Source: Polyangiaceae bacterium (lineage in GTDB: Bacteria > Myxococcota_A > Polyangia > Polyangiales > Polyangiaceae). Taken from it: a stretch of 64,000 bases of DNA. The stretch is from assembly GCA_019637295.1 (NCBI GenBank), contig JAHBVX010000017.1, positions 1 through 64,000 of the forward strand, in the 5' to 3' direction. Positions 1 through 64,000 of this stretch are shown here, piece by piece. How positions within the stretch are numbered: the first letter of the stretch is position 1; every line of letters starts with the position of its first letter. Made by a program: the position numbers and the translations under genes. The notes under the pieces are model-generated. The model was not told the origin of the DNA. It worked only from the letters and a program-made list of their open reading frames with translations, and did not search any database.

Positions 1-107
1 CCGCCGGTGCCGCCGCCGCCCGGGGACGGGCTCGCGCCGTCGTCGCCCCCACACGCTGACAACGTCAGCGCCATCAAAGATACGAGTACCGTGTTTCCAA
101 GCTTCAT
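1..107 (-). CDS. Lipoprotein of unknown function, N-terminal part only
   Basis: Only the first 35 codons lie in the window; the rest is beyond position 1. The protein opens with a basic-hydrophobic signal sequence ending in a lipobox (LSAC, then Gly-Gly-Asp-Asp), so it should be exported and lipidated. An acidic stretch and then a Gly-rich stretch follow, as in other lipoproteins of this window. AAGGAG lies 6 nt before the ATG at 107, which decides against the in-frame ATG at 113 that directly abuts the Shine-Dalgarno. The mature domain is unseen, so no function can be given. It diverges from the MCE gene across about 290 bp in which I see no convincing gene. Confidence 0.75.
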   Translation of the reverse strand, partial: MKLGNTVLVSLMALTLSACGGDDGASPSPGGGGTG

Positions 108-400
108 GACCATCTCCTTCAAGTTGGAAATGCAAGAAGAGCCGCCGCCTCTCCCTATGAGGCGATGATCCCGAGCAAGTCTGGCCGGACGCAGGGCTAC
201 GGCTGCTCCGTTGACGCGGCAAGGCAATTCCTTACTGCGTTATGCAGTGAGGCTGCCGGCCTCCGCGCTGGACCCGCCCGAGCGCAAACCACCGCAACTG
301 CCTGTTCTTGGCCGCGAATCGTCGGTTCCGCGGCTGCAAGGCCAGCAGCGCGGGCGCTGGCCAAGCCACGGGGTCGAGACTAGGCTAGGGGGCGGCGCTG

Positions 401-1546
401 ATGGCAACCAAGAGGGACGTCAAAGTTGGAGCGTTCGTGCTCATCGGCTTGCTCGTCATCGGGGCGGTGGTGTTCCTGATCGGCGAGGAGCGCTCCCTGT
501 TCAAGGCCAAGGACGACTACGTCGCCGTCTTCAACGAGGTCCAGGGGCTGAAGCCCGGCTCGCCGGTGCGCATGGGCGGGGTGGACGTCGGCACCGTCAC
601 GCGCGTGGGCTACGCGGACGAGGCGACGGATCTCCGCCTGCACGTGACCATCAGCGTGGTCCGCTCCGAGGCCAGGCGGATTCGGGAGGACAGCGTCGTC
701 AGCATCGCGGGTAAGGGCCTGCTCGGGGACAAGATGCTGGTCGTGACGGTGGGCACCCCCGACAAGCAGGCCATCCCCGCCGGCGGCAAGATACCCTCCG
801 CCGAATCCGGCGATCTCGAGGCTACGCTGGGCAAGCTCGCGGGCATCGGAGAGAAGGCCGAGAGGGTGGTCACCAACCTCGAGCGCACGACGCGCGCGCT
901 GTCGGACGACAAGTTCACGGACGATCTCAAGGGCACCGTGGCGTCGCTCAACGGCATCCTCAAGGCGGTGGACAAGGGGGAGGGTTACGCCTCGCGCTTG
1001 CTGCACGACCCAGTCGAGGCAGACAAAGTCAGCCGCGCGCTCACGAACCTGGAGAGGTCGAGCGCGGAGCTCAACCGCACGCTCTCGAACGTCAACAGCG
1101 TGGTCCGGCGAGTCCAGACCGGCCCGGGCCTGGCGCACGAGGTCCTGTACGGGCCGGAGTCGGCCAAGTCGGTGGCGCAGTTCGGCAGCGCCGCGGAGGA
1201 GGTCGCCACCACCCTCAAGGGCATCCGTGAGGGCAATGGCATCGCTCGGAGCGTGATCTATGGCGACGACAACTCGCAGCAGGTCATGGCCAACTTCAAC
1301 GCCATGAGCGGGGACCTACGCAAGATCGTGGCCGATCTGCGCGCAGGCAAGGGCACCGTCGGCGCGCTCTTGGTGGACCCCTCGGTGTACGAGGACCTGA
1401 AGATGGTGCTCGGCAACGTGGAGCGGAACAAGACCCTGCGCGCGCTCGTCCGCTACTCGATCAAGCAGGACGAGAAGGCACCCAAGGTCGAGGTCACGGA
1501 TCCGGGCCCGGCGGGGCCCCCCAGCGCCGAGGCGCCGGCGCCCTGA
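401..1546 (+). CDS. MCE/MlaD family lipid-transport substrate-binding protein
   Basis: This 381-residue protein has a short cytoplasmic N-terminus, one membrane helix (about residues 12-28) and an MCE domain (about 35-120, with a PGSPVRMGGVDVG segment). MlaD-type proteins form ring-shaped periplasmic carriers that move phospholipids between the membranes of Gram-negative cells. The long C-terminal part carries about four diverged repeats of a G-x-G-hydrophobic-DP motif (for example GKGTVGALLVDP), ending in a Pro-rich tail. No mlaE (permease) or mlaF (ATPase) is next to it here, so the transporter partners must be elsewhere or upstream of the window. The ATG at 401 follows a run of G residues that can serve as a weak ribosome binding site. 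The family assignment is firm; the transported lipid is unknown. Confidence 0.85.
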   Translation: MATKRDVKVGAFVLIGLLVIGAVVFLIGEERSLFKAKDDYVAVFNEVQGLKPGSPVRMGGVDVGTVTRVGYADEATDLRLHVTISVVRSEARRIREDSVVSIAGKGLLGDKMLVVTVGTPDKQAIPAGGKIPSAESGDLEATLGKLAGIGEKAERVVTNLERTTRALSDDKFTDDLKGTVASLNGILKAVDKGEGYASRLLHDPVEADKVSRALTNLERSSAELNRTLSNVNSVVRRVQTGPGLAHEVLYGPESAKSVAQFGSAAEEVATTLKGIREGNGIARSVIYGDDNSQQVMANFNAMSGDLRKIVADLRAGKGTVGALLVDPSVYEDLKMVLGNVERNKTLRALVRYSIKQDEKAPKVEVTDPGPAGPPSAEAPAP

Positions 1547-1608
1547 CGCGCCAGCTGCCGGGAAATCCCGTGGCTTGGAGGGTGTCTGCCTTTTCGGGCA
1601 CCTCGTTC

Positions 1609-1614
1609 TATACT
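1609..1614 (+). promoter_or_regulatory. Candidate -10 box for a leaderless S41 protease transcript
   Basis: TATACT stands 8 nt before the ATG at 1623 (5 nt before an in-frame GTG at 1620). There is no Shine-Dalgarno, so transcription would begin at or very near the start codon. No good -35 is visible at 17 nt. This is inferred from spacing only. Confidence 0.45.
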
Positions 1615-1622
1615 CCCGCGTG

Positions 1623-4600
1623 ATGAGAATCCTCGAGCGCCTCGGACGTGCCGTGGTGGTGCTGGGCGCGATGGCGCTGGCGTCGTACTTCGCGTTGACC
1701 TTCGGCACCGGTGGCCTGTGGCGGGGACTCGAAGCCGCCCACGCGGTCACCGCGGGCAGCGGCGCCAAGGCTCCGTACGATCTGACGCAGCTGCAAGCCG
1801 TGAACGAGACGCTCAAGACGGTGCGAGACAAGTACGTCGAGCCGTCGCGCATCCGGCCGCAGCAGATGTTCCTGAGCGCGCTCAATCAGGTCCAGCGCGA
1901 GGTGGCGCAGGTCATCATCCTGCACCAGGAGAAGTCGCCCACGGTCAAGGTGCGGGTCGAGACGGAGGAGCGCTCCTTCCGCGTGGACAACGTGCAGGGG
2001 CCGTGGGACGTGGCGGCGCGCTTGCGCGAGGTGTTCGTGTTCCTGCAGCAGAACCTGAAGGACACCGAGGTCGATTTGCGCGACGTGGAGTACGCCGCGT
2101 GCAACGGCATCCTGCGCACCCTCGATCCGCACAGCATCTTCCTCTCTCCCGAGGCGTATCGGGAGATGAACATGTCCACCTCGGGGCACTTTGGCGGGCT
2201 GGGCATCGTGATCTCGATCCGCGATCAGATGCTGACCATCATGCGCCCGATGCCGGACACGCCGGCGGGGCGCGCCAACCTCAAGCGCCTCGATCGCATC
2301 ACCAAGATCAACAACGAGTCTACCTTGAACATGCCGCTCGACGACGCCGTCAAGCGCCTCCGCGGCAAGCCCGGGAGCAAGGTGACCATCTGGGTGCACC
2401 GCGAAGGAGCGGACGGCTGGCAGGGTTCGCGGCCCTTCGAGCTCACCCGCGAGGAGATCCGCATCCGGAGCATCGACTCCCGGCCGCTCGGTCCCGGCGT
2501 GGGCTACGTCCGCATCAAGCAGTTCCAGCAGAGCACGGACGACGAGCTCGACGCTGCGCTCTCGGAGCTCTCGAAGACCGATCGCCTCAAGGGGTTGGTG
2601 CTCGATCTGCGCAGCAACCCCGGTGGCCTCTTGGACCAGGCCGCCAAGGTCGCGGACCGCTTCCTCGACAGTGGAGTGATCGTGTCCACGGTGGGAGCTT
2701 CCGAGGGGCGCGAAGAGAAGAAGGCCAGTCGCCGTGACACCCAGCCGACGTATCCCATCGTGGTGCTCGTCAACGGCTCGAGCGCGAGCGCTAGCGAGAT
2801 CGTAGCCGGCGCGCTCAAGAACCACGACCGCGCCGTGGTGGTCGGACAGACGACCTTCGGCAAGGGCAGCGTGCAGCTCGTGTTCCCGCGGGTCACCCCC
2901 GACGGCGCCGCGCTCAAGCTGACCATCGCGCAGTACCTCACGCCGGGGGACGTGTCGATCCAGGGAGTCGGTGTGGGGCCCGACATCCAGCTCGACCCCA
3001 TGACGGCGGACCTGCTCGAGATGGACCTGTTCAGCGAAGAGAATCCGTTCAAGGAGCGGGATCTGTCCAAGAGCCTGGGCTCCACCGCCAAGCGCTCGGT
3101 GGATCGACCGTTCTTCAAGCTCCGGTTCAACCTGCCCGAGTCGGAGCGAGCCAAGCTGCGGGATCTGGGCGGGGACGTGGAGGACGAGTTCCACCTCGAC
3201 TTCCCCATCACCTTCGGGCGGGATCTGGTGAGCAAGCTGTCGGCTGGGCGCCGGCCGGATCAGCTGCGCGCTGCCCAGTCCTTCCTGGACCGCACGCAGG
3301 ACGCACAGGTCGCGGCGGTCGCCGCGGACTTGTCGAAGCTCGGGATCGACTGGAGCCCCGCGCCCAAGAGCCAGGGAGACGGCACGCGGGCGAGCGATTT
3401 CGAGGTGACGGTGACCACGGATCGCAAGGACCACCAGGTCACCGCCGGGCAGCCCATGCACCTGTCCGTCTCCGTGAAGAACAACGCCAAGGTCGCCGCT
3501 CACCAGCTGCGTGCCATCACCAAGAGCGACAGCGGCTACTACACCGAGAAGGAGCTGGTCTTCGGTCGCGTCGGGCCCGGGGAGACGAAGACCGCCAAGG
3601 TGCCCCTGGGCTGGTGCGAGATCGAGGGGCGCAAGCCTGGCTCCACCCGGCCCTTGCCCACCGACGCGAAGCGCAGCTGCAAGATCCCGATGGACGCCCT
3701 GGATCGGCAAGACGTGGTCAAGGTGCGCTTCCACAGTGACGGTGGCGAGGCTCCGGCGGAGGCGGAGCTCCGCCCCACCATCAGCAGTCTCCCGCGTCCG
3801 GTGTTCGCGTATGCCTATCAGGTCGTGGACGACCGTCCGGGCAACGGGGACGGACAGCTAGCTCGAGGCGAGGGCGTCACGGTGTATCTCACCGTGAAGA
3901 ACGTCGGCAAGGGGCGCTCCTACGAGACCCAAGCCAACCTGCGCAATCTGACTGGTGATGGCCTCCTGCTCCGCGCCGGGCGCTTCGACATCTCGAACAT
4001 GGCTCCCGGGGACGTGCGTGAAGTCGCCTTCACCTTCGACGTGATGAACGCGCTCACGGAGAGCTTCGCCAAGGTCGAGGTCAGCGTCTCGGATCGGGAT
4101 CTTCGCGTCGTCTCCAGCGAGAAGCTGAACCTCCCGGTTACCCGCTCGGGCTTGTTCGTGACCAAGGCCGAGGGCTTGGTCCGCGCGGAGAAGAGCTTGG
4201 GCGTGCGTGGACAGCCCCTCGCCACGGTACCCGTCGTGGGCCAGGTCGAGAAGGGCACCGTGCTCGAGCGGCTCGGGACCTTCGCGAGCTTCACCAAGGT
4301 GCGGTTGGACGGGACCCGCTTCGGCTGGGTCGAGACCAGCGCGCTCGGAGCAGGCGCTGGTGTCGCGAAGGTCAAGCTCACGCCCGCGCTCACGCGCTCT
4401 CCGCCGGTGCTGCAGGTCGATCCGGCGGCGCTCGCGACGCGTGGGGACAAGGTCCACATCGAGGCCGTCGCGACGGATGGTGACCGCGTGATCGACGCCT
4501 ACGTCTTCGTCGGCTCGCGTAAGGTGTTCTACCAGTCGAACCGGAAGGGGGCGGATCCGAAGAAGATGCGCGTCTCCTTCGACGCGCCGCTGTTGCCTGG

Positions 4601-4757
4601 CACGAACGTGGTCACGGTGGTCGCGCGCGAGAGTGAAGACACCGCCACCCGCCACACCATGGTCATTCGGCGGGACGGACCGAACGGCGAGGCGTTGCCC
4701 ACGCCCAAGGGCGAGGAGTTCGGCGCGGATTGGGACTTCGGCGGCGGCGACGAGTGA
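1623..4757 (+). CDS. S41 family C-terminal processing protease with PDZ and long C-terminal extension
   Basis: This is a serine protease of the CtpA/Prc family, 1044 residues. A signal anchor is followed by the N-terminal S41 region, a PDZ domain (about residues 190-285) and the protease core. The core holds the catalytic serine segment NGSSASASEIV near residue 385 and the lysine segment FGKGSVQ near 414, the Ser-Lys dyad of the family. Usual CtpA proteins have 400-480 residues. The extra 500 residues look like beta-rich CARDB-like and SH3-like domains (for example around residues 740-840) and should bind substrate or envelope components. The start was set at the ATG at 1623 because it follows a -10-like box; an upstream in-frame ATG at 1575 would put unrelated residues before the signal anchor. 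The target is unknown. Confidence 0.88.
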   Translation: MRILERLGRAVVVLGAMALASYFALTFGTGGLWRGLEAAHAVTAGSGAKAPYDLTQLQAVNETLKTVRDKYVEPSRIRPQQMFLSALNQVQREVAQVIILHQEKSPTVKVRVETEERSFRVDNVQGPWDVAARLREVFVFLQQNLKDTEVDLRDVEYAACNGILRTLDPHSIFLSPEAYREMNMSTSGHFGGLGIVISIRDQMLTIMRPMPDTPAGRANLKRLDRITKINNESTLNMPLDDAVKRLRGKPGSKVTIWVHREGADGWQGSRPFELTREEIRIRSIDSRPLGPGVGYVRIKQFQQSTDDELDAALSELSKTDRLKGLVLDLRSNPGGLLDQAAKVADRFLDSGVIVSTVGASEGREEKKASRRDTQPTYPIVVLVNGSSASASEIVAGALKNHDRAVVVGQTTFGKGSVQLVFPRVTPDGAALKLTIAQYLTPGDVSIQGVGVGPDIQLDPMTADLLEMDLFSEENPFKERDLSKSLGSTAKRSVDRPFFKLRFNLPESERAKLRDLGGDVEDEFHLDFPITFGRDLVSKLSAGRRPDQLRAAQSFLDRTQDAQVAAVAADLSKLGIDWSPAPKSQGDGTRASDFEVTVTTDRKDHQVTAGQPMHLSVSVKNNAKVAAHQLRAITKSDSGYYTEKELVFGRVGPGETKTAKVPLGWCEIEGRKPGSTRPLPTDAKRSCKIPMDALDRQDVVKVRFHSDGGEAPAEAELRPTISSLPRPVFAYAYQVVDDRPGNGDGQLARGEGVTVYLTVKNVGKGRSYETQANLRNLTGDGLLLRAGRFDISNMAPGDVREVAFTFDVMNALTESFAKVEVSVSDRDLRVVSSEKLNLPVTRSGLFVTKAEGLVRAEKSLGVRGQPLATVPVVGQVEKGTVLERLGTFASFTKVRLDGTRFGWVETSALGAGAGVAKVKLTPALTRSPPVLQVDPAALATRGDKVHIEAVATDGDRVIDAYVFVGSRKVFYQSNRKGADPKKMRVSFDAPLLPGTNVVTVVARESEDTATRHTMVIRRDGPNGEALPTPKGEEFGADWDFGGGDE

Positions 4758-4760
4758 CGC

Positions 4761-5303
4761 TCAGGCTGCCTGCAGCGCGGCGGGCTGTTGCTCGAGGGTC
4801 TCGCGCAGCAGGCGGCGCGCCCGAAACAGTCGGCTCATGACCGTTCCGATGGGCACCTCGAGCAGTTCGGCGGCGTCCTTGTACGAGCGTTCGTCCAGAT
4901 CCACCAGCTTGACCACGGCCTGAAACGACGGCGGGAGCGACGACAACGCTCGCTCCGTGTGGCGCGACAGCGAGGCCAAGACCCGTGCCGGCTCGGTGTG
5001 GGTCCAGGCGCACGGGTCGTGGGTGAGGGAGCCCAAGGCGCGCTTCTCGCGGCGAGCGCGGCGCCGTCCGGTGATGAACACGCTGAACAGCACCTGATTG
5101 AGCCAGGCGCGGAGGTTCGTGCCGGGGGTGTAGCTGCTCTCGAAGCGCAAGGCGCGCTCGACCGTGTCTTGCACGAGATCGCTGGCGTCTGAGGCGTCGA
5201 GGCACAGCTTGAGAGCGCGCGCGCGGAGCGCCGGCAGGTGCTGCAGGAGCTCGTCGCGCAGCCGGGGGGTGGGGGGCACGGGTGACTGGGTCTGGGTGAG
5301 CAC
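4761..5303 (-). CDS. ECF-type RNA polymerase sigma factor
   Basis: This 180-residue protein has both domains of an extracytoplasmic-function sigma factor. The sigma-2 region (DASDLVQDTVERAL, then an arginine-rich stretch) binds the -10 element. The sigma-4 region is a helix-turn-helix (YKDAAELLEVPIGTVMSRL) that binds the -35. The GTG at 5303 gives the normal length; the frame stays open far upstream, but only as the shadow of the nnr gene. No recognisable anti-sigma factor gene adjoins it: its neighbours are the convergent S41 protease and nnr. A regulated-proteolysis link with the protease is possible but not shown. The regulon is unknown. Confidence 0.85.
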   Translation of the reverse strand: MLTQTQSPVPPTPRLRDELLQHLPALRARALKLCLDASDASDLVQDTVERALRFESSYTPGTNLRAWLNQVLFSVFITGRRRARREKRALGSLTHDPCAWTHTEPARVLASLSRHTERALSSLPPSFQAVVKLVDLDERSYKDAAELLEVPIGTVMSRLFRARRLLRETLEQQPAALQAA

Positions 5304-5398
5304 GAGCCCCGACCTTCGCAAGGGACGTGCCACGCCGCCCGGCGCGCGATTACGGCAATTCGTCCCCCAATGCGGGTCCGTCGAGACGCAAGGGCGTG

Positions 5399-6949
5399 TC
5401 AACCTGGCAGCAGCCGCCGCCGCGTTGCCAGGGCGGCAATCGCGTCCGGCAAGCCATCGGCGATCTCCCGCGCCAGCATGCCCCGGTCGCCATGGGCAGC
5501 GGCCCAGGTGTCCCCCGACAGCCCGTGAAGGCAGGTCGCCGCGAGGGCAGCCTCGGCGGGGGCTAGCCCGATACTCAGCGCGGCGACCACTCCGGCGAGG
5601 ACGTCCCCGGAGCCCGCGGTCGCCAGCGCGGGGTTGCCCGTGGAGTTGACACGGGTTCGCCCACCGGGTGTCGCCACGAGGGTGTGCGCGCCCTTGAGCA
5701 AGACCGTGGCGCCGGACTCCTCGGCGGCTCGTTTCACGCTGCCGAAGCGATCCGCCTCGATGCCCTTGGACGTGACTCCCAGCAGTCGCGCGAGCTCTCC
5801 CGCGTGCGGCGTCAGGATGCGCGGGCCCGCCGCTGCTCGAAGCTCCCCGAGCCTGCCCGCGAAGGCCGTCAGCGCGTCCGCGTCGAGCACCACTGGGCAA
5901 GGCGCCCTCAGCCCGATGTGCTGGGCCGTGCGTCGCGCGTCTGCGGTCGTGCCGAGGCCCGGACCGATGACGACGCTCGACGCGCGGGTCAGCGCGACGT
6001 CGAGCGACGCGAGCGGGTCGGCGGCGTCGAGGGTGACGATCATCTCCTCGAGCACGCGCGGCTCGAGCGCACGCGCGCCCTCCGCGTCGCTGACCAAGGT
6101 CACCAGACCCGCGCCCGCTCTCAACGCGCCGCGCGCGGCGAGCAAGGCCGCGCCGCGCGTGCCCGCGCCGCCCACGACCACCAGCACGTGCCCGGCCGAG
6201 TGCTTGTGCAGGGAGGCTGTACGCGGGGTGACCCAGGTGGCGACGTCCTCCCACTCCGGGGCCTCCGCGTCGTAGCCCAGTCTGGCGATCAGCCCGGGCG
6301 CGATGCCGATGTCCACCACGACGAATGGGCCGGCCAACTCCACGCCCGCCGGCGTGAGCAGGCCTGGCTTCGGACAGGCGAAGGTGAGGGTCTCACTGGC
6401 GGGCAGCGCAGCGCCCAGGGGCTGTCCGGTGTTCGCGTCCATCCCGGACGGTAGGTCGAGGGCGACGCGCCGCGCCGGGCCGCGCGAGAGAACGTCCAGC
6501 ACGCGCGCGTGCCGTCCAGCGATGGGGCGGTCGAGGCCGGTACCGAACAGCGCGTCCACGATCACGTCCGCGCGGGATAGCGGCGCCACCTCGTCCGTGA
6601 GGCTGTCGATGAATCCATCGCTCGTGCCGCTCACGACCGCCTGCCCTTGGCCCAGCAGCGCGTGGTAGTTCTCGAGTGCGTCGCCACGCAGCGAGGTCGG
6701 GTCCGCTGCCAAGAACACGGACACTCCCCGGCCCATCAGCAGCAGGTGTCGAGCCAGTACCAAGCCGTCGCCGCCGTTGTTGCCAGGGCCGCACACCACG
6801 ACCACCTTGGCCGTCGGCAGAGCGCGTGAGGCGACGTGCTCGGCTGCCCCGCGTCCGGCGTTCTCCATCAACACGAGCCCCGGTACGCCTTCGGACATCG
6901 CGAGCTGGTCGAGCGCCCGACTCTGCTCCCGCGTCAGCACGGGGATCAC
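5399..6949 (-). CDS. nnr: Bifunctional NAD(P)H-hydrate epimerase / ADP-dependent dehydratase
   Basis: This 516-residue fusion repairs damaged (hydrated) nicotinamide cofactors. The N-terminal YjeF_N part (about 1-220) epimerises R- and S-NAD(P)HX; see MENAGRGAAEH and GPGNNGGDGLVLARHL. The C-terminal ribokinase-like part (about 230-516) dehydrates S-NAD(P)HX using ADP; see GPGLGTT and the catalytic NPALATAGSGDVLAGVV. The length and domain order match bacterial Nnr proteins. Its ATG overlaps the end of acpS by 4 bp, so the two are translationally coupled. acpS-nnr pairs are common in bacteria. Confidence 0.93.
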   Translation of the reverse strand: MIPVLTREQSRALDQLAMSEGVPGLVLMENAGRGAAEHVASRALPTAKVVVVCGPGNNGGDGLVLARHLLLMGRGVSVFLAADPTSLRGDALENYHALLGQGQAVVSGTSDGFIDSLTDEVAPLSRADVIVDALFGTGLDRPIAGRHARVLDVLSRGPARRVALDLPSGMDANTGQPLGAALPASETLTFACPKPGLLTPAGVELAGPFVVVDIGIAPGLIARLGYDAEAPEWEDVATWVTPRTASLHKHSAGHVLVVVGGAGTRGAALLAARGALRAGAGLVTLVSDAEGARALEPRVLEEMIVTLDAADPLASLDVALTRASSVVIGPGLGTTADARRTAQHIGLRAPCPVVLDADALTAFAGRLGELRAAAGPRILTPHAGELARLLGVTSKGIEADRFGSVKRAAEESGATVLLKGAHTLVATPGGRTRVNSTGNPALATAGSGDVLAGVVAALSIGLAPAEAALAATCLHGLSGDTWAAAHGDRGMLAREIADGLPDAIAALATRRRLLPG

Positions 6950-7326
6950 GACGCACCTTCGAGGATGACGACGGCCGCTGCGACGCCGGCGTCGTGCGTA
7001 ATGCTCAGCAAACCGCGAGACACGCCCCGCTCGCGTGCTCGACGCTCAGCCGGGCCAGACCAGGTGAGGCGGGGCGCCCCGTCCGGATCGCGACGAACCT
7101 CGACGTCCTGAAACCACACGTCCCGCGGGGCACCGAGGGCCTTGCTGAACGCCTCCTTGGCCGCGAAGCGACCGGCCAAGGCGACCGCGCGGTCGCCGCG
7201 CAGGTGCGCGAGGTCGGCTCGCTCCGCGGGCGTGAGGATGCGGTCCCAGAGCCTCTCGCCGTGACGCTCGAGCGCGCTGCGCATGCGCTCGATGGACGCG
7301 ACATCGATACCGAGCCCGACGATCAT
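6946..7326 (-). CDS. acpS: Holo-[acyl-carrier-protein] synthase
   Basis: AcpS moves the 4'-phosphopantetheine arm from CoA onto the serine of acyl carrier protein, which activates fatty-acid synthesis. The 126-residue length is typical. Both signatures are present: the N-terminal GLGIDVASIERM with the metal-binding Asp, and the central FAAKEAFSKALG with the catalytic Glu and Lys. The C-terminal SITHDAG also fits. It lies downstream of pdxJ with one MYXO-CTERM gene inserted between, and overlaps nnr by 4 bp. The likely promoter is the TACACT box 10 nt before the ATG. Confidence 0.95.
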   Translation of the reverse strand: MIVGLGIDVASIERMRSALERHGERLWDRILTPAERADLAHLRGDRAVALAGRFAAKEAFSKALGAPRDVWFQDVEVRRDPDGAPRLTWSGPAERRARERGVSRGLLSITHDAGVAAAVVILEGAS

Positions 7327-7336
7327 GGGGGCGTGC

Positions 7337-7342
7337 AGTGTA
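7337..7342 (-). promoter_or_regulatory. Candidate -10 box for leaderless acpS
   Basis: On the minus strand TACACT is followed by 10 nt and then the acpS ATG, with no Shine-Dalgarno between. It fits the recurrent leaderless arrangement in this window. Confidence 0.4.
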
Positions 7343-7362
7343 GGCGTTGGTACCCGCGGGCG

Positions 7363-8796
7363 CTAGCGGCGGCGGCGGCGCAGCGAGGCGCCCAGAATGA
7401 GCAGCCCGAGCCACAGCGCGCCGTGCTCCGACTGCGGTCGAACGCGACAACCGCAGCCCCCGTCGTCGGAGGCGGGCGCGACCGCCGAGCTGCTCGCTCC
7501 ACTGCCACCGGTCCCGGCGCCCGAGTCGATCGGACCGCTCGCGCCGAAGCCCGAGTCCGCCCCCGCGTCGCTGCCGGCATCCGGGGCGGGACCGATGTTC
7601 TGATCGCAGGCATCGCCGATGCCATCCTGATCCACGTCAGCTTGGTCGGCGTTGGCGACCAAGCGGCAGTTGTCGGTGTCGTCGTCCACGCCGTCGTTGT
7701 CGCTGTCCGTGTCCTGGAAGTCCGGGACGCCGTCCTTGTCGGTGTCCACCGGCGGCTCGAGGATGGGGCCGGGGCTCTCGACGGCGTCCGAGATGCCGTC
7801 GCCATCGCTGTCCGTGTCCTTGTAGTCGGGAGTTCCGTCCTCGTCGGTGTCGACCGGGGGCGTATTCGGATCCAGATCGCCCGCTTCGTAGAGATCCAAG
7901 ATGCCGTCACCGTCCGTATCGCCGTCGAGGTAGTCCGGTGTCCCGTCGCCGTCCGTGTCGCCGGTGCCCTCCACCTCGTCTGGGATGGGATCCCGCGCGG
8001 TCGCCATCACCCAGGCCATCACGTTCAGGAACAGCGTCTCGTTCGCGCTGCCGTTGGCCATGAAGGACGAGCCGCAGCCGCTCAGCGAGAACGGCCCCGC
8101 GAAGTGCTCTTCGTCCGCGAAGGACACGGCGCGCGCAGCGCCCGTGTACAGCAGGTTCATGTCGAACAAGAGCGCGTTGTTGCCCTGGCTGTTCTGCGAA
8201 AACGGCAGCGCGCCGGTCTCCACGTTCACGAACGTGCAGTTGAACCCCGTCGAATAGGTCGAACCCACGTTGCCGAAGGGCCCGGCCAGCACCGGGTGAC
8301 TCGCCTGCGCGCCGAGCACGTTCGCCACGTTCTCGCCCGCGCAGGGGCCCTTGTCGGCCATGAAGGTGTACGCGTCGTTCTGAAACGAGACGAAGCCCAC
8401 GCCGCCGAGCGCGTACACGCGGAAGGGCTTGAAGATCTCGCGCGAGACCGGGATCTTCACCGGGTTCAGCAGCAGCACGTCGGCGCCGTCGAGCTTCTTG
8501 GGATCGAAGTCGTCGAAGGGTGGGTTGAACGCGACGTCGTCCGGGATGGTCCCCGCAGGACCGAAGCGCGACGTGTCGGCGAGCAGGGCGCGCCCTCGCT
8601 CGTACCAAATGCCGTCGTGAAAGCTGAAGCTCGCCGTCGGGTCTTGACTGCACTCGAGGCTCAGCGCCTTGGATGGAGCTCGTACCTTGACCGTGCGTGC
8701 GGCTGCCGCGCTCGGCGCCAGCATCGCCAGCGCGACCAGCGCCATCGCTAGCGGATGAACCGATCCCCGCAGCTCCGATCTCCAACGACGTGCCAT
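7363..8796 (-). CDS. MYXO-CTERM surface protein with thrombospondin type 3 repeats
   Basis: This 477-residue protein has a cleavable signal peptide (ending near ...SAAAA), a roughly 230-residue extracellular domain that I do not recognise, and then a block of Asp-rich calcium-binding thrombospondin type 3 repeats (about 275-400, motifs like [12 protein letters not shown]). It ends with a Gly/Ser/Asp linker and a MYXO-CTERM tail: the invariant Cys (GGCGCR), a hydrophobic helix ([12 protein letters not shown]) and a terminal Arg run. MYXO-CTERM tails direct proteins to the cell surface through an intramembrane protease. The CPBP protease at 21278-21979 is a possible but unproven partner. It separates acpS from pdxJ, which are often adjacent. 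The function of the N-terminal domain is unknown. Confidence 0.85.
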
Positions 8797-8802
8797 GGCC
8801 GC

Positions 8803-8808
8803 ACGATA
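8803..8808 (-). promoter_or_regulatory. Candidate -10 box for the MYXO-CTERM gene
   Basis: TATCGT on the minus strand stands 6 nt before the ATG at 8796, with no Shine-Dalgarno. This is another start that looks leaderless. Confidence 0.4.
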
Positions 8809-8864
8809 CCGGAACGGGGGCCGCGGGGCACGTCGCGCGAGTCCGCGGCCCGTTTACCCCGGGG

Positions 8865-9593
8865 TCAACGCCTCCGCAGCCCGCGCTCGAGCGCCGCGCG
8901 GAAGCCACCGACGGCGCGCTCGAGCCCCACCAGCGCAGCGTCGGCGATCAGGGCGTGCCCGATGTTGACCTCGGCGACTTCCCGGATCGCGGCTACGGCG
9001 ATCACGTTGTGACGCGTCAGGCCATGTCCGGCGGCGACGTCGAGCCCCAGTGCGGTCGCGTGGCGGGCAGCGGCGCGCAGTCGCTCGAACTCGACGTCGC
9101 GTGGCTCGCCCATCAGGTGACAGTACTCGCCCGTGTGGAGCTCGACTTGCCCCGCGCCGACGGCGTGGCTCGCGTCGACTTGCTTTGGGTCCGGCGCGAT
9201 GAACAGGCTCAGCTCGATACCCACCCGGGCGCACATCCGTGCGATGGGCTCGATGGTGGCGCGCGCCCCGATCACGTCGAGGCCGCCCTCGGTCGTACGC
9301 TCCTCGCGGCGCTCGGGCACCAGCGTGATCACGTCGGGTCGCACGCGCTCGGCGATGGCGCACATCTCGGCGGTCGCCGCCATCTCCAGGTTGAGCCGGG
9401 TGGCGACTGCGGCTCGCAGCCGGTCGACGTCGTCGTCGCGAATGTGCCGGCGGTCCTCCCGAAGATGGCAAGTGATGCCGTCGGCGCCGGCCTGCTCGCA
9501 CAGCTGCGCTGCGAAGACGGGATCCGGGTAGGAAGTCCCTCGTGCATTGCGGAGCGTCGCGATGTGGTCCACGTTGACGTGCAGCCGGATCAT
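8865..9593 (-). CDS. pdxJ: Pyridoxine 5'-phosphate synthase
   Basis: PdxJ condenses 1-deoxyxylulose 5-phosphate with 3-amino-2-oxopropyl phosphate to make pyridoxine 5'-phosphate, the last ring-forming step of the DXP-dependent vitamin B6 pathway. The 242-residue protein shows the family's opening RLHVNVDHIATLRNARG, the phosphate and catalytic residues around LVPERREERTTEGGL, and the late GHGLTRHN and EVNIGHALIADA motifs. The ATG at 9593 is the conserved family start; the open frame further upstream is not coding. A TATGAG box 9 nt before the ATG suggests a leaderless message. Confidence 0.95.
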   Translation of the reverse strand: MIRLHVNVDHIATLRNARGTSYPDPVFAAQLCEQAGADGITCHLREDRRHIRDDDVDRLRAAVATRLNLEMAATAEMCAIAERVRPDVITLVPERREERTTEGGLDVIGARATIEPIARMCARVGIELSLFIAPDPKQVDASHAVGAGQVELHTGEYCHLMGEPRDVEFERLRAAARHATALGLDVAAGHGLTRHNVIAVAAIREVAEVNIGHALIADAALVGLERAVGGFRAALERGLRRR

Positions 9594-9693
9594 CGTGGCG
9601 GCCTCATAGCCCGATGCGGACCGAGGGGCCAGAGCGTTGATGCGCGCCCGTTGCCGGCGGCGGAGCGCCTGTGGTCTAGTCGCTGCCGCGGCC

Positions 9694-10131
9694 ATGGTCG
9701 ACGCCAAACGCTTCGCGCTTCTCGTGACGTACCTGAAGGTGGCTGCAGCGTCGCTAGTCGTCGTGAGCGCGCTGGGGATCGCGCTCATCGAAGTCGCCCC
9801 GCTGCTCACCCTCGAGCAGCTAATCTTCATGGATTGGTACGGGCAAACCGCCCTGCCCCCGGAAGCGAGGAAGCCGTTCCGCCTGGCCATGCTGCTGTTC
9901 GATTGGCTCAGCATTCTGAGCGGCATCACGCTGTACTACGTCATCCGCCATGGCATCGAGAGACGCGAGCGCTGGGCTTACCACTGCTACCTGTGGCTCG
10001 GACTGTTCTGGCCCGCAGGTGCCATCGGGATCGCGCTCTACACGACGGCCTACTGGTATCTGCTCTCGGCCGGCGCCATGGCGGTCTTGTTTGCGCCGCC
10101 CGTGTTCCTGCTCAGGAGACACCTGACCTGA
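9694..10131 (+). CDS. Small polytopic membrane protein, unknown function
   Basis: This 146-residue protein has four predicted membrane helices (about residues 8-30, 58-80, 90-112 and 118-138) and little else. I do not recognise the family. The ATG at 9694 was chosen because it places the first helix just after a short basic N-terminus and lies 13 nt after a TCTAGT box; starting at 9637 would add an Arg-rich leader that looks noncoding. It diverges from pdxJ and converges on the 10157-10720 gene. Confidence 0.65.
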   Translation: MVDAKRFALLVTYLKVAAASLVVVSALGIALIEVAPLLTLEQLIFMDWYGQTALPPEARKPFRLAMLLFDWLSILSGITLYYVIRHGIERRERWAYHCYLWLGLFWPAGAIGIALYTTAYWYLLSAGAMAVLFAPPVFLLRRHLT

Positions 10132-10156
10132 GGGGGGGCTTCGCGGGAGGCGAGGC

Positions 10157-10720
10157 TCACACCACGTCGAGCAGCACGTCCATGCGGTCGCTCGGGTTCA
10201 CGCGAGCGATCAAGACCCGACCGACCGCGAAGTTGTCGGCCATCTCCCGCACGACCGCGAACGAGTCCCGGACGTGGTAGGCGGGTGCGTCGTCCGGGAG
10301 CAGGAGCATGTCGACCTCGAGCAGGACCTGGAACGCGAGGTCCGCTTCGGACGGCGTGCAGCGCAAGATCCGCGCCGGGCAGGCGAGCTCGGATTGGCGC
10401 AGATCCTTGGTGGAACGCGCGCTCGTCAGCGCGGCGACTCCGATGGCCAAGAGCAGTACCGCGAGGAGGAGCCCGGAGAACGTCCCGACCAGGAAGGGCG
10501 TGCAGCCAACCGGGAGCAGCAAGCCGAGAATGACGCCGCTGACGGCCATCAGCACGCCGCCGACACCCATCACGACGAGCAACACGCCTGCCGTCGTGTC
10601 GCCTCCCGCGGGGGGTAGGTCCATCCGCTCCATGCGCCGCTCGGACTCGAGCTCCGCGCGTGCGCAGAGCTGCCAGTGGGCGTGGGTCACGATGAAGCGC
10701 CGCACCCGGCGTCGTGCCAC
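10157..10720 (-). CDS. Membrane protein of unknown function
   Basis: This 187-residue protein has two adjacent hydrophobic helices (about 44-66 and 76-98) after a charged N-terminus, then a soluble domain of about 85 residues ending LLDVV. The soluble part (hydrophobic strands with RILRCTPSEADLAFQVLLEV) could be a small beta-sandwich. The start is uncertain: an ATG at 10633 would give a 158-residue protein beginning MERMDLPP, and neither site has a clear ribosome binding site. No family was recognised. Confidence 0.55.
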   Translation of the reverse strand: MARRRVRRFIVTHAHWQLCARAELESERRMERMDLPPAGGDTTAGVLLVVMGVGGVLMAVSGVILGLLLPVGCTPFLVGTFSGLLLAVLLLAIGVAALTSARSTKDLRQSELACPARILRCTPSEADLAFQVLLEVDMLLLPDDAPAYHVRDSFAVVREMADNFAVGRVLIARVNPSDRMDVLLDVV

Positions 10721-10742
10721 GGGGCCAAGGTCGCGTTTGGCG

Positions 10743-10988
10743 TCACACCAGGGTGTCGATCGCAGTCACGGCTTGGCCGGCCCGTTCCCACGCGTTGGCG
10801 AGCAGTACGGCGCACTCGGGGCCGTAAGCGTCGCTCGTGGCGCTCCCTCCGGTGCCGAGCGCGCGAATCACCGCTGCGAAGTCCCCACGCGCCGGATCGA
10901 GGTACCCGCGGGAGAAGCGTCGTAGGCGCTCGTGCGTCGTCGGCCGCGCCCCGGCGCGCCTGCCGGTCGCTCGGAGGCGCGCTCGCGA
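10743..10988 (-). pseudogene. Probable C-terminal remnant of an unidentified gene
   Basis: On the minus strand a frame stays open from 10988 to a TGA at 10743-10745, with protein-like composition and high GC3. Its last 60 residues read as a sensible C-terminus (for example FSRGYLDPARGDFAAVIRAL and AYGPECAVLLANAWERAG). The frame is closed upstream by a TGA at 10989-10991, no ATG opens it, and the first 20 residues are Arg-rich and look noncoding. I read it as the stump of a gene whose 5' part was lost, perhaps when the arsenic operon arrived next to it. The layout faintly recalls the end of a Gfo/Idh-type oxidoreductase, but that is not established. Confidence 0.4.
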
Positions 10989-11038
10989 TCATCGATACCA
11001 GCCTATGCCAGGGGCCGCGATTCGCGAACACGGCCACG

Positions 11039-11072
11039 TTGACGCAGGGTCTATATATCGTATATCTACGAT
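11039..11072 (+). promoter_or_regulatory. Arsenic operon promoter with overlapping operator-like inverted repeat
   Basis: TTGACG (11039-11044) and TATATC (11061-11066) are spaced by 16 bp, giving a plausible sigma-70 promoter for arsD. A perfect inverted repeat, ATCGTA-TATC-TACGAT (11057-11072), covers the -10 and the expected start site in an AT-rich island within otherwise very GC-rich DNA. An AT-rich dyad on the -10 is what an ArsR/SmtB-type repressor would use to block transcription until arsenite binds. No arsR gene lies in the window, so the regulator would act in trans. Which protein binds here is inference. Confidence 0.6.
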
Positions 11073-11149
11073 TGACGCTAGTTAGCTCCCGGCCGAAAGC
11101 AATCCACGACGTTCCTGGTCGGATCAACGACAACGCGAAGGAGGAACCA

Positions 11150-11848
11150 ATGAACCCGCATAGCATTACCGTCTACGACCCCGCCATGTGCTGCTCGACC
11201 GGCGTGTGCGGCCCCGAGGTCGACCCGAAGCTGGCGCGCTTCTCGGCCGACCTCGAGTGGCTCGCGGCGCAGGGCGTCACCGTGCGGCGCTTCAACCTCG
11301 CGCAGGAGCCCGGGGCATTCGCCGCGGACGCCGCCGCCAAGGGCGCGCTCGAGCGTGCGGGGGATTCTGCCCTCCCGCTCATCAAGGCAGGCGACGCCGT
11401 CGTCAGCAGCGGCGAGTACCCGACGCGAGACGCGCTGGCGGCCTGGGCCGGGCTCGAGTCGACCCCGAGCCTCTACACCGAAGCCGTGGCCGAGCTCGTC
11501 GCGATCGGCGCGGCGATCGCCTCGAACTGCGAGCCGTGCTTCAAGTTCCACTACGACAAGGCGCGCAGGCTGGGTGTGTCGCGCGGGGACATTCTGCGTG
11601 CCGTCGAGACTGCGCAAGCCGTCAGGGAAGCGCCGGCGCGCGCGGTGCTCGATCTGGCGCATCGTTACCTCGAGCGCGGGGCCGAAGCACAGGACGACGC
11701 AGCGCCTGCAGCGAAGACCGGCTGCTGCGGCCCGGCGAAGACGGAGACGTCGGTCCCGAGAGACGAGGTAGCGTCCGCCGCGGAGCTCGGCTGCTGTGGG
11801 CCTGGAACGGCACCCGCTGCGACCAAGAAGAAGTCGGGCTGCTGTTGA
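11150..11848 (+). CDS. arsD: ArsD metallochaperone fused to an AhpD/CMD-like domain
   Basis: The 232-residue protein starts as ArsD, the chaperone that hands arsenite to the ArsA pump ATPase. CCSTGVC near residues 12-18 matches the ArsD As(III) site, and the thioredoxin-like fold continues to about residue 105. ArsD is normally about 120 residues. Here it runs into an AhpD/carboxymuconolactone-decarboxylase-like helical domain with the redox motif NCEPCFKFH (near residue 126). The tail of about 50 residues carries three Cys-Cys pairs (GCCGP twice, then a terminal GCC), like the extra vicinal pairs at the C-terminus of plasmid ArsD. AAGGAGG 5 nt before the ATG fixes the start. It is first in the operon, with 12 bp to arsA. 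The fusion suggests a combined As(III) relay and thiol-redox function, which is inference. Confidence 0.85.
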   Translation: MNPHSITVYDPAMCCSTGVCGPEVDPKLARFSADLEWLAAQGVTVRRFNLAQEPGAFAADAAAKGALERAGDSALPLIKAGDAVVSSGEYPTRDALAAWAGLESTPSLYTEAVAELVAIGAAIASNCEPCFKFHYDKARRLGVSRGDILRAVETAQAVREAPARAVLDLAHRYLERGAEAQDDAAPAAKTGCCGPAKTETSVPRDEVASAAELGCCGPGTAPAATKKKSGCC

Positions 11849-11860
11849 AGCGAGAGCGAC

Positions 11861-13705
11861 ATGATCGACTATCTCACGCAACCCACCCCGTTCCTCTTCT
11901 TCACCGGGAAGGGCGGTGTCGGCAAGACCTCTTCCGCCTGCGCGGCGGCGCTCCAGCTCGCGCGCGCCGGTAAGCGGGTGCTGATCGTCAGCACGGATCC
12001 GGCGTCGAACCTCGACGCGGTGCTCGGCACCGAGCTCCTGGCGACGCCGACGCCCATCGCCGGAGCTCCGAACCTGTTCGGGCTGAACATCGATCCTGAA
12101 GAGGCTGCGCGTGCGTACCGCGAGCGCGTCGTCGGCCCGTACCGAGGGGTGCTCCCCGACAGCGCCGTCGCCTCGATCGAGGAGCAGCTCTCGGGGGCCT
12201 GCACCGTCGAGGTCGCGGCCTTCGATGAGTTCACAGGGCTGATGAGCGAGGCCGAGACCCTCGATGCCTTTGACCACATCATCTTCGACACGGCGCCGAC
12301 CGGGCATACGCTGCGCCTGTTGCAGCTGCCCGCCGCCTGGACGAGCTTCATCGAGACGAACGAGCGTGGAGCCTCGTGCTTGGGGCCGCTGTCGGGGCTG
12401 AAGAACCAGCAGGAGCGCTACGCCCAGGCGCTCTCGGCGCTGAGTGACGCGCGGCGGACGACGCTAGTGCTCGTCGCGCGCCCCGAGCGCAGCGCCTTGG
12501 CCGAGGCCGAGCGAACCCGCGTAGAGCTCGAAAAGCAGGGTGTCACCAACCAGTTTCTGCTGATCAACGGCGTGTTCCACGCGAGCGGTCGCGGCGATAC
12601 CTTGGCGCTGCGCCTGGAGGCGGACGGTCAAGCCGCACTCGATGCCATGGCCCCGGGACTCCGAGCGTTGGCGTCGTACGAGGTGCCGCTCAAGCCACAC
12701 AATCTCGTGGGCCTCGACGCGCTCGCTTCGTTCTTCTCTCAGGCGGCGTTCCATGGACCCACCAGCGTCCAGGAACGTCCTCGAACTGTGCTTGCTGACG
12801 TCGCGCCGCTCTCCGCGCTCGCCGACGACGTCGCCGCCGCCGGCCATGGCCTCGTGATGTTCATGGGCAAGGGGGGCGTCGGAAAGACGACCATGGCGGC
12901 GGCGCTCGCGGTCGAGCTCGCGAGCCGCGGGCTGGCTGTGCACCTGACGACCACCGATCCCGCCGCGCACCTGGAAGGGACCCTCCCGGAGCAGGTGCCG
13001 AACCTGCGCGTGAGCCGGATCGATCCGGTCGCCGAGACCGAAGCCTATCGAGCGCGGGTCGTCGAGCGCTCGCGCGCGACCCTCGCGGATGATGCCCTGG
13101 CGCTGTTGGAGGAAGATCTGCGCTCGCCGTGCACCGAGGAGGTCGCCGTCTTCCATGCCTTCTCGCGCGTGGTCTTCTCGTCGAGGCGCGAGATCGTAGT
13201 GATGGACACGGCACCCACGGGGCACACGCTGCTCCTGCTCGACGCGGCAGGCTCCTACCACCGAGAGGCGATGAGGCAGGCCGGCAACAGCGGCCTGCAC
13301 CTCGGCACGCCGCTCATGCGCCTGCAGAGTGCGTCCGAGACGCGGGTCGTGCTCGTGACCCTCGCCGAGACGACGCCGGTCCAGGAGGCGGCGCAGCTGC
13401 AGGAGGACCTGCGTCGAGCCGAGATCGAGCCCTACGGCTGGGTCATCAACCGAAGCCTCGCGGCCACCAGCACCACTGACCCGCTCCTGCGCGCGCGGGC
13501 GGCGGCCGAGCTGGGCGAGATGCGTGCGGTCGTCGAGCGCCATGCGAAGCGCGTGTTCGTCGTGCCCTGGTCGGCCGACGAGCCCACGGGTAGCGGAGCG
13601 CTCCGGCGACTAATGACCCCAGCCTCGGGTGCGCTCGCCCGCAGCCGAGCTGAACCCACGACGCAGGGCGGACACGCACTCGAAGGGACCCCAGGCCATG
13701 AGTGA
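11861..13705 (+). CDS. arsA: Arsenite-activated ATPase ArsA (tandem two-domain form)
   Basis: ArsA hydrolyses ATP to drive arsenite out through the membrane carrier. The 614-residue protein holds two homologous halves, each with a deviant Walker A ([10 protein letters not shown] near residue 14, [10 protein letters not shown] near 333) and a DTAPTGHT signature. The three As(III)-binding cysteines of the classic enzyme are present in GACTVEV, GASCLGP and SPCTEEV. The second-half [12 protein letters not shown] and the overall length are standard. It follows arsD by 12 bp and overlaps acr3 by 8 bp, so the genes are coupled. ArsA with an Acr3-type carrier, as here, occurs in nature although the best-studied pairing is with ArsB. 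Confidence 0.95.
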
Positions 13706-14821
13706 CGGCGTTGCCAAGAGACTCTCCCTGCTGGACCGCTATCTGACGGTCTGGATCTTCGTCGCCATGGCGCTCGGCGTGGCGATTGGGTCCGTGTTCC
13801 AGGACGGCGTCGAACGATTCAACGCGGCGCTGACCGTTGGTGAGCACACCAATCTGCTGATTGCCGTCGGTCTCATCCTGATGATGTACCCGCCGCTCGC
13901 GAAGGTGAAGTTCGAGCTCATGGGCAAGGTCTTCGCCAATGCGAAGGTGGTGGGCCTGTCGCTGGTGCAGAACTGGATCGTCGGCCCCGTTCTCATGTTT
14001 CTGCTGGCCGTCGTGTTCTTCGGCTTCATCGCCCCGGGACTCTTCGGTCCCGACGAGCGCTGGGGGCACTACATGGTGGGCCTGATCCTGGTCGGGATCG
14101 CCCGCTGCATTGCCATGGTGCTGGTCTGGAATCAGCTGGCCCACGGCAGTAGCGAGTACGCGGCGGGGCTGGTCGCGGTGAACAGCATCTTCCAGATCGT
14201 CACGTTCGGCTTCTATGCGTGGTTGTTCGTCACGGTGCTGCCGCCGCTGATGGGGCTCGAAGGGTCGGTGGTGCAAATCGGCATGGGCGAGGTCTTCGTC
14301 AGCGTGATGATCTATCTGGGCATCCCGTTCTTCGCAGCAATTCTAAGTCGGGTGGTTCTGCTTCGGCTGAAGGGCGCCGAGTGGTACGACCGGGTCTTCA
14401 TTCCGACGGTTTCGCCGCTGACGCTTGGGGCGCTGCTGTTCACGATTGTGGTCATGTTCTCGACCCAGGGCGAACGGATCGTCCACCAGCCTCTCGACGT
14501 GCTCTGGATCGCGATTCCACTGAGCGTGTACTTTGCGGTCATGTTCCTGGTCAGCTTCTTCATGGCGTGGAGGTTGGGAGCGGACTACCCGCGCGCCGCG
14601 ACGCTGGCCTTCACGGCCTCGGGCAACAACTTCGAGCTGGCCATCGCAGTGGCAATCGCGGTGTTCGGCATCGCGTCGCCCGTCGCCTTCGCGACGGTGG
14701 TCGGCCCGCTCGTCGAGGTGCCGGTGCTGATCGGTCTGGTGCACGTCAGTCTGTATTTCAGGCGGCGGTTCTACGGCGGTAGCGCAGACACTGGCGCACC
14801 AGGCCCCGCAGAGAGGTCCGC

Positions 14822-14825
<4 letters not shown>
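13698..14825 (+). CDS. acr3: Acr3-type arsenite efflux permease
   Basis: This inner-membrane carrier exports arsenite. The 375-residue protein has about ten predicted helices and the family's conserved cysteine in [16 protein letters not shown] (near residue 136), followed by the conserved [13 protein letters not shown] region. This separates it from the unrelated ArsB family. The ATG at 13698 fits the family start and lies inside the 3' end of arsA. The stop overlaps the arsC start by 4 bp. It should work with ArsA as an ATP-driven pump, or alone using the proton-motive force. Confidence 0.93.
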
Positions 14826-15733
<908 letters not shown>

Positions 15734-15789
15734 CGACGTGCAGGCGATAGCTCACGCGGGACGACTCGCGCCGGCGGGCGCCGCTCTGC

Positions 15790-15845
15790 GCGCAGGAAGC
15801 GGCCAGCGGGGCCCACGCCGACTGAAATCCGTTTGTGAGGCGCGC
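15790..15845. repeat. 56-bp dispersed direct repeat, copy 1
   Basis: This copy is identical to 17429-17484 except for one base (G here, A there, tenth position). AAGCGG near its left end can pair with CCGTTT near its right end; the other copy has AAACGG, so pairing is kept by a G-U wobble. A short GCGCTG-rich tandem tract follows. It lies between the end of arsC and a decayed unit on the minus strand. Confidence 0.85.
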
Positions 15846-15924
15846 TGGCGCGCTGGCGCGCTGCCACGCCCGAGCGCGACGCGCAGGATGGCCACGGACT
15901 CGTCGACGGACTGCGACCAGTCGG

Positions 15925-16233
15925 TCAGAACGGCACGGCGGTAATCGCGATCCCGGCGCCGAAGCCACCCAGGGTGGGCGGCGTGCGCGCGCCTTCGATG
16001 GTGAAGCCCGCCGCGACGTGGTGATGCATGCGCACGCCGAGAAACCCGCTCAGACCGAACCCCGGAGGGAGAGCGTCGCAGTCCGAAGGACAGTCGGCGA
16101 TGCGCGCATCGACGCGGGCGCCGAGTTCGAGATATCGGTGCTCGGGCCGAGGCTCGGGATCGGCATAGGTGCGAGAGGTGAGGAGCACGAGCCCCAAGAG
16201 CAGGATGAGCAAGGTCAACGGCTGACGGGCCAC
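15925..16233 (-). CDS. Small exported protein, beta-barrel-like, unknown function
   Basis: This 102-residue protein opens with a hydrophobic signal peptide (QPLTLLILLLGLVLLTS, cleavage around TYA-DPEP). Short alternating strands follow (YLELGARVDARI, GLSGFLGVRMHHH), and it ends in Phe, as outer-membrane beta-barrels often do. It is short for a full barrel, so it may be a truncated or small barrel. The GTG at 16233 starts one base past the upstream gene's TGA, so the two form a unit. It lies between the two 56-bp repeats. No family was recognised. Confidence 0.45.
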   Translation of the reverse strand: MARQPLTLLILLLGLVLLTSRTYADPEPRPEHRYLELGARVDARIADCPSDCDALPPGFGLSGFLGVRMHHHVAAGFTIEGARTPPTLGGFGAGIAITAVPF

Positions 16234-16234
16234 G

Positions 16235-17372
16235 TCAATCCGGCGCAATGCCGGCTCCCAGGGAGTCGAGGCGGATGCGCACGATGGTGAATGACTCGTC
16301 ATCGAAGTGCGCGCTGGCAAAGACCTCGTCACACGTGACCCCGAGCGAGTAGCTCGTGAACCCGGCGGCCTCGGTTACAGGAGGCACGGCGACAAACCAC
16401 GACACTCCGTCGCTGAGACGCACTACGAGCAGATCCTTGGTCGACGGACTCGAGGGTGTCTCCTTCCCGATCACCTGCCGCGCGGCGTATCCGCAGCCGA
16501 TCGCGAATCGGTACGGCGTGAACGGCCCGGGAGCCGAGCGCAGCCTCCGGGTGGTCTCGGCGACGGCGGATGGGTCGGTGGAGAACGGCGCGGTCATGAT
16601 GGAGCTCTTGTCCCAGCGCGAGCACGACCGAGCCGTCGTGATCGGTGACCAGATGGTGGTGGAACGAGTGGACCAGGGACTTTCGCTCGAGCACTACCTC
16701 TACGGCTCCAGTGTTCGGATGGATGACCAACAGCCGGCGCTGCACGAACGCGGCGGGCTTCAGCGGTTGCTCGTCCAGTACCCAGAGCGTTCCGTCCGCG
16801 TGGGAGTAGGTGGCCGCGAGCACGGTGCCGAGGGGCTGAGCCAAGGCGAGCCTCAACCACTCGCTGCCCGCGTGCAGCGCGCGTACCCACACGTCGCCCT
16901 GGTATGTGCCGGTCGCGTCGCGGCCGCCCAGTCGGTAGACTGTCTCGCGGCTGCGGCTGTAGACGAGCAAGAAGTCATGGCGCGGCTCGGTGTTCACTGC
17001 ACTCTGGAGCGCCAACACGTCGATGGGACCACCGCGACGCAAGTCACCCAGGCCCAGCATGCGCGTGCCTGTCGCAAACACCTGCTCCACCAGCGCGCTG
17101 CCGTCCGCGCTCACACCGACCGCAAGCGGCCCCCGCGCGCCCGCGCCGAGCTGCGGTGAGGGCTCGGCCTCTACGGGCCCTTCCCCGTGGCGAAGAGACT
17201 GCGTGGTCCCCGTTGCCCGGTCAAGGGGCGGATCGCGGTCTGCTGTGCGCGGGTGGGAGAGTGTAGTTGCGAGAAGACACCGCTGATCATGGGGCGGTCC
17301 GATCTCTTGTCGGTCCACGCGGGCTCGGCCGTCGTACGCACGAATTCGCAAATCGAGGTCGAGTTCGACCAA
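16235..17372 (-). pseudogene. Frameshifted exported-protein gene, unknown family
   Basis: Two minus-strand frames together make one sensible protein. The upstream frame (down to about 16615) reads ADGSALVEQVFATGTRML, then RDFLLVYSRSRETVYRL-like strands and DGSVVLAL. The downstream frame continues as WDKSSIMTAPFSTD and runs to a TGA at 16235. Joining needs a one- or two-base change near 16610-16620; without it each frame degenerates into Arg-rich noise. The content (GTLWVLDEQPLKP, VIHPNTGAVEVVLE) suggests a beta-propeller-like surface protein. The 5' end is unclear, because the region above 17150 looks poor. It could be a true pseudogene or a sequencing error. Confidence 0.4.
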
Positions 17373-17428
17373 GCGGGATCGCCGACCCGTCGTGCTCGCG
17401 TCGCCCCGGCAACATGACCAGCCGGGTT

Positions 17429-17484
17429 GCGCAGGAAACGGCCAGCGGGGCCCACGCCGACTGAAATCCGTTTGTGAGGCGCGC
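17429..17484. repeat. 56-bp dispersed direct repeat, copy 2
   Basis: This is the second copy of the element at 15790-15845, in the same orientation with one mismatch. AAACGG (17436-17441) and CCGTTT (17468-17473) form a perfect 6-bp inverted pair around a GGGCCC core. It ends 25 bp before the amino-acid permease start and could sit in its promoter region. Confidence 0.85.
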
Positions 17485-17509
17485 CGAGTGTGGTCACGTC
17501 GCCCGCGGG

Positions 17510-18925
17510 ATGTCGGACGAGCAGCCAGAACCTGCTGCGCAGAAGCAGCTGGGCCTGTGGGACACGGTGAGCATCATCATCGGCATCGTCATTGGTGCGG
17601 GGGTGTACGAGACCGCGCCGTTCATTCTGCAGAACGTGCCTAACGCCGCGGTGGGCATCGGCGTGTGGGTGCTCGGTGGTGTGCTCTCGCTGATCGGTGC
17701 GCTGTGCTACGCGGAGCTGGCGAGCACGTACCCCCGCTCGGGCGGAGACTACGTCTATCTCACCCGCGCGTTCGCGCCGTCGGTGGGCTTCTTGTTCGGC
17801 TGGGCGCAGCTGTCGGTCATCCTCACGGGCAGCATCGGCATGATGGCCTACGTGTTCGCCGACTACGCCGTGGTGCTCTTCGACCTGGGCCAGGGGGTGA
17901 CCTGGATGTACGCCTGCGGGGCCGTGGCGGTACTCTCCGTCGCGAACATCGCCGGCGCGGTCACCGGCAAGATCACGCAGAACGTCTTGACTGGGCTCAA
18001 GATCCTGGGGCTCACGGCCATCTTCGTCGCGGGGCTGTTCTTCGGCTCGGGCGCGACGATAGAGGCTCCGTCGGCGGTCACCGGCTCGGGCTCGCTGGGG
18101 CTGGCCATGATCTTGGTGCTCTACACCTACGGCGGCTGGAACGACGCAGCCTTCGTGGCCGCCGAGATGCGCGACCCGAAGCGCAACATCCCGCGCGCCC
18201 TGCTGCTCGGCACGGGCGCCATCACGCTGATCTACGTCGCCATCAACCTGGCGTACATCGTGGGCCTCGGCTTCGAGGGGGCCCGCTCGTCCCGCGCGAT
18301 CGCCGCCGACGTGCTGGGCTTGTCCTTCGGGGACGCCGGCAAGAAGCTGATGAGCGTCGTGGTGATGATCTCCGCGCTCGGCGCGGTCAACGGCCTGATC
18401 TACACCGGCTCTCGCATCTATGCGTCGATGGGTGGCGACCACTCCGTGTTTCAGCGCCTTGGTCGCTGGCACCCGAGGCTCGGCACGCCCGTGTGGTCGC
18501 TGGCAGCGCAAGGTGCGTTCGCGCTCTTGCTCGTGGTCGTGGTGGGCACCACCTTCGGCCAAGGGGCGATCGACGGCTTCTTGACCTCGCTCGGACTGTC
18601 CCCCGCGAAGTGGCAAGGGCACGGTGGCTTCGACACGCTGCTCAAGTGCACCGCGCCCGTGTTCTGGATGTTCTTCCTGCTCACGGGGATCTCGCTGTTC
18701 GTCTTGCGTCATCGAGATCGAAACCTGCCCCGAGCCTTCTCGGTACCGCTCTACCCCGTGGTACCGCTCTTGTTCTGCGCCACCTCGCTGTACATGCTGT
18801 ACTCCGCGACCACCTACGCCGGCTCGCTGACGCTGGTGGGCCTGCTGCCGCTCCTGCTCGGAGCACCGCTGTACTTCGCTTCTTCCCGCCGCTCGTCCTC
18901 CGAGGTACCGGACGAGCCGACCTGA
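17510..18925 (+). CDS. APC-family amino acid permease
   Basis: This 471-residue inner-membrane transporter has about 12 predicted helices. The first carries the family's substrate and ion motif IGIVIGAGVYETAPF. The conserved YAELASTYPRSGGDYVYL and the mid-protein YTYGGWNDAAFVAAEMRDP are typical of LAT/YcaM-like amino-acid/polyamine antiporters. The ATG at 17510 gives a short cytoplasmic tail before helix 1; the open frame to 17474 extends into the 56-bp repeat and was rejected. It is probably co-transcribed with the methyltransferase-like gene 14 bp downstream. The substrate cannot be read from the sequence. Confidence 0.85.
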   Translation: MSDEQPEPAAQKQLGLWDTVSIIIGIVIGAGVYETAPFILQNVPNAAVGIGVWVLGGVLSLIGALCYAELASTYPRSGGDYVYLTRAFAPSVGFLFGWAQLSVILTGSIGMMAYVFADYAVVLFDLGQGVTWMYACGAVAVLSVANIAGAVTGKITQNVLTGLKILGLTAIFVAGLFFGSGATIEAPSAVTGSGSLGLAMILVLYTYGGWNDAAFVAAEMRDPKRNIPRALLLGTGAITLIYVAINLAYIVGLGFEGARSSRAIAADVLGLSFGDAGKKLMSVVVMISALGAVNGLIYTGSRIYASMGGDHSVFQRLGRWHPRLGTPVWSLAAQGAFALLLVVVVGTTFGQGAIDGFLTSLGLSPAKWQGHGGFDTLLKCTAPVFWMFFLLTGISLFVLRHRDRNLPRAFSVPLYPVVPLLFCATSLYMLYSATTYAGSLTLVGLLPLLLGAPLYFASSRRSSSEVPDEPT

Positions 18926-18939
18926 CAAGGAGACCAACC

Positions 18940-19635
18940 ATGCGTACGCTTCTGCTCGTTTCCGCTGCGGCCCTCGCGATTGCCGGCTGCACTCGTCAAG
19001 AGTCGCCGTCCACCAACCCGGAGTCCAAGCCGTCCGCCGCCGTGGCCGCGGCTACGAGCGCCCCGCCAGCCCCCGAGCCCGAGGCCAAGCCCGAGCCCGA
19101 GGCCAAGCCCGAGCCCGAAGAGAAGCCCGCCAAGGAGCCCGCGCGCACCCCAGACGTGGAGTACGTGCCCACTCCGCAGCCCGTCGTGGACAAGATGCTC
19201 GACATGGTCAAGCTGAAGAAGACCGATGTGCTCTACGACCTTGGCTGCGGCGATGGGCGCATCGTCGTCACCGCGGCGAAGAAGTACGGCGTCAAGGCCT
19301 TCGGTTACGACATCGACCCGGTGCGCGTGGCCGAGGCGAAGGCGAACGTGAAGAAGAACGGCGTCGAGAACCTCGTCACGATCGAGGAGGCCGACGTGTT
19401 CACGCTGGACCTGTCTCCAGCGAACGTCATCACCGTCTACCTGCTGCCGGAGCTGAACGTGCGACTCATCCCCCAGCTCGAGAAGCTCAAGCCGGGCTCG
19501 CGCGTGGTGAGTCACGACTTCGACATGGCGGGCGTCAAGCCCGACAAGCACATCCAGTTCACGCCCAAGGACCCCGGGGCGCGCGAGCACGACATCTACT
19601 TGTTCACGACGCCGCTCAAGAAAGAGAAGAAGTAG
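18940..19635 (+). CDS. Exported lipoprotein with a class I methyltransferase fold
   Basis: This 231-residue protein begins with a lipoprotein signal (ALAIAGC lipobox), then a Pro/Glu/Lys linker of repeated PEPEAK units, then a complete Rossmann methyltransferase core. The core has motif I DLGCGDGRIVVTAA, the Asp of YDIDPVRVAEA, and EEADVFTLDL. AAGGAGA 7 nt before the ATG at 18940 supports the start that includes the signal. An S-adenosylmethionine-dependent enzyme in the periplasm is puzzling, since the cofactor is cytoplasmic. Its last 20 bp overlap the end of birA on the other strand. The fold is clear; the activity and substrate are unknown. Confidence 0.8.
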   Translation: MRTLLLVSAAALAIAGCTRQESPSTNPESKPSAAVAAATSAPPAPEPEAKPEPEAKPEPEEKPAKEPARTPDVEYVPTPQPVVDKMLDMVKLKKTDVLYDLGCGDGRIVVTAAKKYGVKAFGYDIDPVRVAEAKANVKKNGVENLVTIEEADVFTLDLSPANVITVYLLPELNVRLIPQLEKLKPGSRVVSHDFDMAGVKPDKHIQFTPKDPGAREHDIYLFTTPLKKEKK

Positions 19636-20413
19636 GGCGCGCTTCGAGCAGCTCGACGTGCCCACCGTGCACGGTGGCTCGACCCCTGTCTGTCTCGATC
19701 ATCAGCCCGCCGTCGGCGGCGATGCCGGCGGCGACCCCGGCGACGCCGTCCACGCGCACCCGCTTGCCGTAGAGCGCGTCGTGGACGCCGAGTTGGCTCA
19801 CGATCGCTGCGCATCCGCCGCGCTCGTGCTCCAGCAGGCGCTGCTCGAGGGCCGCCAGCAGATCGACCCACAGCGCCTCTTGGGCGCGGTCCGTCGCGCC
19901 GAGTCGTGCGAGCGAGGTCGCCCGCAGCTCCGGGGGGAAGTCGCGGGTCTCTACATTCAGGCCGACCCCCACGATCAACGCCTGCACCTCGCGGCCCGAC
20001 ACCACGCTCTCGACCAAGATGCCCGCGATCTTCTCGCCCAGCACCCACACGTCGTTGGGCCACTTGAGCTGCACCGGCGAGGTGACCCGCGCCGCCACCA
20101 CGTCGCGAACCGCCAGGCCCACCGCCAAGGTCACGGGCGGGGCGTCGGCGGCGAACAGCTTGGGGCGAATCACCAGCGAGCCCGTCAAGTTCTCGCCGGC
20201 CGGCGACAGCCAGCTGTTGCCGTGCCGCCCGCGGCCACGGCGCTGGGCGGCCGCGATCACCAGCGCGCCGTCGGGTGCGCCCGCGCGTGCCCAGGCGAGG
20301 GCGTCATCGTTCGTCGACTCCGTCTCGGCGAGGGTGCGAAGCGCGCGCCCCAGCTGTAGCCCGCGAGCGTCGCGGAGCCGTTCGAATCGAGGCGCGTCGA
20401 AGCCGCCGCTCAC
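19616..20413 (-). CDS. birA: Biotin-[acetyl-CoA-carboxylase] ligase
   Basis: BirA activates biotin with ATP and attaches it to the carrier subunit of biotin enzymes such as acetyl-CoA carboxylase. The 265-residue protein shows the biotin/adenylate loop GRGRHGNSWLSP, the core LKWPNDVWVLGEKIAGILVE and a C-terminal SH3-like domain. It lacks the N-terminal helix-turn-helix of the E. coli repressor form, so it should be ligase only. The start is the GTG at 20413, which overlaps the nadC stop (GTGA). The gene ends inside the convergent methyltransferase-like gene. Confidence 0.92.
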   Translation of the reverse strand: MSGGFDAPRFERLRDARGLQLGRALRTLAETESTNDDALAWARAGAPDGALVIAAAQRRGRGRHGNSWLSPAGENLTGSLVIRPKLFAADAPPVTLAVGLAVRDVVAARVTSPVQLKWPNDVWVLGEKIAGILVESVVSGREVQALIVGVGLNVETRDFPPELRATSLARLGATDRAQEALWVDLLAALEQRLLEHERGGCAAIVSQLGVHDALYGKRVRVDGVAGVAAGIAADGGLMIETDRGRATVHGGHVELLEARPTSSLS

Positions 20414-21252
20414 AATCGCTCCAAATCCAGCGAAATGTCCGCCGCGCGTACGGTGTGCGTCAGCGCGCCGACGCTGATCACGTCTACGCCGTGAGCAGCG
20501 AGCTCCGCGATGCGCTCCAGGGTCACCCCGCCGCTGACCTCCACCAGCGCCCGACCGCGACACTTGCTGACGGCTGCGGCGATGTCCCCCGCCTTGAAGT
20601 TGTCGAGCATCACGATGTCTGCGCCGGCCGCCAGGGCCTCGTCGAGGGCCGCGAGGGACTCCACCTCGATCTCCAGCTTGCTGGTGTGGGGCGCGCGCTG
20701 TCGTGCGCGATCGAGCGCCGCTCGGATGCCGCCCGCAGCCTCGATGTGGTTGTCCTTGATCAGCACCGCCGAGCCGAGGGTGTCGCGATGGTTGTGTGCG
20801 CCGCCGATGCGCACGGCGTACCGCTCCAGGGCGCGCAGCCCCGGGGTGGTCTTGCGGGTGTCGGTGATGCGTGTACGGCTGCCCTCCGGCAGCGCGTCCA
20901 CCAGCTGCCGCGCGTGGCTGGCGATGCCCGAGAGCCGCTGCGCGAAGTTCAGCGCCGTCCGCTCGGCCATCAAGATCGAGCGAGCCGAGCCTTCGACCTC
21001 GAACAACACGTCGCCGTCGCTCGCGCGGGCTCCTTCGGGCAGCTTCGCCTCCACGCGCACGCCGGGGTCCACGCGATAGAACGCTCGCGCGAACACATCC
21101 GCGCCGCACACCACCAGCGCCTGCTTGGCCCGCGCCCGCGCGATGGCCCGAGTGTCTTCGCCCACGCACGCCTCGGTGGTCAGATCCCCGCCTGCCAGAT
21201 CCTCGCGCAGCGCGCGATCGACCGCCTCGTCGATGATCACGTCGAGCAACAT
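20410..21252 (-). CDS. nadC: Nicotinate-nucleotide pyrophosphorylase (quinolinate phosphoribosyltransferase)
   Basis: NadC converts quinolinate and PRPP to nicotinate mononucleotide, the step that feeds de novo NAD synthesis. The 280-residue length is standard. Motifs include EDLAGGDLTTEACV, the substrate-binding RTALNFAQRLSGIA, TRKTTPGLRALERYAVRIGGAHNHR-type residues (about 135-160), and VSGGVTLERIAELAAHGVD with SVGALTH near the end. It overlaps birA by 4 bp, an arrangement seen in many bacteria. The ATG at 21252 gives the normal N-terminus. Confidence 0.95.
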   Translation of the reverse strand: MLLDVIIDEAVDRALREDLAGGDLTTEACVGEDTRAIARARAKQALVVCGADVFARAFYRVDPGVRVEAKLPEGARASDGDVLFEVEGSARSILMAERTALNFAQRLSGIASHARQLVDALPEGSRTRITDTRKTTPGLRALERYAVRIGGAHNHRDTLGSAVLIKDNHIEAAGGIRAALDRARQRAPHTSKLEIEVESLAALDEALAAGADIVMLDNFKAGDIAAAVSKCRGRALVEVSGGVTLERIAELAAHGVDVISVGALTHTVRAADISLDLERL

Positions 21253-21277
21253 GACGAGCCGTGTACTTCAGCTGTAC

Positions 21278-21979
21278 TCACCCCGCCAGGCCGTAGCTAC
21301 GCGCGAGGAAGGCGGTCAGCAGATTGGCCAGGGCGTGGAACACGAGCGGCGCTCCGATCCCCCCCGTCCGGGCGCGCAGCCAGCCGAACACCAGCGACGG
21401 AAAGAACACCGCGAGTCGGTTCGGGTTGAAGTCGGTGGCGAGGTGGCCGAGCGCGAAGATCACACTCGTCAGCAGCAGCCCGGGACCGACCAGGGCGCCC
21501 AGCAGTCGCCACTTGGGTCGAAACGCCTGGTCGAGCGAGGTCTGGAGATAGCCGCGATAGAAGGCCTCCTCCGGTAGCGCGATCACGAGCAACTGCCCGA
21601 GCACTTCGTCACTGGGTGAGGCCGGCCAGACGGCGGAGAACTCGTGCGGTGGCTTCCACCACGCGAGCCAGCCGAACCAGAAGGCAGGGAAGATCAGCAG
21701 GGCCGCGCCCACACCCCACCCGAGCGCCAACGCGGCTTCGCGCCCGAGGCGCGCGGGCGACAGCGGGTGCGGCTCGAGCAGTCCGCCCAGCGAGAGCCCG
21801 AAGCGGCCGGGCTCCGAGTCGCTCCGGAGCGCGAGCAGGTAGGTGGCGGCCAGGAACGCGAGACCGACGCCGGTCGCGGCCAGGTTGTCGGGCAGCGAGT
21901 AGGACAGCGCCGTGACCGCGAGCGTCGTGAGCAGCGCAGCGAGCAGCGGGCCGCGGGCGGATCGGGTCGGGGTGCTCAT
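21278..21979 (-). CDS. CPBP-family intramembrane glutamic protease
   Basis: This 233-residue membrane protein has about seven hydrophobic segments. It carries the CPBP (Abi/CAAX-protease-like) motifs: the catalytic-glutamate segment PEEAFYRGYLQTSLD, a histidine in IFALGHLATDF, and the terminal FHALANLLTAFL. Relatives in myxobacteria include myxosortases, which process MYXO-CTERM tails, so it is a candidate partner for the 7363-8796 protein; family membership alone does not prove it. The start at 21979 places a short polar tail before helix 1; the longer open frame to 22150 overlaps the divergent control region. Confidence 0.8.
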   Translation of the reverse strand: MSTPTRSARGPLLAALLTTLAVTALSYSLPDNLAATGVGLAFLAATYLLALRSDSEPGRFGLSLGGLLEPHPLSPARLGREAALALGWGVGAALLIFPAFWFGWLAWWKPPHEFSAVWPASPSDEVLGQLLVIALPEEAFYRGYLQTSLDQAFRPKWRLLGALVGPGLLLTSVIFALGHLATDFNPNRLAVFFPSLVFGWLRARTGGIGAPLVFHALANLLTAFLARSYGLAG

Positions 21980-22203
21980 CGGCGCGTGACCGGCACACCT
22001 AGCCCGGCTGCCCACGCAGGGAAACACGTTCGGGGCCCGCCCTCGGCCCTTTTTCCGAAGCTTTGGCTCCCCGTGGAGCCGATCCTGGGATAAGGTCGGC
22101 CGCTCGCTCGGGGGCCGGCAGGCACACGAACACCGTGCGCACCGGCTCACAGCGCACGGCGGACGCCGTTCGACCCCGAGCTCGTCGGTTTACTGGAGGA
22201 GTC

Positions 22204-24711
22204 ATGGTCGACGCGCAACTCGACGCCGGGGACGGCAACTTCAAGAAGGGGCGCTTCAACCCCTTCGTCATCCTGATCGGCATGGTGGCCGTGGCCGCCC
22301 TCGGACTGTTCCTGGTCATCGGGCTCAAGCAGGAAGGCGAGCGCCTCACCGCGGAGCAGGCGGAGGAGCAGAAGAAGGCGATCTACGTGCTCCCGAAGGA
22401 AGAGCAGCTCCCGAAGTGGCGCGAGTGGGCCAAATCGGATCGGAGTCAGGAGCTGCGCGCCGAAGCGCTCAAGCAGCTCGCCTGGGCCAAGGACCCGGAG
22501 GGTGTGGATCTGGCCATCGCGTCGCTGACCCACCAGGCCGAGCCCATACAGGGTATGGCCGCGACCGCGCTCGCGGAGTTTGGCGTGCCGTTGGCCGAGA
22601 AGGCCAAGGCTCCCTTGCTCGCTGCGTTCGACAAGGTTGGGGCGGGCGCCAAGCCACAGGTCGCCTGGGCGCTGGTGGTCCTCGGCGAGTCGGCGGCGTT
22701 CGACAAGATCATGCCGCTCTACCGCAACGGGCACCTCTCACAGGTGCAGCGTCTGGGCGGGGGCAACGCCTTCGACCCTCAGAAGATGGTCCGTCTCATC
22801 GACCTCGACAAGCTGGCTACCTACGCCGGGGATGAGAGCCCAGCCGTGCGCCAGCTGGTGGCCACGGTCTTGTCCCGCAACGCCGAGCCCAAGTTCACCG
22901 ACACGCTGATCCAGCTAGTGAAGGACGCGGACGGCGAGATCGCGCGGCAGGCCGCGCCGGGTCTGGGCAAGATCGGTGACGCGCGCGCGCGCGGTCCGCT
23001 GCTCGAGGCGCTGAAGGGCGCTGACAAGGAGAGCCGCACCAAGTACCTCGAGGCGCTGCGCGACGGTATCGGCACCCAGGGGCTCGTACTCGCGCTGTCC
23101 ACCGTGTCCGAAGAGACGGAGAAGGGTTGGTTCCAGACCAAGCAGGTGTTCGACCTGGTCCGCGTGATGGCGGATCCCCGCGGCGGGGACTCGCTGCGGG
23201 AGTACATCGACACCAATCCGCACATTCACTGGCAGACCGAGGCCGCCATCGCCATGGCCGAGGTCGGGGATGTGCGCGCGGTGCCCACCCTCGCCAAGCG
23301 ACTGCGCATGGATCCGCTGAAGATCTACAGCGACCAGTACGACCACGAGCAGTTGCTCAAGCGCGACGATCAAGAGCGCGTCGTGGCGGCTCGCATGATC
23401 GCCGATCTGGCGGTGCTGCACCCAGACAAGCGCGAGCAGATCCGGCTGGACGCCGAGGACGCGCTGATCTTTTGGATCCACGAGCTCCCCTCGCCGCACG
23501 CCAACGGCCTGCGCGCGCTGGCCGCGATGGAGAGCAAGAAGGACTTGGACGCCCTGCGCAAGTGGGCGGACCCGAAAGCGCCCTTGCCCAAGGAAGGACA
23601 GCAGCCGCCTTTCCCCGAGGAGTGGGTGATCGCGCAGAGCGCGATGCGCTACGTCGGCTGGCTGAAGGACGAGCAGTCCTGGAGCGTGCTCGAGCGCGGG
23701 CTCAAGCGCCGCCCGGCGGAGCTCGACGTGACCATGGACGGGCTCATGCAAGGCGGGGTCGCGATCCTGGGCATGGCGCTGCGCGCCATCGGCGTGGGTG
23801 CGGCGCAGGGGATGAGCGAGTGGGGCGATCCCAAGGCGTTCAAGATGTTGCTCGACTACATCGAGGAGCCCAAGAACAACGAACAGAGCCGGACCGAGGC
23901 GTGCGCAGCGCTGGCCTGGGTGGCCAAGAAGGAGGACATGCTCGAGGTCGCCAAGCGGGTCGAGCAGTACTCCAAGCCCGACAAGGCGGACTCGTTCCGA
24001 CGGGCCTGCTTCCTCGAGACGCTGATCACCCGCCCCGTCGACGGCATGGCGGCCGCGATGATCGGCATGCTCAAGCCCGACGCGGCGCTCGAGACACGCC
24101 ACCAGGTTGCTCGCGCCATCGGCAAGGCTGGGCTCGACGCCGAGACCGAGAAGCGCCTGTTCGAGCTCATGGCCGACGAGACCCTGATGAACGACGCGGC
24201 CCTGGCGCTCATCCTCGGAGGCAGCCCCGACGTGGCCTCCCGCGCGGTCGCGATGTACGCGGACAAGGCGAAGGCGGCGCTCGAGGACCTGGGCGACCTC
24301 TGGTACCGCAGCTTCGGCTACTGGTCGAAGGAGGATCTCGAGACGGGCCGCATCTTCAAGTACATCGACAACGCCGTAGCCATCTCGCGGGTTCAGATCA
24401 AGCAGACCCAACAAGAGTGGGCGCCCGTGATGCTCATGAAGCAGCTCGACAACCTGCAGTTCGACAACGGCCCGCACTCCTTCACCCGCGTGGTGCTGCG
24501 GCATCGGCTGTGGCAGATGGCCCAGGACGAGGGCAAGCCCGAGCTGATGGAAGGCGCCATTCGAGCGCTCAGCTTCATGAAGGAGCAGGGCGTGCTGCTC
24601 GCGCTGCGAGACGGCAAGGGCAAGAGCGGTGACCTCGCCCGCGAGGCCTACTTCCAGCTCATGAACCCCAAGGTCGTGACCGGGGTCAAGCTGCCCGACG
24701 ACGAGAAGTGA
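22204..24711 (+). CDS. Large membrane-anchored HEAT-repeat protein
   Basis: This 835-residue protein has one N-terminal membrane helix (FNPFVILIGMVAVAALGLFLVIGL, about 18-40, cited as a helix only) and then an all-helical solenoid of HEAT-like repeats over most of its length. Examples are LRAEALKQLAWAKDPEGV and ARQAAPGLGKIGDARARGP. HEAT solenoids are protein-binding scaffolds, so it probably organises an envelope complex on the periplasmic face. TGGAGGA 4 nt before the ATG at 22204 sets the start. Its stop overlaps the GTG of the lipoprotein gene, so the two products likely act together. No catalytic motif is visible. Confidence 0.72.
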   Translation: MVDAQLDAGDGNFKKGRFNPFVILIGMVAVAALGLFLVIGLKQEGERLTAEQAEEQKKAIYVLPKEEQLPKWREWAKSDRSQELRAEALKQLAWAKDPEGVDLAIASLTHQAEPIQGMAATALAEFGVPLAEKAKAPLLAAFDKVGAGAKPQVAWALVVLGESAAFDKIMPLYRNGHLSQVQRLGGGNAFDPQKMVRLIDLDKLATYAGDESPAVRQLVATVLSRNAEPKFTDTLIQLVKDADGEIARQAAPGLGKIGDARARGPLLEALKGADKESRTKYLEALRDGIGTQGLVLALSTVSEETEKGWFQTKQVFDLVRVMADPRGGDSLREYIDTNPHIHWQTEAAIAMAEVGDVRAVPTLAKRLRMDPLKIYSDQYDHEQLLKRDDQERVVAARMIADLAVLHPDKREQIRLDAEDALIFWIHELPSPHANGLRALAAMESKKDLDALRKWADPKAPLPKEGQQPPFPEEWVIAQSAMRYVGWLKDEQSWSVLERGLKRRPAELDVTMDGLMQGGVAILGMALRAIGVGAAQGMSEWGDPKAFKMLLDYIEEPKNNEQSRTEACAALAWVAKKEDMLEVAKRVEQYSKPDKADSFRRACFLETLITRPVDGMAAAMIGMLKPDAALETRHQVARAIGKAGLDAETEKRLFELMADETLMNDAALALILGGSPDVASRAVAMYADKAKAALEDLGDLWYRSFGYWSKEDLETGRIFKYIDNAVAISRVQIKQTQQEWAPVMLMKQLDNLQFDNGPHSFTRVVLRHRLWQMAQDEGKPELMEGAIRALSFMKEQGVLLALRDGKGKSGDLAREAYFQLMNPKVVTGVKLPDDEK

Positions 24712-25310
24712 TTCGCGCTCGTTTCGGACTCGGGGTCGCCGTCGGCGTCGCCCTCGCCGTGGCGGCGGCGGGGGCGTGCGCCCCTCGCAAGGGCTCGCCC
24801 GTCGCTAGGGGGCCGCGGCTGCTGAAGCTCGAGGCATTCCCCGGCGCGGTGGTCGAACGAGCCTGCGTGCCGACGGGCCCCGAGCAGTGCTTCAATGCGC
24901 GGGACGACAACTGCAACGGGATCATCGACGAAGGCTGCGGAGTGAACACGGGCCTGGTGCAGTTCGCGGCGGCCTGGACCGAGCCCAAGGCGGACGTGGA
25001 TCTGCGCGTCGTCGATCCCAACGGCGAGCTCGTGGAGGCCGGCCGGGCGACCCAGGCGGGGTTGGTCAAGGACCGAGACTGTCCGGGAAAACGCAACGAG
25101 TGCCGGGGCCAAAACATGGAAAACGTGTACTTGGAGGCGGGGGACCCGGTGCGCGGCAAGTACCAGCTGCGCATCCGCCTGGAGGATCTGGGCGGGGAAA
25201 CCCCGCCGATTCGCGTCACCGTGGGCGCCCGGGTGGGTCCCAAGACCTACGCCCTCGAGGTCACCCTGGAGCAGGCGGGGGACGAGCGGGCCCTGACCCT
25301 CGAGCTCTGA
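24708..25310 (+). CDS. Lipoprotein with MopE-type motif and YfaP-like domain
   Basis: This 200-residue lipoprotein has a lipobox (AGAC) after a long Ala/Val signal. Next comes CFNARDDNCNGIIDEGCG, a MopE-like metal-binding motif (Asp/Asn-rich, then D-E-G-C), near residues 62-80. The remainder (ADVDLRVVDPNGELVEAGR, then YQLRIRLEDLGGETPPIRV) resembles the beta-sandwich of DUF2135/YfaP proteins. It starts at GTG, overlapping the HEAT gene stop by 4 bp. An outer-membrane partner for the HEAT protein is the simplest reading; the bound metal is unknown. Confidence 0.7.
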   Translation: MIRARFGLGVAVGVALAVAAAGACAPRKGSPVARGPRLLKLEAFPGAVVERACVPTGPEQCFNARDDNCNGIIDEGCGVNTGLVQFAAAWTEPKADVDLRVVDPNGELVEAGRATQAGLVKDRDCPGKRNECRGQNMENVYLEAGDPVRGKYQLRIRLEDLGGETPPIRVTVGARVGPKTYALEVTLEQAGDERALTLEL

Positions 25311-25382
25311 CTCCCTCCTGGCGTCGCGCGGGTTGGATCTGGTGGTCCATCTCGCCCCACAACCGACTACGCTGTCCGATCG

Positions 25383-25946
25383 GTGTCCAAGGTCAGGCTC
25401 GGCCGAGTCACTCAGTCAGTCGACGTACCGCGAGGTCCGGATGTGGTGTATCGCATCCGCGTGCCGCGGAGCTGGCTGGCCGAGGGGGCCGCGATCGAGC
25501 TCGAGCTTCCGCGCAACCTCAAGTGCGCGGCGTGTGAAGGAGGAGGGTGCGACCGCTGCGAGCGTTCGGGCGCCATCTCCGTTCGCGGCAGAGGCGAGCC
25601 CATCGAGTTGCTCGGAGTGACCCTGCCCAAGCGCGGAGACGACTTCGAGAGTACGGCGTCCGGGCGCACCGTCGTGCTGCGCATCCCCGAGCGCGGCGGA
25701 GTCTCCACCACGCCGGGAGAGCCCCCGGGACAGCTGCTGCTGCAGGTTGGGATCGCCGAGCAGCCGGACTCCGGGGTCGTACGCGTCGTGCGCGAGGAGA
25801 TCGTGGTTCCAGAAGAGGCCGAGGCCCGCCTCTCTCGGCCGACGTTGGTGCCGAGCGGCGTGAACCGCACCGTGCTGCTCGTCGCGATCCTCGTCGCGCT
25901 CTGGATCGCCCTGCTCGTCTGGCTGCGAGTGACGGGCCGGGCGTGA
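25383..25946 (+). CDS. Tail-anchored protein with DnaJ-like cysteine cluster
   Basis: This 187-residue protein has a beta-rich N-terminal half that resembles the C-terminal substrate-binding domain of DnaJ (VYRIRVPRSWLAEGAAIELELP). A CAACEGGGCDRCERSG cluster interrupts it, like half of the DnaJ zinc finger. The last 25 residues form a single membrane helix. No J domain is present. It could be a membrane-bound zinc protein related to DnaJ-type client binding, but this rests only on motif resemblance. The start is a GTG at 25383 without a Shine-Dalgarno; the stop faces the next gene across 7 bp. Confidence 0.62.
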   Translation: MSKVRLGRVTQSVDVPRGPDVVYRIRVPRSWLAEGAAIELELPRNLKCAACEGGGCDRCERSGAISVRGRGEPIELLGVTLPKRGDDFESTASGRTVVLRIPERGGVSTTPGEPPGQLLLQVGIAEQPDSGVVRVVREEIVVPEEAEARLSRPTLVPSGVNRTVLLVAILVALWIALLVWLRVTGRA

Positions 25947-25953
25947 CCTCAGG

Positions 25954-27402
25954 TCACTGGGGCACGGGCGGCGGGACGGGCTTCTCGTCGTCGGGCTGGA
26001 TGCAGGACGAGAGATCGAAGAACAGGAAGATGAGCGCCTTCTCCTGGTCCGTCAGCGGGTTGCTGTTGCACGCGGTGGGCACCGGGGTCTGAGACCCCGA
26101 GGAGACGTGGATGTCGCTCATCACCGCTCGCCCGCACTGACTCTCGGCGTCCGCCCCGACCGGGGTGTTGAAGGTGAAGTACTTCACGCCCTCGGGGTTG
26201 GCCCCCGCCGCCGGCTTGTAGATCCAGCGCTGGGCACCGGCGTTGACGGTGCGCAGATCCGAGGCCACCGACGTGATGTTGATCTGATCGCCGGTCACCG
26301 TCGAGCTCACCACCTGCAACCACTGCATGAACGCCATGCCCTTGGGGAAGCTGGTGTCGATGGTGAAAGGCGAGGAGCCGGTGCCCGCCGCGCTCTGCCA
26401 GTCCGCCAGGGCCTGGAACTCGGGTACGCCGTTCTTGAACCAGGTGTAGTGGTAGTGGGTGGCGAACACGCGGCCGCCGAGGTTCAGGTAGTCCCGGAGG
26501 TACTCACGCTGCTGCGTGGTCTTGTAGGTGTTCTGCTCGCTGCACTCGCAAGACAGGATGGTGATGTCGTACTTGGACAAGTTCGCCACGCTGTTCCAGA
26601 GCGCATCCCAGGGTGCCGGGGCGATGCCCCCCGCCACGTCGCCGCCACCCACACCCTTGTACACGTGCATGCGCCCGCCGCTCGTCGGCGCCGTGAACTC
26701 ACTATCCGCTAGGCCCATCTTTCGGAACAAGCAGGCCAGCGGGTCACAACCGCCGGTCGTGATCGCCATCTGGGGAATGTCGCCTTCGATCTGGTCCCGC
26801 GGTAGCCGAGTCTGCTGCGGATCCGACAGCACGTTGTCCTGACAGGGCTGGATCTGCGGGAGCTTGATCTGGCGTCGCCACTTGCCCACCTGCATCACGA
26901 TCGGGATGTCGACGCCCGCGGGCACGTCATCCAGCGTGAACTTGCCCTCGTGATCCGTGAGCGTCGTGCGCACGGTGTTCTTGATCGTCGTGTTGCACTT
27001 GTCGCAGGTGGCGCCCAGCGTGATCGGCTCGAGCGGCACGTCGCGGTACAGCGGCACATAGACGATGACGTTGTACAGGGGCAGCTCACCGTTCGGAGCG
27101 AACACCGTGCCGGAGATGCTGGTGGTGGCGCCGCCGCTGCACGAGGGGATCTCACATTGTAGTCCCTTGCAGGGCGGGGTCGCCTCCACGTTGACATCGA
27201 CGATGATCCCGGCCTCCTGGCCTCCGGTGTTGGTGGTGCCACCGAGGCTCGAGTCGCCGAAGATGCCGCCACCCGTGCCGCCGCCGCCCCCGAAGGCGCC
27301 GTTGCCACCGCTTCCGCCACTGGTGCCGCACGCGGCACCGCCCGCGAGCAGGGCCGTCAGGATCGAGGCAACGAGGGGAAGAAAGGCAGACTTCTGTTTC
27401 AT
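25954..27402 (-). CDS. Exported lipoprotein with carboxypeptidase-regulatory-like domain
   Basis: This 482-residue protein has a lipoprotein signal (LLAGGAAC), a Gly/Thr-rich linker and a Cys-rich segment. A beta-sandwich like the carboxypeptidase regulatory domain follows (ISGTVFAPNGELPLYNVIVYVP, about residues 95-190 as a region). The second half holds an unrecognised domain of about 280 residues with conserved cysteines (LSCECSEQNTY, QCGRAVMSDIHV). The motif ATHYHYTWFKNGVP and a class-I-amidotransferase-like layout (open sheet, YDITILSCEC) hint at a flavodoxin or GATase-like fold, unproven. The ATG at 27402 has GGGAG upstream. No enzymatic role can be assigned. Confidence 0.7.
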   Translation of the reverse strand: MKQKSAFLPLVASILTALLAGGAACGTSGGSGGNGAFGGGGGTGGGIFGDSSLGGTTNTGGQEAGIIVDVNVEATPPCKGLQCEIPSCSGGATTSISGTVFAPNGELPLYNVIVYVPLYRDVPLEPITLGATCDKCNTTIKNTVRTTLTDHEGKFTLDDVPAGVDIPIVMQVGKWRRQIKLPQIQPCQDNVLSDPQQTRLPRDQIEGDIPQMAITTGGCDPLACLFRKMGLADSEFTAPTSGGRMHVYKGVGGGDVAGGIAPAPWDALWNSVANLSKYDITILSCECSEQNTYKTTQQREYLRDYLNLGGRVFATHYHYTWFKNGVPEFQALADWQSAAGTGSSPFTIDTSFPKGMAFMQWLQVVSSTVTGDQINITSVASDLRTVNAGAQRWIYKPAAGANPEGVKYFTFNTPVGADAESQCGRAVMSDIHVSSGSQTPVPTACNSNPLTDQEKALIFLFFDLSSCIQPDDEKPVPPPVPQ

Positions 27403-27559
27403 TCCAATGCTCCCAAGTCCGCCCAGATTAGCACGGCGGAGCGGCGCCGGCGCGACCGACTCGGTGAAGGGCGGGCGCGCCGCCCGGTCCTGGTTGACGC
27501 GGAGCGGCATGCCCCCTTACACAGGGCTCAGGCGCTCACTCGAAGGGACGAATCCAGCC

Positions 27560-29944
27560 ATGAACCCCGTAGCGATGGCCGTCATCATCTTGAGCCTGGT
27601 CGGCGCGTTCCTGTGGAGCGCTCACAACCGTTGGGGGCTCTTGCGGGTGGGCGATCGAACGCACGAGAGCCGCTTCGACCAGGTGCCCGAGCGGCTCGGC
27701 GCGGTCTGGACCTTCGCGTTCTTCCAGAAGAAGATGCGCTACTACCTGGCGGCGGGTCTGGCTCATCAGCTCATCTTCTTGGGCTTCGCCATCCTGCTGC
27801 TGCGCACGCTCATCCTGTGGGGCAGAGGGTTCGACCCGACCTTCAACCTGTGGCTGTTCGGCCCGGAGCAGACCCTGGGGCAGGTCTACTCGTTCCTCAA
27901 GGACGTGGTCGCGGTGCTCGTGCTCTCGGGCGTGAGCGTGTTCGTCTACTACCGGGTCATCCGGCCTCAGCAGCGCATGACGCTCGGCTGGGAGGGGCTC
28001 CTCATACTCGGCATCATCGCCACCATGATGCTGTCGGACATCGTGTACGACGGCGCCGCGATCGTGCTCAACCAGCGCTATGCGTCCGAGTGCGTGGGCA
28101 AGACGGCGGCGCTGTGCGGCCAGGTGGCCACCGTCATCGCGCCCCTGGGCGCGGCGGAGTCGATCAGCTGGCATCCGTACCCGGAGCCGGCTGGCTCCCT
28201 CGCGGCGGTCGCCGTGGCCGGCGTCGGCACCGAGGCGCTGGTGGTGATCGCCCATGCTGGGTTCTGGACTCACTCCACGCTCGTGCTCGTGTTCCTCAAC
28301 ATCTTGCCCTACAGCAAGCACTTTCACATCATCACTGCCGTCCCCAACGTCTTCTTCAGCGACCTGTCTCATCCAGGTCGGCTGCGACCGATCGCCAAGA
28401 ACACCGAAGAGCTGATGGCCATGGTGGAGAAGGCCACCGAGCGCGAGGACATGAGCATCGCGCGCATCGGCTACGCCCGAATCGAGCACTTCAGCTGGAA
28501 GGACGTGCTCGACTTCTACACCTGCACCGAGTGCGGGCGTTGCTCGGACAACTGCCCCGCGCACACCACCGGCAAGATCCTCAGCCCCAAGCACCTGACG
28601 TTGGATCTCCGGGACCACCTGTACGCTCGGCAGGAGGAGTTCTTGGAGCTCGGACAGCCGCCTCGCCTCGACTTGGCGCTGCCCGCGGCCGAGGGGGCGG
28701 CGGAGGAGGGAGCCGAGTCGACATCGAACGACGAACAGAGCGCTGCGGAAGCGGGCGGCGAGCAGGCCGAGGCGAAGCCCGCCTATCAGCCCGTGGACGT
28801 GGTGCCCAACGTGGTTCACCCGGATGTCCTTTGGGCGTGCACGACCTGCCGCGCCTGCGAGGAGCAGTGCCCGGTGATGATCACGTACGTGGACAAGATC
28901 GTGCAGATGCGCCGCAACTTGGTGATCATCAAGGGGGAGTTCCCCGGAGAGCTGAGCAAGCCCTTCGAGGGCATGGAAGTGAACGGCAACCCTTGGAACC
29001 TGTCGCGCATGGACCGCGCGACCTGGACCGAGGGTCTCGAGATCAAGACCTTCTCCGAGAAGCCCGACGCCGAGGTGCTCTACTGGGTCGGCTGCGCGGC
29101 GAGCTACGACGATCGGGCCAAGAAGGTCGCTCGGGCCACGGCGGAGCTGCTCACCTTGGCTGGGGTCGACTTCGCGATCCTCGGCGAGGAAGAGACCTGC
29201 ACGGGTGATCCGGCCCGGCGCGCCGGAAACGAATATCTGTTCACGATGCTCGCCGAGGCCAACATCGCAACCATCGATGGCTACAAGGAGCAGGGCGGCG
29301 TCAAGACCGTCCTGACCACTTGTCCACACTGCTTCAATACCCTGCTCAACGAGTATCCGGACTTTGGTGGCAAGTACGAGGTCGTGCATCACACGGACTA
29401 TCTGCTGGGCCTGGTCGCGCAGAAGAAGCTGTCCCCCAAGACCGCCGTCAAGGCCAGGGTCGCCTACCACGACAGCTGCTACCTTGGCCGCTACAACGAC
29501 GTCTACGAGTCGCCGCGCGAACTGCTCGCCGCCATCCCCGGCGTCGAGCTGGTGGAGGTGGACTACTGGACGCGGAACAAGGGGCTCTGCTGCGGCGCAG
29601 GCGGCGCGCAGATGTGGATGGAAGAGCAGAACAAGGACCGCGTGAACGTCAAGCGCATCAAGCAGCTGATGGACACCGGCGCGACCACCGTGGCGAGCGC
29701 TTGCCCGTTCTGCATGACGATGCTGACCGACGGCATCAAGAACGAGTCCAAGGAGGAGAGCGTCAAGAACCTCGACGTCGTGGAGCTGTTGGCGGTCGCG
29801 TGCGGCGTCGGCGAAGCGCGGGCGGAGGACGCGCCCCGCGACAGCGAGTCGAAGTCGGACGGCGAGCCCGACAGCGGGCCGACGACGGCCGACGCCGAGG
29901 CTGAACAGGAGAAGGTGGAGGATCGCGACGCGGAACCGACGTGA
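27560..29944 (+). CDS. Fused HdrDE-like membrane iron-sulfur oxidoreductase
   Basis: This 794-residue protein joins a cytochrome-b-like membrane part to a heterodisulfide-reductase-D-like part. About six helices fill residues 5-280. Two 4Fe-4S motifs follow: CTECGRCSDNCP near 321 and CTTCRACEEQCP near 427, separated by an acidic Glu/Ala-rich insert. Then come two CCG domains, with GCAASYDDRA near 512, CPHCFNTLLNE, CYLGRYNDVYES, the canonical GLCCGAGGAQMW near 677, and CPFCMTML. Such fusions (also called EtfQO-like or CoB-CoM-reductase-like) pass electrons between a soluble partner, often electron-transfer flavoprotein, and quinones. No etfAB lies nearby. The ATG at 27560 starts just before helix 1; the frame upstream overlaps the divergent gene. 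Confidence 0.85.
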   Translation: MNPVAMAVIILSLVGAFLWSAHNRWGLLRVGDRTHESRFDQVPERLGAVWTFAFFQKKMRYYLAAGLAHQLIFLGFAILLLRTLILWGRGFDPTFNLWLFGPEQTLGQVYSFLKDVVAVLVLSGVSVFVYYRVIRPQQRMTLGWEGLLILGIIATMMLSDIVYDGAAIVLNQRYASECVGKTAALCGQVATVIAPLGAAESISWHPYPEPAGSLAAVAVAGVGTEALVVIAHAGFWTHSTLVLVFLNILPYSKHFHIITAVPNVFFSDLSHPGRLRPIAKNTEELMAMVEKATEREDMSIARIGYARIEHFSWKDVLDFYTCTECGRCSDNCPAHTTGKILSPKHLTLDLRDHLYARQEEFLELGQPPRLDLALPAAEGAAEEGAESTSNDEQSAAEAGGEQAEAKPAYQPVDVVPNVVHPDVLWACTTCRACEEQCPVMITYVDKIVQMRRNLVIIKGEFPGELSKPFEGMEVNGNPWNLSRMDRATWTEGLEIKTFSEKPDAEVLYWVGCAASYDDRAKKVARATAELLTLAGVDFAILGEEETCTGDPARRAGNEYLFTMLAEANIATIDGYKEQGGVKTVLTTCPHCFNTLLNEYPDFGGKYEVVHHTDYLLGLVAQKKLSPKTAVKARVAYHDSCYLGRYNDVYESPRELLAAIPGVELVEVDYWTRNKGLCCGAGGAQMWMEEQNKDRVNVKRIKQLMDTGATTVASACPFCMTMLTDGIKNESKEESVKNLDVVELLAVACGVGEARAEDAPRDSESKSDGEPDSGPTTADAEAEQEKVEDRDAEPT

Positions 29945-29972
29945 CCGCGCTGCTCGGCCCCGGTCGCGCGCA

Positions 29973-30650
29973 GTGAGCAGCCTCGGTTGCGGCGCGCTCG
30001 GCGGCCTCCTCGCCCTCGGCTGCGGGACCGACGAGCCCTGGGGCGCCGCCGCCCCGGATGCCGCCGGACCTCCGCCGGCCTGTGACGCGCCAGACACGGT
30101 GTGTCCAGCGTCGCTGCCTCACGTCGGTGGTCCCTGCGCCGTACCGGAGCGCTGTGACTACGAACGCTGGGCTTTCGAGTGTCACGCCGGTCACTGGGTC
30201 GCCTTCTGCGGCGCGAGCGGGGTCGAGTGCGTTCCCACCCTGGCCGAGTCGTGCAGCCCCGTCGACGCCGAGCCCCGAGCCGGTGGTCGCGTCGAGGTGG
30301 GTCCCGGCAGCGCCGCTCCGTTCCGCCCGTTCGCCGAGGGGGAGCTCATCAGCCTCACCTGGGGCGCTCAAGGTGCGCCCATGATCCCGTACCGGCTCCG
30401 GGTCGTGCACCCCGAGCCACCGAGCTGTGCGCGGGTCACCGCGCGCATCGAGGTGGGTACGGTCACCGCGCCCGAGACGGTGTCGAACGTCCGTATGCGC
30501 TGTGGCGAGTCCCTGCTCGTTCATGAGATCTTTCCAGGTGAGCTCGCGTCTTGCTCGCCAGAGCCGCTCGATGTCTGGCTCACTGTCGCCGTTGCCGGGG
30601 TCGCCGAGCAGCGGCGGCGACTGAAGGTGCCCTGGTTCGACTGCGAGTGA
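29973..30650 (+). CDS. Cys-rich lipoprotein, unknown function
   Basis: This 225-residue protein has a lipobox (LLALGC), a short Ala/Pro linker and an N-terminal Cys-rich domain (CDAPDTVCPASLP, CAVPERCDYERW, ECHAGHWVAFC). A beta-rich C-terminal half begins near residue 90 (GRVEVGPGSAAPFRPFAEG). Even cysteine spacing suggests disulfides in the periplasm or on the surface. The GTG at 29973 lies 29 bp after the HdrDE-like stop, so they may share a transcript. It matches no family I know. Confidence 0.6.
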   Translation: MSSLGCGALGGLLALGCGTDEPWGAAAPDAAGPPPACDAPDTVCPASLPHVGGPCAVPERCDYERWAFECHAGHWVAFCGASGVECVPTLAESCSPVDAEPRAGGRVEVGPGSAAPFRPFAEGELISLTWGAQGAPMIPYRLRVVHPEPPSCARVTARIEVGTVTAPETVSNVRMRCGESLLVHEIFPGELASCSPEPLDVWLTVAVAGVAEQRRRLKVPWFDCE

Positions 30651-30666
30651 GGGGCGGCGGGCGGGC

Positions 30667-30738
30667 CTACCGGTTCACGGCTGCCTGCAGCCGTTCCAGC
30701 GCTGCCACGTCCGCCAGATCTTGCGGGCGCGCAGACGC
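30667..30738 (-). pseudogene. C-terminal stump of a nucleotidyltransferase-like gene
   Basis: The last 20 codons of a minus-strand gene survive: RPQDLADVAALERLQAAV, Asn-Arg and a TAG. A (G)RPQDLAD-ALE ending is common at the C-terminus of DUF6036/AbiEii-like nucleotidyltransferase proteins. Immediately upstream (from 30739) the sequence becomes the G-rich repeat array, so the rest of the gene has been replaced. This marks an insertion or deletion junction. Confidence 0.5.
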
Positions 30739-30740
30739 GC

Positions 30741-30850
30741 GTGGGCGTGGGCGTGGGCGGGTTGCGATGGCGTGGGCGGGTTGCGATGGCGTGGGCGGGT
30801 TGCGTGGGCGTGGGCGTGGGCGGGTTGCGTGGGCGTGGGCGGGTTGCGAT
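30741..30850. repeat. G-rich direct-repeat array, left of the four-helix-bundle gene
   Basis: There are five copies of GTGGGCGGGTTGCG, separated by GATGGC or by extra GTGGGC units. The same unit recurs in the same orientation at 31401-31486. The plus strand is very rich in G triplets, so quadruplexes are possible. The array abuts the broken gene at 30667-30738. Confidence 0.9.
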
Positions 30851-30882
30851 CGCTGCGGGCTTTCGATCGTACCGGCTTGCTC

Positions 30883-30977
30883 GGCGCCGTCCAGGCCGGG
30901 GCGGTGCTCGCCATGCTCGCCTTCGCCTGCGCGTGGCTGCGCGCCGTGCGCGCTTCGCGCGCAGCCTGGACGGCGCC
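30883..30977 (+). other. Large nested inverted-repeat structure
   Basis: GGCGCCGTCCAGGC (30883-30896) is the perfect reverse complement of 30964-30977. Inside, GGCTGCGCGC (30935-30944) pairs with 30957-30966. As RNA this would make a strong branched hairpin about 70 nt before the four-helix-bundle start codon. It has no good reading frame of its own. It may be a leader that controls the gene, or the end structure of a mobile cassette. Confidence 0.6.
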
Positions 30978-31045
30978 TGCGCGAGCCTGGTGGCGACTGG
31001 ATGCCGCCGCGCACTGGGCGAGGGCGGCTCACGAGGAGTGTCACG

Positions 31046-31378
31046 ATGTTGCGAATCTATCCGGTGTTGTTGGAGTTGATCCGAGAAGTGATGCCGCTGG
31101 TGCGGGAGCTCGAGCGACGGGAGCCGGATCTCGCGCGGCAGTGTCGGCGGGCGTTGGCGAGCGCGCCTCTCAATGTCGCGGAGGGGAGTCAGTCGCGAGG
31201 GCGGAACCGGGGCGCGCGTTACGCGAACGCGACGGGGTCGTTGCGCGAGGCGTTGGCGTGCTTCGAGGTGGCCGAGGTCATGGGCTACTTGCCCGCGCTG
31301 TCGGCGGAGCGGGTCGCGGCGTTCAATCGCGTGCTCGGCACGCTGGTGCGCGTCACCCAGGGGCCGCCGCGACGCTGA
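31046..31378 (+). CDS. Four-helix-bundle (S23/IVP-like) protein
   Basis: This 110-residue all-helical protein has the family pattern: a first long helix (PVLLELIREVMPLVRELE), then CRRALASAPLNVAEGSQSRG with the invariant N-V-A-E-G, then ATGSLREALACFEVAEVMG. Relatives are encoded in 23S rRNA intervening sequences (S23) and beside diversity-generating retroelements (Avd). They bind nucleic acid or partner proteins, and most have no known role. There is no rRNA or reverse transcriptase here. GAGGAG 8 nt before the ATG at 31046 fixes the start; the frame stays open through the left repeats, but that part is low-complexity. It is flanked by direct G-rich arrays. Confidence 0.8.
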   Translation: MLRIYPVLLELIREVMPLVRELERREPDLARQCRRALASAPLNVAEGSQSRGRNRGARYANATGSLREALACFEVAEVMGYLPALSAERVAAFNRVLGTLVRVTQGPPRR

Positions 31379-31400
31379 CGCGGCGCGCGCGAGGGGGGGC

Positions 31401-31486
31401 GTGGGCGGGTTGCGTGGGCGTGGGCGTGTCGCGATGGCGTGGGCGGGTTGCGTGGGCGTGGGCGGGTTGCGTGGGCGTGGGCGGGT
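31401..31486. repeat. G-rich direct-repeat array, right of the four-helix-bundle gene
   Basis: There are three copies of GTGGGCGGGTTGCG, plus one variant (GTGGGCGTGTCGCG) and one truncated copy, in the same orientation as the array at 30741-30850. The array begins 22 bp after the gene's stop. Confidence 0.88.
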
Positions 31487-31533
31487 CACCTTGGGTCACG
31501 GCGTCTGGCGACGACCCACCTTGGGTCACGGCG
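31487..31533. repeat. Pair of 17-bp direct repeats with small dyads
   Basis: CACCTTGGGTCACGGCG occurs at 31487-31503 and again at 31517-31533. In the second copy the flanking GACCCA makes a small hairpin with TGGGTC. The pair joins the right G-rich array to the next gene's promoter region. Confidence 0.7.
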
Positions 31534-31586
31534 CACCTGAGCGGAGCCGCGGTGCACGGGCTCGTGCGAGGCGCGTGGAGTCCGGG

Positions 31587-31592
31587 TATACT
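31587..31592 (+). promoter_or_regulatory. Candidate -10 box for the zinc-ribbon gene
   Basis: TATACT stands 10 nt before the ATG at 31603, with no Shine-Dalgarno between, so the message would be leaderless or nearly so. Confidence 0.45.
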
Positions 31593-31602
31593 CGGCGGCG
31601 CC

Positions 31603-31866
31603 ATGGCCCTCTCCTCTCCCGAGTCTCGCGCCCCCATGATCTCGGAGCCGCAGCCGGAGGAGCCTTCCGAGCTTGGTGAGCGGCAGTTCGTCTGCGACGC
31701 GTGCGGCGAAGCCTTCGCCGGAGTGCCCGGTGGGGCGGGTCTGTTCATCTGGACGCGTGGCGACGAGGTCCGCTTCGAGGAGCCTCCCTTGTGCGAGGGG
31801 TGCGCCGAGCGCGTGGCGCTGGGCGCGCTCATCAAGTGGTCTGGAGAGACCGAAGAAGAAGGTTGA
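31603..31866 (+). CDS. Small zinc-ribbon protein, unknown function
   Basis: This 87-residue soluble protein has two CxxC knuckles, FVCDACGEAFAG and LCEGCAERVA, about 35 residues apart. That is the layout of a zinc ribbon. Between them is WTRGDEVRFEEPP, and the ends are acidic. It has no signal peptide, so it should be cytoplasmic. Zinc ribbons of this size usually bind nucleic acid or protein, but nothing here tells which. It faces the convergent 31870 gene across 3 bp. Confidence 0.65.
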   Translation: MALSSPESRAPMISEPQPEEPSELGERQFVCDACGEAFAGVPGGAGLFIWTRGDEVRFEEPPLCEGCAERVALGALIKWSGETEEEG

Positions 31867-31869
31867 CGG

Positions 31870-32637
31870 TCACTGCAGCACGCGCGCGCGTCCAGCGGGC
31901 TCGCGTAGGGGCGGACGGCGTTCGAGCAGTTCCAGCGCAGTAGCGCGCAAGGCGCCGGGAGTGTCGGTGCTGTGGACGATCTCGAGGAGCTCCGTTCGCG
32001 GGCACAAGAGCAGCAGCGGCGCTGCGATCTCGGGCGGTGAGCCCGGATTGAGCAAGATCGCGTGTCGCACCCGAGCGCGGCAGAGCCAGTGGCTCGTGCG
32101 TGACACCTCACGCATCGCTTCGACTCGCGCGGGGCGGCGAGCGATCAGGCGGACCACGTCGGCCTCCGTCAGCTTCGGGTTGTGCAGCAGCAGCCGAATC
32201 ACCATGGGATGCGGGTCGGCGAGCAACTTGTCGAACGCGCGGCGGGTCGGCCGGCGTGCCAGGCTGCGGCGCTCGCCCAGCGTCAACTCGCGCCCGGCTC
32301 CGTAGTCCGGGATGGGCAGCTGGCTGGCGGGCCGCTCTCGGTAGGGGGAGGCCGGGCCAACCCGGAGCAGCCGATCGAGGGCGAGCAGCCGCCGCCCAGT
32401 CGCCTCCTCCCGCAGCCGCGCGACTGGCTCCCAGTCGCCGTGGCTGGCGACGAGCAGCACGACGGGCACGAGCGCCTCTCGCGCGCACGGGTCCGCTCGC
32501 TCTGCGGACTCGCACAGCTGGTTGAGCAGCGCAGCCGCATGAGCCGTGGGCCACTCCAGCAGCTTCTGCTCGAGCCAACCCATCTTCAGCTCCAGCTCGG
32601 TGATGGCGAGAAGAGCCCGCTCGAGCCCAGTCGTCAC
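31870..32637 (-). CDS. Helical-repeat protein, unknown function
   Basis: This 255-residue soluble protein is mostly helical. The C-terminal 140 residues contain short helical repeats of the kind LLLHNPKLTEADVVRLIARRPARVEAM and HAILLNPGSPPEIAAPLLLLC (each cited as a region). The asparagine-proline turns resemble DUF2336 or leucine-rich-variant solenoids. There are no catalytic motifs and no signal peptide. It runs divergently from the DUF4175 gene about 100 bp away. The family is not securely recognised. Confidence 0.6.
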   Translation of the reverse strand: MTTGLERALLAITELELKMGWLEQKLLEWPTAHAAALLNQLCESAERADPCAREALVPVVLLVASHGDWEPVARLREEATGRRLLALDRLLRVGPASPYRERPASQLPIPDYGAGRELTLGERRSLARRPTRRAFDKLLADPHPMVIRLLLHNPKLTEADVVRLIARRPARVEAMREVSRTSHWLCRARVRHAILLNPGSPPEIAAPLLLLCPRTELLEIVHSTDTPGALRATALELLERRPPLREPAGRARVLQ

Positions 32638-32735
32638 CCCACCAGCCTAGCACGTCGGGTCTGCGCGGCGGATTTTCCGCCGGCCACCCCCGGGCCCCCG
32701 GGACGAAGCGGACCTGCCGCGTTAGAGTTCCGGCC

Positions 32736-35567
32736 GTGGACGCGAGCCCCATCCTGCACCGACTGGCCAGCGCCTGGCGTGGTCGCGTCGGGACCGCGTC
32801 CCGGCAAGCGCTGCTCGCGCTGCTGCTGTTGGCGTTGTTCGCCGGGGCGCACTTGGCTCGGCTCGGGACGCCGGCCGCGCGCGGCGCGGCCGCGGGCGCG
32901 CTCGTGCTCGTCCTGCTCGCGATGGTGCTGCGGGCCATCCGCTGGCGTCGGGACTGGCTCGACCTGGAGCGGACGCTCACGCGGGTAGTCACCCCGTCGC
33001 ACCCGGAGCTGGGCGAACGCGCGCTGCGGGCCGCGCGGCTCATGACTCGAACGCGAGCGCGGCCGGACCTGGGCTCGGAGGAGCTCGCGCGGCTTCACTT
33101 CGAGCGCACCCTGGCCCGCATCCCGCTGGACGCGGTGACCGACAGCGCGGAAGGTCGTGCGCGTCGCTACCGACTGGTGACCCTGGGTCTGGTGTTGTCG
33201 GCGCTGACGGCGCTGGTGCTCGGCCCGCTGTCGGTGCTCGAAGGCGTGAACGTCTTGCTCGCCTGGCGTGGCCGCGCCCCGGTCCCCATGCCCTGGCTCG
33301 ACGCGGTGGAGCTCACCGCTCAGCCACCGTCCTACCTCCGGTCGAGCGATCGCAGGTTGCTGCCGGGGCTGCTCAGCCGCCTGCCCGAAGGGACGCTGCT
33401 CACCGTACGCGGCAGGCCGCTGTTCGAGGGTCGTGCGCTGGTACTCAGCGACGGTCGCGGCGAGGTCCCGTTCACCTCGGATGGCGCTGGCGGCGTGGTC
33501 GCCCGTTGGACGCTGCAGGAGAGCACCGAGCTGTTCGTCGCGGCCCGCTTCGGCAGTGTGCTGATCCTGGAAGGCGAAGTGCTGCCCTTCGTCGCCGAGC
33601 CCGATGGGTCCCCGAGCGTGACCGTCGAAGATGCACCCAGGACCGTAGAGCTCGCTGACGTCGGGCGCGTGGAGATCCGTTACGAAGCTGAAGACGACCA
33701 CGGCCTGCGGCAGGTCGATCTCGTGCTTCGCGCGGGTGACCGAGAGGAGCGACGCGTGCTGCTGCGCCTCGACGGAACGAGTCGAAACGAGCGAGGAGGA
33801 CACGCCCTGTCACCGCGCGACGAGTTTCTGCGTCGCATGTTTCTGCCCGTCGTGGTCACTGTGGAGGCGCGGGATGACGACCCAATCAATGGCCCGAAGT
33901 GGGGCAGCAGCGAGCCGATCACGTTGATCCCCTCGGCGGTGGGCAAGCCCGAGTCAGACCGTTACCGCGCGCTCGCCGCGGCACGCGACTCGCTAGTGGA
34001 CTACGCGAACTGGCGCGTGCACGAGAAGGCGGCTGTCCCCGCGGAGAAGCGCGTGAAGGAGGACAAGCTCCGCCTGGAGCGGGCGCTCGGCGAGATGCGG
34101 AGCGCGGTCGACGAGGTGTACGCTGGCGCCGGTGTGCCGAATGGCCTCCGGTCGTTCTTGCTCGGCCAGATGCGCGTGCTCGAGCGACCGCTGCGGGCTG
34201 GGGAGTCCGCGGAGCGCCGAACGGACGACGTGCTCTTGGGCGTGGACGCCGCGCTGCGCGGACTCGGCACACGAGACGCGCGTGGGGTGTCCAAGCGGCT
34301 CGCCGACGTGGCCGAAGAGGCTGCGAGCGGCGCGCGACAAGCGCGAGAGACCGAGAAGCGTAGCGTCGGCATGGCGCGACTCGACTCCGCCATCGAGGCG
34401 CTCGATGCCGGAGGGGTGCACCTGTCCCACCTCGGCCTCTTGGGGGCCGATCTGGGCGGCGTCCTCGCGGCGGATCTGGGTCGGGTTCGGCGTCTGCGAG
34501 ACGCTGACGATCTGTTCCGCGCGGAGTTGGCGGCGCGACACCTGGCGCAACGACTCGCGCGTCCCAATCCCTCCTTCGGCAGCGCGGCGCAGGGTGGAGT
34601 GGAGGCCGGAGCCCCCGGGATGAACGCCACGAGTGGTAGCGCGTCAGAGGCCGCGCAACGCTTCGATCAGCTCGCCGGCGAGCTCGAGGAGTTGGCTGAG
34701 AGTCACGCTTCCGAGATCGAGCGAGTGCAGGGGGCCTTGAGCGACGCCGAGCGAGCCGTCGAGCTCGGCCCCATCGAGGAGGAGGCCAAGCGCCGCGCAC
34801 AGGCACTGCGCGAAGCGTTGGCGGACCTCCCCCAGAGCGGGGACGAGCCCGGATCGGCGCGCGCTTCGGCGGCCCTCGCGCGCGAGCACACCGGCTCCAT
34901 GGCTCAGTCCTTGGAGCGTCTTCGCTTGGACGAAGCCGTGCAGAGCGGGAAGGACGCGCTCAGCGCCCTCGAGGAGGCCGAGCGCCGGGCGAAGGCGCCG
35001 AAGAGCCCCGCAGACTGGCTCGATGGACAGTCCCTGGCGGACGCCAAACAGAAGATCCGCGAGCAGCAAGCATGGGCGGAGAAGCAGCTCGAGCGGCTGC
35101 GCGCCGAAGCGGAGCGTCGTGCCAGCGACGCACTGAGACAATCCGGCCAGCGGGAGTCCGAACTGGCTCGCCGCGCCGGCAACCTCGCCTCCCGTGGCAA
35201 GAGCGGAGAGACGGCGCTGCCCGCTGACGCGCTAGAGGCGCTGGAGCGGGCGGAGCAGCTCATGCGCGACGCCAGCCGTGCTCTGGCGGAAGGCAAAGGA
35301 GAGCGTGCGCTCGAGCTTCAGCGACAGGCGCAGCGATTGCTCGAACAGTCGGACCGGGGTCGCACCACGGACGACGAGACCGCGCGCGCGGACCGCAAGG
35401 ACGGCGAGGGTGCGCGCGAGCTACGTACCGGCGGGGAAGTGCCGGACAAGAAGGCCAACGAGTCCGCCGAGGCGTTTCGCCGTCGCGTCCTGCGAGGATT
35501 GAGCGAGCGCAAAGACGACAAACTGGCACCGGCAGTGCGGCGCTACGCGGAGGGGCTGCTGCAATGA
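32736..35567 (+). CDS. DUF4175-like large membrane/coiled-coil protein
   Basis: This 943-residue protein has two to three N-terminal membrane helices (about 25-65 and 145-165). A beta-rich extracytoplasmic domain follows (about 180-400; WLDAVELTAQPPSYLRSS, then VEIRYEAEDDHGLRQVDLVLR). The rest is a very long Glu/Arg/Ala coiled coil (about 430-930). This order matches DUF4175 proteins, whose role is unknown. The GTG at 32736 follows a TAGAGT box by 7 nt, which looks leaderless. Its stop overlaps the next start by ATGA, so it is coupled to the metalloprotease. An envelope-spanning structural or regulatory role is plausible. Confidence 0.75.
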   Translation: MDASPILHRLASAWRGRVGTASRQALLALLLLALFAGAHLARLGTPAARGAAAGALVLVLLAMVLRAIRWRRDWLDLERTLTRVVTPSHPELGERALRAARLMTRTRARPDLGSEELARLHFERTLARIPLDAVTDSAEGRARRYRLVTLGLVLSALTALVLGPLSVLEGVNVLLAWRGRAPVPMPWLDAVELTAQPPSYLRSSDRRLLPGLLSRLPEGTLLTVRGRPLFEGRALVLSDGRGEVPFTSDGAGGVVARWTLQESTELFVAARFGSVLILEGEVLPFVAEPDGSPSVTVEDAPRTVELADVGRVEIRYEAEDDHGLRQVDLVLRAGDREERRVLLRLDGTSRNERGGHALSPRDEFLRRMFLPVVVTVEARDDDPINGPKWGSSEPITLIPSAVGKPESDRYRALAAARDSLVDYANWRVHEKAAVPAEKRVKEDKLRLERALGEMRSAVDEVYAGAGVPNGLRSFLLGQMRVLERPLRAGESAERRTDDVLLGVDAALRGLGTRDARGVSKRLADVAEEAASGARQARETEKRSVGMARLDSAIEALDAGGVHLSHLGLLGADLGGVLAADLGRVRRLRDADDLFRAELAARHLAQRLARPNPSFGSAAQGGVEAGAPGMNATSGSASEAAQRFDQLAGELEELAESHASEIERVQGALSDAERAVELGPIEEEAKRRAQALREALADLPQSGDEPGSARASAALAREHTGSMAQSLERLRLDEAVQSGKDALSALEEAERRAKAPKSPADWLDGQSLADAKQKIREQQAWAEKQLERLRAEAERRASDALRQSGQRESELARRAGNLASRGKSGETALPADALEALERAEQLMRDASRALAEGKGERALELQRQAQRLLEQSDRGRTTDDETARADRKDGEGARELRTGGEVPDKKANESAEAFRRRVLRGLSERKDDKLAPAVRRYAEGLLQ

Positions 35568-37099
35568 AGCGGCGCTCGGTGCTGTTGCTGATCGCGAGCC
35601 TGCTGGTGATCGCGATGACGGCGCCCAACCTGGGTGCAACGGTGAGCAACCAAGCCATCGCGGACGCGATCACGGAGCTCGACGTTCAGCGAGCGCGGAC
35701 GCTGCTCGACAAGGCGGACCCGGACTCGCCTAGCCTGGCGTTCGAACGGGCACGGCTCGCGGTCTACCTGGGGGATTGCGACTCGGCTCAGGCGATCGCG
35801 TCGGCGCCGACGCTCCGCGCAACGCCGGAGGGCAGCTCGCTGCTCGAGCTCGCCAAGCGGTGCGCGGGGGCCACCGCTGGGTCGGTGGTCGTGGACGATG
35901 TCAAGGCTGGGCTCTGGATCCGCTTGCAGGACGAGGCGGATCGAGCGTTGGTGCCCTTCATCGTCGACGTGAGCGTGCGCGCGCGGGAGCGAATTGGACG
36001 GGATTTGGGCGTGGATCTGCCGCGTCCGCTGCGCATCGACTTGGTGCGCGACCTGTTCTCCCTGTCGCAGGTGTCGGGCTTGCCACTCGAAGCCGCGGAG
36101 ACCACCGGCACCGTCGCCGTGGCGCGGTGGGGTCGGATCACGATGGTCAGTCCACGAGCGACCGCGCTCGGCTATCCCTGGGAAGACACGCTCGCCCACG
36201 AGATCACGCACCTCATGTTGTCTCGGGCGACCCGCGATCGGGCGCCGCTCTGGCTGCAAGAGGGTGTGGCCAAGCGTGAAGAGTCCCGCTGGCGTGAGCC
36301 ACGGCCGTTCGACGCTGCGCTCGACCACTCCGAGGTTGCTCGCGCGGCGCTGCTCTCCGGGCGTTCGGTTGGGGTGGACAAGATCGGCCCGTCCATCGCG
36401 ATGCTCCCCACGCCGGAGGCGGCGTCGATCGCGTTCTCCGAGGTAACCAGCTTCATGAACTACTGGATCGAGCAGAACGGCAACGCCGCCCTCGCGCTCT
36501 TGCTGCGGGACCTCAAGGGGCTCGCTTCGGAGGACCCGAGCGCGGCGATGCGCAGCGTCACCGGCTACGATCTGCCAGCGTGGATCGCCCGCTGGCAGGT
36601 GTTCCTGCGGGAGCGGGAGCCCAACCCCGAGTCGGGCGAGGGGTCGGTCCAGGCCTCACGCGACCTGGCGCGACGGATCCGTCTTGGCGATCTGGCGTAC
36701 GAGCGCGGGCACGCCGCCCTGGCCGCGCTCCACCACGACCTGGCGGCCAAAGAGATGCCGCAGGAGCCGTCCCTGCGCTACCGCGCTGCTCGCGCCAGGC
36801 TCGCGCTAGGTGACGAGGCGGCCGCCCAAGCGGCCCTGGGGGAGCCGAAGGACGTCCGCTCGCTGCACGGCGGTTGGTTCGCCCTGCACGGCAGGGGGCT
36901 CCGCACCGAGGACCCGGTCGCCGCCCAGCGGGCGTTCGGGCTCGGGGTCTCGGTGGACCCCCTGGCCGAGGACGTCGCCTGCCAAGGGCAGGCGCGCCGT
37001 CCCGTTCCGCCCGGAACTGCCCCAAGATCCGCCCCTGTTCCGCCAGATGAGCGCTGGCGAGCGCTCTGCGAGTCCGTCCGAAATCCCCTCGCGAATTGA
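35564..37099 (+). CDS. Peptidase MA-family metalloprotease with TPR-like C-terminus
   Basis: This 511-residue exported protein has a signal peptide, a helical-repeat N-terminal part, then a gluzincin-type domain with zinc motif HEITHLML near residue 212. PLWLQEGVAKREE about 25 residues later supplies the third ligand Glu and is typical of Peptidase_MA_2. The C-terminal 150 residues are TPR-like helices (RLGDLAYERGHAALAALHHD). The ATG overlaps the DUF4175 stop by 4 bp. The pair probably works together at the envelope, the protease acting on or recruited by the membrane partner; that is inference. The substrate is unknown. Confidence 0.78.
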   Translation: MKRRSVLLLIASLLVIAMTAPNLGATVSNQAIADAITELDVQRARTLLDKADPDSPSLAFERARLAVYLGDCDSAQAIASAPTLRATPEGSSLLELAKRCAGATAGSVVVDDVKAGLWIRLQDEADRALVPFIVDVSVRARERIGRDLGVDLPRPLRIDLVRDLFSLSQVSGLPLEAAETTGTVAVARWGRITMVSPRATALGYPWEDTLAHEITHLMLSRATRDRAPLWLQEGVAKREESRWREPRPFDAALDHSEVARAALLSGRSVGVDKIGPSIAMLPTPEAASIAFSEVTSFMNYWIEQNGNAALALLLRDLKGLASEDPSAAMRSVTGYDLPAWIARWQVFLREREPNPESGEGSVQASRDLARRIRLGDLAYERGHAALAALHHDLAAKEMPQEPSLRYRAARARLALGDEAAAQAALGEPKDVRSLHGGWFALHGRGLRTEDPVAAQRAFGLGVSVDPLAEDVACQGQARRPVPPGTAPRSAPVPPDERWRALCESVRNPLAN

Positions 37100-37162
37100 C
37101 CATTTAGCGCGGTCCGCCTAGCATCGGTCCCTCAATCCTAGCCCTATTTTTCGAGACCTCCG

Positions 37163-37987
37163 GTGAGTGTCGCCACCTACGCTGCGGCTCAACTTTTGCG
37201 CGCGATTCCTCGGGTTCGGCTGAGTCGTGCGGTGGGCCGTTTGTGCGACGCTCCACTGCCGGCTGCGGTGTCGGGCGCCATCGCCGGGATCTACTCTCGG
37301 GTGTACGACGTGGATCTGAACGAAGTCGCTGAGCGTGAGTCGCCGTACGGCACGTTCGACGAGTTCTTCACGCGCCCGCTGCGGCCCGGCGCCCGCGTCA
37401 TCAGCGACGACGTAGTCGTGAGCCCCGCCGACGGGAAGGTCGAGTCGAGTGGGCCAGTCGATCCAACGGGACGCATCTGGGTCAAGGGTCGACCCTATGT
37501 CGCGGGAGAGCTCATCGGCAGCGAGGCGGACGCCGCGCGCTTCACGGGCGGGAGCTTTCTCGTCGTGTACCTGTCGCCGCGAGACTACCACCGCGTCCAC
37601 TCACCCGTAGACGGCAAGCTGGCGTTGGTGCGCGGGATCCCAGGAGACCTATTCCCCGTGAACTCGATCGGCGAGCGCCACGTGCCGAAGCTGTTCGTGC
37701 GGAACAGCCGCGTCGCGATGTTCATCGACACTCCGGGACTCGGTCGCGTCGCTGTCGTGATGGTCGCTGCCGTCATTGTCGGGCGCATCAGCGTCAAGGC
37801 CATCGACGCGCCTGCCGTGCCGCCCGGGGATCACGTGATCGACGCCCCCCTCGAGCTGCGTCGCGGCGACGAAATCGGCACGTTTCACATTGGTTCCACC
37901 GCAGTGCTCTTGGTCGAGCCTGGTATTCGCTTGGGTCGGGAGCTTGGTCCCATTCGCTACGGGCAATCCTTGCTCAGGACGTCATGA
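37163..37987 (+). CDS. psd: Phosphatidylserine decarboxylase
   Basis: Psd makes phosphatidylethanolamine from phosphatidylserine on the inner membrane and carries a self-made pyruvoyl group. The 274-residue proenzyme shows SPADGKVESSG, YLSPRDYHRVHSPVDG with the catalytic Asp/His region, and the self-cleavage motif FHIGSTAVLL near residue 245. The usual LGST is IGST here, and the serine that becomes pyruvoyl is kept. The GTG at 37163 gives the normal N-terminus. It lies 63 bp after the metalloprotease and overlaps the methyltransferase start by 4 bp. Confidence 0.93.
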   Translation: MSVATYAAAQLLRAIPRVRLSRAVGRLCDAPLPAAVSGAIAGIYSRVYDVDLNEVAERESPYGTFDEFFTRPLRPGARVISDDVVVSPADGKVESSGPVDPTGRIWVKGRPYVAGELIGSEADAARFTGGSFLVVYLSPRDYHRVHSPVDGKLALVRGIPGDLFPVNSIGERHVPKLFVRNSRVAMFIDTPGLGRVAVVMVAAVIVGRISVKAIDAPAVPPGDHVIDAPLELRRGDEIGTFHIGSTAVLLVEPGIRLGRELGPIRYGQSLLRTS

Positions 37988-40062
37988 GCGAACAGCACGA
38001 GCTCGACGACGAAGCCCCGCCGGACATCCCCGACATTTCGTCGGATCCGGCGCCGCCACGCGTCGACGAGCCTGCGGATGACGAGCCGGATCCCTACGAC
38101 ATCGAGGTGGAGCAGGACGAGATTGACATCACTCGCGACGAGATCGACGTCCAGGTGAGCGGGAGCGACGCCGCGCCGCCGCCTCCACCACTTGCCCTCG
38201 AGTCCCCCGGTGCGTCGCCGGACGAGGACGACGACGACGCGGAGGTGATCGAGCCGGAGCCGATGAGTGACGCGCCGGCGGCGCTGGCAGCGAAGTCTGC
38301 CAACGAGGAGGCGCCCGGCTCGAGCATCCGGCCGCCGCCGAGCGCCGATCCGATCGAGGTGCCCACCGCGGAGGCGCTCGCACCACCGCGCCCACCGAGC
38401 CTCGACCCGCCTGTCCGCGCCGGATCGGAGCCGCCGCGCGCCGGGTCGGAGCCGCCGCGCGCCAAGTCGGAGCCGCCACGCGCCAAGTCGGAGCCGCCAC
38501 GCGCCAGCGCGGGCTCCGTGCCGCCGCGTCCCGTGTCTGCGCCGCCGCGTCCGGCTTATGTCCCGCCCGAGCTGCCGCGCCCGCCCTCGATTTCCCCCCG
38601 GCGGACGGAGGAGTCCCCTTGGCCCCCGCTGACCAACGACGCGCCGCCCCAGGAGTCCAGCGCGGCTCCGCGAACGGAGCCCGCGAAGGAGCCGCCGCCC
38701 AGCGAGGCGGCGACGTCTTACCCGCCGCCGCCCATGGCACGTCCTGCCTTTGCCGACTCGGACGAACCGCCTCGCAGTGTGGTCAAGGCCGCGCGCATGA
38801 TCAAGGCGCGTCCGGCGGCGGACGCCCCGGAGGCTCGCGCGTCGCTCGCACGCGAGGCAGAGCAGGACGCACCGGTGTTCTTCGAAGACGAGCCCACACC
38901 CGTCAGCCCGCCCCCCCCACGAACGGCACCTGCGGCGATGCCCTCGGCGACGGAGGAGCTCACGGAAGAAGACATCGCGACGGATGGCGAGCGCCGGTCC
39001 GTGTCTTCGGCCGAGGAGCTGACCGACGACGACATCGCTCCCGAGTCGGACGAGGAAATCGTCGTCGACACGGAGGACGAACCGCCCCCCACCGCTCCCG
39101 CGGACAGCAGCCAGCCAGCGGCAGCTGAGTCGGCGGCAGCGCAGCCCTTGGCGCCGGACGGCGCGGTGGTCTCGGAAGCCGGCGGTCCCAAGCCGCCCCC
39201 TCCGCCCCGGCGCAGCGCGTTCGACGATGCTCGCAAGGCGGCACAGCAGAAGGCGGATGCACGGCGCTTGGCGGATGAAGCACGGCGGGCCGCAGGGGAG
39301 GATCCGTCTCGCCGCGGGCGTCGAGCGTGGTGGGAGGAGATCTTCGGAGAGGACTACGCGCGCGCGGCGGACGTACTCTCGGAGCCCCAGATTGCGCGCG
39401 AAGTGGACTTCATCGAGGAGTCACTGGGCGTGGCCAAGGGGGGCGTGGTGCTCGATTTGGCGTGTGGCGCGGGTCATCACGCCGTCGAGCTCGCCGCCCG
39501 CGGCTATGGCGTAGTGGGCTACGATCTATCTCTCTACCAGCTCGCGCTCGCCGCGGACGTCGCGCAGCAGCAGAGCCAGAAGCTCAATCTCTTGCAGGGC
39601 GACATGCGCGAGATGGCGTTCGAGGAGATGTTCGACGGCGTTTTCTGCTGGAACACGAGCTTCGGGTACTTCGAAGAAGAGAAGAATGCGAACGTCGCGC
39701 AGCGCGTCTTCCGTGCCTTGCGTCCCGGCGGCATGTTCTTGCTCGACGTCGTCAACCGCGACTTCGTTGCCGAACACCAGCCCAGTCAGACCTGGTTCGA
39801 GGGTGACGCCTGCGTATGCATGGACGACATGAACGTGGACTTCATCACGAGTCGAATGCGCGTGAAGCGCTCACTGATCCTCGACGACGGCCGCAGCATG
39901 GAGTGCGCCTTCTCGGTTCGACTGTACGGCTTGCACGAGCTCGGCAAGCTGCTGCACGACGTGGGTTTCCGCGTGACGGAGGCCAGCGGACACCCGTCCA
40001 CGCCCGGCGTCTTCTTCGGCGCCACCTCCCCGCGCATCATCATCTTGGCGCAGCGCCCGTAG
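37984..40062 (+). CDS. Methyltransferase with long disordered acidic/proline-rich N-terminus
   Basis: This 692-residue protein is in two parts. Residues 1 to about 430 are Pro/Glu/Asp-rich with no fold, including tandem SEPPRA units and two EELTxxDIA motifs. Residues from about 440 are a class I methyltransferase: VLDLACGAGHHAVELAARG (motif I), VGYDLSLYQLALAA, NLLQGDMREMAFEEMFDGVF and ALRPGGMFLLDVVNRD. The coupling to psd (ATGA) raises the idea of phosphatidylethanolamine N-methylation or a related lipid role, but the domain is generic and no lipid-specific motif is seen. The long tail could bind partners or tether it. The start is firm from the overlap. Confidence 0.75.
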   Translation: MSEQHELDDEAPPDIPDISSDPAPPRVDEPADDEPDPYDIEVEQDEIDITRDEIDVQVSGSDAAPPPPPLALESPGASPDEDDDDAEVIEPEPMSDAPAALAAKSANEEAPGSSIRPPPSADPIEVPTAEALAPPRPPSLDPPVRAGSEPPRAGSEPPRAKSEPPRAKSEPPRASAGSVPPRPVSAPPRPAYVPPELPRPPSISPRRTEESPWPPLTNDAPPQESSAAPRTEPAKEPPPSEAATSYPPPPMARPAFADSDEPPRSVVKAARMIKARPAADAPEARASLAREAEQDAPVFFEDEPTPVSPPPPRTAPAAMPSATEELTEEDIATDGERRSVSSAEELTDDDIAPESDEEIVVDTEDEPPPTAPADSSQPAAAESAAAQPLAPDGAVVSEAGGPKPPPPPRRSAFDDARKAAQQKADARRLADEARRAAGEDPSRRGRRAWWEEIFGEDYARAADVLSEPQIAREVDFIEESLGVAKGGVVLDLACGAGHHAVELAARGYGVVGYDLSLYQLALAADVAQQQSQKLNLLQGDMREMAFEEMFDGVFCWNTSFGYFEEEKNANVAQRVFRALRPGGMFLLDVVNRDFVAEHQPSQTWFEGDACVCMDDMNVDFITSRMRVKRSLILDDGRSMECAFSVRLYGLHELGKLLHDVGFRVTEASGHPSTPGVFFGATSPRIIILAQRP
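38417..38505. repeat. Tandem 21-bp coding repeat in the disordered region
   Basis: About four 21-bp units encode successive A-(G/K)-S-E-P-P-R heptapeptides. The copies differ by a few bases. Such tracts change length by slippage, and this one can do so without breaking the frame. Confidence 0.7.
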
Positions 40063-40088
40063 GGCCTCGGGGCCCCCTAACCGCGCGC

Positions 40089-40454
40089 TCAACCGCAGAA
40101 GGAGCCGCCGCCGGACTCGGTGCACGCGCAGGCGTCCCCGAGCACCCGGCCCAGGCAGGCGCAGCTGGTGTTCGTCGCGCACTCGGGTAGCCACGAGCAG
40201 GCGGGTCCACCAGGCGCTTGGCGATCACAGTAGAAGCCCTTCGGACAAAGCCCCTCGCCGCAGGCGAAGCAGTCTGCGTCCTGGCAGGCGGCCGCTGCTG
40301 CGCTCGGTGACGTTTCGTCGTGCCCGGTCGCCTTCGAGTCGGCGTCGCCCGACGACTGCTCGTCGGCGCGCGCAGCTCCGCTTCCTGCGGCTACCGCACC
40401 GCCACACGAGAACAGGCAGAGCGGCGCGAGCAGCGCGAAACGAGACAAAAGCAC
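40089..40454 (-). CDS. Small Cys-rich lipoprotein
   Basis: This 121-residue protein has a lipobox (CLFSC after LLAPL), an Ala/Ser/Asp linker and then a C-terminal domain with twelve cysteines (ACQDADCFACGEGLCPKGFYC, then CACLGRVLGDACACTES, as regions). The cysteine pattern suggests a compact disulfide-rich domain, EGF- or DUF-like, on the surface. It starts at GTG 40454, 6 nt after a TATACC box, and diverges from the flavoprotein gene. The function is unknown. Confidence 0.65.
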   Translation of the reverse strand: MLLSRFALLAPLCLFSCGGAVAAGSGAARADEQSSGDADSKATGHDETSPSAAAAACQDADCFACGEGLCPKGFYCDRQAPGGPACSWLPECATNTSCACLGRVLGDACACTESGGGSFCG

Positions 40455-40460
40455 GGGTCA

Positions 40461-40466
40461 GGTATA
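40461..40466 (-). promoter_or_regulatory. Candidate -10 box for the Cys-rich lipoprotein
   Basis: On the minus strand TATACC is followed by 6 nt and the GTG at 40454, with no Shine-Dalgarno. This again fits the leaderless arrangement. Confidence 0.4.
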
Positions 40467-40499
40467 CGCCTCGACCCGGGGACGGTACAAGCCCGAGTC

Positions 40500-42518
40500 G
40501 TGGATCTCGCTCGAGTGGTCAGCTCCGCGGTCCCTGGCCTGCGGGTGAGCGCGACGGACGTGGACAAGCTGTCCTACTCGCGGGACCTCTGGCCCCGGCG
40601 GCTGCTGGAGATGCGTGCCGGACGCATGCACTCGGAGCCTGGCTGCATCGCCTGGCCGCGCACGAGCGAGTCGGTGGCGCGGCTCGTCGAGTTCGCGCGT
40701 CGGGAGGGGCTCCACCTGGTGCCGTTCGGCGCCGGCAGCGGGGTGTGCGGCGCGGTCAAGCCGGACGCGCGGACCGTGGTCGTGGACCTCAAGGAAATGG
40801 CCGGCTTCGACATCGAGCCCGAGGGCCCCACGCTGGACGTGGGCCCCGGCGCGATGGGCATCACGCTCGAAGAGGAGCTGGGCCGTCGCGGCTTCACCAT
40901 CGGGCACTTCCCGTCGAGTATCTTGTGTTCCACGGTGGGAGGTTGGATCGCGGCGCGCGGCGCGGGGCAGTGCTCCGGGCTGTACGGCAAGATCGAGGAC
41001 ATGGTCGTCTCGGCGGACTGCGTGCTCGGTACCGGGGAGAGCGTCACGCTGCAGCGCCGGTTCGGGGGGCCGACCGGGCTGCCGCTGATGATCGGCAGCG
41101 AGGGAACGCTCGGGATCATCACTCGGGCGCGACTTCGGTTACATCCCGTGCCAGCGCAACGCGCCTTCGTGGCCTACTCCTACGCGGACATCGTGCAAGG
41201 CTGGGACGCCATGCGCGCGTTGTTCCAGAGCGGCCTCCGGCCGGCGGTCGCGCGGCTCTACGATCCGATTGATTCGGCGCTGATGCGGCAAGGCACCGTG
41301 AAGGACAAGGGAGGTGCCGCGCGAGGCGCGTCTGGCGGCACGACGGCGCGCTTGATCAAGATGTTACCGACCCTGCTGCGCGCGCCGCGCCTGCTCAACA
41401 AGGCGATCGAGGCCGCCGAGGGCAACCTGCTTGGTGGCGTCACGCTCGTGCTGGTGTTCGAAGGGTCGAGCGACGACGTTCACGCCGATCGCAGCCGGGC
41501 CGAGCGTTTGTGCGCGGAGCTCGGTGGTCGGGCGTTGGGGGAGGGGCCCGCGCGTCGCTGGTACCAACATCGCTATGGGGTCAGCTATCGACAGTCACCG
41601 TTGTTTCGCAGCGGCGCCTTCAGCGACACGATGGAGGTCGCCTCGCCCTGGTCGAAGCTGGGCGAGCTGTACGACTCGGTTCGCGACGCGCTCGGTCATC
41701 ACGTCCTGGTGATGGCACACCTCTCGCACGCCTACCCCGACGGCTGTAGTATCTACTTCACGTTCTCTGGGATCGGGCGGGACGCCGACGATGCGCTCGC
41801 CAAATACGATCGGGCTTGGCGTGACGCCCTCGACGCTGCGATCGCCGCCGGTGGCACGCTGAGCCACCATCACGGGGTAGGGCGCAGTAAGGCTCCCAAG
41901 CTCGGCCGCGAGCTCGGCTTCGGCGTGGAGGTGATCCGTCGCTCGATGCGGGCGTGGGATCCCGACGGCATCTTGAACCCCGGCGCGCTGGCCACGCGAG
42001 ATCCGGGCTTCGAGCCCAGCGGCGAGGGCACGTCGCCACGCAGCATCGAGCCGAGCGTGGACGAACACTCCCTCAGCGCCGAGCTGCCGGGGGACATGCC
42101 GCTCGGCGTGGCCGAGGAGATGCTTGGACGACGCGGGCTCACCCTCGCGCTCGCGTCCTTCGATGCAGACCAGACCGTGGCCGCGTGGCTCGGCGCCGGG
42201 CTGCCCGGGAGTCGTGATCCGTGGCTCGATCCCGTGCGTCAGAGCGTGAGCGGGCTCGCGGCGACGCTGCCCGGCGGCGAGTGGCTCGATGTGCGCGCGG
42301 CGCCGCGTCGCGCTGTTGGTCCCGACTTGACCGCGCTGTTCGTCGGGGCTCGGGGTGCGGTCGGAGAGGTGCGCGCCGCGAGCCTCACGGTCGAGCGCCA
42401 AGGCGCCTCACCTGCGCGGGAGCTGCCCTATGGCGGCCCGCGCAACCCGCCGGTCACCCCTGCAGAACGCCAAGCATTCGCGCAGTTGGTGAGCGCGGTG
42501 ACCGGGGGGTCCAAGTAG
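40500..42518 (+). CDS. FAD-binding oxidoreductase, alkyl-DHAP-synthase-like
   Basis: This 672-residue flavoprotein has a PCMH-type FAD domain (VPFGAGSGVCGAVKPDARTV, GPGAMGITLEEEL, and IGSEGTLGIITRARLRL near 210). A FAD-linked oxidase C-terminal domain ends with the histidine motif GTLSHHHGVGRSKAPKLG near residue 456 and PDGILNPGAL. The HHH motif is characteristic of alkyldihydroxyacetonephosphate synthase, which forms the ether bond in ether lipids; myxobacteria are known to make ether lipids. About 160 residues follow the normal end and look like a piece of a second FAD-domain fold. The GTG at 40500 is the best start, since the frame further upstream lies over the divergent gene. D-lactate or glycolate dehydrogenase relatives cannot be fully excluded. 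Confidence 0.78.
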   Translation: MDLARVVSSAVPGLRVSATDVDKLSYSRDLWPRRLLEMRAGRMHSEPGCIAWPRTSESVARLVEFARREGLHLVPFGAGSGVCGAVKPDARTVVVDLKEMAGFDIEPEGPTLDVGPGAMGITLEEELGRRGFTIGHFPSSILCSTVGGWIAARGAGQCSGLYGKIEDMVVSADCVLGTGESVTLQRRFGGPTGLPLMIGSEGTLGIITRARLRLHPVPAQRAFVAYSYADIVQGWDAMRALFQSGLRPAVARLYDPIDSALMRQGTVKDKGGAARGASGGTTARLIKMLPTLLRAPRLLNKAIEAAEGNLLGGVTLVLVFEGSSDDVHADRSRAERLCAELGGRALGEGPARRWYQHRYGVSYRQSPLFRSGAFSDTMEVASPWSKLGELYDSVRDALGHHVLVMAHLSHAYPDGCSIYFTFSGIGRDADDALAKYDRAWRDALDAAIAAGGTLSHHHGVGRSKAPKLGRELGFGVEVIRRSMRAWDPDGILNPGALATRDPGFEPSGEGTSPRSIEPSVDEHSLSAELPGDMPLGVAEEMLGRRGLTLALASFDADQTVAAWLGAGLPGSRDPWLDPVRQSVSGLAATLPGGEWLDVRAAPRRAVGPDLTALFVGARGAVGEVRAASLTVERQGASPARELPYGGPRNPPVTPAERQAFAQLVSAVTGGSK

Positions 42519-42560
42519 CGCGTTTGGCGCACGCGAACGGCTTCGGCTAACCTGCCGCCC

Positions 42561-43640
42561 ATGTCGGCAAGAGCTTGGTCGTTCGGTGTCATCTCCCTAT
42601 GCGTCGCCTGCGGCGGCGCTGAAGATCGCAAGTTTGGCAATACGGACGCTGGCAGCGGTGGCAGCGCGGGGAGCGGCGCTGCGGGCGCAGGTGGCAACGG
42701 CGCGACTGGCGGAGCCTCCGGCTCGGGCGGAGCCACGGGCGGAGCCTCCGGCTCGGGTGGCGCATCGGGTGGGACGGGCGGTGCAGTGGGGTGCAACACG
42801 ACTACCCACGTGTGCGCTCCGTCGAACCCGGCGGGCTGGACCGGGCCGGTGGCTTTCTATCTGGGCGCGAGTGCGCCGCCGTCTTGCCCGGGCGCGTACC
42901 CCACGCCGGAAGCGGACGGCAAGGCGAACGTCGTCGCCGGCGCGCCGTCCTGCGCGTGCAGCTGTGATCCGGCCACCGGCGTGACCTGCAACAGCGGGAC
43001 GGCGGCCATCTACGACGTCGGCGAGGGCGTCGCGGGATGCACCGTCATCCCGACCCCGTACCCCAAGGTCTGGGAGGGATCGCTCAACTCCTGCGTGAAG
43101 GCCCTGGCGAACGCGACAGGTCAAGTGGCCCTCGTGCGGCCCAACCCGACCACGGTCGGGAGCTGCGCGGCCAAAGCGAACCACACCATCCCGCCCCCCA
43201 CCTTCGATCAGGCGCGGCTGTGCGCGGGCGCCGCGACGGGTGACGGCGCCTGCGACGGCAACGACGTGTGCTTACCCCAGGCGTTCGACCCGTACCGCGT
43301 GTGCGTCCACCGCCCGGGGGAGTTCGAGTGCCCTGCGGGCTACACGGACAAGACCGTGGTGCACGAGGACTTCACCGATTCGCGCGCGTGCTCGAGCTGC
43401 AGCTGCGGCGCGACCAACGCGACCTGCGGTGGCAGCGTGGACTTCGTGACGGCGTCCAGCTGCGTCAGCGGCACCGTTCAGGCCGTCGTGTCGGGTTGCG
43501 GCAATCCGGGCGCGAACCTGTCCATCAACTGGTACGGCCGCTACACGCCCCAGCCCTCGGGCACGTGCACGGCGTCTGCGTCCAGTCCGTCCGGGGACAT
43601 CACGCCGAGCGGGACGCGCACCGTGTGCTGCTTGCCCTGA
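42561..43640 (+). CDS. Cys-rich lipoprotein with Gly/Ser linker
   Basis: This 359-residue protein has a short signal with lipobox (SLCVAC), a Gly/Ala/Ser linker of repeated GGASGSGG units (about 25-75), and a Cys-rich extracellular portion (about 20 cysteines, for example CACSCDPATGVTC and CSSCSCGATNATC). A linker followed by disulfide-rich modules is typical of myxobacterial surface proteins. The ATG lies 7 nt after a TAACCT box and has no Shine-Dalgarno. The stop is 3 bp from the convergent gene. No family was recognised. Confidence 0.65.
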   Translation: MSARAWSFGVISLCVACGGAEDRKFGNTDAGSGGSAGSGAAGAGGNGATGGASGSGGATGGASGSGGASGGTGGAVGCNTTTHVCAPSNPAGWTGPVAFYLGASAPPSCPGAYPTPEADGKANVVAGAPSCACSCDPATGVTCNSGTAAIYDVGEGVAGCTVIPTPYPKVWEGSLNSCVKALANATGQVALVRPNPTTVGSCAAKANHTIPPPTFDQARLCAGAATGDGACDGNDVCLPQAFDPYRVCVHRPGEFECPAGYTDKTVVHEDFTDSRACSSCSCGATNATCGGSVDFVTASSCVSGTVQAVVSGCGNPGANLSINWYGRYTPQPSGTCTASASSPSGDITPSGTRTVCCLP

Positions 43641-43643
43641 CTT

Positions 43644-45245
43644 TCAGCGCCTGGGCAGCGGCGGATGCCAGACGTCGCTGCGGATCCACGCGTTGGCGCG
43701 CTTCACCAGCTCCGTGTCCGCCGTGCGCGGCGCGCTGGCGAGCCAGAGCACACCGCCGCTCACGCCGACCGCGACCGCCGTGCGCAGTGAACGGGCCGTC
43801 CACCTACCGAAGCGAGCAGCGCCTAACAGCAGCACCGCGACGGCGCTCGCGCCGAGCACGACCAGCATGGGCAGCTGAGCGGCTCGCCCGCGCAGCTCGG
43901 CGAGCTCGCCGCCCGCGCTCAGCGGCGTGATGGCGTCGCGCCACAACGGCCAGATGTTCTCGAACAGCGGGTTGTCGAAGGCCGGGTTCAGGTGAGGGAA
44001 CAGCACGCTGGCCGAGGCCGTAGCCGCGATGCTCGCGAGTGAGAGGCCCGCGAACAGCGCGCAGGTGCCGCGCCTGAGCCGCCCGCGCAGCCGCCCGAGC
44101 AGCAGCCCCGCGGAGAACACGACGAAGGGCGTGATCACGGTCACGTAGCGTGGCCCCACCGTCCAGCCCGCGTGCCAGTTGATGAGCGACACGTTGTACG
44201 TGAGCATCCAGACTACGATGGCCGCCGAGAGCCAGGCCTCGGCGCGCAGCCTGGGCCCGAAAGGGGCCAGCAGCACCAGCGGCAGCGCGAGGGCGAACAC
44301 GGGCGAGAAGTAGATCAGACCCTTGCTCGGGCTGAGCAGGACCGCGGTGACGGTGTCCATGGTCGGACCGATGATGCCGAACACGCCCTGCGAGTGCTGT
44401 TCGGCGAAGCTCGGGTTGGCCAGGAAGCCCAGCGACGTCTTGACGGGGCTTCCCCAGCACACCTGATGATACGCGGCCGTGGCGCCCGCCGGGAGCGCAG
44501 CACCCAGCACCAGGCAGCCCGCCGACCACGACAGCCAGCGCGTCTTGTGCCCGGCGTAGATCAGCAGCAGGACGGAGATCGGAAAGAGCGCGTAGTCGAG
44601 GGCGGTGGTCAGGGATAACAGGAAGCCCGACGCGGCGGCAAACCCCAGGGCGCTCCTCCGTCCGCGCAGCGCGAGCGAGTGCGCGCGCCAAGCAGCCATC
44701 ATCGCGCCGAAGGCGGTCGCTGCGGTCAGGCTGTGGTTGACGAAGATGAGCGCGTACGGCAGGAACATGGTGCCGAGGGCGAGCACGATCGTGAGCAGCG
44801 TGGCCAGGTGATCGTCCAGCGTGACGGTGCGCGCGAAGCGCCGGAACCACCACAAGAACCCGAGGCACGGCACGATGACCCCGAACAGCCGCAAGGCATA
44901 CAGCACGGCGAGTGGGGTGGGCTCGCCGTCGGTCAACCAGCGCGTGGCGGCGTAGATCGGCACGCCGATGAACGTGGTGGCCGGAGCCTTTCCCGCGTAG
45001 AACGTGCCCTCCCGCACCGCCAAGTCGTTGACGGGGCCGTACCTGCGGATCTGCTCGTTCACGCTCAGCTTGCCGAGCTCGACGACGGCGCGGATCTGGT
45101 AGACCCGTGAGTTCTCGTTCGGGTTGTTGAGCGCCGGAAAGTACGGCACGAAGACGAGGTACGACAGCACGATCGCGAGAAAGCACAGGTGCCACACGCG
45201 CCGAGTCGAAGGGGCCTCGGTGGCGCTGGGAGCAAACCCGAACAT
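43644..45245 (-). CDS. Polytopic membrane protein, glycosyltransferase-39-like
   Basis: This 533-residue protein has 10-12 predicted helices. The layout resembles the ArnT/PMT (GT39/GT-C) family. A first periplasmic loop holds charged residues (NENSRVYQIRAVVELGKL, then GTFYAGKAPATTFIGVP), and a later loop has SPSKGLIYFSPVF. GT-C enzymes move sugars from polyprenyl-phosphate donors in the periplasm. An ATG at 45245, 12 nt after TATGGT, was preferred to a TTG at 45287. With the 47456-49387 gene and the sulfatase-fold gene between them, it suggests a locus for decorating an envelope glycan or lipid. The substrate is unknown. Confidence 0.65.
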   Translation of the reverse strand: MFGFAPSATEAPSTRRVWHLCFLAIVLSYLVFVPYFPALNNPNENSRVYQIRAVVELGKLSVNEQIRRYGPVNDLAVREGTFYAGKAPATTFIGVPIYAATRWLTDGEPTPLAVLYALRLFGVIVPCLGFLWWFRRFARTVTLDDHLATLLTIVLALGTMFLPYALIFVNHSLTAATAFGAMMAAWRAHSLALRGRRSALGFAAASGFLLSLTTALDYALFPISVLLLIYAGHKTRWLSWSAGCLVLGAALPAGATAAYHQVCWGSPVKTSLGFLANPSFAEQHSQGVFGIIGPTMDTVTAVLLSPSKGLIYFSPVFALALPLVLLAPFGPRLRAEAWLSAAIVVWMLTYNVSLINWHAGWTVGPRYVTVITPFVVFSAGLLLGRLRGRLRRGTCALFAGLSLASIAATASASVLFPHLNPAFDNPLFENIWPLWRDAITPLSAGGELAELRGRAAQLPMLVVLGASAVAVLLLGAARFGRWTARSLRTAVAVGVSGGVLWLASAPRTADTELVKRANAWIRSDVWHPPLPRR

Positions 45246-45326
45246 GCGCGCCAGCCGACCATAGCGTGCGGCCTCGGGACTTGCCAAGCGCTAGTCTCGC
45301 TGTCCAAGGTGTGACACGGTGGCGAC

Positions 45327-47438
45327 GTGGCACCCGCGCGTTTGGCCACGATCGTCGCCACGGGCGCCGCCTTCGCCGTAGACGCTCTCGGCTTGGTGTA
45401 CAAGAGCGCGCCGGGCAGCCCCCTCGGTCATCGGCTCTGGGTAGCGTTGCAGGCCATGGCGTTCCTCTTGCCTTGGGCGGCGCTCCTGGGCTTCGGTCTG
45501 TGTGCGGCGCTCGAGGTCGGTCGCAGGGCGCTCTGCCCGCGACGGCCCGTCGTGGTGCTCGGCGACGGTGCCCGGGCACTGGATTTGGTCGTCGCTCTCA
45601 GCGCCGTGCTCTCCGGCTGGGCGCTCGGCGTGTTCGTCGGGCTCGTCGAAGCGTGGATGCGGTTCAACAACAAGCAGCTCGCGGCGCTGTTGGTCGTCAG
45701 CGGGGCCCTGCTGCTGCTGTCGTTGGCGATCCCCTTCGCGCTGGTCATCGCCGCGGGGCTGCGTCGCGCCCGCGAGCGGGGGGTGTGGACGTACCGCGCC
45801 GTGGCGGCGTTGTCGCTAGTGCTCGGTGCTGCGGCCTGGGGTCAGCTGGCGCTGCTGAACCGCAGCGGATTTCGGCAGCTCGACGGGTGGCTCTTCGCCA
45901 GCGTCACCGCCTTCGTCGCGGCGTTCGCCATCACCTGGCGGTTGCGCCGCGGGAACGGTAGCGGACCGCGCGTGCGCGTGATGCTCGGCGTGATCGGCGT
46001 AGCCCTCGTGGTGGTGGGCGGGGTAGCGGTGGTGCCTTGGAGCGTCGTGCCCGTCATCGCAGCGCACGGTAGCGTGGGTCGCTATCTCGTGCTCGCGCTC
46101 CGGACGCTGACGGATGTCGATCGCGACGGCTACTCGTCGCTGTGGATGGGTGGCGACTGCCGGCCCTTCGATCCGGCGGTGCACCCGGGTCAAGTCGAGA
46201 TCATTGGCGACGGGATCGACAACAACTGCCTGGGCGGCGACGCCACCGAGGCAGAGGTCGCGAGTGTGCCCGAGTGGCACTCGATTCCTGCTGGAACCGT
46301 CGCGGACGCGAACCTGGTGCTCATCACCGTCGAGACGCTGCGGGCGGATCGCGTCTCGCACCTCGGCTATCGGCGGACGACCACGCCCAACTGGGATCAG
46401 CTCGCGCAGCGCTGCTTCGTGTTCGAGCATTTCTACGCCTCGACGCCGTGGACGAGGCTGTCGCTGCCCGCGCTGCTCAGCTCGCGCCCCGCCACTCGGA
46501 TCGCCTGGGAGAAGCGCACCGGAGTTCGCGGCCGGGTCATCGGTCCTGGCACGCCCTGGATCCCGACGCTGCTGGCCGAGGCCGGCTTCTCGACGGTCGC
46601 GGTGCTGAACGGCTTCAACGCCTTCACGGCCCAGGACGCACTCGGTCTGGACCGCGGCTTTCAGACCTACGACGTCAGCACCAAGGTGGCCTATACCGGC
46701 GGCACCATGCGCGGCTTTCCGGGTCGCGAGCAGGCCGTGATCGTGGATCGAGAGTTCGCGCGTCTCGGCGAGAAGCGTTTCTTCCTGTGGCTGCATCTGA
46801 TGGAGCCCCACTACCAGTACGAGCGCTCGCCGAGGGCTCCCGACTTCGGCGACGAAGACCAAGATCTGTACGACTCGGAGGTGTGGGAGACGGACGCCGT
46901 GATCGGCGAGGTGCAAGCGTCGCTCCGAAGGCACGGTCTTGCGGATCGGACGATGCTGGTCATCACCGGCGATCACGGGGAGGAGTTCGGCGAGCACGGT
47001 CAGCGCTGGCACGGGTCCAATCTGTACGAGCCGCAGCTGCGAACGCCGGCCACTCTCTGCGTGCCCGGTCTGCGGGGCACGCGCCTGCCGGGTGCGGCCA
47101 ACCACGAAGATCTCGGCCCCACGGTGCTGAACCTGCTCGGCGTGCAGGCGGGCTTCGAGACGCTCTCCGGCCGCAATTTGGTGCCCTGGCTCGTGGGCCA
47201 GCGCGTGGAGCGCGGCTACTTCTTCCTGGAGCGCTTCAACTTCATGGACGGCAGCAAGCTGAGCGCCGCCATCGTCCATCACCCCTACAAACTGATCTAC
47301 ACCCGCGATGGCGAGCAGCTCGAGTTCTACGACGTCGCCCTCGATCCGAGCGAGCGGCGGCCGCTCGCTCGCCAGGGGGAGCCCTATCAGTCGCTCGAGA
47401 AGCGCTTGCTCCAGCACGTCGAAGGAGCCGGGCAGTGA
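45327..47438 (+). CDS. Membrane sulfatase/phosphatase-fold protein with MopE-type motif
   Basis: This 703-residue protein has six to seven N-terminal helices, then an insert with DVDRDGYSSLWMGGDC and IIGDGIDNNCLGGD (about 260-310), a MopE-like metal-binding motif. The sulfatase/alkaline-phosphatase superfamily domain follows: LVLITVETLRADRVS with metal-binding residues near 327, LMLVITGDHGEEFGEHGQRWHG-type residues near 550, and HEDLGPTVLNLLG. At the expected nucleophile position (STPWTRLSLPALLSS) I see Thr, not the Cys or Ser that becomes formylglycine. A phospho- or phosphoethanolamine-transferase-like chemistry is therefore as likely as a sulfatase. The GTG at 45327 is the start. Confidence 0.75.
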   Translation: MAPARLATIVATGAAFAVDALGLVYKSAPGSPLGHRLWVALQAMAFLLPWAALLGFGLCAALEVGRRALCPRRPVVVLGDGARALDLVVALSAVLSGWALGVFVGLVEAWMRFNNKQLAALLVVSGALLLLSLAIPFALVIAAGLRRARERGVWTYRAVAALSLVLGAAAWGQLALLNRSGFRQLDGWLFASVTAFVAAFAITWRLRRGNGSGPRVRVMLGVIGVALVVVGGVAVVPWSVVPVIAAHGSVGRYLVLALRTLTDVDRDGYSSLWMGGDCRPFDPAVHPGQVEIIGDGIDNNCLGGDATEAEVASVPEWHSIPAGTVADANLVLITVETLRADRVSHLGYRRTTTPNWDQLAQRCFVFEHFYASTPWTRLSLPALLSSRPATRIAWEKRTGVRGRVIGPGTPWIPTLLAEAGFSTVAVLNGFNAFTAQDALGLDRGFQTYDVSTKVAYTGGTMRGFPGREQAVIVDREFARLGEKRFFLWLHLMEPHYQYERSPRAPDFGDEDQDLYDSEVWETDAVIGEVQASLRRHGLADRTMLVITGDHGEEFGEHGQRWHGSNLYEPQLRTPATLCVPGLRGTRLPGAANHEDLGPTVLNLLGVQAGFETLSGRNLVPWLVGQRVERGYFFLERFNFMDGSKLSAAIVHHPYKLIYTRDGEQLEFYDVALDPSERRPLARQGEPYQSLEKRLLQHVEGAGQ

Positions 47439-47455
47439 GCCCGGCCCAGGGCCGC

Positions 47456-49387
47456 TCAGGGCTGGACCCGCTCGAACGCGATGTCCGTGCGTGACATGCG
47501 TCCGAGCGCACGCCAGCGAGGGTCGCCATACAGCGCGTTGCCCAGGTTGCTGCCGCCCCAGGTCACGACCCAACGCGCGTTGCGCTCGTCGAGCCGCTTC
47601 ATGAAGGCAGCCGGCGGCTCGGGTGGCCAGTACTCGACGCGGTTCGAGTAGCGCTCGTTCCAGAGCGGGCCGATGAACAGCACGTCCCGCGTGTACACCA
47701 CGAGATCGCCGGGACCGAGGCGCTGCTCGCGCGCCAAGGCCACGTCGTCGTCGACGGTCCAGGCGATCACCTTGGTGGCGGCTCGTCGCTCGGCGTCTAG
47801 CCCCAGCAGCGTGAGCGTGCGGGCAGGGCCCGGGTTCAGCCCGGGGCGAGCCCAGTGCAGGTAGAGCACGTTCACGAACAACGTGATGGCGATGAGTCCC
47901 TCGAGGACGCGGCGCCAGGCGAGTCCGCGGAGCAGGCAAGCAACGGCTACGAGCAGCATGGCAAGCACGTGCAAGTTGTAGCGGGCCTGCCAGATACCCG
48001 GAGACAGCGCGACGCAGAGCAGCGCGTAGCCCGCGAACAGGAAGAACGCCAAGGCGTCGCGGTCTTCGCCCACTCGGCCGCGAAGCCGGCGAACCAGCGC
48101 GCGGACGGCTCGAAATGCGGCGACCAGTACCGCCAGGACGCCGAGCGGCAGCCACAGGTAGGGCGTCGCGAGCCCGTAGCCGAAGACCCGAGTGTCCGGG
48201 AAGTCTTGGCCTGGCTTGAAGGGACCCGCCATGGCGAGCCAGACGTCGAGCAGCGGCTTGACCTGCTCGCGCGCCGCGTCCGTGCCGGACTGAATGCCGG
48301 GGAAGTCGATGCCGAGCTGTCGAATGGTCAGGCCGAACGGCCAAATGGGACTGCCGAAGAGTGCCCAATTGCGAACGTAGATCGCAGCACCGAACCAGGC
48401 CAGCAAGAGTGACGCCAGCGCCAACCAGCCGAGCGCCGGAGCCAACCCGAGGCGTTCGCGCCCCGCGGCGATCCAGAAGCGCACGAGCGCCACCACGGCC
48501 AGGGGCGGCGCCCAGGCCAGGTTGATGACCTTGATGCCCAGCATGAGGCCGATGGCGACGGCGCTGATCAGCGCGTCTTTGCTGCGGAAGCCGGGTCGCA
48601 GCACGAGGTAGAGGGCAGCGAGATCGAACGCCGCGACGTGCAGATCGATGTAGGTGCTGCGCAAGAGCAGCGCCGCGCCCGGCATGAGCAGCGTTGCAGC
48701 AGCCAGCCCGATGCTCGGGCTGCGTTCGACTCCGAAGCGGCGGCACAGCAAGTAGATGGCGAGCAAGAACGTGGGCGCCGCCAAAGTAGAGGGAAGCTCG
48801 ATCAAGCGCCGGTCGAGCAGCATGACCAGCCACAAGCTGATCATCTCGCTGTGTCGCGGGTTGCCGTTGATGGCCTCGAAGAACACGAGCCGCGGCACGA
48901 CTGCGGGGACGTTCAGGCTCCGCTCTTGGATCGCGTAGCCGAGCATGGGCTCGTGGTAGCCCAGGCCGTCCCATCCATCCGACTGCGCGACGTAGGTGGC
49001 TACGAAGGCCCAGAGCAGCAGGAGCAGCAGCGAGACCACCCCAAGAAACGAGAAGCTGCGCTCGCGCGCCGTACACACCAGCGCATCGATTGGGAGCCGA
49101 GCCATCGACCACAGCTCGCGTCCTACGGCGCGTGAGTGCGCGGCGATGCCCGGACCGATACACGGGACCAGGAAGGCGCCGGCGAACGTCGCGGCCGAGG
49201 CGCCGATCAGCCACCTGCGATCGAGTAGCCCCGCGAAGCCCACGGCGTACACCACCGTGAGCACGAGGGCGCTGCCGACGAGGGTCGCGACCAGTGCGCG
49301 CTCGGCTCGTCCCGCCAGCGAGAGGCGCAGCGTCACTGCCGTCGAAGCGACGACCAACAGCGCCGTCAGTGACAGGAGCGCGAGCAC
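47456..49387 (-). CDS. Large polytopic membrane protein, GT-C glycosyltransferase-like
   Basis: This 643-residue protein has 12 or more predicted helices. The first periplasmic loop (ATYVAQSDGWDGLGYHEPML) holds the acidic residues typical of GT-C/ArnT-like enzymes, and the last 110 residues form a soluble C-terminal domain (VVYTRDVLFIGPLWNERYS). It starts at GTG 49387, 8 nt after a TATACC box. With the sulfatase-fold gene and the 43644 gene it forms a small envelope-glycan cluster, although the genes are on different strands. The donor and acceptor are unknown. Confidence 0.62.
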   Translation of the reverse strand: MLALLSLTALLVVASTAVTLRLSLAGRAERALVATLVGSALVLTVVYAVGFAGLLDRRWLIGASAATFAGAFLVPCIGPGIAAHSRAVGRELWSMARLPIDALVCTARERSFSFLGVVSLLLLLLWAFVATYVAQSDGWDGLGYHEPMLGYAIQERSLNVPAVVPRLVFFEAINGNPRHSEMISLWLVMLLDRRLIELPSTLAAPTFLLAIYLLCRRFGVERSPSIGLAAATLLMPGAALLLRSTYIDLHVAAFDLAALYLVLRPGFRSKDALISAVAIGLMLGIKVINLAWAPPLAVVALVRFWIAAGRERLGLAPALGWLALASLLLAWFGAAIYVRNWALFGSPIWPFGLTIRQLGIDFPGIQSGTDAAREQVKPLLDVWLAMAGPFKPGQDFPDTRVFGYGLATPYLWLPLGVLAVLVAAFRAVRALVRRLRGRVGEDRDALAFFLFAGYALLCVALSPGIWQARYNLHVLAMLLVAVACLLRGLAWRRVLEGLIAITLFVNVLYLHWARPGLNPGPARTLTLLGLDAERRAATKVIAWTVDDDVALAREQRLGPGDLVVYTRDVLFIGPLWNERYSNRVEYWPPEPPAAFMKRLDERNARWVVTWGGSNLGNALYGDPRWRALGRMSRTDIAFERVQP

Positions 49388-49395
49388 GTCTGCGA

Positions 49396-49401
49396 GGTAT
49401 A
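49396..49401 (-). promoter_or_regulatory. Candidate -10 box for the GT-C-like gene
   Basis: TATACC on the minus strand lies 8 nt before the GTG at 49387, with no Shine-Dalgarno. It is part of the leaderless pattern. Confidence 0.4.
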
Positions 49402-49470
49402 CGTCGCCGGGCTCGGGTCACACAATCGACTTCGCCACGCCGGCGCCGGCGCGAAGGGACCCTCCGCCGC

Positions 49471-49689
49471 CTAGGGGGCGTCAGCGCTCGACGGCTGCGT
49501 GACGCTGTCAGCCGCCTCTTGCAGCAGTCGGCTCGGGAAGAGCGCACCCTCGCCGCCGCGAAACAGCGCACTCACATCGAGGTCGGTCGCTCGCTCGGCG
49601 GGTTGGTAGTTCTGCATCGGCGTCCCAACATGGCTCGCAGCGAGCAGTAGCGCGGAGGTGGCTGGAACCTCCCACCAATGCGAGTGCAT
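49471..49689 (-). CDS. Possible small protein
   Basis: A 72-codon frame begins MHSHWWEVPATSALLLAAS and ends SADAP. The composition is protein-like, but there is no ribosome binding site, -10 box or family match. It fills the gap between the GT-C-like gene and the antiporter. It may be a spurious frame. Confidence 0.3.
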   Translation of the reverse strand: MHSHWWEVPATSALLLAASHVGTPMQNYQPAERATDLDVSALFRGGEGALFPSRLLQEAADSVTQPSSADAP

Positions 49690-49788
49690 GGCTCGCGAGC
49701 CTAGTTCAAGCCCCTGACGCTGGCCATGCGGGCAGCCGCCGTTGAGGGCAGCGAGCGGATCGGGCTAGGGTACCGACCCCCGCCGTTC

Positions 49789-51210
49789 ATGAGCTCCGTC
49801 ACCCTGTTCCTCCTCAGCATCGCGGCCATCTTTCTGATCGGCGCCGTCGGCGAGATCATCTTCCAGCGCACCAACATCCCGGACGTCATCTGGCTGATCT
49901 TCGCCGGCATCCTGCTCGGCCCGCTCTCCGGCCTCGTGGACCGCGCGATGCTCAGCGCGATAGCGCCCTATTTCGCTCCCCTGACGCTGGTGGTCGTCTT
50001 GTTCCAGGGCGGCACGACGTTGAAGCTGGCGGACTTGTCGCGGGCGGCCCCGCGCTCCTCCCTGCTCGCCCTGCTCACCTTCATCGCCGCGCTGATCACG
50101 ATGATGCTCGTGAGCATGATAGCCGCTTGGGTCGGGCTCATGCCTGACGGCTGGAGCTGGACGCACGGAGCCATGCTGGGCGCCATTTTGGGCGGTTCGA
50201 GCTCGATCATCATCATGCCCGCGATGGAGCAGGCCAAGGTCGAGGCCAAGCTCGCGAACCTGGTGAGCCTGGAGTCCGCCCTCACCGACGCCTTCTGCGT
50301 GGTCACCACGGTGGCGCTGATCGACGTGATGCTGCGGGGCTCGACCGGCGCCTCGGGACCCGTGATGGCGCTGGCCAAGTCGTTCGGTATCGGGCTGGTG
50401 GTTGGCGGCGTGGCGGGTCTGGTCTGGCTGCTGTTGCTCCGCTCTCTGGAGCGAAGCGAGCACGGCTATCCCATCACGCTGTCGGCGCTGCTCATCGTGT
50501 ACGTAGTCATCGAGCGTCTCGGCGGCAGCGCGGCGCTCGGCATCCTGACCGTGGCCGTCATCCTCGGCAACGCCTCGAGCATCGCGCCGAAGCTCGGCCT
50601 GATCGGCGCGGTACAGCTCGACACGTCCGTGCGCGGCTTTCACCGACAGATGACGTTCATGATCAAGTCCTTCTTCTTCGTGTTCATCGGCGCGATGCTG
50701 GAAGGACCGTGGACGCTGCTCTTGTTCGGAACGTTCCTCGGCGGTCTGTTGTTCGCGGCGCGGATCCCGTCCACTCGCCTGGCGCTCGTCGGCAGCGACC
50801 TCTCGTCGGAGGAGAAGAACCTGGTCACCGTCAGCATGCCGCGCGGCATGGCGGCGGGCGTGCTCGCGACCATGCCGGTCACGGCGGGCGTGGTCGCAAC
50901 CGAGGGGCTGCCAGTGATCGTGTTCGCCTGCGTGCTGACCAGCATCGTCGTGTTCGCCGCCGGATTTCCGGTGATCAAGCGGGGCCTGCGGCCGGCAGCG
51001 GCGCCCGCGCCGCCCCCGGAACCTCGACCCATGGCGGGAGCGCCCATCATCGCGGCCTCGGCCAGCGCGCAGCCCGAGGTCGGACAGGCCCCTGCGCTGG
51101 ATGTGCCGCCGACGGGCGCGGCCGACGGCGCCGACGGGCCGCCAGCCGAACCGACCCAAGAGCTGTTCCCGGTCACCGACGGCTCCGACGAGCCCGAACG
51201 GGAGCCGTGA
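49789..51210 (+). CDS. CPA-family cation:proton antiporter
   Basis: This 473-residue membrane protein has about 12 helices, with the Na+/H+ exchanger core (IPDVIWLIFAGILLGPLSG, then GAILGGSSSIIIMPAMEQ, then LESALTDAFCVVTTVA as signature regions). It should exchange Na+ or K+ for protons and help control pH and ions. The last 75 residues are a Pro/Ala/Glu-rich cytoplasmic tail with no domain. The ATG at 49789 gives the natural start before helix 1; the open frame from 49726 is noncoding. A TAGGGT box lies 17 nt upstream. Confidence 0.85.
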   Translation: MSSVTLFLLSIAAIFLIGAVGEIIFQRTNIPDVIWLIFAGILLGPLSGLVDRAMLSAIAPYFAPLTLVVVLFQGGTTLKLADLSRAAPRSSLLALLTFIAALITMMLVSMIAAWVGLMPDGWSWTHGAMLGAILGGSSSIIIMPAMEQAKVEAKLANLVSLESALTDAFCVVTTVALIDVMLRGSTGASGPVMALAKSFGIGLVVGGVAGLVWLLLLRSLERSEHGYPITLSALLIVYVVIERLGGSAALGILTVAVILGNASSIAPKLGLIGAVQLDTSVRGFHRQMTFMIKSFFFVFIGAMLEGPWTLLLFGTFLGGLLFAARIPSTRLALVGSDLSSEEKNLVTVSMPRGMAAGVLATMPVTAGVVATEGLPVIVFACVLTSIVVFAAGFPVIKRGLRPAAAPAPPPEPRPMAGAPIIAASASAQPEVGQAPALDVPPTGAADGADGPPAEPTQELFPVTDGSDEPEREP

Positions 51211-51217
51211 GCGGAAC

Positions 51218-51745
51218 TCAGGGCGGGGTGATCGGTCCCGCCGTACAATCCTCGCCGGCGCACGTGACCTTCGACTCGAAGATCACCTCCGGGGTGCCAT
51301 CACCGTCCAGGTCTGCCTCGGCTCGTGCGACGCCCTTGGTGTCGCTCGTGGCCAGCCACTGGTACCGGAAGTACTGGGGCATCGATACCGAGAACGCAGC
51401 GCAAGTGTAGGCTGGGTCGCTCCAGTCGGCGCTCGAGCTCATGTACTTCTTGCCGCTCACCTCGCTGAGGGTGGCCGGCACCGGCGGCGCGGTCGGGGGC
51501 AGCGCCGCGGACTGGCCGTCTGCTCCGCGCCCGGGCCCGCACAGCGCCATGCCCCTCGCGAGGCGTCCGACCTCCGCTCGCCCCTCGGCACTCTTGGCCG
51601 CGCTGAGGTAGTTGCGGAAGCCGGCGATACCCAACGCCGCCATGACGCCGACCACGGCGACCACCACGAGCACGACCACGCCGGCAACGATGGCGATGAT
51701 CGCCCCAGTACTCAGGCCCTTCTTCCCCACGGGTGCGTCGGTCAC
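51218..51745 (-). CDS. Pilin-like exported protein
   Basis: This 175-residue protein has a long hydrophobic N-terminal helix (about 12-35), then GIAGFRNYLSAAKSAEGRAEVGRLARG, which resembles type IV pilin and minor pseudopilin proteins after their helix (cited as a region). The canonical G-F-x-x-x-E cleavage site is absent. The rest is a Cys-bearing globular domain ending CAGEDCTAGPITPP, with a DLDGDGTPEV calcium-like loop. The GTG at 51745 is a guess. It could be a pilin-like or membrane-anchored sensor protein. Confidence 0.6.
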   Translation of the reverse strand: MTDAPVGKKGLSTGAIIAIVAGVVVLVVVAVVGVMAALGIAGFRNYLSAAKSAEGRAEVGRLARGMALCGPGRGADGQSAALPPTAPPVPATLSEVSGKKYMSSSADWSDPAYTCAAFSVSMPQYFRYQWLATSDTKGVARAEADLDGDGTPEVIFESKVTCAGEDCTAGPITPP

Positions 51746-51847
51746 GGGGCCGAACGCTATTGGGCCCTGCCTCGCGCGGTCAAGGGCCCCAGTCACACCC
51801 GCATCCCTGTCGCGCAAAGGCGCGTCGTGAGGTAGCCTGCGGCCCGC

Positions 51848-53929
51848 GTGCAGGAGGTCCCCGCCACCGCCATGGCCGTCGGCTCGCCGCCCGACTACGA
51901 CGCGTTCTTGCGCGCGGTCGAGCTGACCGGAGGCTCGCGGGCGGCGCACAAGCTCTACCTCGCCTTGAGCGCGCTCGACCCTGCTGCCGAGCTCGCGCGG
52001 CGAGCGTCGTGGCTCGAAGCGCTGGCGCGCTGGGTGTGCGCGGGGCCCAAGTTGCCCGCCATCGCAGGCGCGAGCAACGAGCCGCCCGCCACCACTCGCC
52101 TGCGCCTGTTGGTTCGCGCGCTGCACTCGGTGCCCGAGTTCGGCCAGCGTGTGCGAGCGCTGGTCGCCTCCACGCTGGCGGACGTGAGGCCCATCCGCTT
52201 GCTGTGCGAGACAGGCCTGCCGAACGATCGCGGCCTCTGGAGCGAGACGAGCGAGCGGCTCTACCGCCGCTTGCTGCCGTCACCTCCCGACGAGTCCGAC
52301 CTCGCCGAGCTGGTGAAGCACATGTTCCGCTCCGAGCGCGACGCAGACTGGCTCGCCCAGCTACCGGCCGAGGTGGTCGCGGCGCTGCACGAGCAGCTCG
52401 GTGACCCTTGGGAGCCGCTGCGTGACGCCACACACGACGCACTGGCGTTGCTCGCCACTCGCGTCAGCGCGCTCGGGCTCTCGCAGGACATCCGCCGGCG
52501 TAGCTCGCCAGGTCCGGTGCGCGAGGCGCCGTTCTTTCGCATCGCCCACGCGGCTCACTCCGAGTTCCCCGAGCTGATCAAGGGCTGTCGCCGTGAGCTG
52601 CTCGTCGTCTACGAGAACCTCGAGCAGTACGGCGTCAGCGTAGACGTGGTGTACGGCATCGAGGTCATCACCAAGTGCCTCGAGCGCATCGAGGCGATCC
52701 TGGCGGCGCTCGAGGCCGGGGTCGAGCCGGAACAACACGCAGCCGAGGCGCAGCTGCTAGCCAAGCTGGTCCGCGCGCGCATCCGCGAAGACAGCATCGC
52801 CGACGTCATTCGGTCCAACCTGCGCATGCTCTCGCGCAAGGTCATCGAGCGGGCCGGCGAGACCGGTGAGCACTACATCACCGTCAGCCGCAAGGAGTGG
52901 CTCAAGATGCTGGCCTCCGCCTGCGGCGGCGGGGTCCTCACCGTGTTCACCTGCGTCGTGCGTTTCTACACGAAGTGGGGCGGGTTTGCGCCCGCCGTGG
53001 AGGGCCTGCTGAGCGCCGTGAACTACGCGGGGAGCTTCGTGGCCATGCAGCTCTGCGGCTTCACCCTGGCCACCAAGCAGCCATCCATGACGGCGGCCGC
53101 GCTCGCGGGCTCGATCCGCGAGACGCGGGACGCCCACCGGCTCGACGACCTGGTCACCACCATCGCACGCATCTGCCGTTCGCAGATGGCGGCGGCGCTC
53201 GGGAACATCGGCGCGGTCATCCCGGCGGCGGTGTTGTTCGAGCTGTGGTTTCGCCGCTCCCGAGAGCGGGCGTTCCTCGACCCGGACACAGCCGCCTACA
53301 CCATCGCGTCGTTCCATCCCTTTCAGAGCGGGACGATCCTGTTCGCAGCACTGACTGGAGTCCTGCTCTGGTGTTCGAGTCTCGGCGCGGGCTGGCTCGA
53401 GAACTGGGCGGTGTATCGCCGGCTGCCCGAGGCCATCGCCGAGCACCGCGTGAAGCGCTTCATCGGCGCCGGCATCCCGCGCTGGTTCTCGCGCCAGTTC
53501 TCCAAGCACGTGGCCGGCTTTGGCGGCAGCGTGACGCTCGGGTTCCTGCTGGGCATGGTGCCGGCGTTCGGGCTGTTCTTCGGGCTGCCGCTCGAGGTGC
53601 GGCACGTGACCCTGTCCACGGGCTCGCTGGTGCTCGCCGCGGCTGCGCTCGGCACCGACGCGATCATGTTGTCGGGGACGCTGTGGGCGGCGCTCGGCAT
53701 CCTGATCATCGGCATCCTGAACTTTGGCGTGTCCTTCACGCTCGCCCTCGCGGTGGCGTTCCGTGCGCGCGAGGTGCCCCTGACCCACTCCTTGAGGCTG
53801 CTGGGCAAGGTCCTGGTGCGCTTCTTCAAGTCGCCGCTCGAGTTCATCTTCCCGCCCTCGTGGGAGAAAGAGCTGCCGGCTCACAGCTTCCGACCGTCCC
53901 ACGCGCACGAGCCACACGGGCCGCACTGA
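51848..53929 (+). CDS. PF10136-family membrane protein (so-called site-specific recombinase)
   Basis: This 693-residue protein has an N-terminal helical half and about seven membrane helices in the C-terminal half (ACGGGVLTVFTCVVRFYTKW and FGGSVTLGFLLGMVPAFGLF as examples). Database entries of this family are called site-specific recombinases after the gonococcal gcr gene, but the sequence holds no recombinase catalytic motif and looks like a transport or envelope protein. The GTG at 51848 lies 9 nt after TAGCCT. It meets the next gene's stop with zero gap. The function is unknown. Confidence 0.72.
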   Translation: MQEVPATAMAVGSPPDYDAFLRAVELTGGSRAAHKLYLALSALDPAAELARRASWLEALARWVCAGPKLPAIAGASNEPPATTRLRLLVRALHSVPEFGQRVRALVASTLADVRPIRLLCETGLPNDRGLWSETSERLYRRLLPSPPDESDLAELVKHMFRSERDADWLAQLPAEVVAALHEQLGDPWEPLRDATHDALALLATRVSALGLSQDIRRRSSPGPVREAPFFRIAHAAHSEFPELIKGCRRELLVVYENLEQYGVSVDVVYGIEVITKCLERIEAILAALEAGVEPEQHAAEAQLLAKLVRARIREDSIADVIRSNLRMLSRKVIERAGETGEHYITVSRKEWLKMLASACGGGVLTVFTCVVRFYTKWGGFAPAVEGLLSAVNYAGSFVAMQLCGFTLATKQPSMTAAALAGSIRETRDAHRLDDLVTTIARICRSQMAAALGNIGAVIPAAVLFELWFRRSRERAFLDPDTAAYTIASFHPFQSGTILFAALTGVLLWCSSLGAGWLENWAVYRRLPEAIAEHRVKRFIGAGIPRWFSRQFSKHVAGFGGSVTLGFLLGMVPAFGLFFGLPLEVRHVTLSTGSLVLAAAALGTDAIMLSGTLWAALGILIIGILNFGVSFTLALAVAFRAREVPLTHSLRLLGKVLVRFFKSPLEFIFPPSWEKELPAHSFRPSHAHEPHGPH

Positions 53930-54379
53930 CTAGTCTCGACCGGCGCCTTGCCCCAGGTCGGGACCGAGCCGTTCCAGCGCGCGTTCCACCCGGTCGCGGT
54001 CCTCCTGGGCCAAGGCGCCGTGGCCCGCGCGGTGCAGGGCGTAGCGCAGGATGGATGCTTCGAGCTCCGACAGCGCCGTGGTGCGCTCGAAGGAGAGCTC
54101 CGGCACGCACAATCGCAGGATGACTTGACCATCCCCGAGCACCTGCTCGCCGGTGATCTCACCCCGCGCGCGGCCTTCGCCCAGCAAGTGTCGGATGAGG
54201 CCGCGCACTCGTGCGGCGCGTCGGCGCACGCGGTGCCCCTCTGGCGACTGAAACAGGTCGAAGAACCGGTTGCGCGAGAAGGTAGGTGGCGCAAGGACCA
54301 GCGCGCACAGCACGCCGTCGAAGTCCGGATGCGAATACTCGGGGACGCGCCGAGAGGAGGGGGGGCGCGCGTGATTCAT
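53930..54379 (-). CDS. Small soluble protein downstream of prfA, unknown
   Basis: This 149-residue charged protein has no membrane segment. It is mostly helix-forming, with VRRRAARVRGLIRHLLGEG and LHRAGHGALAQEDRDRVERAL. Its ATG overlaps the prfA stop by 4 bp, so it is translationally coupled to release factor 1. That slot is often held by prmC, which methylates release factors, but no methyltransferase motif is present here. It is not recognised. Confidence 0.65.
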   Translation of the reverse strand: MNHARPPSSRRVPEYSHPDFDGVLCALVLAPPTFSRNRFFDLFQSPEGHRVRRRAARVRGLIRHLLGEGRARGEITGEQVLGDGQVILRLCVPELSFERTTALSELEASILRYALHRAGHGALAQEDRDRVERALERLGPDLGQGAGRD

Positions 54380-55464
54380 CGCCCGTCGCCCGCCATGCTG
54401 CCCTCCGTGGCCTCCAGCTGTGCGGCCTGGTGCCAGGTCACCAGCGCGTCGACGAGCTCGCCCAGTTCGCCTTCGATCACGCGATCCAACTTGTACAGCG
54501 TGAGCCCGATGCGGTGATCCGTCAGCCGATTTTGCGGGAAGTTGTAGGTGCGGATCTTCTCCGAGCGATCACCCGCCTTCACCATGGTGCGGCGCTCGTC
54601 ACGGATGGACTCGGCTTGCCGCTGTTGCTCGATGTCGAGCAGCCGACTGCGCAGGATCTTGAGCGCCTTCGCCTTGTTCTTCAGCTGGCTCCGCTCGTCC
54701 TGACACTTCACGATCATCCCCGTGGGAAGATGGGTGATCTGTACGGCGCTGTTGGTGGTGTTCACCCCTTGGCCTCCCGGCCCTCCGCTCGCCGCGATGT
54801 CGAAGCGCAGGTCCTTGTCATCCAGCGTCACCTCCACGTCGTCCGCCTCGGGGAGCACCGCGACGGTGGCGGTGGACGTATGGATGCGCCCCTGCGCCTC
54901 GGTGGCTGGAACCCGCTGAACCCGGTGTACGCCGCTCTCGTACTTCAAGCTCGAGAAAACCCGGTCCCCGGTGACGAGCAGGATGGCCTCCTTGACCCCA
55001 CCGGCGCTGGCCTCGCTGCTGCTGAGCTGCTCGACCTGCCAGCCCTTCGTCTCGGCGTAACGCACGTACATGCGCAGCAGATCCGCCGCGAACAGCGCGG
55101 CCTCCTCGCCGCCGGTTCCGGCTCGGATCTCGAGCAGGGTGTTTCGGTCGTCGTTGGGGTCCTTGGGCAGGAGCAGGACGCGGATGCTCCTCTCGAGCTC
55201 TGCGTGTCGGGCCTCGAGCTCGGGGAGCTCGTCGCGGGCCAGCTCACCCAGCTCGGGGTCGGCGAGCATCTCGCGATTGTCCGAGATGCGGCGTGAGAGC
55301 TGCACGAAGTCTGCGAACGCCTTGACCACGGGCTCGAGCTGGCGCCGCTCGCGATTGAGTGCGCGCAGCTCGTCCGGAGCGCCCAGCACCTTCGGATCGC
55401 ACAAGAGCTGCTCCACCTCCTCGCTGCGTCGGACGATGGACTGGAGCTTCTCTTCGGGGATCAC
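54376..55464 (-). CDS. prfA: Peptide chain release factor 1
   Basis: RF1 reads UAA and UAG stop codons and releases the finished peptide. The 362-residue length is normal. The GGQ loop lies in ASGGPGGQGVNTTNSAV near residue 230. The RF1 codon-recognition tripeptide PAT is in RVPATEAQGRIHTS. The start is a GTG at 55464 preceded by GGAG, and a TATAGT box lies about 20 nt upstream. It lies 49 bp after rpmE, a common neighbour. The small gene at 53930 is coupled to it. Confidence 0.96.
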   Translation of the reverse strand: MIPEEKLQSIVRRSEEVEQLLCDPKVLGAPDELRALNRERRQLEPVVKAFADFVQLSRRISDNREMLADPELGELARDELPELEARHAELERSIRVLLLPKDPNDDRNTLLEIRAGTGGEEAALFAADLLRMYVRYAETKGWQVEQLSSSEASAGGVKEAILLVTGDRVFSSLKYESGVHRVQRVPATEAQGRIHTSTATVAVLPEADDVEVTLDDKDLRFDIAASGGPGGQGVNTTNSAVQITHLPTGMIVKCQDERSQLKNKAKALKILRSRLLDIEQQRQAESIRDERRTMVKAGDRSEKIRTYNFPQNRLTDHRIGLTLYKLDRVIEGELGELVDALVTWHQAAQLEATEGSMAGDGR

Positions 55465-55513
55465 GCCGAGCTCTCCACGTGGGGCAGACTATAACCCGCC
55501 CCGGGAGGGGCCC

Positions 55514-55717
55514 TCAGACCTGTCCGTACTTCTTGCGGAAGCGATCGATGCGACCCTGAGTGTCCATCAACCGCTGCTTGCCGGTGAAGAACGGGTGGCA
55601 GGCCGCGCACACGTCCACGCTGAGGTCCGACGACGCCGTGGAGCGCGTCTGGAACGCGTTCCCGCAGGCGCAGGTGACGCTGATGACCTTGTACTCGGGG
55701 TGAATGGCGTCTTTCAT
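55514..55717 (-). CDS. rpmE: 50S ribosomal protein L31 (zinc-binding form)
   Basis: L31 sits on the large subunit and bridges to the small one. The 67-residue protein is the zinc-containing (C+) form, with TCACGNAF and DVCAACHPFFTGKQR giving the four cysteines. In many bacteria this form is favoured when zinc is plentiful. The ATG at 55717 has GGAG 9 nt upstream, just after a strong hairpin. A good sigma-70 promoter about 110 nt upstream makes a structured leader. Confidence 0.95.
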   Translation of the reverse strand: MKDAIHPEYKVISVTCACGNAFQTRSTASSDLSVDVCAACHPFFTGKQRLMDTQGRIDRFRKKYGQV

Positions 55718-55733
55718 GGCTGACTCCGACGGC

Positions 55734-55796
55734 GAAGCCCCGTTCGGGGCTTCCCTTTGCTCCGGCCGTCTGCGACGGCTCCCTCGATCCGGCCGG
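55734..55796 (-). promoter_or_regulatory. Structured rpmE 5' leader
   Basis: Two hairpins lie between the rpmE promoter and its Shine-Dalgarno. GAAGCCCC-GAAC-GGGGCTTC (55734-55753, minus strand) is a perfect 8-bp stem directly before the ribosome binding site. GCCGTC-GCA-GACGGC (55765-55779) is a second stem, and CCGGCC with GGCCGG (55791-55796 and 55762-55767) can compete with it. Ribosomal-protein leaders of several bacterial phyla bind the protein they encode, and L31 leaders are known elsewhere. Whether this one is L31-responsive is inference. Confidence 0.55.
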
Positions 55797-55832
55797 CGCG
55801 CGGCGTCGAGAGCCTCGGTCAAAGGGGGGCGG

Positions 55833-55861
55833 AACCTAGCGCCTGACGGTCCACCTTTCAA
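55833..55861 (-). promoter_or_regulatory. Sigma-70-type promoter of rpmE
   Basis: On the minus strand TTGAAA (55861-55856), a 17-bp spacer and TAGGTT (55838-55833) make a good housekeeping promoter. Transcription should start near 55826, giving a leader of about 110 nt that contains both hairpins. Confidence 0.65.
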
Positions 55862-56075
55862 GTCCCGAGCCGAGCGGCAATCGGACCGGGCCCGGGAAGG
55901 GTTTGCCCCAGGGCCGTGTCCTTCTCTTGGGCACTTGGCTCCTGGGGCGTTATGGTCCCCCCAGACCGCTGAAAGCTCGCTTACAGTTCGCCTCTAGCCT
56001 TGAAATCAAAGGGTTTTATCGGTAGCGCGCCAACTTGACGTAACGTGATATTTGGGCCATGCCTACAGGAGTCCC

Positions 56076-57041
56076 ATGAGTGAGCTGACCCGCCGAGAAG
56101 CCATCCAGCGGCTCGCCCTGTCCGGGGCGGTGCTCGGCGGTTCTGCCGCCGCGGCGAAGCTGCTCTACGATCCGGGTGGGTTCGGGGTCGAAGCCAAGGT
56201 GGGCGAGCGCCAGGTGCGCGACTTCCAGATCGCCCAGGGCCAGGGCCCACGGATGGCCATCGCCAAGAGCAGCAAGGACCCGGCGGAGCTGACGCGCAAG
56301 GCCATCGAGGCCCTCGGCGGCATGAAGCGGTTCATTTCGAACGGCGACGTGGTCGCGGTCAAGCCCAACATCGGCTGGGATCGCATGCCCATTCATGCCG
56401 CCAATACCAACCCCAAGGTGGTCGCCGAGGTCGTGCGGCTCGCGTTCGAGGCGGGCGCCAAGACGGTGGTGGTGACCGACGCCTCGTGCAACGAGCCAAA
56501 CCGCTGCTTCCAGCGCTCGGGGATCTGGCGCGCGGCCTACGCGCTCGGGGCCACCATCATCTTGCCCGCCGAGCACCGCTTTCGCGAAATCCGCATGCGC
56601 GGGGACGTGCTCGATCAGTGGCCCGTGTTCACCCCGTTGGTCAACGCGGACAAGGTGATCAACGTCCCCGTCGCCAAGCACCACAACCTCTCCAAGTTCA
56701 CGGCCGCCATGAAGAACTGGTACGGCTTGCTCGGCGGGCGGAGAAACCGCTTACACCAGAACATCGACGTCTCCATCGCCGATCTGGCGACCTTCATGCG
56801 CCCGACGCTCACGGTGATGGACGCGACGCGGGTGCTGCTCCGCAATGGCCCTCAGGGCGGCAACATAGACGACGCGAAGGACATGCACCAGGTCGTCGCC
56901 ACGCTCGACGAGGTGGCGGTGGACGCTTACGGTACGGAGCTCATCGGCGAGAAGCCGGAGAACGTGAAGTATCTCGCGCTGGGCCACGAGCGGGGGCTCG
57001 GCAACATGAACTGGCGTGAGGTCTCGCACGTGGAGGTATGA
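56076..57041 (+). CDS. Tat-exported DUF362 protein
   Basis: This 321-residue protein opens with a twin-arginine signal (ELTRREAIQRLALSGAV). The DUF362 domain follows, with VAVKPNIGWDRMP near 85 and CNEPNRCFQRSG. DUF362 proteins often occur with ferredoxins or iron-sulfur membrane proteins. Tat export implies it folds with a cofactor before secretion. AGGAG lies 6 nt before the ATG at 56076; the ATG at 56052 would put extra residues before the Tat motif. Its stop overlaps the NapGH-like start by ATGA, so the two are partners. Confidence 0.82.
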   Translation: MSELTRREAIQRLALSGAVLGGSAAAAKLLYDPGGFGVEAKVGERQVRDFQIAQGQGPRMAIAKSSKDPAELTRKAIEALGGMKRFISNGDVVAVKPNIGWDRMPIHAANTNPKVVAEVVRLAFEAGAKTVVVTDASCNEPNRCFQRSGIWRAAYALGATIILPAEHRFREIRMRGDVLDQWPVFTPLVNADKVINVPVAKHHNLSKFTAAMKNWYGLLGGRRNRLHQNIDVSIADLATFMRPTLTVMDATRVLLRNGPQGGNIDDAKDMHQVVATLDEVAVDAYGTELIGEKPENVKYLALGHERGLGNMNWREVSHVEV

Positions 57042-59041
57042 CGCCGCGAGGCGAGGCCGGCATGGCTCAGGTGCACCCCCCCACATCGACGGATTTGCCG
57101 TCACCCATCCCCTGGCTCGCTCAGGGCGCGGGACCGGTGCCGCCGCTCGACGCCCCCGCCGCTTCGCAGCCCCTCGCGCCGGAGCCAGCCCCGACCTCCA
57201 GCTGTGGTTCGGGCAACTGCGGCTGCGCGACGGCGAGTGGTGGCGCGTCGCAGGAGCGAGCCCCGCGCCAGAGCGCCGCGAGCGCGGCCCTGGCTCGCGT
57301 CGTGAAGCGCTTTCGACCGCGGAAGAAGAAGCTCCCGGGCTCGGGTATTCCCGCGCGCAAGGTCGTGCGGGTGCTGCTCTGGGTGCGTCGAGTCGCGCAG
57401 GTCGGCTTCCTCGCGCTGTTTCTGTACTTCCTAGTGCAGACCGCGTTCCGCGGGACCTTCAGCGCCCACGCGGGTGAGCCGGTTCGCCTGCCGCTCCCTG
57501 TAGAGGCGTTTCTGCTCGCGGACCCCTTCGTCGCGGCGATGACGCTGCTCTCTACGCACACCATCTACCGGGGCTTGGCCTGGTCCCTCGGCATCGTCGC
57601 GCTCACGCTGGTGTTCGGTCGCGTGTTCTGCGGCTGGATCTGTCCCTTCGGCACGCTGCATCACTTCTTCGGCTGGCTCTTCCCGAGCCGCTACCTCAAG
57701 GGCAACACCCGCGTCGAGTCGAACAAGACCAAGTGGTGGCAGAGCGGGAAGTACTACCTGATGTGGGGCTTCCTCGGCGCGGCCGTGGCGGGGAGCGCCA
57801 TCGGCGGACTGCTCGATCCCATCTGTGTCGCCGTGCGCGCCATCGGGCTCGGGGTCATCCCCGCCCTGCAGTACCTCGGCCTTCGCACCGCGACGGTCGC
57901 GGCGGACACGAACGTGCGCGCGCTGCAGACCGCCAGCGACAGCGCGCAGGACTTCCTGTCCACGCAGGTGTGGACCGCTAGCCAGGGGTACTTCCATCAG
58001 ACGTGGTTCATCGTCTTCGCGCTGGTCGCGATCCTGTTCATGAACCGGTTCATCCCGCGCTTCTGGTGTCGCGCGCTGTGTCCGCTGGGCGCCTTCTTGG
58101 GCGTGATGAGCCGCTATGCCCTGTTCGGGATGGAGAAGGACCACGCGAAGTGTACGGACTGCAACCTGTGCCTCGTTCACTGCCAGGGTGCGGACAGCCC
58201 CCAGGGCGGCGTGAAGCACCGCCAAGACGAGTGCCACATGTGCCTCAACTGCGAGGCCGCGTGTCCCGAGGACGTCATCAAGTTCCGCTTCTTGCCGAAC
58301 CGCAAGAGCGAGCAGACACGGCCTGATCTCAAGCGCCGCACCGTGCTCGCCTCGACGGTGGCGGGTGCCGCGGCCATTCCGGCCATGCGCATCGCGAACT
58401 GGCCGGACCGTCACTACAGCGAGAAGGTGATCCGGCCGCCGGGCTCGGTGGACGAACGCGACTTCCTCGAGCGCTGCATTCGCTGCGCCGAGTGCATGAA
58501 GGTGTGCCCCAACAACGCGCTCCATCCCGCGTTCTTCGAGGCGGGGCTCGAGGGCCTGTGGACTCCGATCCTGATCCCGCGCATCGGCTACTGCGAGTTC
58601 TCGTGTGTGCTGTGCGGCCAAGTCTGCCCCACCGGCGCGATCCAGAAGATCGACGAGAAGCAGAAGATGGGCATCGACATGAAGCCCATCAGCATCGGCA
58701 CCGCGATGTACGACAAGGGTCGCTGCTTGCCCTGGTCCATGGCCATCCCGTGCATCGTCTGCGAGGAGTTCTGCCCCACCTCGCCCAAGGCCATCTGGGC
58801 CAACGACGTGGAGGTGCCCAAGCGCGACGACAAGTACGAGGCCGACGGCGAGCACGCCAAGATGCTGACCGTCGCCGTACAGCAGCCGCACGTCGACCCG
58901 TCGCTGTGCATCGGCTGCGGCGCCTGCGAGAAGGTCTGCCCCATCGTGGACAAACCCGCAGTGTACGTGACGAACGCCGGCGAGACCCGCTCGAAGACCA
59001 ACGTCATCTTGCTCGAGAACACGAGCTACACGCAGAGCTAG
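57038..59041 (+). CDS. NapGH/MauMN-like polyferredoxin membrane protein
   Basis: This 667-residue protein combines a NapH/NosR-like four-helix quinol-side part with a NapG-like ferredoxin part. The membrane half carries VFCGWICPFG near residue 198 and CRALCPLGAF. The ferredoxin half has cysteine motifs KCTDCNLCLVHC, ECHMCLNCEAACP, RCIRCAECMKVCP, CEFSCVLCGQVCP, CIVCEEFCP and LCIGCGACEKVCP. Such proteins move electrons from the quinol pool to periplasmic reductases. The start overlaps the DUF362 gene; an ATG at 57062 is an alternative. No reductase subunit is adjacent, so the final acceptor is unknown. Confidence 0.85.
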   Translation: MTPRGEAGMAQVHPPTSTDLPSPIPWLAQGAGPVPPLDAPAASQPLAPEPAPTSSCGSGNCGCATASGGASQERAPRQSAASAALARVVKRFRPRKKKLPGSGIPARKVVRVLLWVRRVAQVGFLALFLYFLVQTAFRGTFSAHAGEPVRLPLPVEAFLLADPFVAAMTLLSTHTIYRGLAWSLGIVALTLVFGRVFCGWICPFGTLHHFFGWLFPSRYLKGNTRVESNKTKWWQSGKYYLMWGFLGAAVAGSAIGGLLDPICVAVRAIGLGVIPALQYLGLRTATVAADTNVRALQTASDSAQDFLSTQVWTASQGYFHQTWFIVFALVAILFMNRFIPRFWCRALCPLGAFLGVMSRYALFGMEKDHAKCTDCNLCLVHCQGADSPQGGVKHRQDECHMCLNCEAACPEDVIKFRFLPNRKSEQTRPDLKRRTVLASTVAGAAAIPAMRIANWPDRHYSEKVIRPPGSVDERDFLERCIRCAECMKVCPNNALHPAFFEAGLEGLWTPILIPRIGYCEFSCVLCGQVCPTGAIQKIDEKQKMGIDMKPISIGTAMYDKGRCLPWSMAIPCIVCEEFCPTSPKAIWANDVEVPKRDDKYEADGEHAKMLTVAVQQPHVDPSLCIGCGACEKVCPIVDKPAVYVTNAGETRSKTNVILLENTSYTQS

Positions 59042-59049
59042 GCAGGCCG

Positions 59050-60252
59050 TCAGCTGGCGAGCCCGTTGGCGATCAAGTCCTGCGCGACGTGCAGGATCTG
59101 GATCTCGTCGGTGCCCCCGCCGATCTGAAGCAGCTTGGCGTCGCGCATGAAGCGCTCCACCTGGTACTCCCGCATGTAGCCGTTGCCACCATGGATCTGG
59201 ATCGCCTCCAGGCACACGTCGGTCGTGGCCCGCGTGCAGTACAGCTTCTGGGCGCTCGCTTCTGCCAGCGAGATGTCGACGCCGTTCGTCTCCGCGAACA
59301 ACTGCTTCATGACGATGTTCTTCACGTTCGACCGCGCGATCATCATGCGCGCGAGCTTCTCCTGAACGAGCTGATAGCTCGCGATGGGGCTGCCCCAGGT
59401 GTGGCGCGCCTTCGCGTAGGCCAGCGAGTCCTCCAGCACTCGCTCGATGATGCCGAGGCACATGTGAGCGACGCCTGTCCGTTCGCCCTTGAACACGTCC
59501 ACGACCTGCCCGCGCGCGGGCTCCGACTCTCTCTCCCCGAGCAAGTGCTCGCGCGTGGCCTCCACGTCTTCGAGGAAGATTTCGCCCGTGGGTGAGCTGT
59601 GCATGCCCATCTTCTCGAGTGGCTTGCCGGTGGACAGCCCCGGCATGCCGCGCTCGAGCACGAACGCCTGGGGCGGGCGCGAGCCGGGCTCCTCGCCCGG
59701 GATGACGAGCTTGGCGTAGACCACGAGGACATCTGCGTAGGGGGCGTTCGTGATGAAGGTCTTGGAGCCGCTGAGCACGTAGCGGCCGTCGCCGACCTTC
59801 TTGGCAGTCGTGCGCATGGCGAAGGCGTCCGAGCCGGAGTCCGGCTCGGTGATCGCCCAGCATCCGATCTTGTCCAGGCACATCACGGCCGCTCCCCAGC
59901 GTTGCTGCTGGGCGAGCGTGCCGCGCCGCAGGATGGTCTGTCCGCACAGCCCCAGCGCCGCGCCGAAGGCCAGCGCGAACCCCGGGCTCTGGCGGGACAG
60001 CTCGATCGCCAGCAGCGCGGCCAGGTACGGATCGGTCTGGCTCGCAAGTCTCCCGCTGGACTCGCCGCGCGCCGCCCGGTCCAGCATCTTCTGGACCCGT
60101 TCACGGATCCCGAGCATCTCCGTGAGCTTGCGCATGACGGCGTAGGGAGGCTCCCCCGCCTCCATGGCGTCGTCCTGCGGCGCGATCTCCTGACGGATGA
60201 ACTGCCGAAACATCGCCCGGATCTGCTTGTGCTCGTCGTTCCAGTCGAACAT
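59050..60252 (-). CDS. Acyl-CoA dehydrogenase
   Basis: This 400-residue flavoenzyme oxidises acyl-CoA to the 2-enoyl-CoA and passes electrons to electron-transfer flavoprotein. The signatures include CWAITEPDSGSDAFAM, the FAD-binding SKTFITNAPYAD, and ATDVCLEAIQIHGGNGY. At the usual late catalytic position the sequence reads LLQIGGGTDEIQ without a Glu. As in isovaleryl-CoA and long-chain enzymes, the base may instead be the Glu in FKGERTGVAH. GAGGAG lies upstream of the ATG at 60252. The chain-length preference is unknown. Confidence 0.9.
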   Translation of the reverse strand: MFDWNDEHKQIRAMFRQFIRQEIAPQDDAMEAGEPPYAVMRKLTEMLGIRERVQKMLDRAARGESSGRLASQTDPYLAALLAIELSRQSPGFALAFGAALGLCGQTILRRGTLAQQQRWGAAVMCLDKIGCWAITEPDSGSDAFAMRTTAKKVGDGRYVLSGSKTFITNAPYADVLVVYAKLVIPGEEPGSRPPQAFVLERGMPGLSTGKPLEKMGMHSSPTGEIFLEDVEATREHLLGERESEPARGQVVDVFKGERTGVAHMCLGIIERVLEDSLAYAKARHTWGSPIASYQLVQEKLARMMIARSNVKNIVMKQLFAETNGVDISLAEASAQKLYCTRATTDVCLEAIQIHGGNGYMREYQVERFMRDAKLLQIGGGTDEIQILHVAQDLIANGLAS

Positions 60253-60397
60253 GGCTCTCCTCGCTCCCCGGGTCGCGGGCGCTACCGACCTCGGCGATGG
60301 GCTCGGGGTTGACGGGGCGCATGCTACCCCGCCGCCTCCGGGGCGGGCTGCAGTTTCGAGGTGCAGGCTGCGTCTCGGGGCGTATAGCCTCGCGTCG

Positions 60398-61312
60398 ATG
60401 GCCTTTCAGCGCATGGCATTCACCGGGGAGCTCGGACCAAGGTCGGCGGCGGCACTGCGACGCGCCGTCGCCTTTGCGGCGGAAGAGGGCGCCAGCCTCG
60501 AGATCGTCGATGCGGTGGAGCAGCTGCCCGCCTGGCGACGAACGCTCGCGCCGGACGCGATGGCCCGAGCGCAGGCGTTGATGGTCGAGGAGCGCGAGCG
60601 CAAGTGGCGCCGCCTGGCCGCGCGGGTAGGGAACGTCCCTGTGAGCGTGAGCGTGGGCCGTCACTTCGAGGAGGTCACGCGCACCCTTCAGCGCCGGCGC
60701 TGCGACCTGCTGGTGATCCATGTCTCCGGTGAGCTCGACAACCAGGCCATGCGCTTGATGCGGGTCTGCCCGACGCCCACCCTGCTCCTGAGGCCGTCCG
60801 GTGCCAAGGCGACCGGGATCCTGGCGGCCGTCGATCCGGATCCGGCGGACCAGCGTCGAGACTCGCTCAATGACGCGATCCTGTCCCGCGCCAGCGAGCT
60901 GGCCCGCACCCGAAAGCTCGCCCTGCACGTGGTGCACGCCTGGGACCTCCCGGAGGAGTCGGTGCTGCGCCAGAGCACGTTCATCGGGCTGCCGGTGAGC
61001 GAGGTCGACGCCATGGTTCGGGACATCGCGGTCCAGCGACGGAGACACGTCGACGCGCTCGTGGCGCGGCACCCGGCGCGGGGGCTGGTGCGCAAGGTGT
61101 GGGTCGAGCGAGGTCGCCCGGAGCTCGTCGTGCAGCGCGCGGTCAAGTCGCATCGGATCGGTCTGGTCGTGATGGGCACCGTCGCGCGCAGCGGCCTGAG
61201 CGGCTTGGTCCTCGGCAATACCGCGGAGACCGTCGTACGCACCGTCAAGTGCTCCGTCCTCGCGCTCAAGCCCCCGGGCTTCACCAGCCCCGTGCGCCCG
61301 TCACGGCGCTGA
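60398..61312 (+). CDS. Tandem universal stress protein
   Basis: This 304-residue cytoplasmic protein has two UspA-like domains (about 1-145 and 155-304). The second has a complete ATP-binding signature, MGTVARSGLSGLVLGNTAE (G-x2-G-x9-G-N/S/T). The first has a weak version. Tandem UspE-like proteins help cells survive stress and respond to energy state. The ATG at 60398 lies 7 nt after TAGCCT; a longer frame upstream overlaps the divergent acyl-CoA dehydrogenase control region. Confidence 0.85.
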   Translation: MAFQRMAFTGELGPRSAAALRRAVAFAAEEGASLEIVDAVEQLPAWRRTLAPDAMARAQALMVEERERKWRRLAARVGNVPVSVSVGRHFEEVTRTLQRRRCDLLVIHVSGELDNQAMRLMRVCPTPTLLLRPSGAKATGILAAVDPDPADQRRDSLNDAILSRASELARTRKLALHVVHAWDLPEESVLRQSTFIGLPVSEVDAMVRDIAVQRRRHVDALVARHPARGLVRKVWVERGRPELVVQRAVKSHRIGLVVMGTVARSGLSGLVLGNTAETVVRTVKCSVLALKPPGFTSPVRPSRR

Positions 61313-61338
61313 GGGTCGGTGTGCGCAGGCTGACCCGT

Positions 61339-61695
61339 TCACCAACGGGTGACGATCCCAACCCGCCGGCGCCAGGCGTCGATCTCGTCGCGGCTGCGCT
61401 TGGCGACCCGCCGCCGCACCCGTCGCTCGCGCACGAAGGCCACGAGGTGTGCGAGCATCCACCAGCTCAGGACTGGCCTCTCCTGACCGTTGCGCCCGGA
61501 CGTCACTGGAGTCGTGACGAGGGACTTGAATCGCACGAGGTCGATGTCGTCCTTGAGCTCCTTCGTGCACGCCCAGCACCAACCGTAGGCCTGTTTGGAG
61601 CGGTGCTCCTCGCAGAGCCGGGCGCCGCAGCGCGCGCACCGAGCGCGCTCGTCGCTGGCGCAATAGGCGCAGGTGAGCGACTCGCGATACGCCAC
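61339..61695 (-). CDS. Small zinc-binding protein, B-box-like
   Basis: This 118-residue soluble protein has an N-terminal cluster of Cys/His pairs: LTCAYCASDERARCARCGARLCEEH, then YGWCWAC (cited as a region). The pattern is like a B-box or double zinc ribbon. A basic helical C-terminal half follows (RERRVRRRVAKRSRDEIDAW). A GTG at 61695, 9 nt after TAACAT, is the start. Zinc-binding is likely; the partner is unknown. Confidence 0.65.
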   Translation of the reverse strand: MAYRESLTCAYCASDERARCARCGARLCEEHRSKQAYGWCWACTKELKDDIDLVRFKSLVTTPVTSGRNGQERPVLSWWMLAHLVAFVRERRVRRRVAKRSRDEIDAWRRRVGIVTRW

Positions 61696-61900
61696 TGCGG
61701 TTCGATGTTACCACGACGCATCGGCCGTGGCGGCTCCTCGCAGCGGCTCGTTTCGGGAGCAACGCATGGCGTGGCGCAGGTTCGACCGCGGCCCCGCTGG
61801 CTAGCGGAGTGGACGCGGCGGCGGGTGCCAACCCGGGACTTCGGCCGGGGGGGCGCGATTTGCGGCACCTGACGTCGGGTGATATCTCCTCTGCGGCCGG

Positions 61901-63379
61901 ATGCGACGAAGCGTGTGGACCGTGGTCGGCGTGCTGGCCTGGCTGGGATGCGGCGAGGACGTCACGGGGCGCAGCCCGATCCCCGACGCGCCCCTGGTCA
62001 GTGGTGCGCGCATCGCCGAGGTGTCGCTGTACCAGGGCGTGAAGGTGCCGCTGGCCATCGAGGCGAGCGTGCTCGAGCCGCGATCGCTCCCCGTGGTCGT
62101 GGGGCGCGACGCGCTGCTCCGGGTCTTCGTGACGCCGGAGTCCGGCTGGCAGCAGCGTGAGGTCGTCGTCCGGCTCGAGGGCGCGAGGGGCGGTTCGGCG
62201 CTGCAGCCGAGGGAGAGCCAGCAGCTCGTCGCGTCGGCGTCCTTCGAAGCAGACCTGTCGAGCTCCTTCAACTTCGAGCTCCCGGGAGACGAGCTGACCT
62301 TGGACTACGAGTACCGGCTCTCGCTGCGCGAGGTCGACCAGGCCGTGGCGGGGCCGTCGCCAGCGGCAAGGACGCCACGTGACGGTAGCTTCGCGCCGCT
62401 CGGAGCAGGTAGCTCCGGTTCGTCGTCGAAGATGGTGCTGGTGCCCATACGGTACGAGGGCGACGGCTCGGGTCGCTTACCCGACACCAGTGACGAGCAG
62501 GTCGAGCGCTACCGGCGGCTGCTGTTCGACCGTTACCCGGTGCCGAGGGTGGAGGTGCGCGTGCGCGAGCCCGTCACCTTCGCCGAGCCCATCGCTGCCT
62601 TCTCGGATGCTTGGTCGACGCTGCTTCAGTCCGTGCTGGCGATCCGTCAGCAGGACATCGTGCAAGGGGTCGCGACGGACGACGAGTACTACTACGGACT
62701 CGTCGAACCAGCGCCGAGCTTCGAGCAGTACTGTGGGCAAGACTGCCTGCTGGGCCTCACGTTTCAAGTCGAGGATGCGCCCCTGGAGTCGCACCTCCGT
62801 GGCAGCGTCGGCATCGGCTTCGCGGGAGAGCTGGCGGCGGAGACCTTCGTCCACGAGATGGGCCACGCGCACGGTCGCAAGCACGCGCCCTGCGCTCCGC
62901 AGTTCAGCTCGATCGAGGACGTGGACCCACAGTACCCGCACCCGAACGCCGGGCTCGGTAGCTGGGGCTACAGCCTCTCTCTGCGTGAGCTCGTCGACCC
63001 GGCTGGGCCCGCGCGCGACTTCATGAGCTACTGCGAGCCGACCTGGGTCAGCGACTACACCTTCGCGGGCCTCTTCCAGACCATCGCGGCGGTCAACGTC
63101 GCTCGGGACTTCCTCCACAGCTCCGAGTCCAGCTCGGCGTTTCGAGCCATCACCGTGGGCGCCGAGGGGGAGCTGGCGCTGGGCGTGACCCTGAACGTCC
63201 GCGGTCTGCCGTCGGGTCGTCCGGAGCGGGTCTTGGTGGAGCGTCCCGGCGGCCCGCCGCGAGCGGTGACTGCCTATTTCCATCCCCACGCCGACCACGG
63301 CGGCGGCATGCTGCTCGTGTCCGAGGCGGAGATTGCAGGCGGGCGCCTGCGCGTCCGAGGTCGCGCGCTGCTTCCCTGA
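61901..63379 (+). CDS. Metzincin-like zinc metalloprotease lipoprotein
   Basis: This 492-residue protein has a lipobox (LAWLGC) and a beta-rich N-terminal half. The catalytic domain has the extended zinc motif VHEMGHAHGRKHAPC near residue 318 (HExxHxxGxxH) and a Met-turn DFMSYCEP near residue 373. The order recalls M66 (StcE-like) metzincins. Two early cysteines near 285 (YCGQDCLLG) may lock the active site. It should be on the outer surface and act on extracellular proteins or glycoproteins. The ATG at 61901 starts the signal peptide. Confidence 0.82.
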   Translation: MRRSVWTVVGVLAWLGCGEDVTGRSPIPDAPLVSGARIAEVSLYQGVKVPLAIEASVLEPRSLPVVVGRDALLRVFVTPESGWQQREVVVRLEGARGGSALQPRESQQLVASASFEADLSSSFNFELPGDELTLDYEYRLSLREVDQAVAGPSPAARTPRDGSFAPLGAGSSGSSSKMVLVPIRYEGDGSGRLPDTSDEQVERYRRLLFDRYPVPRVEVRVREPVTFAEPIAAFSDAWSTLLQSVLAIRQQDIVQGVATDDEYYYGLVEPAPSFEQYCGQDCLLGLTFQVEDAPLESHLRGSVGIGFAGELAAETFVHEMGHAHGRKHAPCAPQFSSIEDVDPQYPHPNAGLGSWGYSLSLRELVDPAGPARDFMSYCEPTWVSDYTFAGLFQTIAAVNVARDFLHSSESSSAFRAITVGAEGELALGVTLNVRGLPSGRPERVLVERPGGPPRAVTAYFHPHADHGGGMLLVSEAEIAGGRLRVRGRALLP

Positions 63380-63464
63380 GCCCGCCGTTCCCGCGCCGCC
63401 CAAGAAAAGCCTGCATCATTCGGCTCTTGCGCGGCGCGCGCGGCGCACCGATGATGGGGCGATC

Positions 63465-64000
63465 ATGAGCGGCGTCACCGAGAGCCGAACCACCGCGATG
63501 AAGGTGGCGAAGTGGCTCGTCGACAAGGGAAAGCCCGACGAAGCAGTGGTGCTGCTCGCGGCCTGGGCGGCCGCGGGTCCGAATGACGGCGAGGGTCAGC
63601 AGCTACTCGCCGAGGCGCTGCGCGTGGACCCGAGCGCGCGCATTGCGCAGATGGCGTTCGAGCGCATGGAGGGCATGGACGGGGACCACGCTGCCCTGGA
63701 CGAAGCCATCGTCGCCTACGGGTCGGACCGACTGGGCCAGCTCGCCGCGGAGATGGCGCGCCCCACCTTTCGGCGCGCCCAGATGGGCTTCAACAACAAC
63801 ATCAAGTTCGCCGATCAGGTCTTCCATGTCCAGACGGAGGACTCGGGCCTCGACCAGCCGCACATCATCACGCACCTGTTCGCCGACGGCGGCCGCATCA
63901 TCAAGAGCCACAAGCGGAACTACGCGGAGCACGTGTCGCGCGCGGATGTCGCCGAGTACGTGCGTTCGCTGATGAAGGCGCAGCACCTGGAGATGGTGCT
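63465..64000 (+). CDS. Conserved protein with TPR-like start, cut by window end
   Basis: The frame runs from the ATG at 63465 off the end of the window (178 residues seen). Residues 5-70 look like one or two TPR-like helices (AKWLVDKGKPDEAVVLLAAW). From about 105 comes a distinct segment with FNNNIKFADQVFHVQTEDSG and HIITHLFADGGRIIKSHKRN. I recall this strand pattern (HVQTEDSG, then a later IIKSHK-like motif) in conserved deltaproteobacterial proteins of unknown role. The C-terminus is missing, so the full domain set is unknown. Confidence 0.7.
   Translation, partial: MSGVTESRTTAMKVAKWLVDKGKPDEAVVLLAAWAAAGPNDGEGQQLLAEALRVDPSARIAQMAFERMEGMDGDHAALDEAIVAYGSDRLGQLAAEMARPTFRRAQMGFNNNIKFADQVFHVQTEDSGLDQPHIITHLFADGGRIIKSHKRNYAEHVSRADVAEYVRSLMKAQHLEMV

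Follow-up and report, generated by a model that had tools for sequence, protein, structure and literature searches.

The feature described here lies in a 64,000-nucleotide stretch of a Polyangiaceae genome (the window) and is probably one copy of a dispersed and, we think, mobile element in which a tandem array of short units is followed by a conserved hairpin, an S23-like gene and, at some loci, a second array. We are confident of the underlying distribution: a multicopy unit of conserved layout occurs at unrelated sites and is missing from the syntenic sites of relatives. Such units form a large natural set in which an S23 gene is paired with one conserved hairpin, and they thereby offer a concrete candidate ligand for the S23 proteins, a family that has been familiar for decades through rRNA intervening sequences. 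Should the unit prove mobile, no catalogued enzyme would account for its movement. A separate question is what sets the same 6-nt register at both ends of one unit, in some cases in opposite orientation, in the matched, locus-specific hexamer arrays. We found no published description of the unit in a literature search of open-licence papers.

Parts of the window copy and its S23-like gene

Both arrays were called by TRF (30739-30850 and 31394-31486). Five left and three to five right copies of GTGGGCGGGTTGCG had been read in the initial annotation; the left count is exact (30753, 30772, 30791, 30816 and 30835), and on the right there are exactly three copies (31401, 31439 and 31458) and one further degenerate copy, GTGGGCGTGTCGCG. 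A search of both strands of the whole window found no GTGGGCGGGTTGCG outside the two arrays. The 14-bp perfect inverted repeat reported upstream of the gene was recovered as the inner stem of a longer hairpin, of which the window copy forms 23 of 25 consensus pairs. The unit sits between protein ORFs, and the window contains neither an rRNA match nor an Rfam family at gathering score.

Table 1. Features of the unit in the window
Feature	Position	Strand	Description	Basis
Left (5') tandem array	30739..30848	+	6- and 7-nt units GTGGGC, GGGTTGC, GATGGC	TRF and exact unit positions
Short core leader, array to hairpin	30849..30870	+		Own-copy comparison
Conserved hairpin	30871..30990	+		Covariation; model R1, 92.1 bits; check without pairing preselection
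Hairpin outer stem	30871-30882/30979-30990	+		
Hairpin inner stem	30883-30896/30964-30977	+	14-bp perfect inverted repeat	
Conserved segments	between hairpin stems		[GT]TGCTCG and CTGCGC	
Spacer	30991..31045	+	Ribosome-binding-like GAGGAGTG	Sequence
Predicted S23/Avd-like four-helix-bundle protein gene	31046..31378	+	110 aa	PF05635, TIGR02436, AlphaFold2
Short 3' core tail	31379..31396	+	Common to most own copies	Own-copy comparison
Right (3') tandem array	31397..31486	+	Units as in left array, direct orientation	TRF

A neighbouring gene had been thought to be cut at the left array. We did not find this: ORF 29973-30650 (225 aa, matching no Pfam or NCBIfam family) has its own stop codon, and what enters the array is a 23-codon minus-strand tail (stop at 30667-30669) with no credible Pfam match (best E 0.063, below the cut-off) and no convincing relative among the fetched loci. 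Just beyond the right array, at 31487-31533, CACCTTGGGTCACGGCG occurs twice as direct 17-bp copies; CCCAAGGTGGGTCGTCG or GACGACCCACCTTGGGTC, which resemble it, lie near the C12 copy (L004) and near a gene-less array (L135). A 21-bp tandem repeat of 3.9 copies is present at 38425-38506.

Judged by its profile matches, the protein is a member of the S23/23S_rRNA_IVP family, as initially annotated, with scores above both curated cut-offs: 37.6 bits against PF05635 (cut-off 33.8) and 38.4 bits against TIGR02436 (cut-off 24). No other family matched the gene in profile searches, PADLOC and PHROGs gave none, and plasmid searches with two of the S23-like proteins returned no match. The AlphaFold2 model (mean pLDDT 93.9) has four helices. 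Its closest solved folds are 2GSC (Foldseek E 8.6e-4, TM 0.79), which is also the protein's sole sequence relative in the PDB, 2RLD and Avd 4DWL (E 0.059, TM 0.68); the predicted structure is thus a four-helix bundle of the S23/Avd kind. At the codon level, dN/dS values of 0.08-0.31 for the 15 pairs among six full-length own copies show that the gene is under purifying selection.

Copies at unrelated sites and element-free sites in relatives

The window's own genome (7.65 Mb in 25 contigs) contains 11 S23 homologues: seven at ≥90% identity, three at 47-49% and one at 35%. A PF05635 search found 11 as well, nine of them above the cut-off. The seven close copies have the gene and the hairpin in common in otherwise unrelated flanks, and every one carries the same upstream hairpin. 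Scoring 150 of the 25494 first-look candidates with the hairpin model R1 gave seven matches of 89-100 bits, each just upstream of an S23 gene, together with two partial matches in one such locus and two weak matches elsewhere. TRF arrays lie upstream of nine of the 11 own copies (one has 7-nt units; two copies lack an array), and a clear short-unit array lies downstream of five; among 153 control tiles of 1150 bp from the same genome, 24 contained any TRF array of period ≤50. Between the end of the upstream array and the ATG lie 196-201 nt in five of the seven close copies; in the other two the array ends at -285 and -328. The 16-mer GCGTGGGCGGGTTGCG occurs 18 times in the genome, compared with 0 for a reversed control, and 15 of these occurrences are at three S23 loci. 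The remaining three fall at two sites where no S23 gene was detected (L134, 2460-2630; L135, 2369-2630), whose arrays are possibly remnants of lost elements. At L010, an own S23 copy is interrupted from position 1701; the sequence after it resembles, by eye, a transposase ORF.

Beyond this genome, we detected the S23 gene at E 1e-4 in 112 of 183 genomes of the order, often in many copies, with 26 candidates scored per genome so that the counts per genome are lower bounds. A scan of genome contigs with a single sequence recovered one locus. Under stricter filters, 26 of the 377 genomes of the phylum gave a match to model R1, three of these 26 lying outside the order. Twenty-eight R1 loci were fetched; an S23 ORF or partial ORF lies directly downstream in 21, two stop at a contig end and five have no S23 ORF within the flank. 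L257 has the hairpin and arrays on both sides without a gene, L248 retains a remnant resembling the C-terminal end of an S23 gene, and L259 and L260 reach R1 scores of only 43-44 bits. L096 in genome G083 contains five S23 ORFs in a tandem cluster with arrays in between.

We compared the window site with 11 stretches of relatives. None contained an S23 ORF or anything matching the arrays, the hairpin or the gene. In eight, the small gene at 31603 comes immediately after the upstream iron-sulphur gene; the other three match on one side only, or to a farther gene. The left end of the window unit is not fixed, because the relatives lack ORF 29973-30650 there as well. Orthologous presence or absence could not be read from the fetched g43 loci alone, which mostly have only the unit in common, and that approach was rejected.

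A second comparison used five sites in genome G148, with both flanks searched in five relatives of its genus and regions taken for four. Three sites gave tight syntenic junctions without the unit: L286 against G147 (9 bp against 3.5 kb), L287 against G149 and G151 (9 bp against 4.25 kb) and L288 against G149 (168 bp against 1.9 kb). Further relatives have different DNA in place, and for the L103 and L099 sites no relative had both flanks together. Across all the relatives' stretches, 0 of 16 contained an S23 ORF. The G148 insertions (1.9-4.3 kb) comprise more DNA than the element alone, and their precision is not established, because the insert ends coincide with gene ends, where intergenic DNA differs anyway; no target-site duplication could be defined at these junctions. 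The initial annotation had named two outcomes that would count against a mobile or domesticated cassette, namely other S23 genes without these arrays together with a random occurrence of the arrays, or no empty site in relatives. Upstream arrays at most of the own homologues and the existence of element-free sites go the other way. Many copies, differing flanks and the accompanying hairpin also bear out the cassette; nothing in these results points to domestication.

The hairpin and the terminal arrays

An alignment of 36 hairpins with 25 pairs each had 94.1% of its cells paired, with 19 of the 25 pairs changed on both sides in this partly preselected set, and its covariation score was 0.527, compared with 0.105 for shuffled and 0.059-0.102 for slid alignments. 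These figures are inflated, since a complementarity filter had already reduced 84 genes to 43 rows, from which the 36 were drawn. As a check, we repeated the comparison without preselection for pairing, placing the arms by sequence anchors alone, which were present at 52 of 78 genes. The arms of a locus paired with each other at 0.81, and at 0.58 when swapped between loci. For the 17 loci outside the alignment the values were 0.69 and 0.51, with 10 of the 17 pairing at ≥0.8 as against 4.8% of swaps. Thus, the hairpin covaries strongly in the preselected set and gives a weaker but clear signal without preselection. Some of the 26 genes without anchors still match R1; the others may carry a diverged hairpin or none.

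The form of the hairpin bears on whether it works as DNA or as RNA. The 43 elements examined yielded 69 distinct hairpins with stems of ≥5. Loops of 3 nt occur in 46 of them, and 32 of these 46 read C-TNC-G along the gene strand and hence C-GNA-G along its complement. No hairpin of the 69 has a loop of the reverse orientation or a UNCG or GNRA tetraloop. A 580-kb control with 5368 hairpins contained 32 C-TNC-G and 23 C-GNA-G loops. In DNA, GNA triloops have unusual stability. With one fixed T-G column set aside, G-T accounts for 5 and A-C for 13 of 864 cells, G-T being 0.6% of the standard pairs; in an RNA control of seven tRNAs, G-U made up 5 of 152 pairs. Loop and pairing counts are not independent of one another, coming from elements of common ancestry, and 5 versus 13 are small numbers. 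We somewhat favour single-stranded DNA over sense RNA on these patterns. The hairpin may also act as an antisense RNA.

The sense-RNA account would make the hairpin a structured 5' leader of the S23 mRNA, with the protein binding it and autoregulating, or would have the unit mobilized as RNA by a reverse transcriptase (RT) acting in trans, in the manner of a diversity-generating retroelement (DGR). Consistent with this account, the hairpin is on the gene strand between array and gene in the loci read, the predicted fold matches Avd and the DGR ribonucleoprotein, and all four element-bearing genomes tested have RT matches (3, 14, 11 and 5). Against it stand the C-TNC-G triloops and the failure of G-T pairs to outnumber A-C, and the RTs are of mixed type (three above the group II cut-off, two nearest retrons and two weak), with none noted beside the unit. 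We regard the sense-RNA account as rather doubtful, and the mixture of types led us to reject one common RT as the mover.

We mapped the arrays with a strict scan, which does not detect the window's own mixed 6/7-nt arrays. Period 6 covered 43% of the bases 200-400 nt upstream of the gene and 0 to 16% of the other bins (16% just downstream, 13% at 600-800 nt downstream), and periods 5, 7 and 8 reached 2.6% at most. Strict period-6 arrays were present within 600 nt upstream of 55 of 76 genes, compared with 28 of 5000 random windows; a looser scan gave 59 of 71 genes, compared with 81 of 2000 random windows, and found downstream arrays at 26 of the 71. Coding status was dropped as a means of telling element arrays from control arrays, and the difference in rate alone was used: stop-free frames of ≥372 codons span 7 of 7 strict arrays of the 580-kb control and 30 of 55 element arrays as well.

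The commonest unit differs between loci, taking 29 forms across 59 arrays. At the 20 loci with two arrays, the ends nevertheless resemble each other (mean likeness 0.67; 0 of 10000 permutations equalled it), in direct orientation at eight loci, inverted at seven and neither at five. The inverted pairs rule out insertion into a pre-existing array as a general account, since it cannot explain all loci. Possible quadruplexes at both ends had also been suggested; a four-run G3 motif on either strand is present in only 29 of the 59 upstream arrays, and we rejected a general quadruplex role.

A passive origin would explain the GC-rich arrays as slippage products, the spread as array recombination or carriage in larger islands, and the S23 gene as a host function. 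The extra DNA in the G148 insertions, the five tandem copies in G083 and the two own-genome arrays without a detected gene all agree with it. We consider it quite unlikely given that the own copies have only the unit in common and no larger flanks, that covariation maintains the hairpin and that end arrays are sometimes mutually inverted. A contingency locus, in which the S23 gene is switched by phase variation of the upstream hexamer array, would suit the near-fixed array distance in most close own copies and is very improbable, in view of the downstream arrays with matching units and of L257, which has hairpin and arrays without a gene.

Proposed mechanism and comparison with known elements

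We propose that the ligand of the S23-like protein is the unit's hairpin in single-stranded DNA form, with the complement of the gene strand the likeliest, and that the protein would carry it to a new site as an oligomer; its solved relative is a pentamer. Action of the protein on the hairpin or the arrays was already supposed in the initial annotation. Cutting and joining would fall to a host or other enzyme, because no nuclease, recombinase or polymerase domain is recognized in the S23-like protein. The matched end arrays would arise or lengthen, during insertion or repair, through slippage or fold-back copying. Writing of arrays at insertion would account for units that vary from locus to locus but agree, directly or inverted, at the two ends of one element. 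The genomes compared yielded no movement event, target-site duplication or mobilizing enzyme. We judge this whole reading, of an S23 oligomer that binds the hairpin as single-stranded DNA, of host or other enzymes that move it and of arrays written at insertion, to have an even chance of being correct. A bolder version, which we think unlikely, is a transposase-free class of element in which an S23/Avd-type oligomer captures hairpin DNA in single-stranded form, host enzymes insert it and the insertion writes new locus-specific hexamer arrays at the two ends, by a telomere-like synthesis of terminal repeats within a bacterial chromosome.

Among the nearest described systems are the S23 intervening sequences (IVS) of 23S rRNA genes, for example in Coxiella burnetii. 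The passages of PMC4990558 that deal with them describe the IVS as selfish and state that S23 proteins have no known function. Like the unit, an IVS is a small element with one S23 four-helix ORF and a strong complementary sequence, and short tandem repeats upstream of the ORF are described for it too. It differs in its location within 23S rRNA, in ends that pair around the ORF and in its removal from the RNA by RNase III (PMC4990558). The unit, by contrast, lies between protein genes, has its hairpin upstream of the ORF and carries end arrays. We rejected an IVS as the identity of the window unit, which is outside 23S rRNA and has direct arrays; inverted arrays occur in only 7 of 20 two-array loci.

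REP/BIME sequences are dispersed hairpins with a conserved bulge, tied to one gene, that of the RAYT (Y1) transposase. The hairpins of the unit are likewise dispersed, bulged at a conserved place and tied to a single gene, but that gene is not a Y1 transposase, and few gene-less hairpins appeared among the candidates scored. Y1_Tnp matched once in G000 and not at all in G148, G083 and G181, the other element-bearing genomes searched, and the G000 protein scored 36.7 against REP_Tyr_transpos (cut-off 80). With no family-threshold match in three of the four genomes, RAYT/Y1 acting in trans was rejected as the mover.

Avd of DGRs works with a structured nucleic acid and an RT, and the window protein has the same predicted fold (PDB 4DWL, 8UB7). 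No adjacent RT and no template or variable repeats were seen at the unit; inspection by eye of the ORFs at 27-36 kb of the window showed no DGR-type RT. MITEs and other non-autonomous transposons are small and multicopy. So is the unit, and L257 is a gene-less hairpin with arrays, but the gene is usually intact and neither terminal inverted repeats nor a target duplication are defined. We also rejected a DNA transposon with transposase, terminal inverted repeats and target duplication, the gene having matched no family but S23 and no target duplication being definable. Since none of the known kinds that we compared fits, we take the unit to be a new kind of element and infer its movement.

Five loci (L108, L121, L132, L154 and L165) contain a convergent, tail-to-tail pair of S23 genes of different subfamilies. 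Downstream of several units in G148 and G152 (L100, L105 and L240) lies a common block of ~0.8-0.9 kb, part of which resembles, by eye, a sigma-factor gene.
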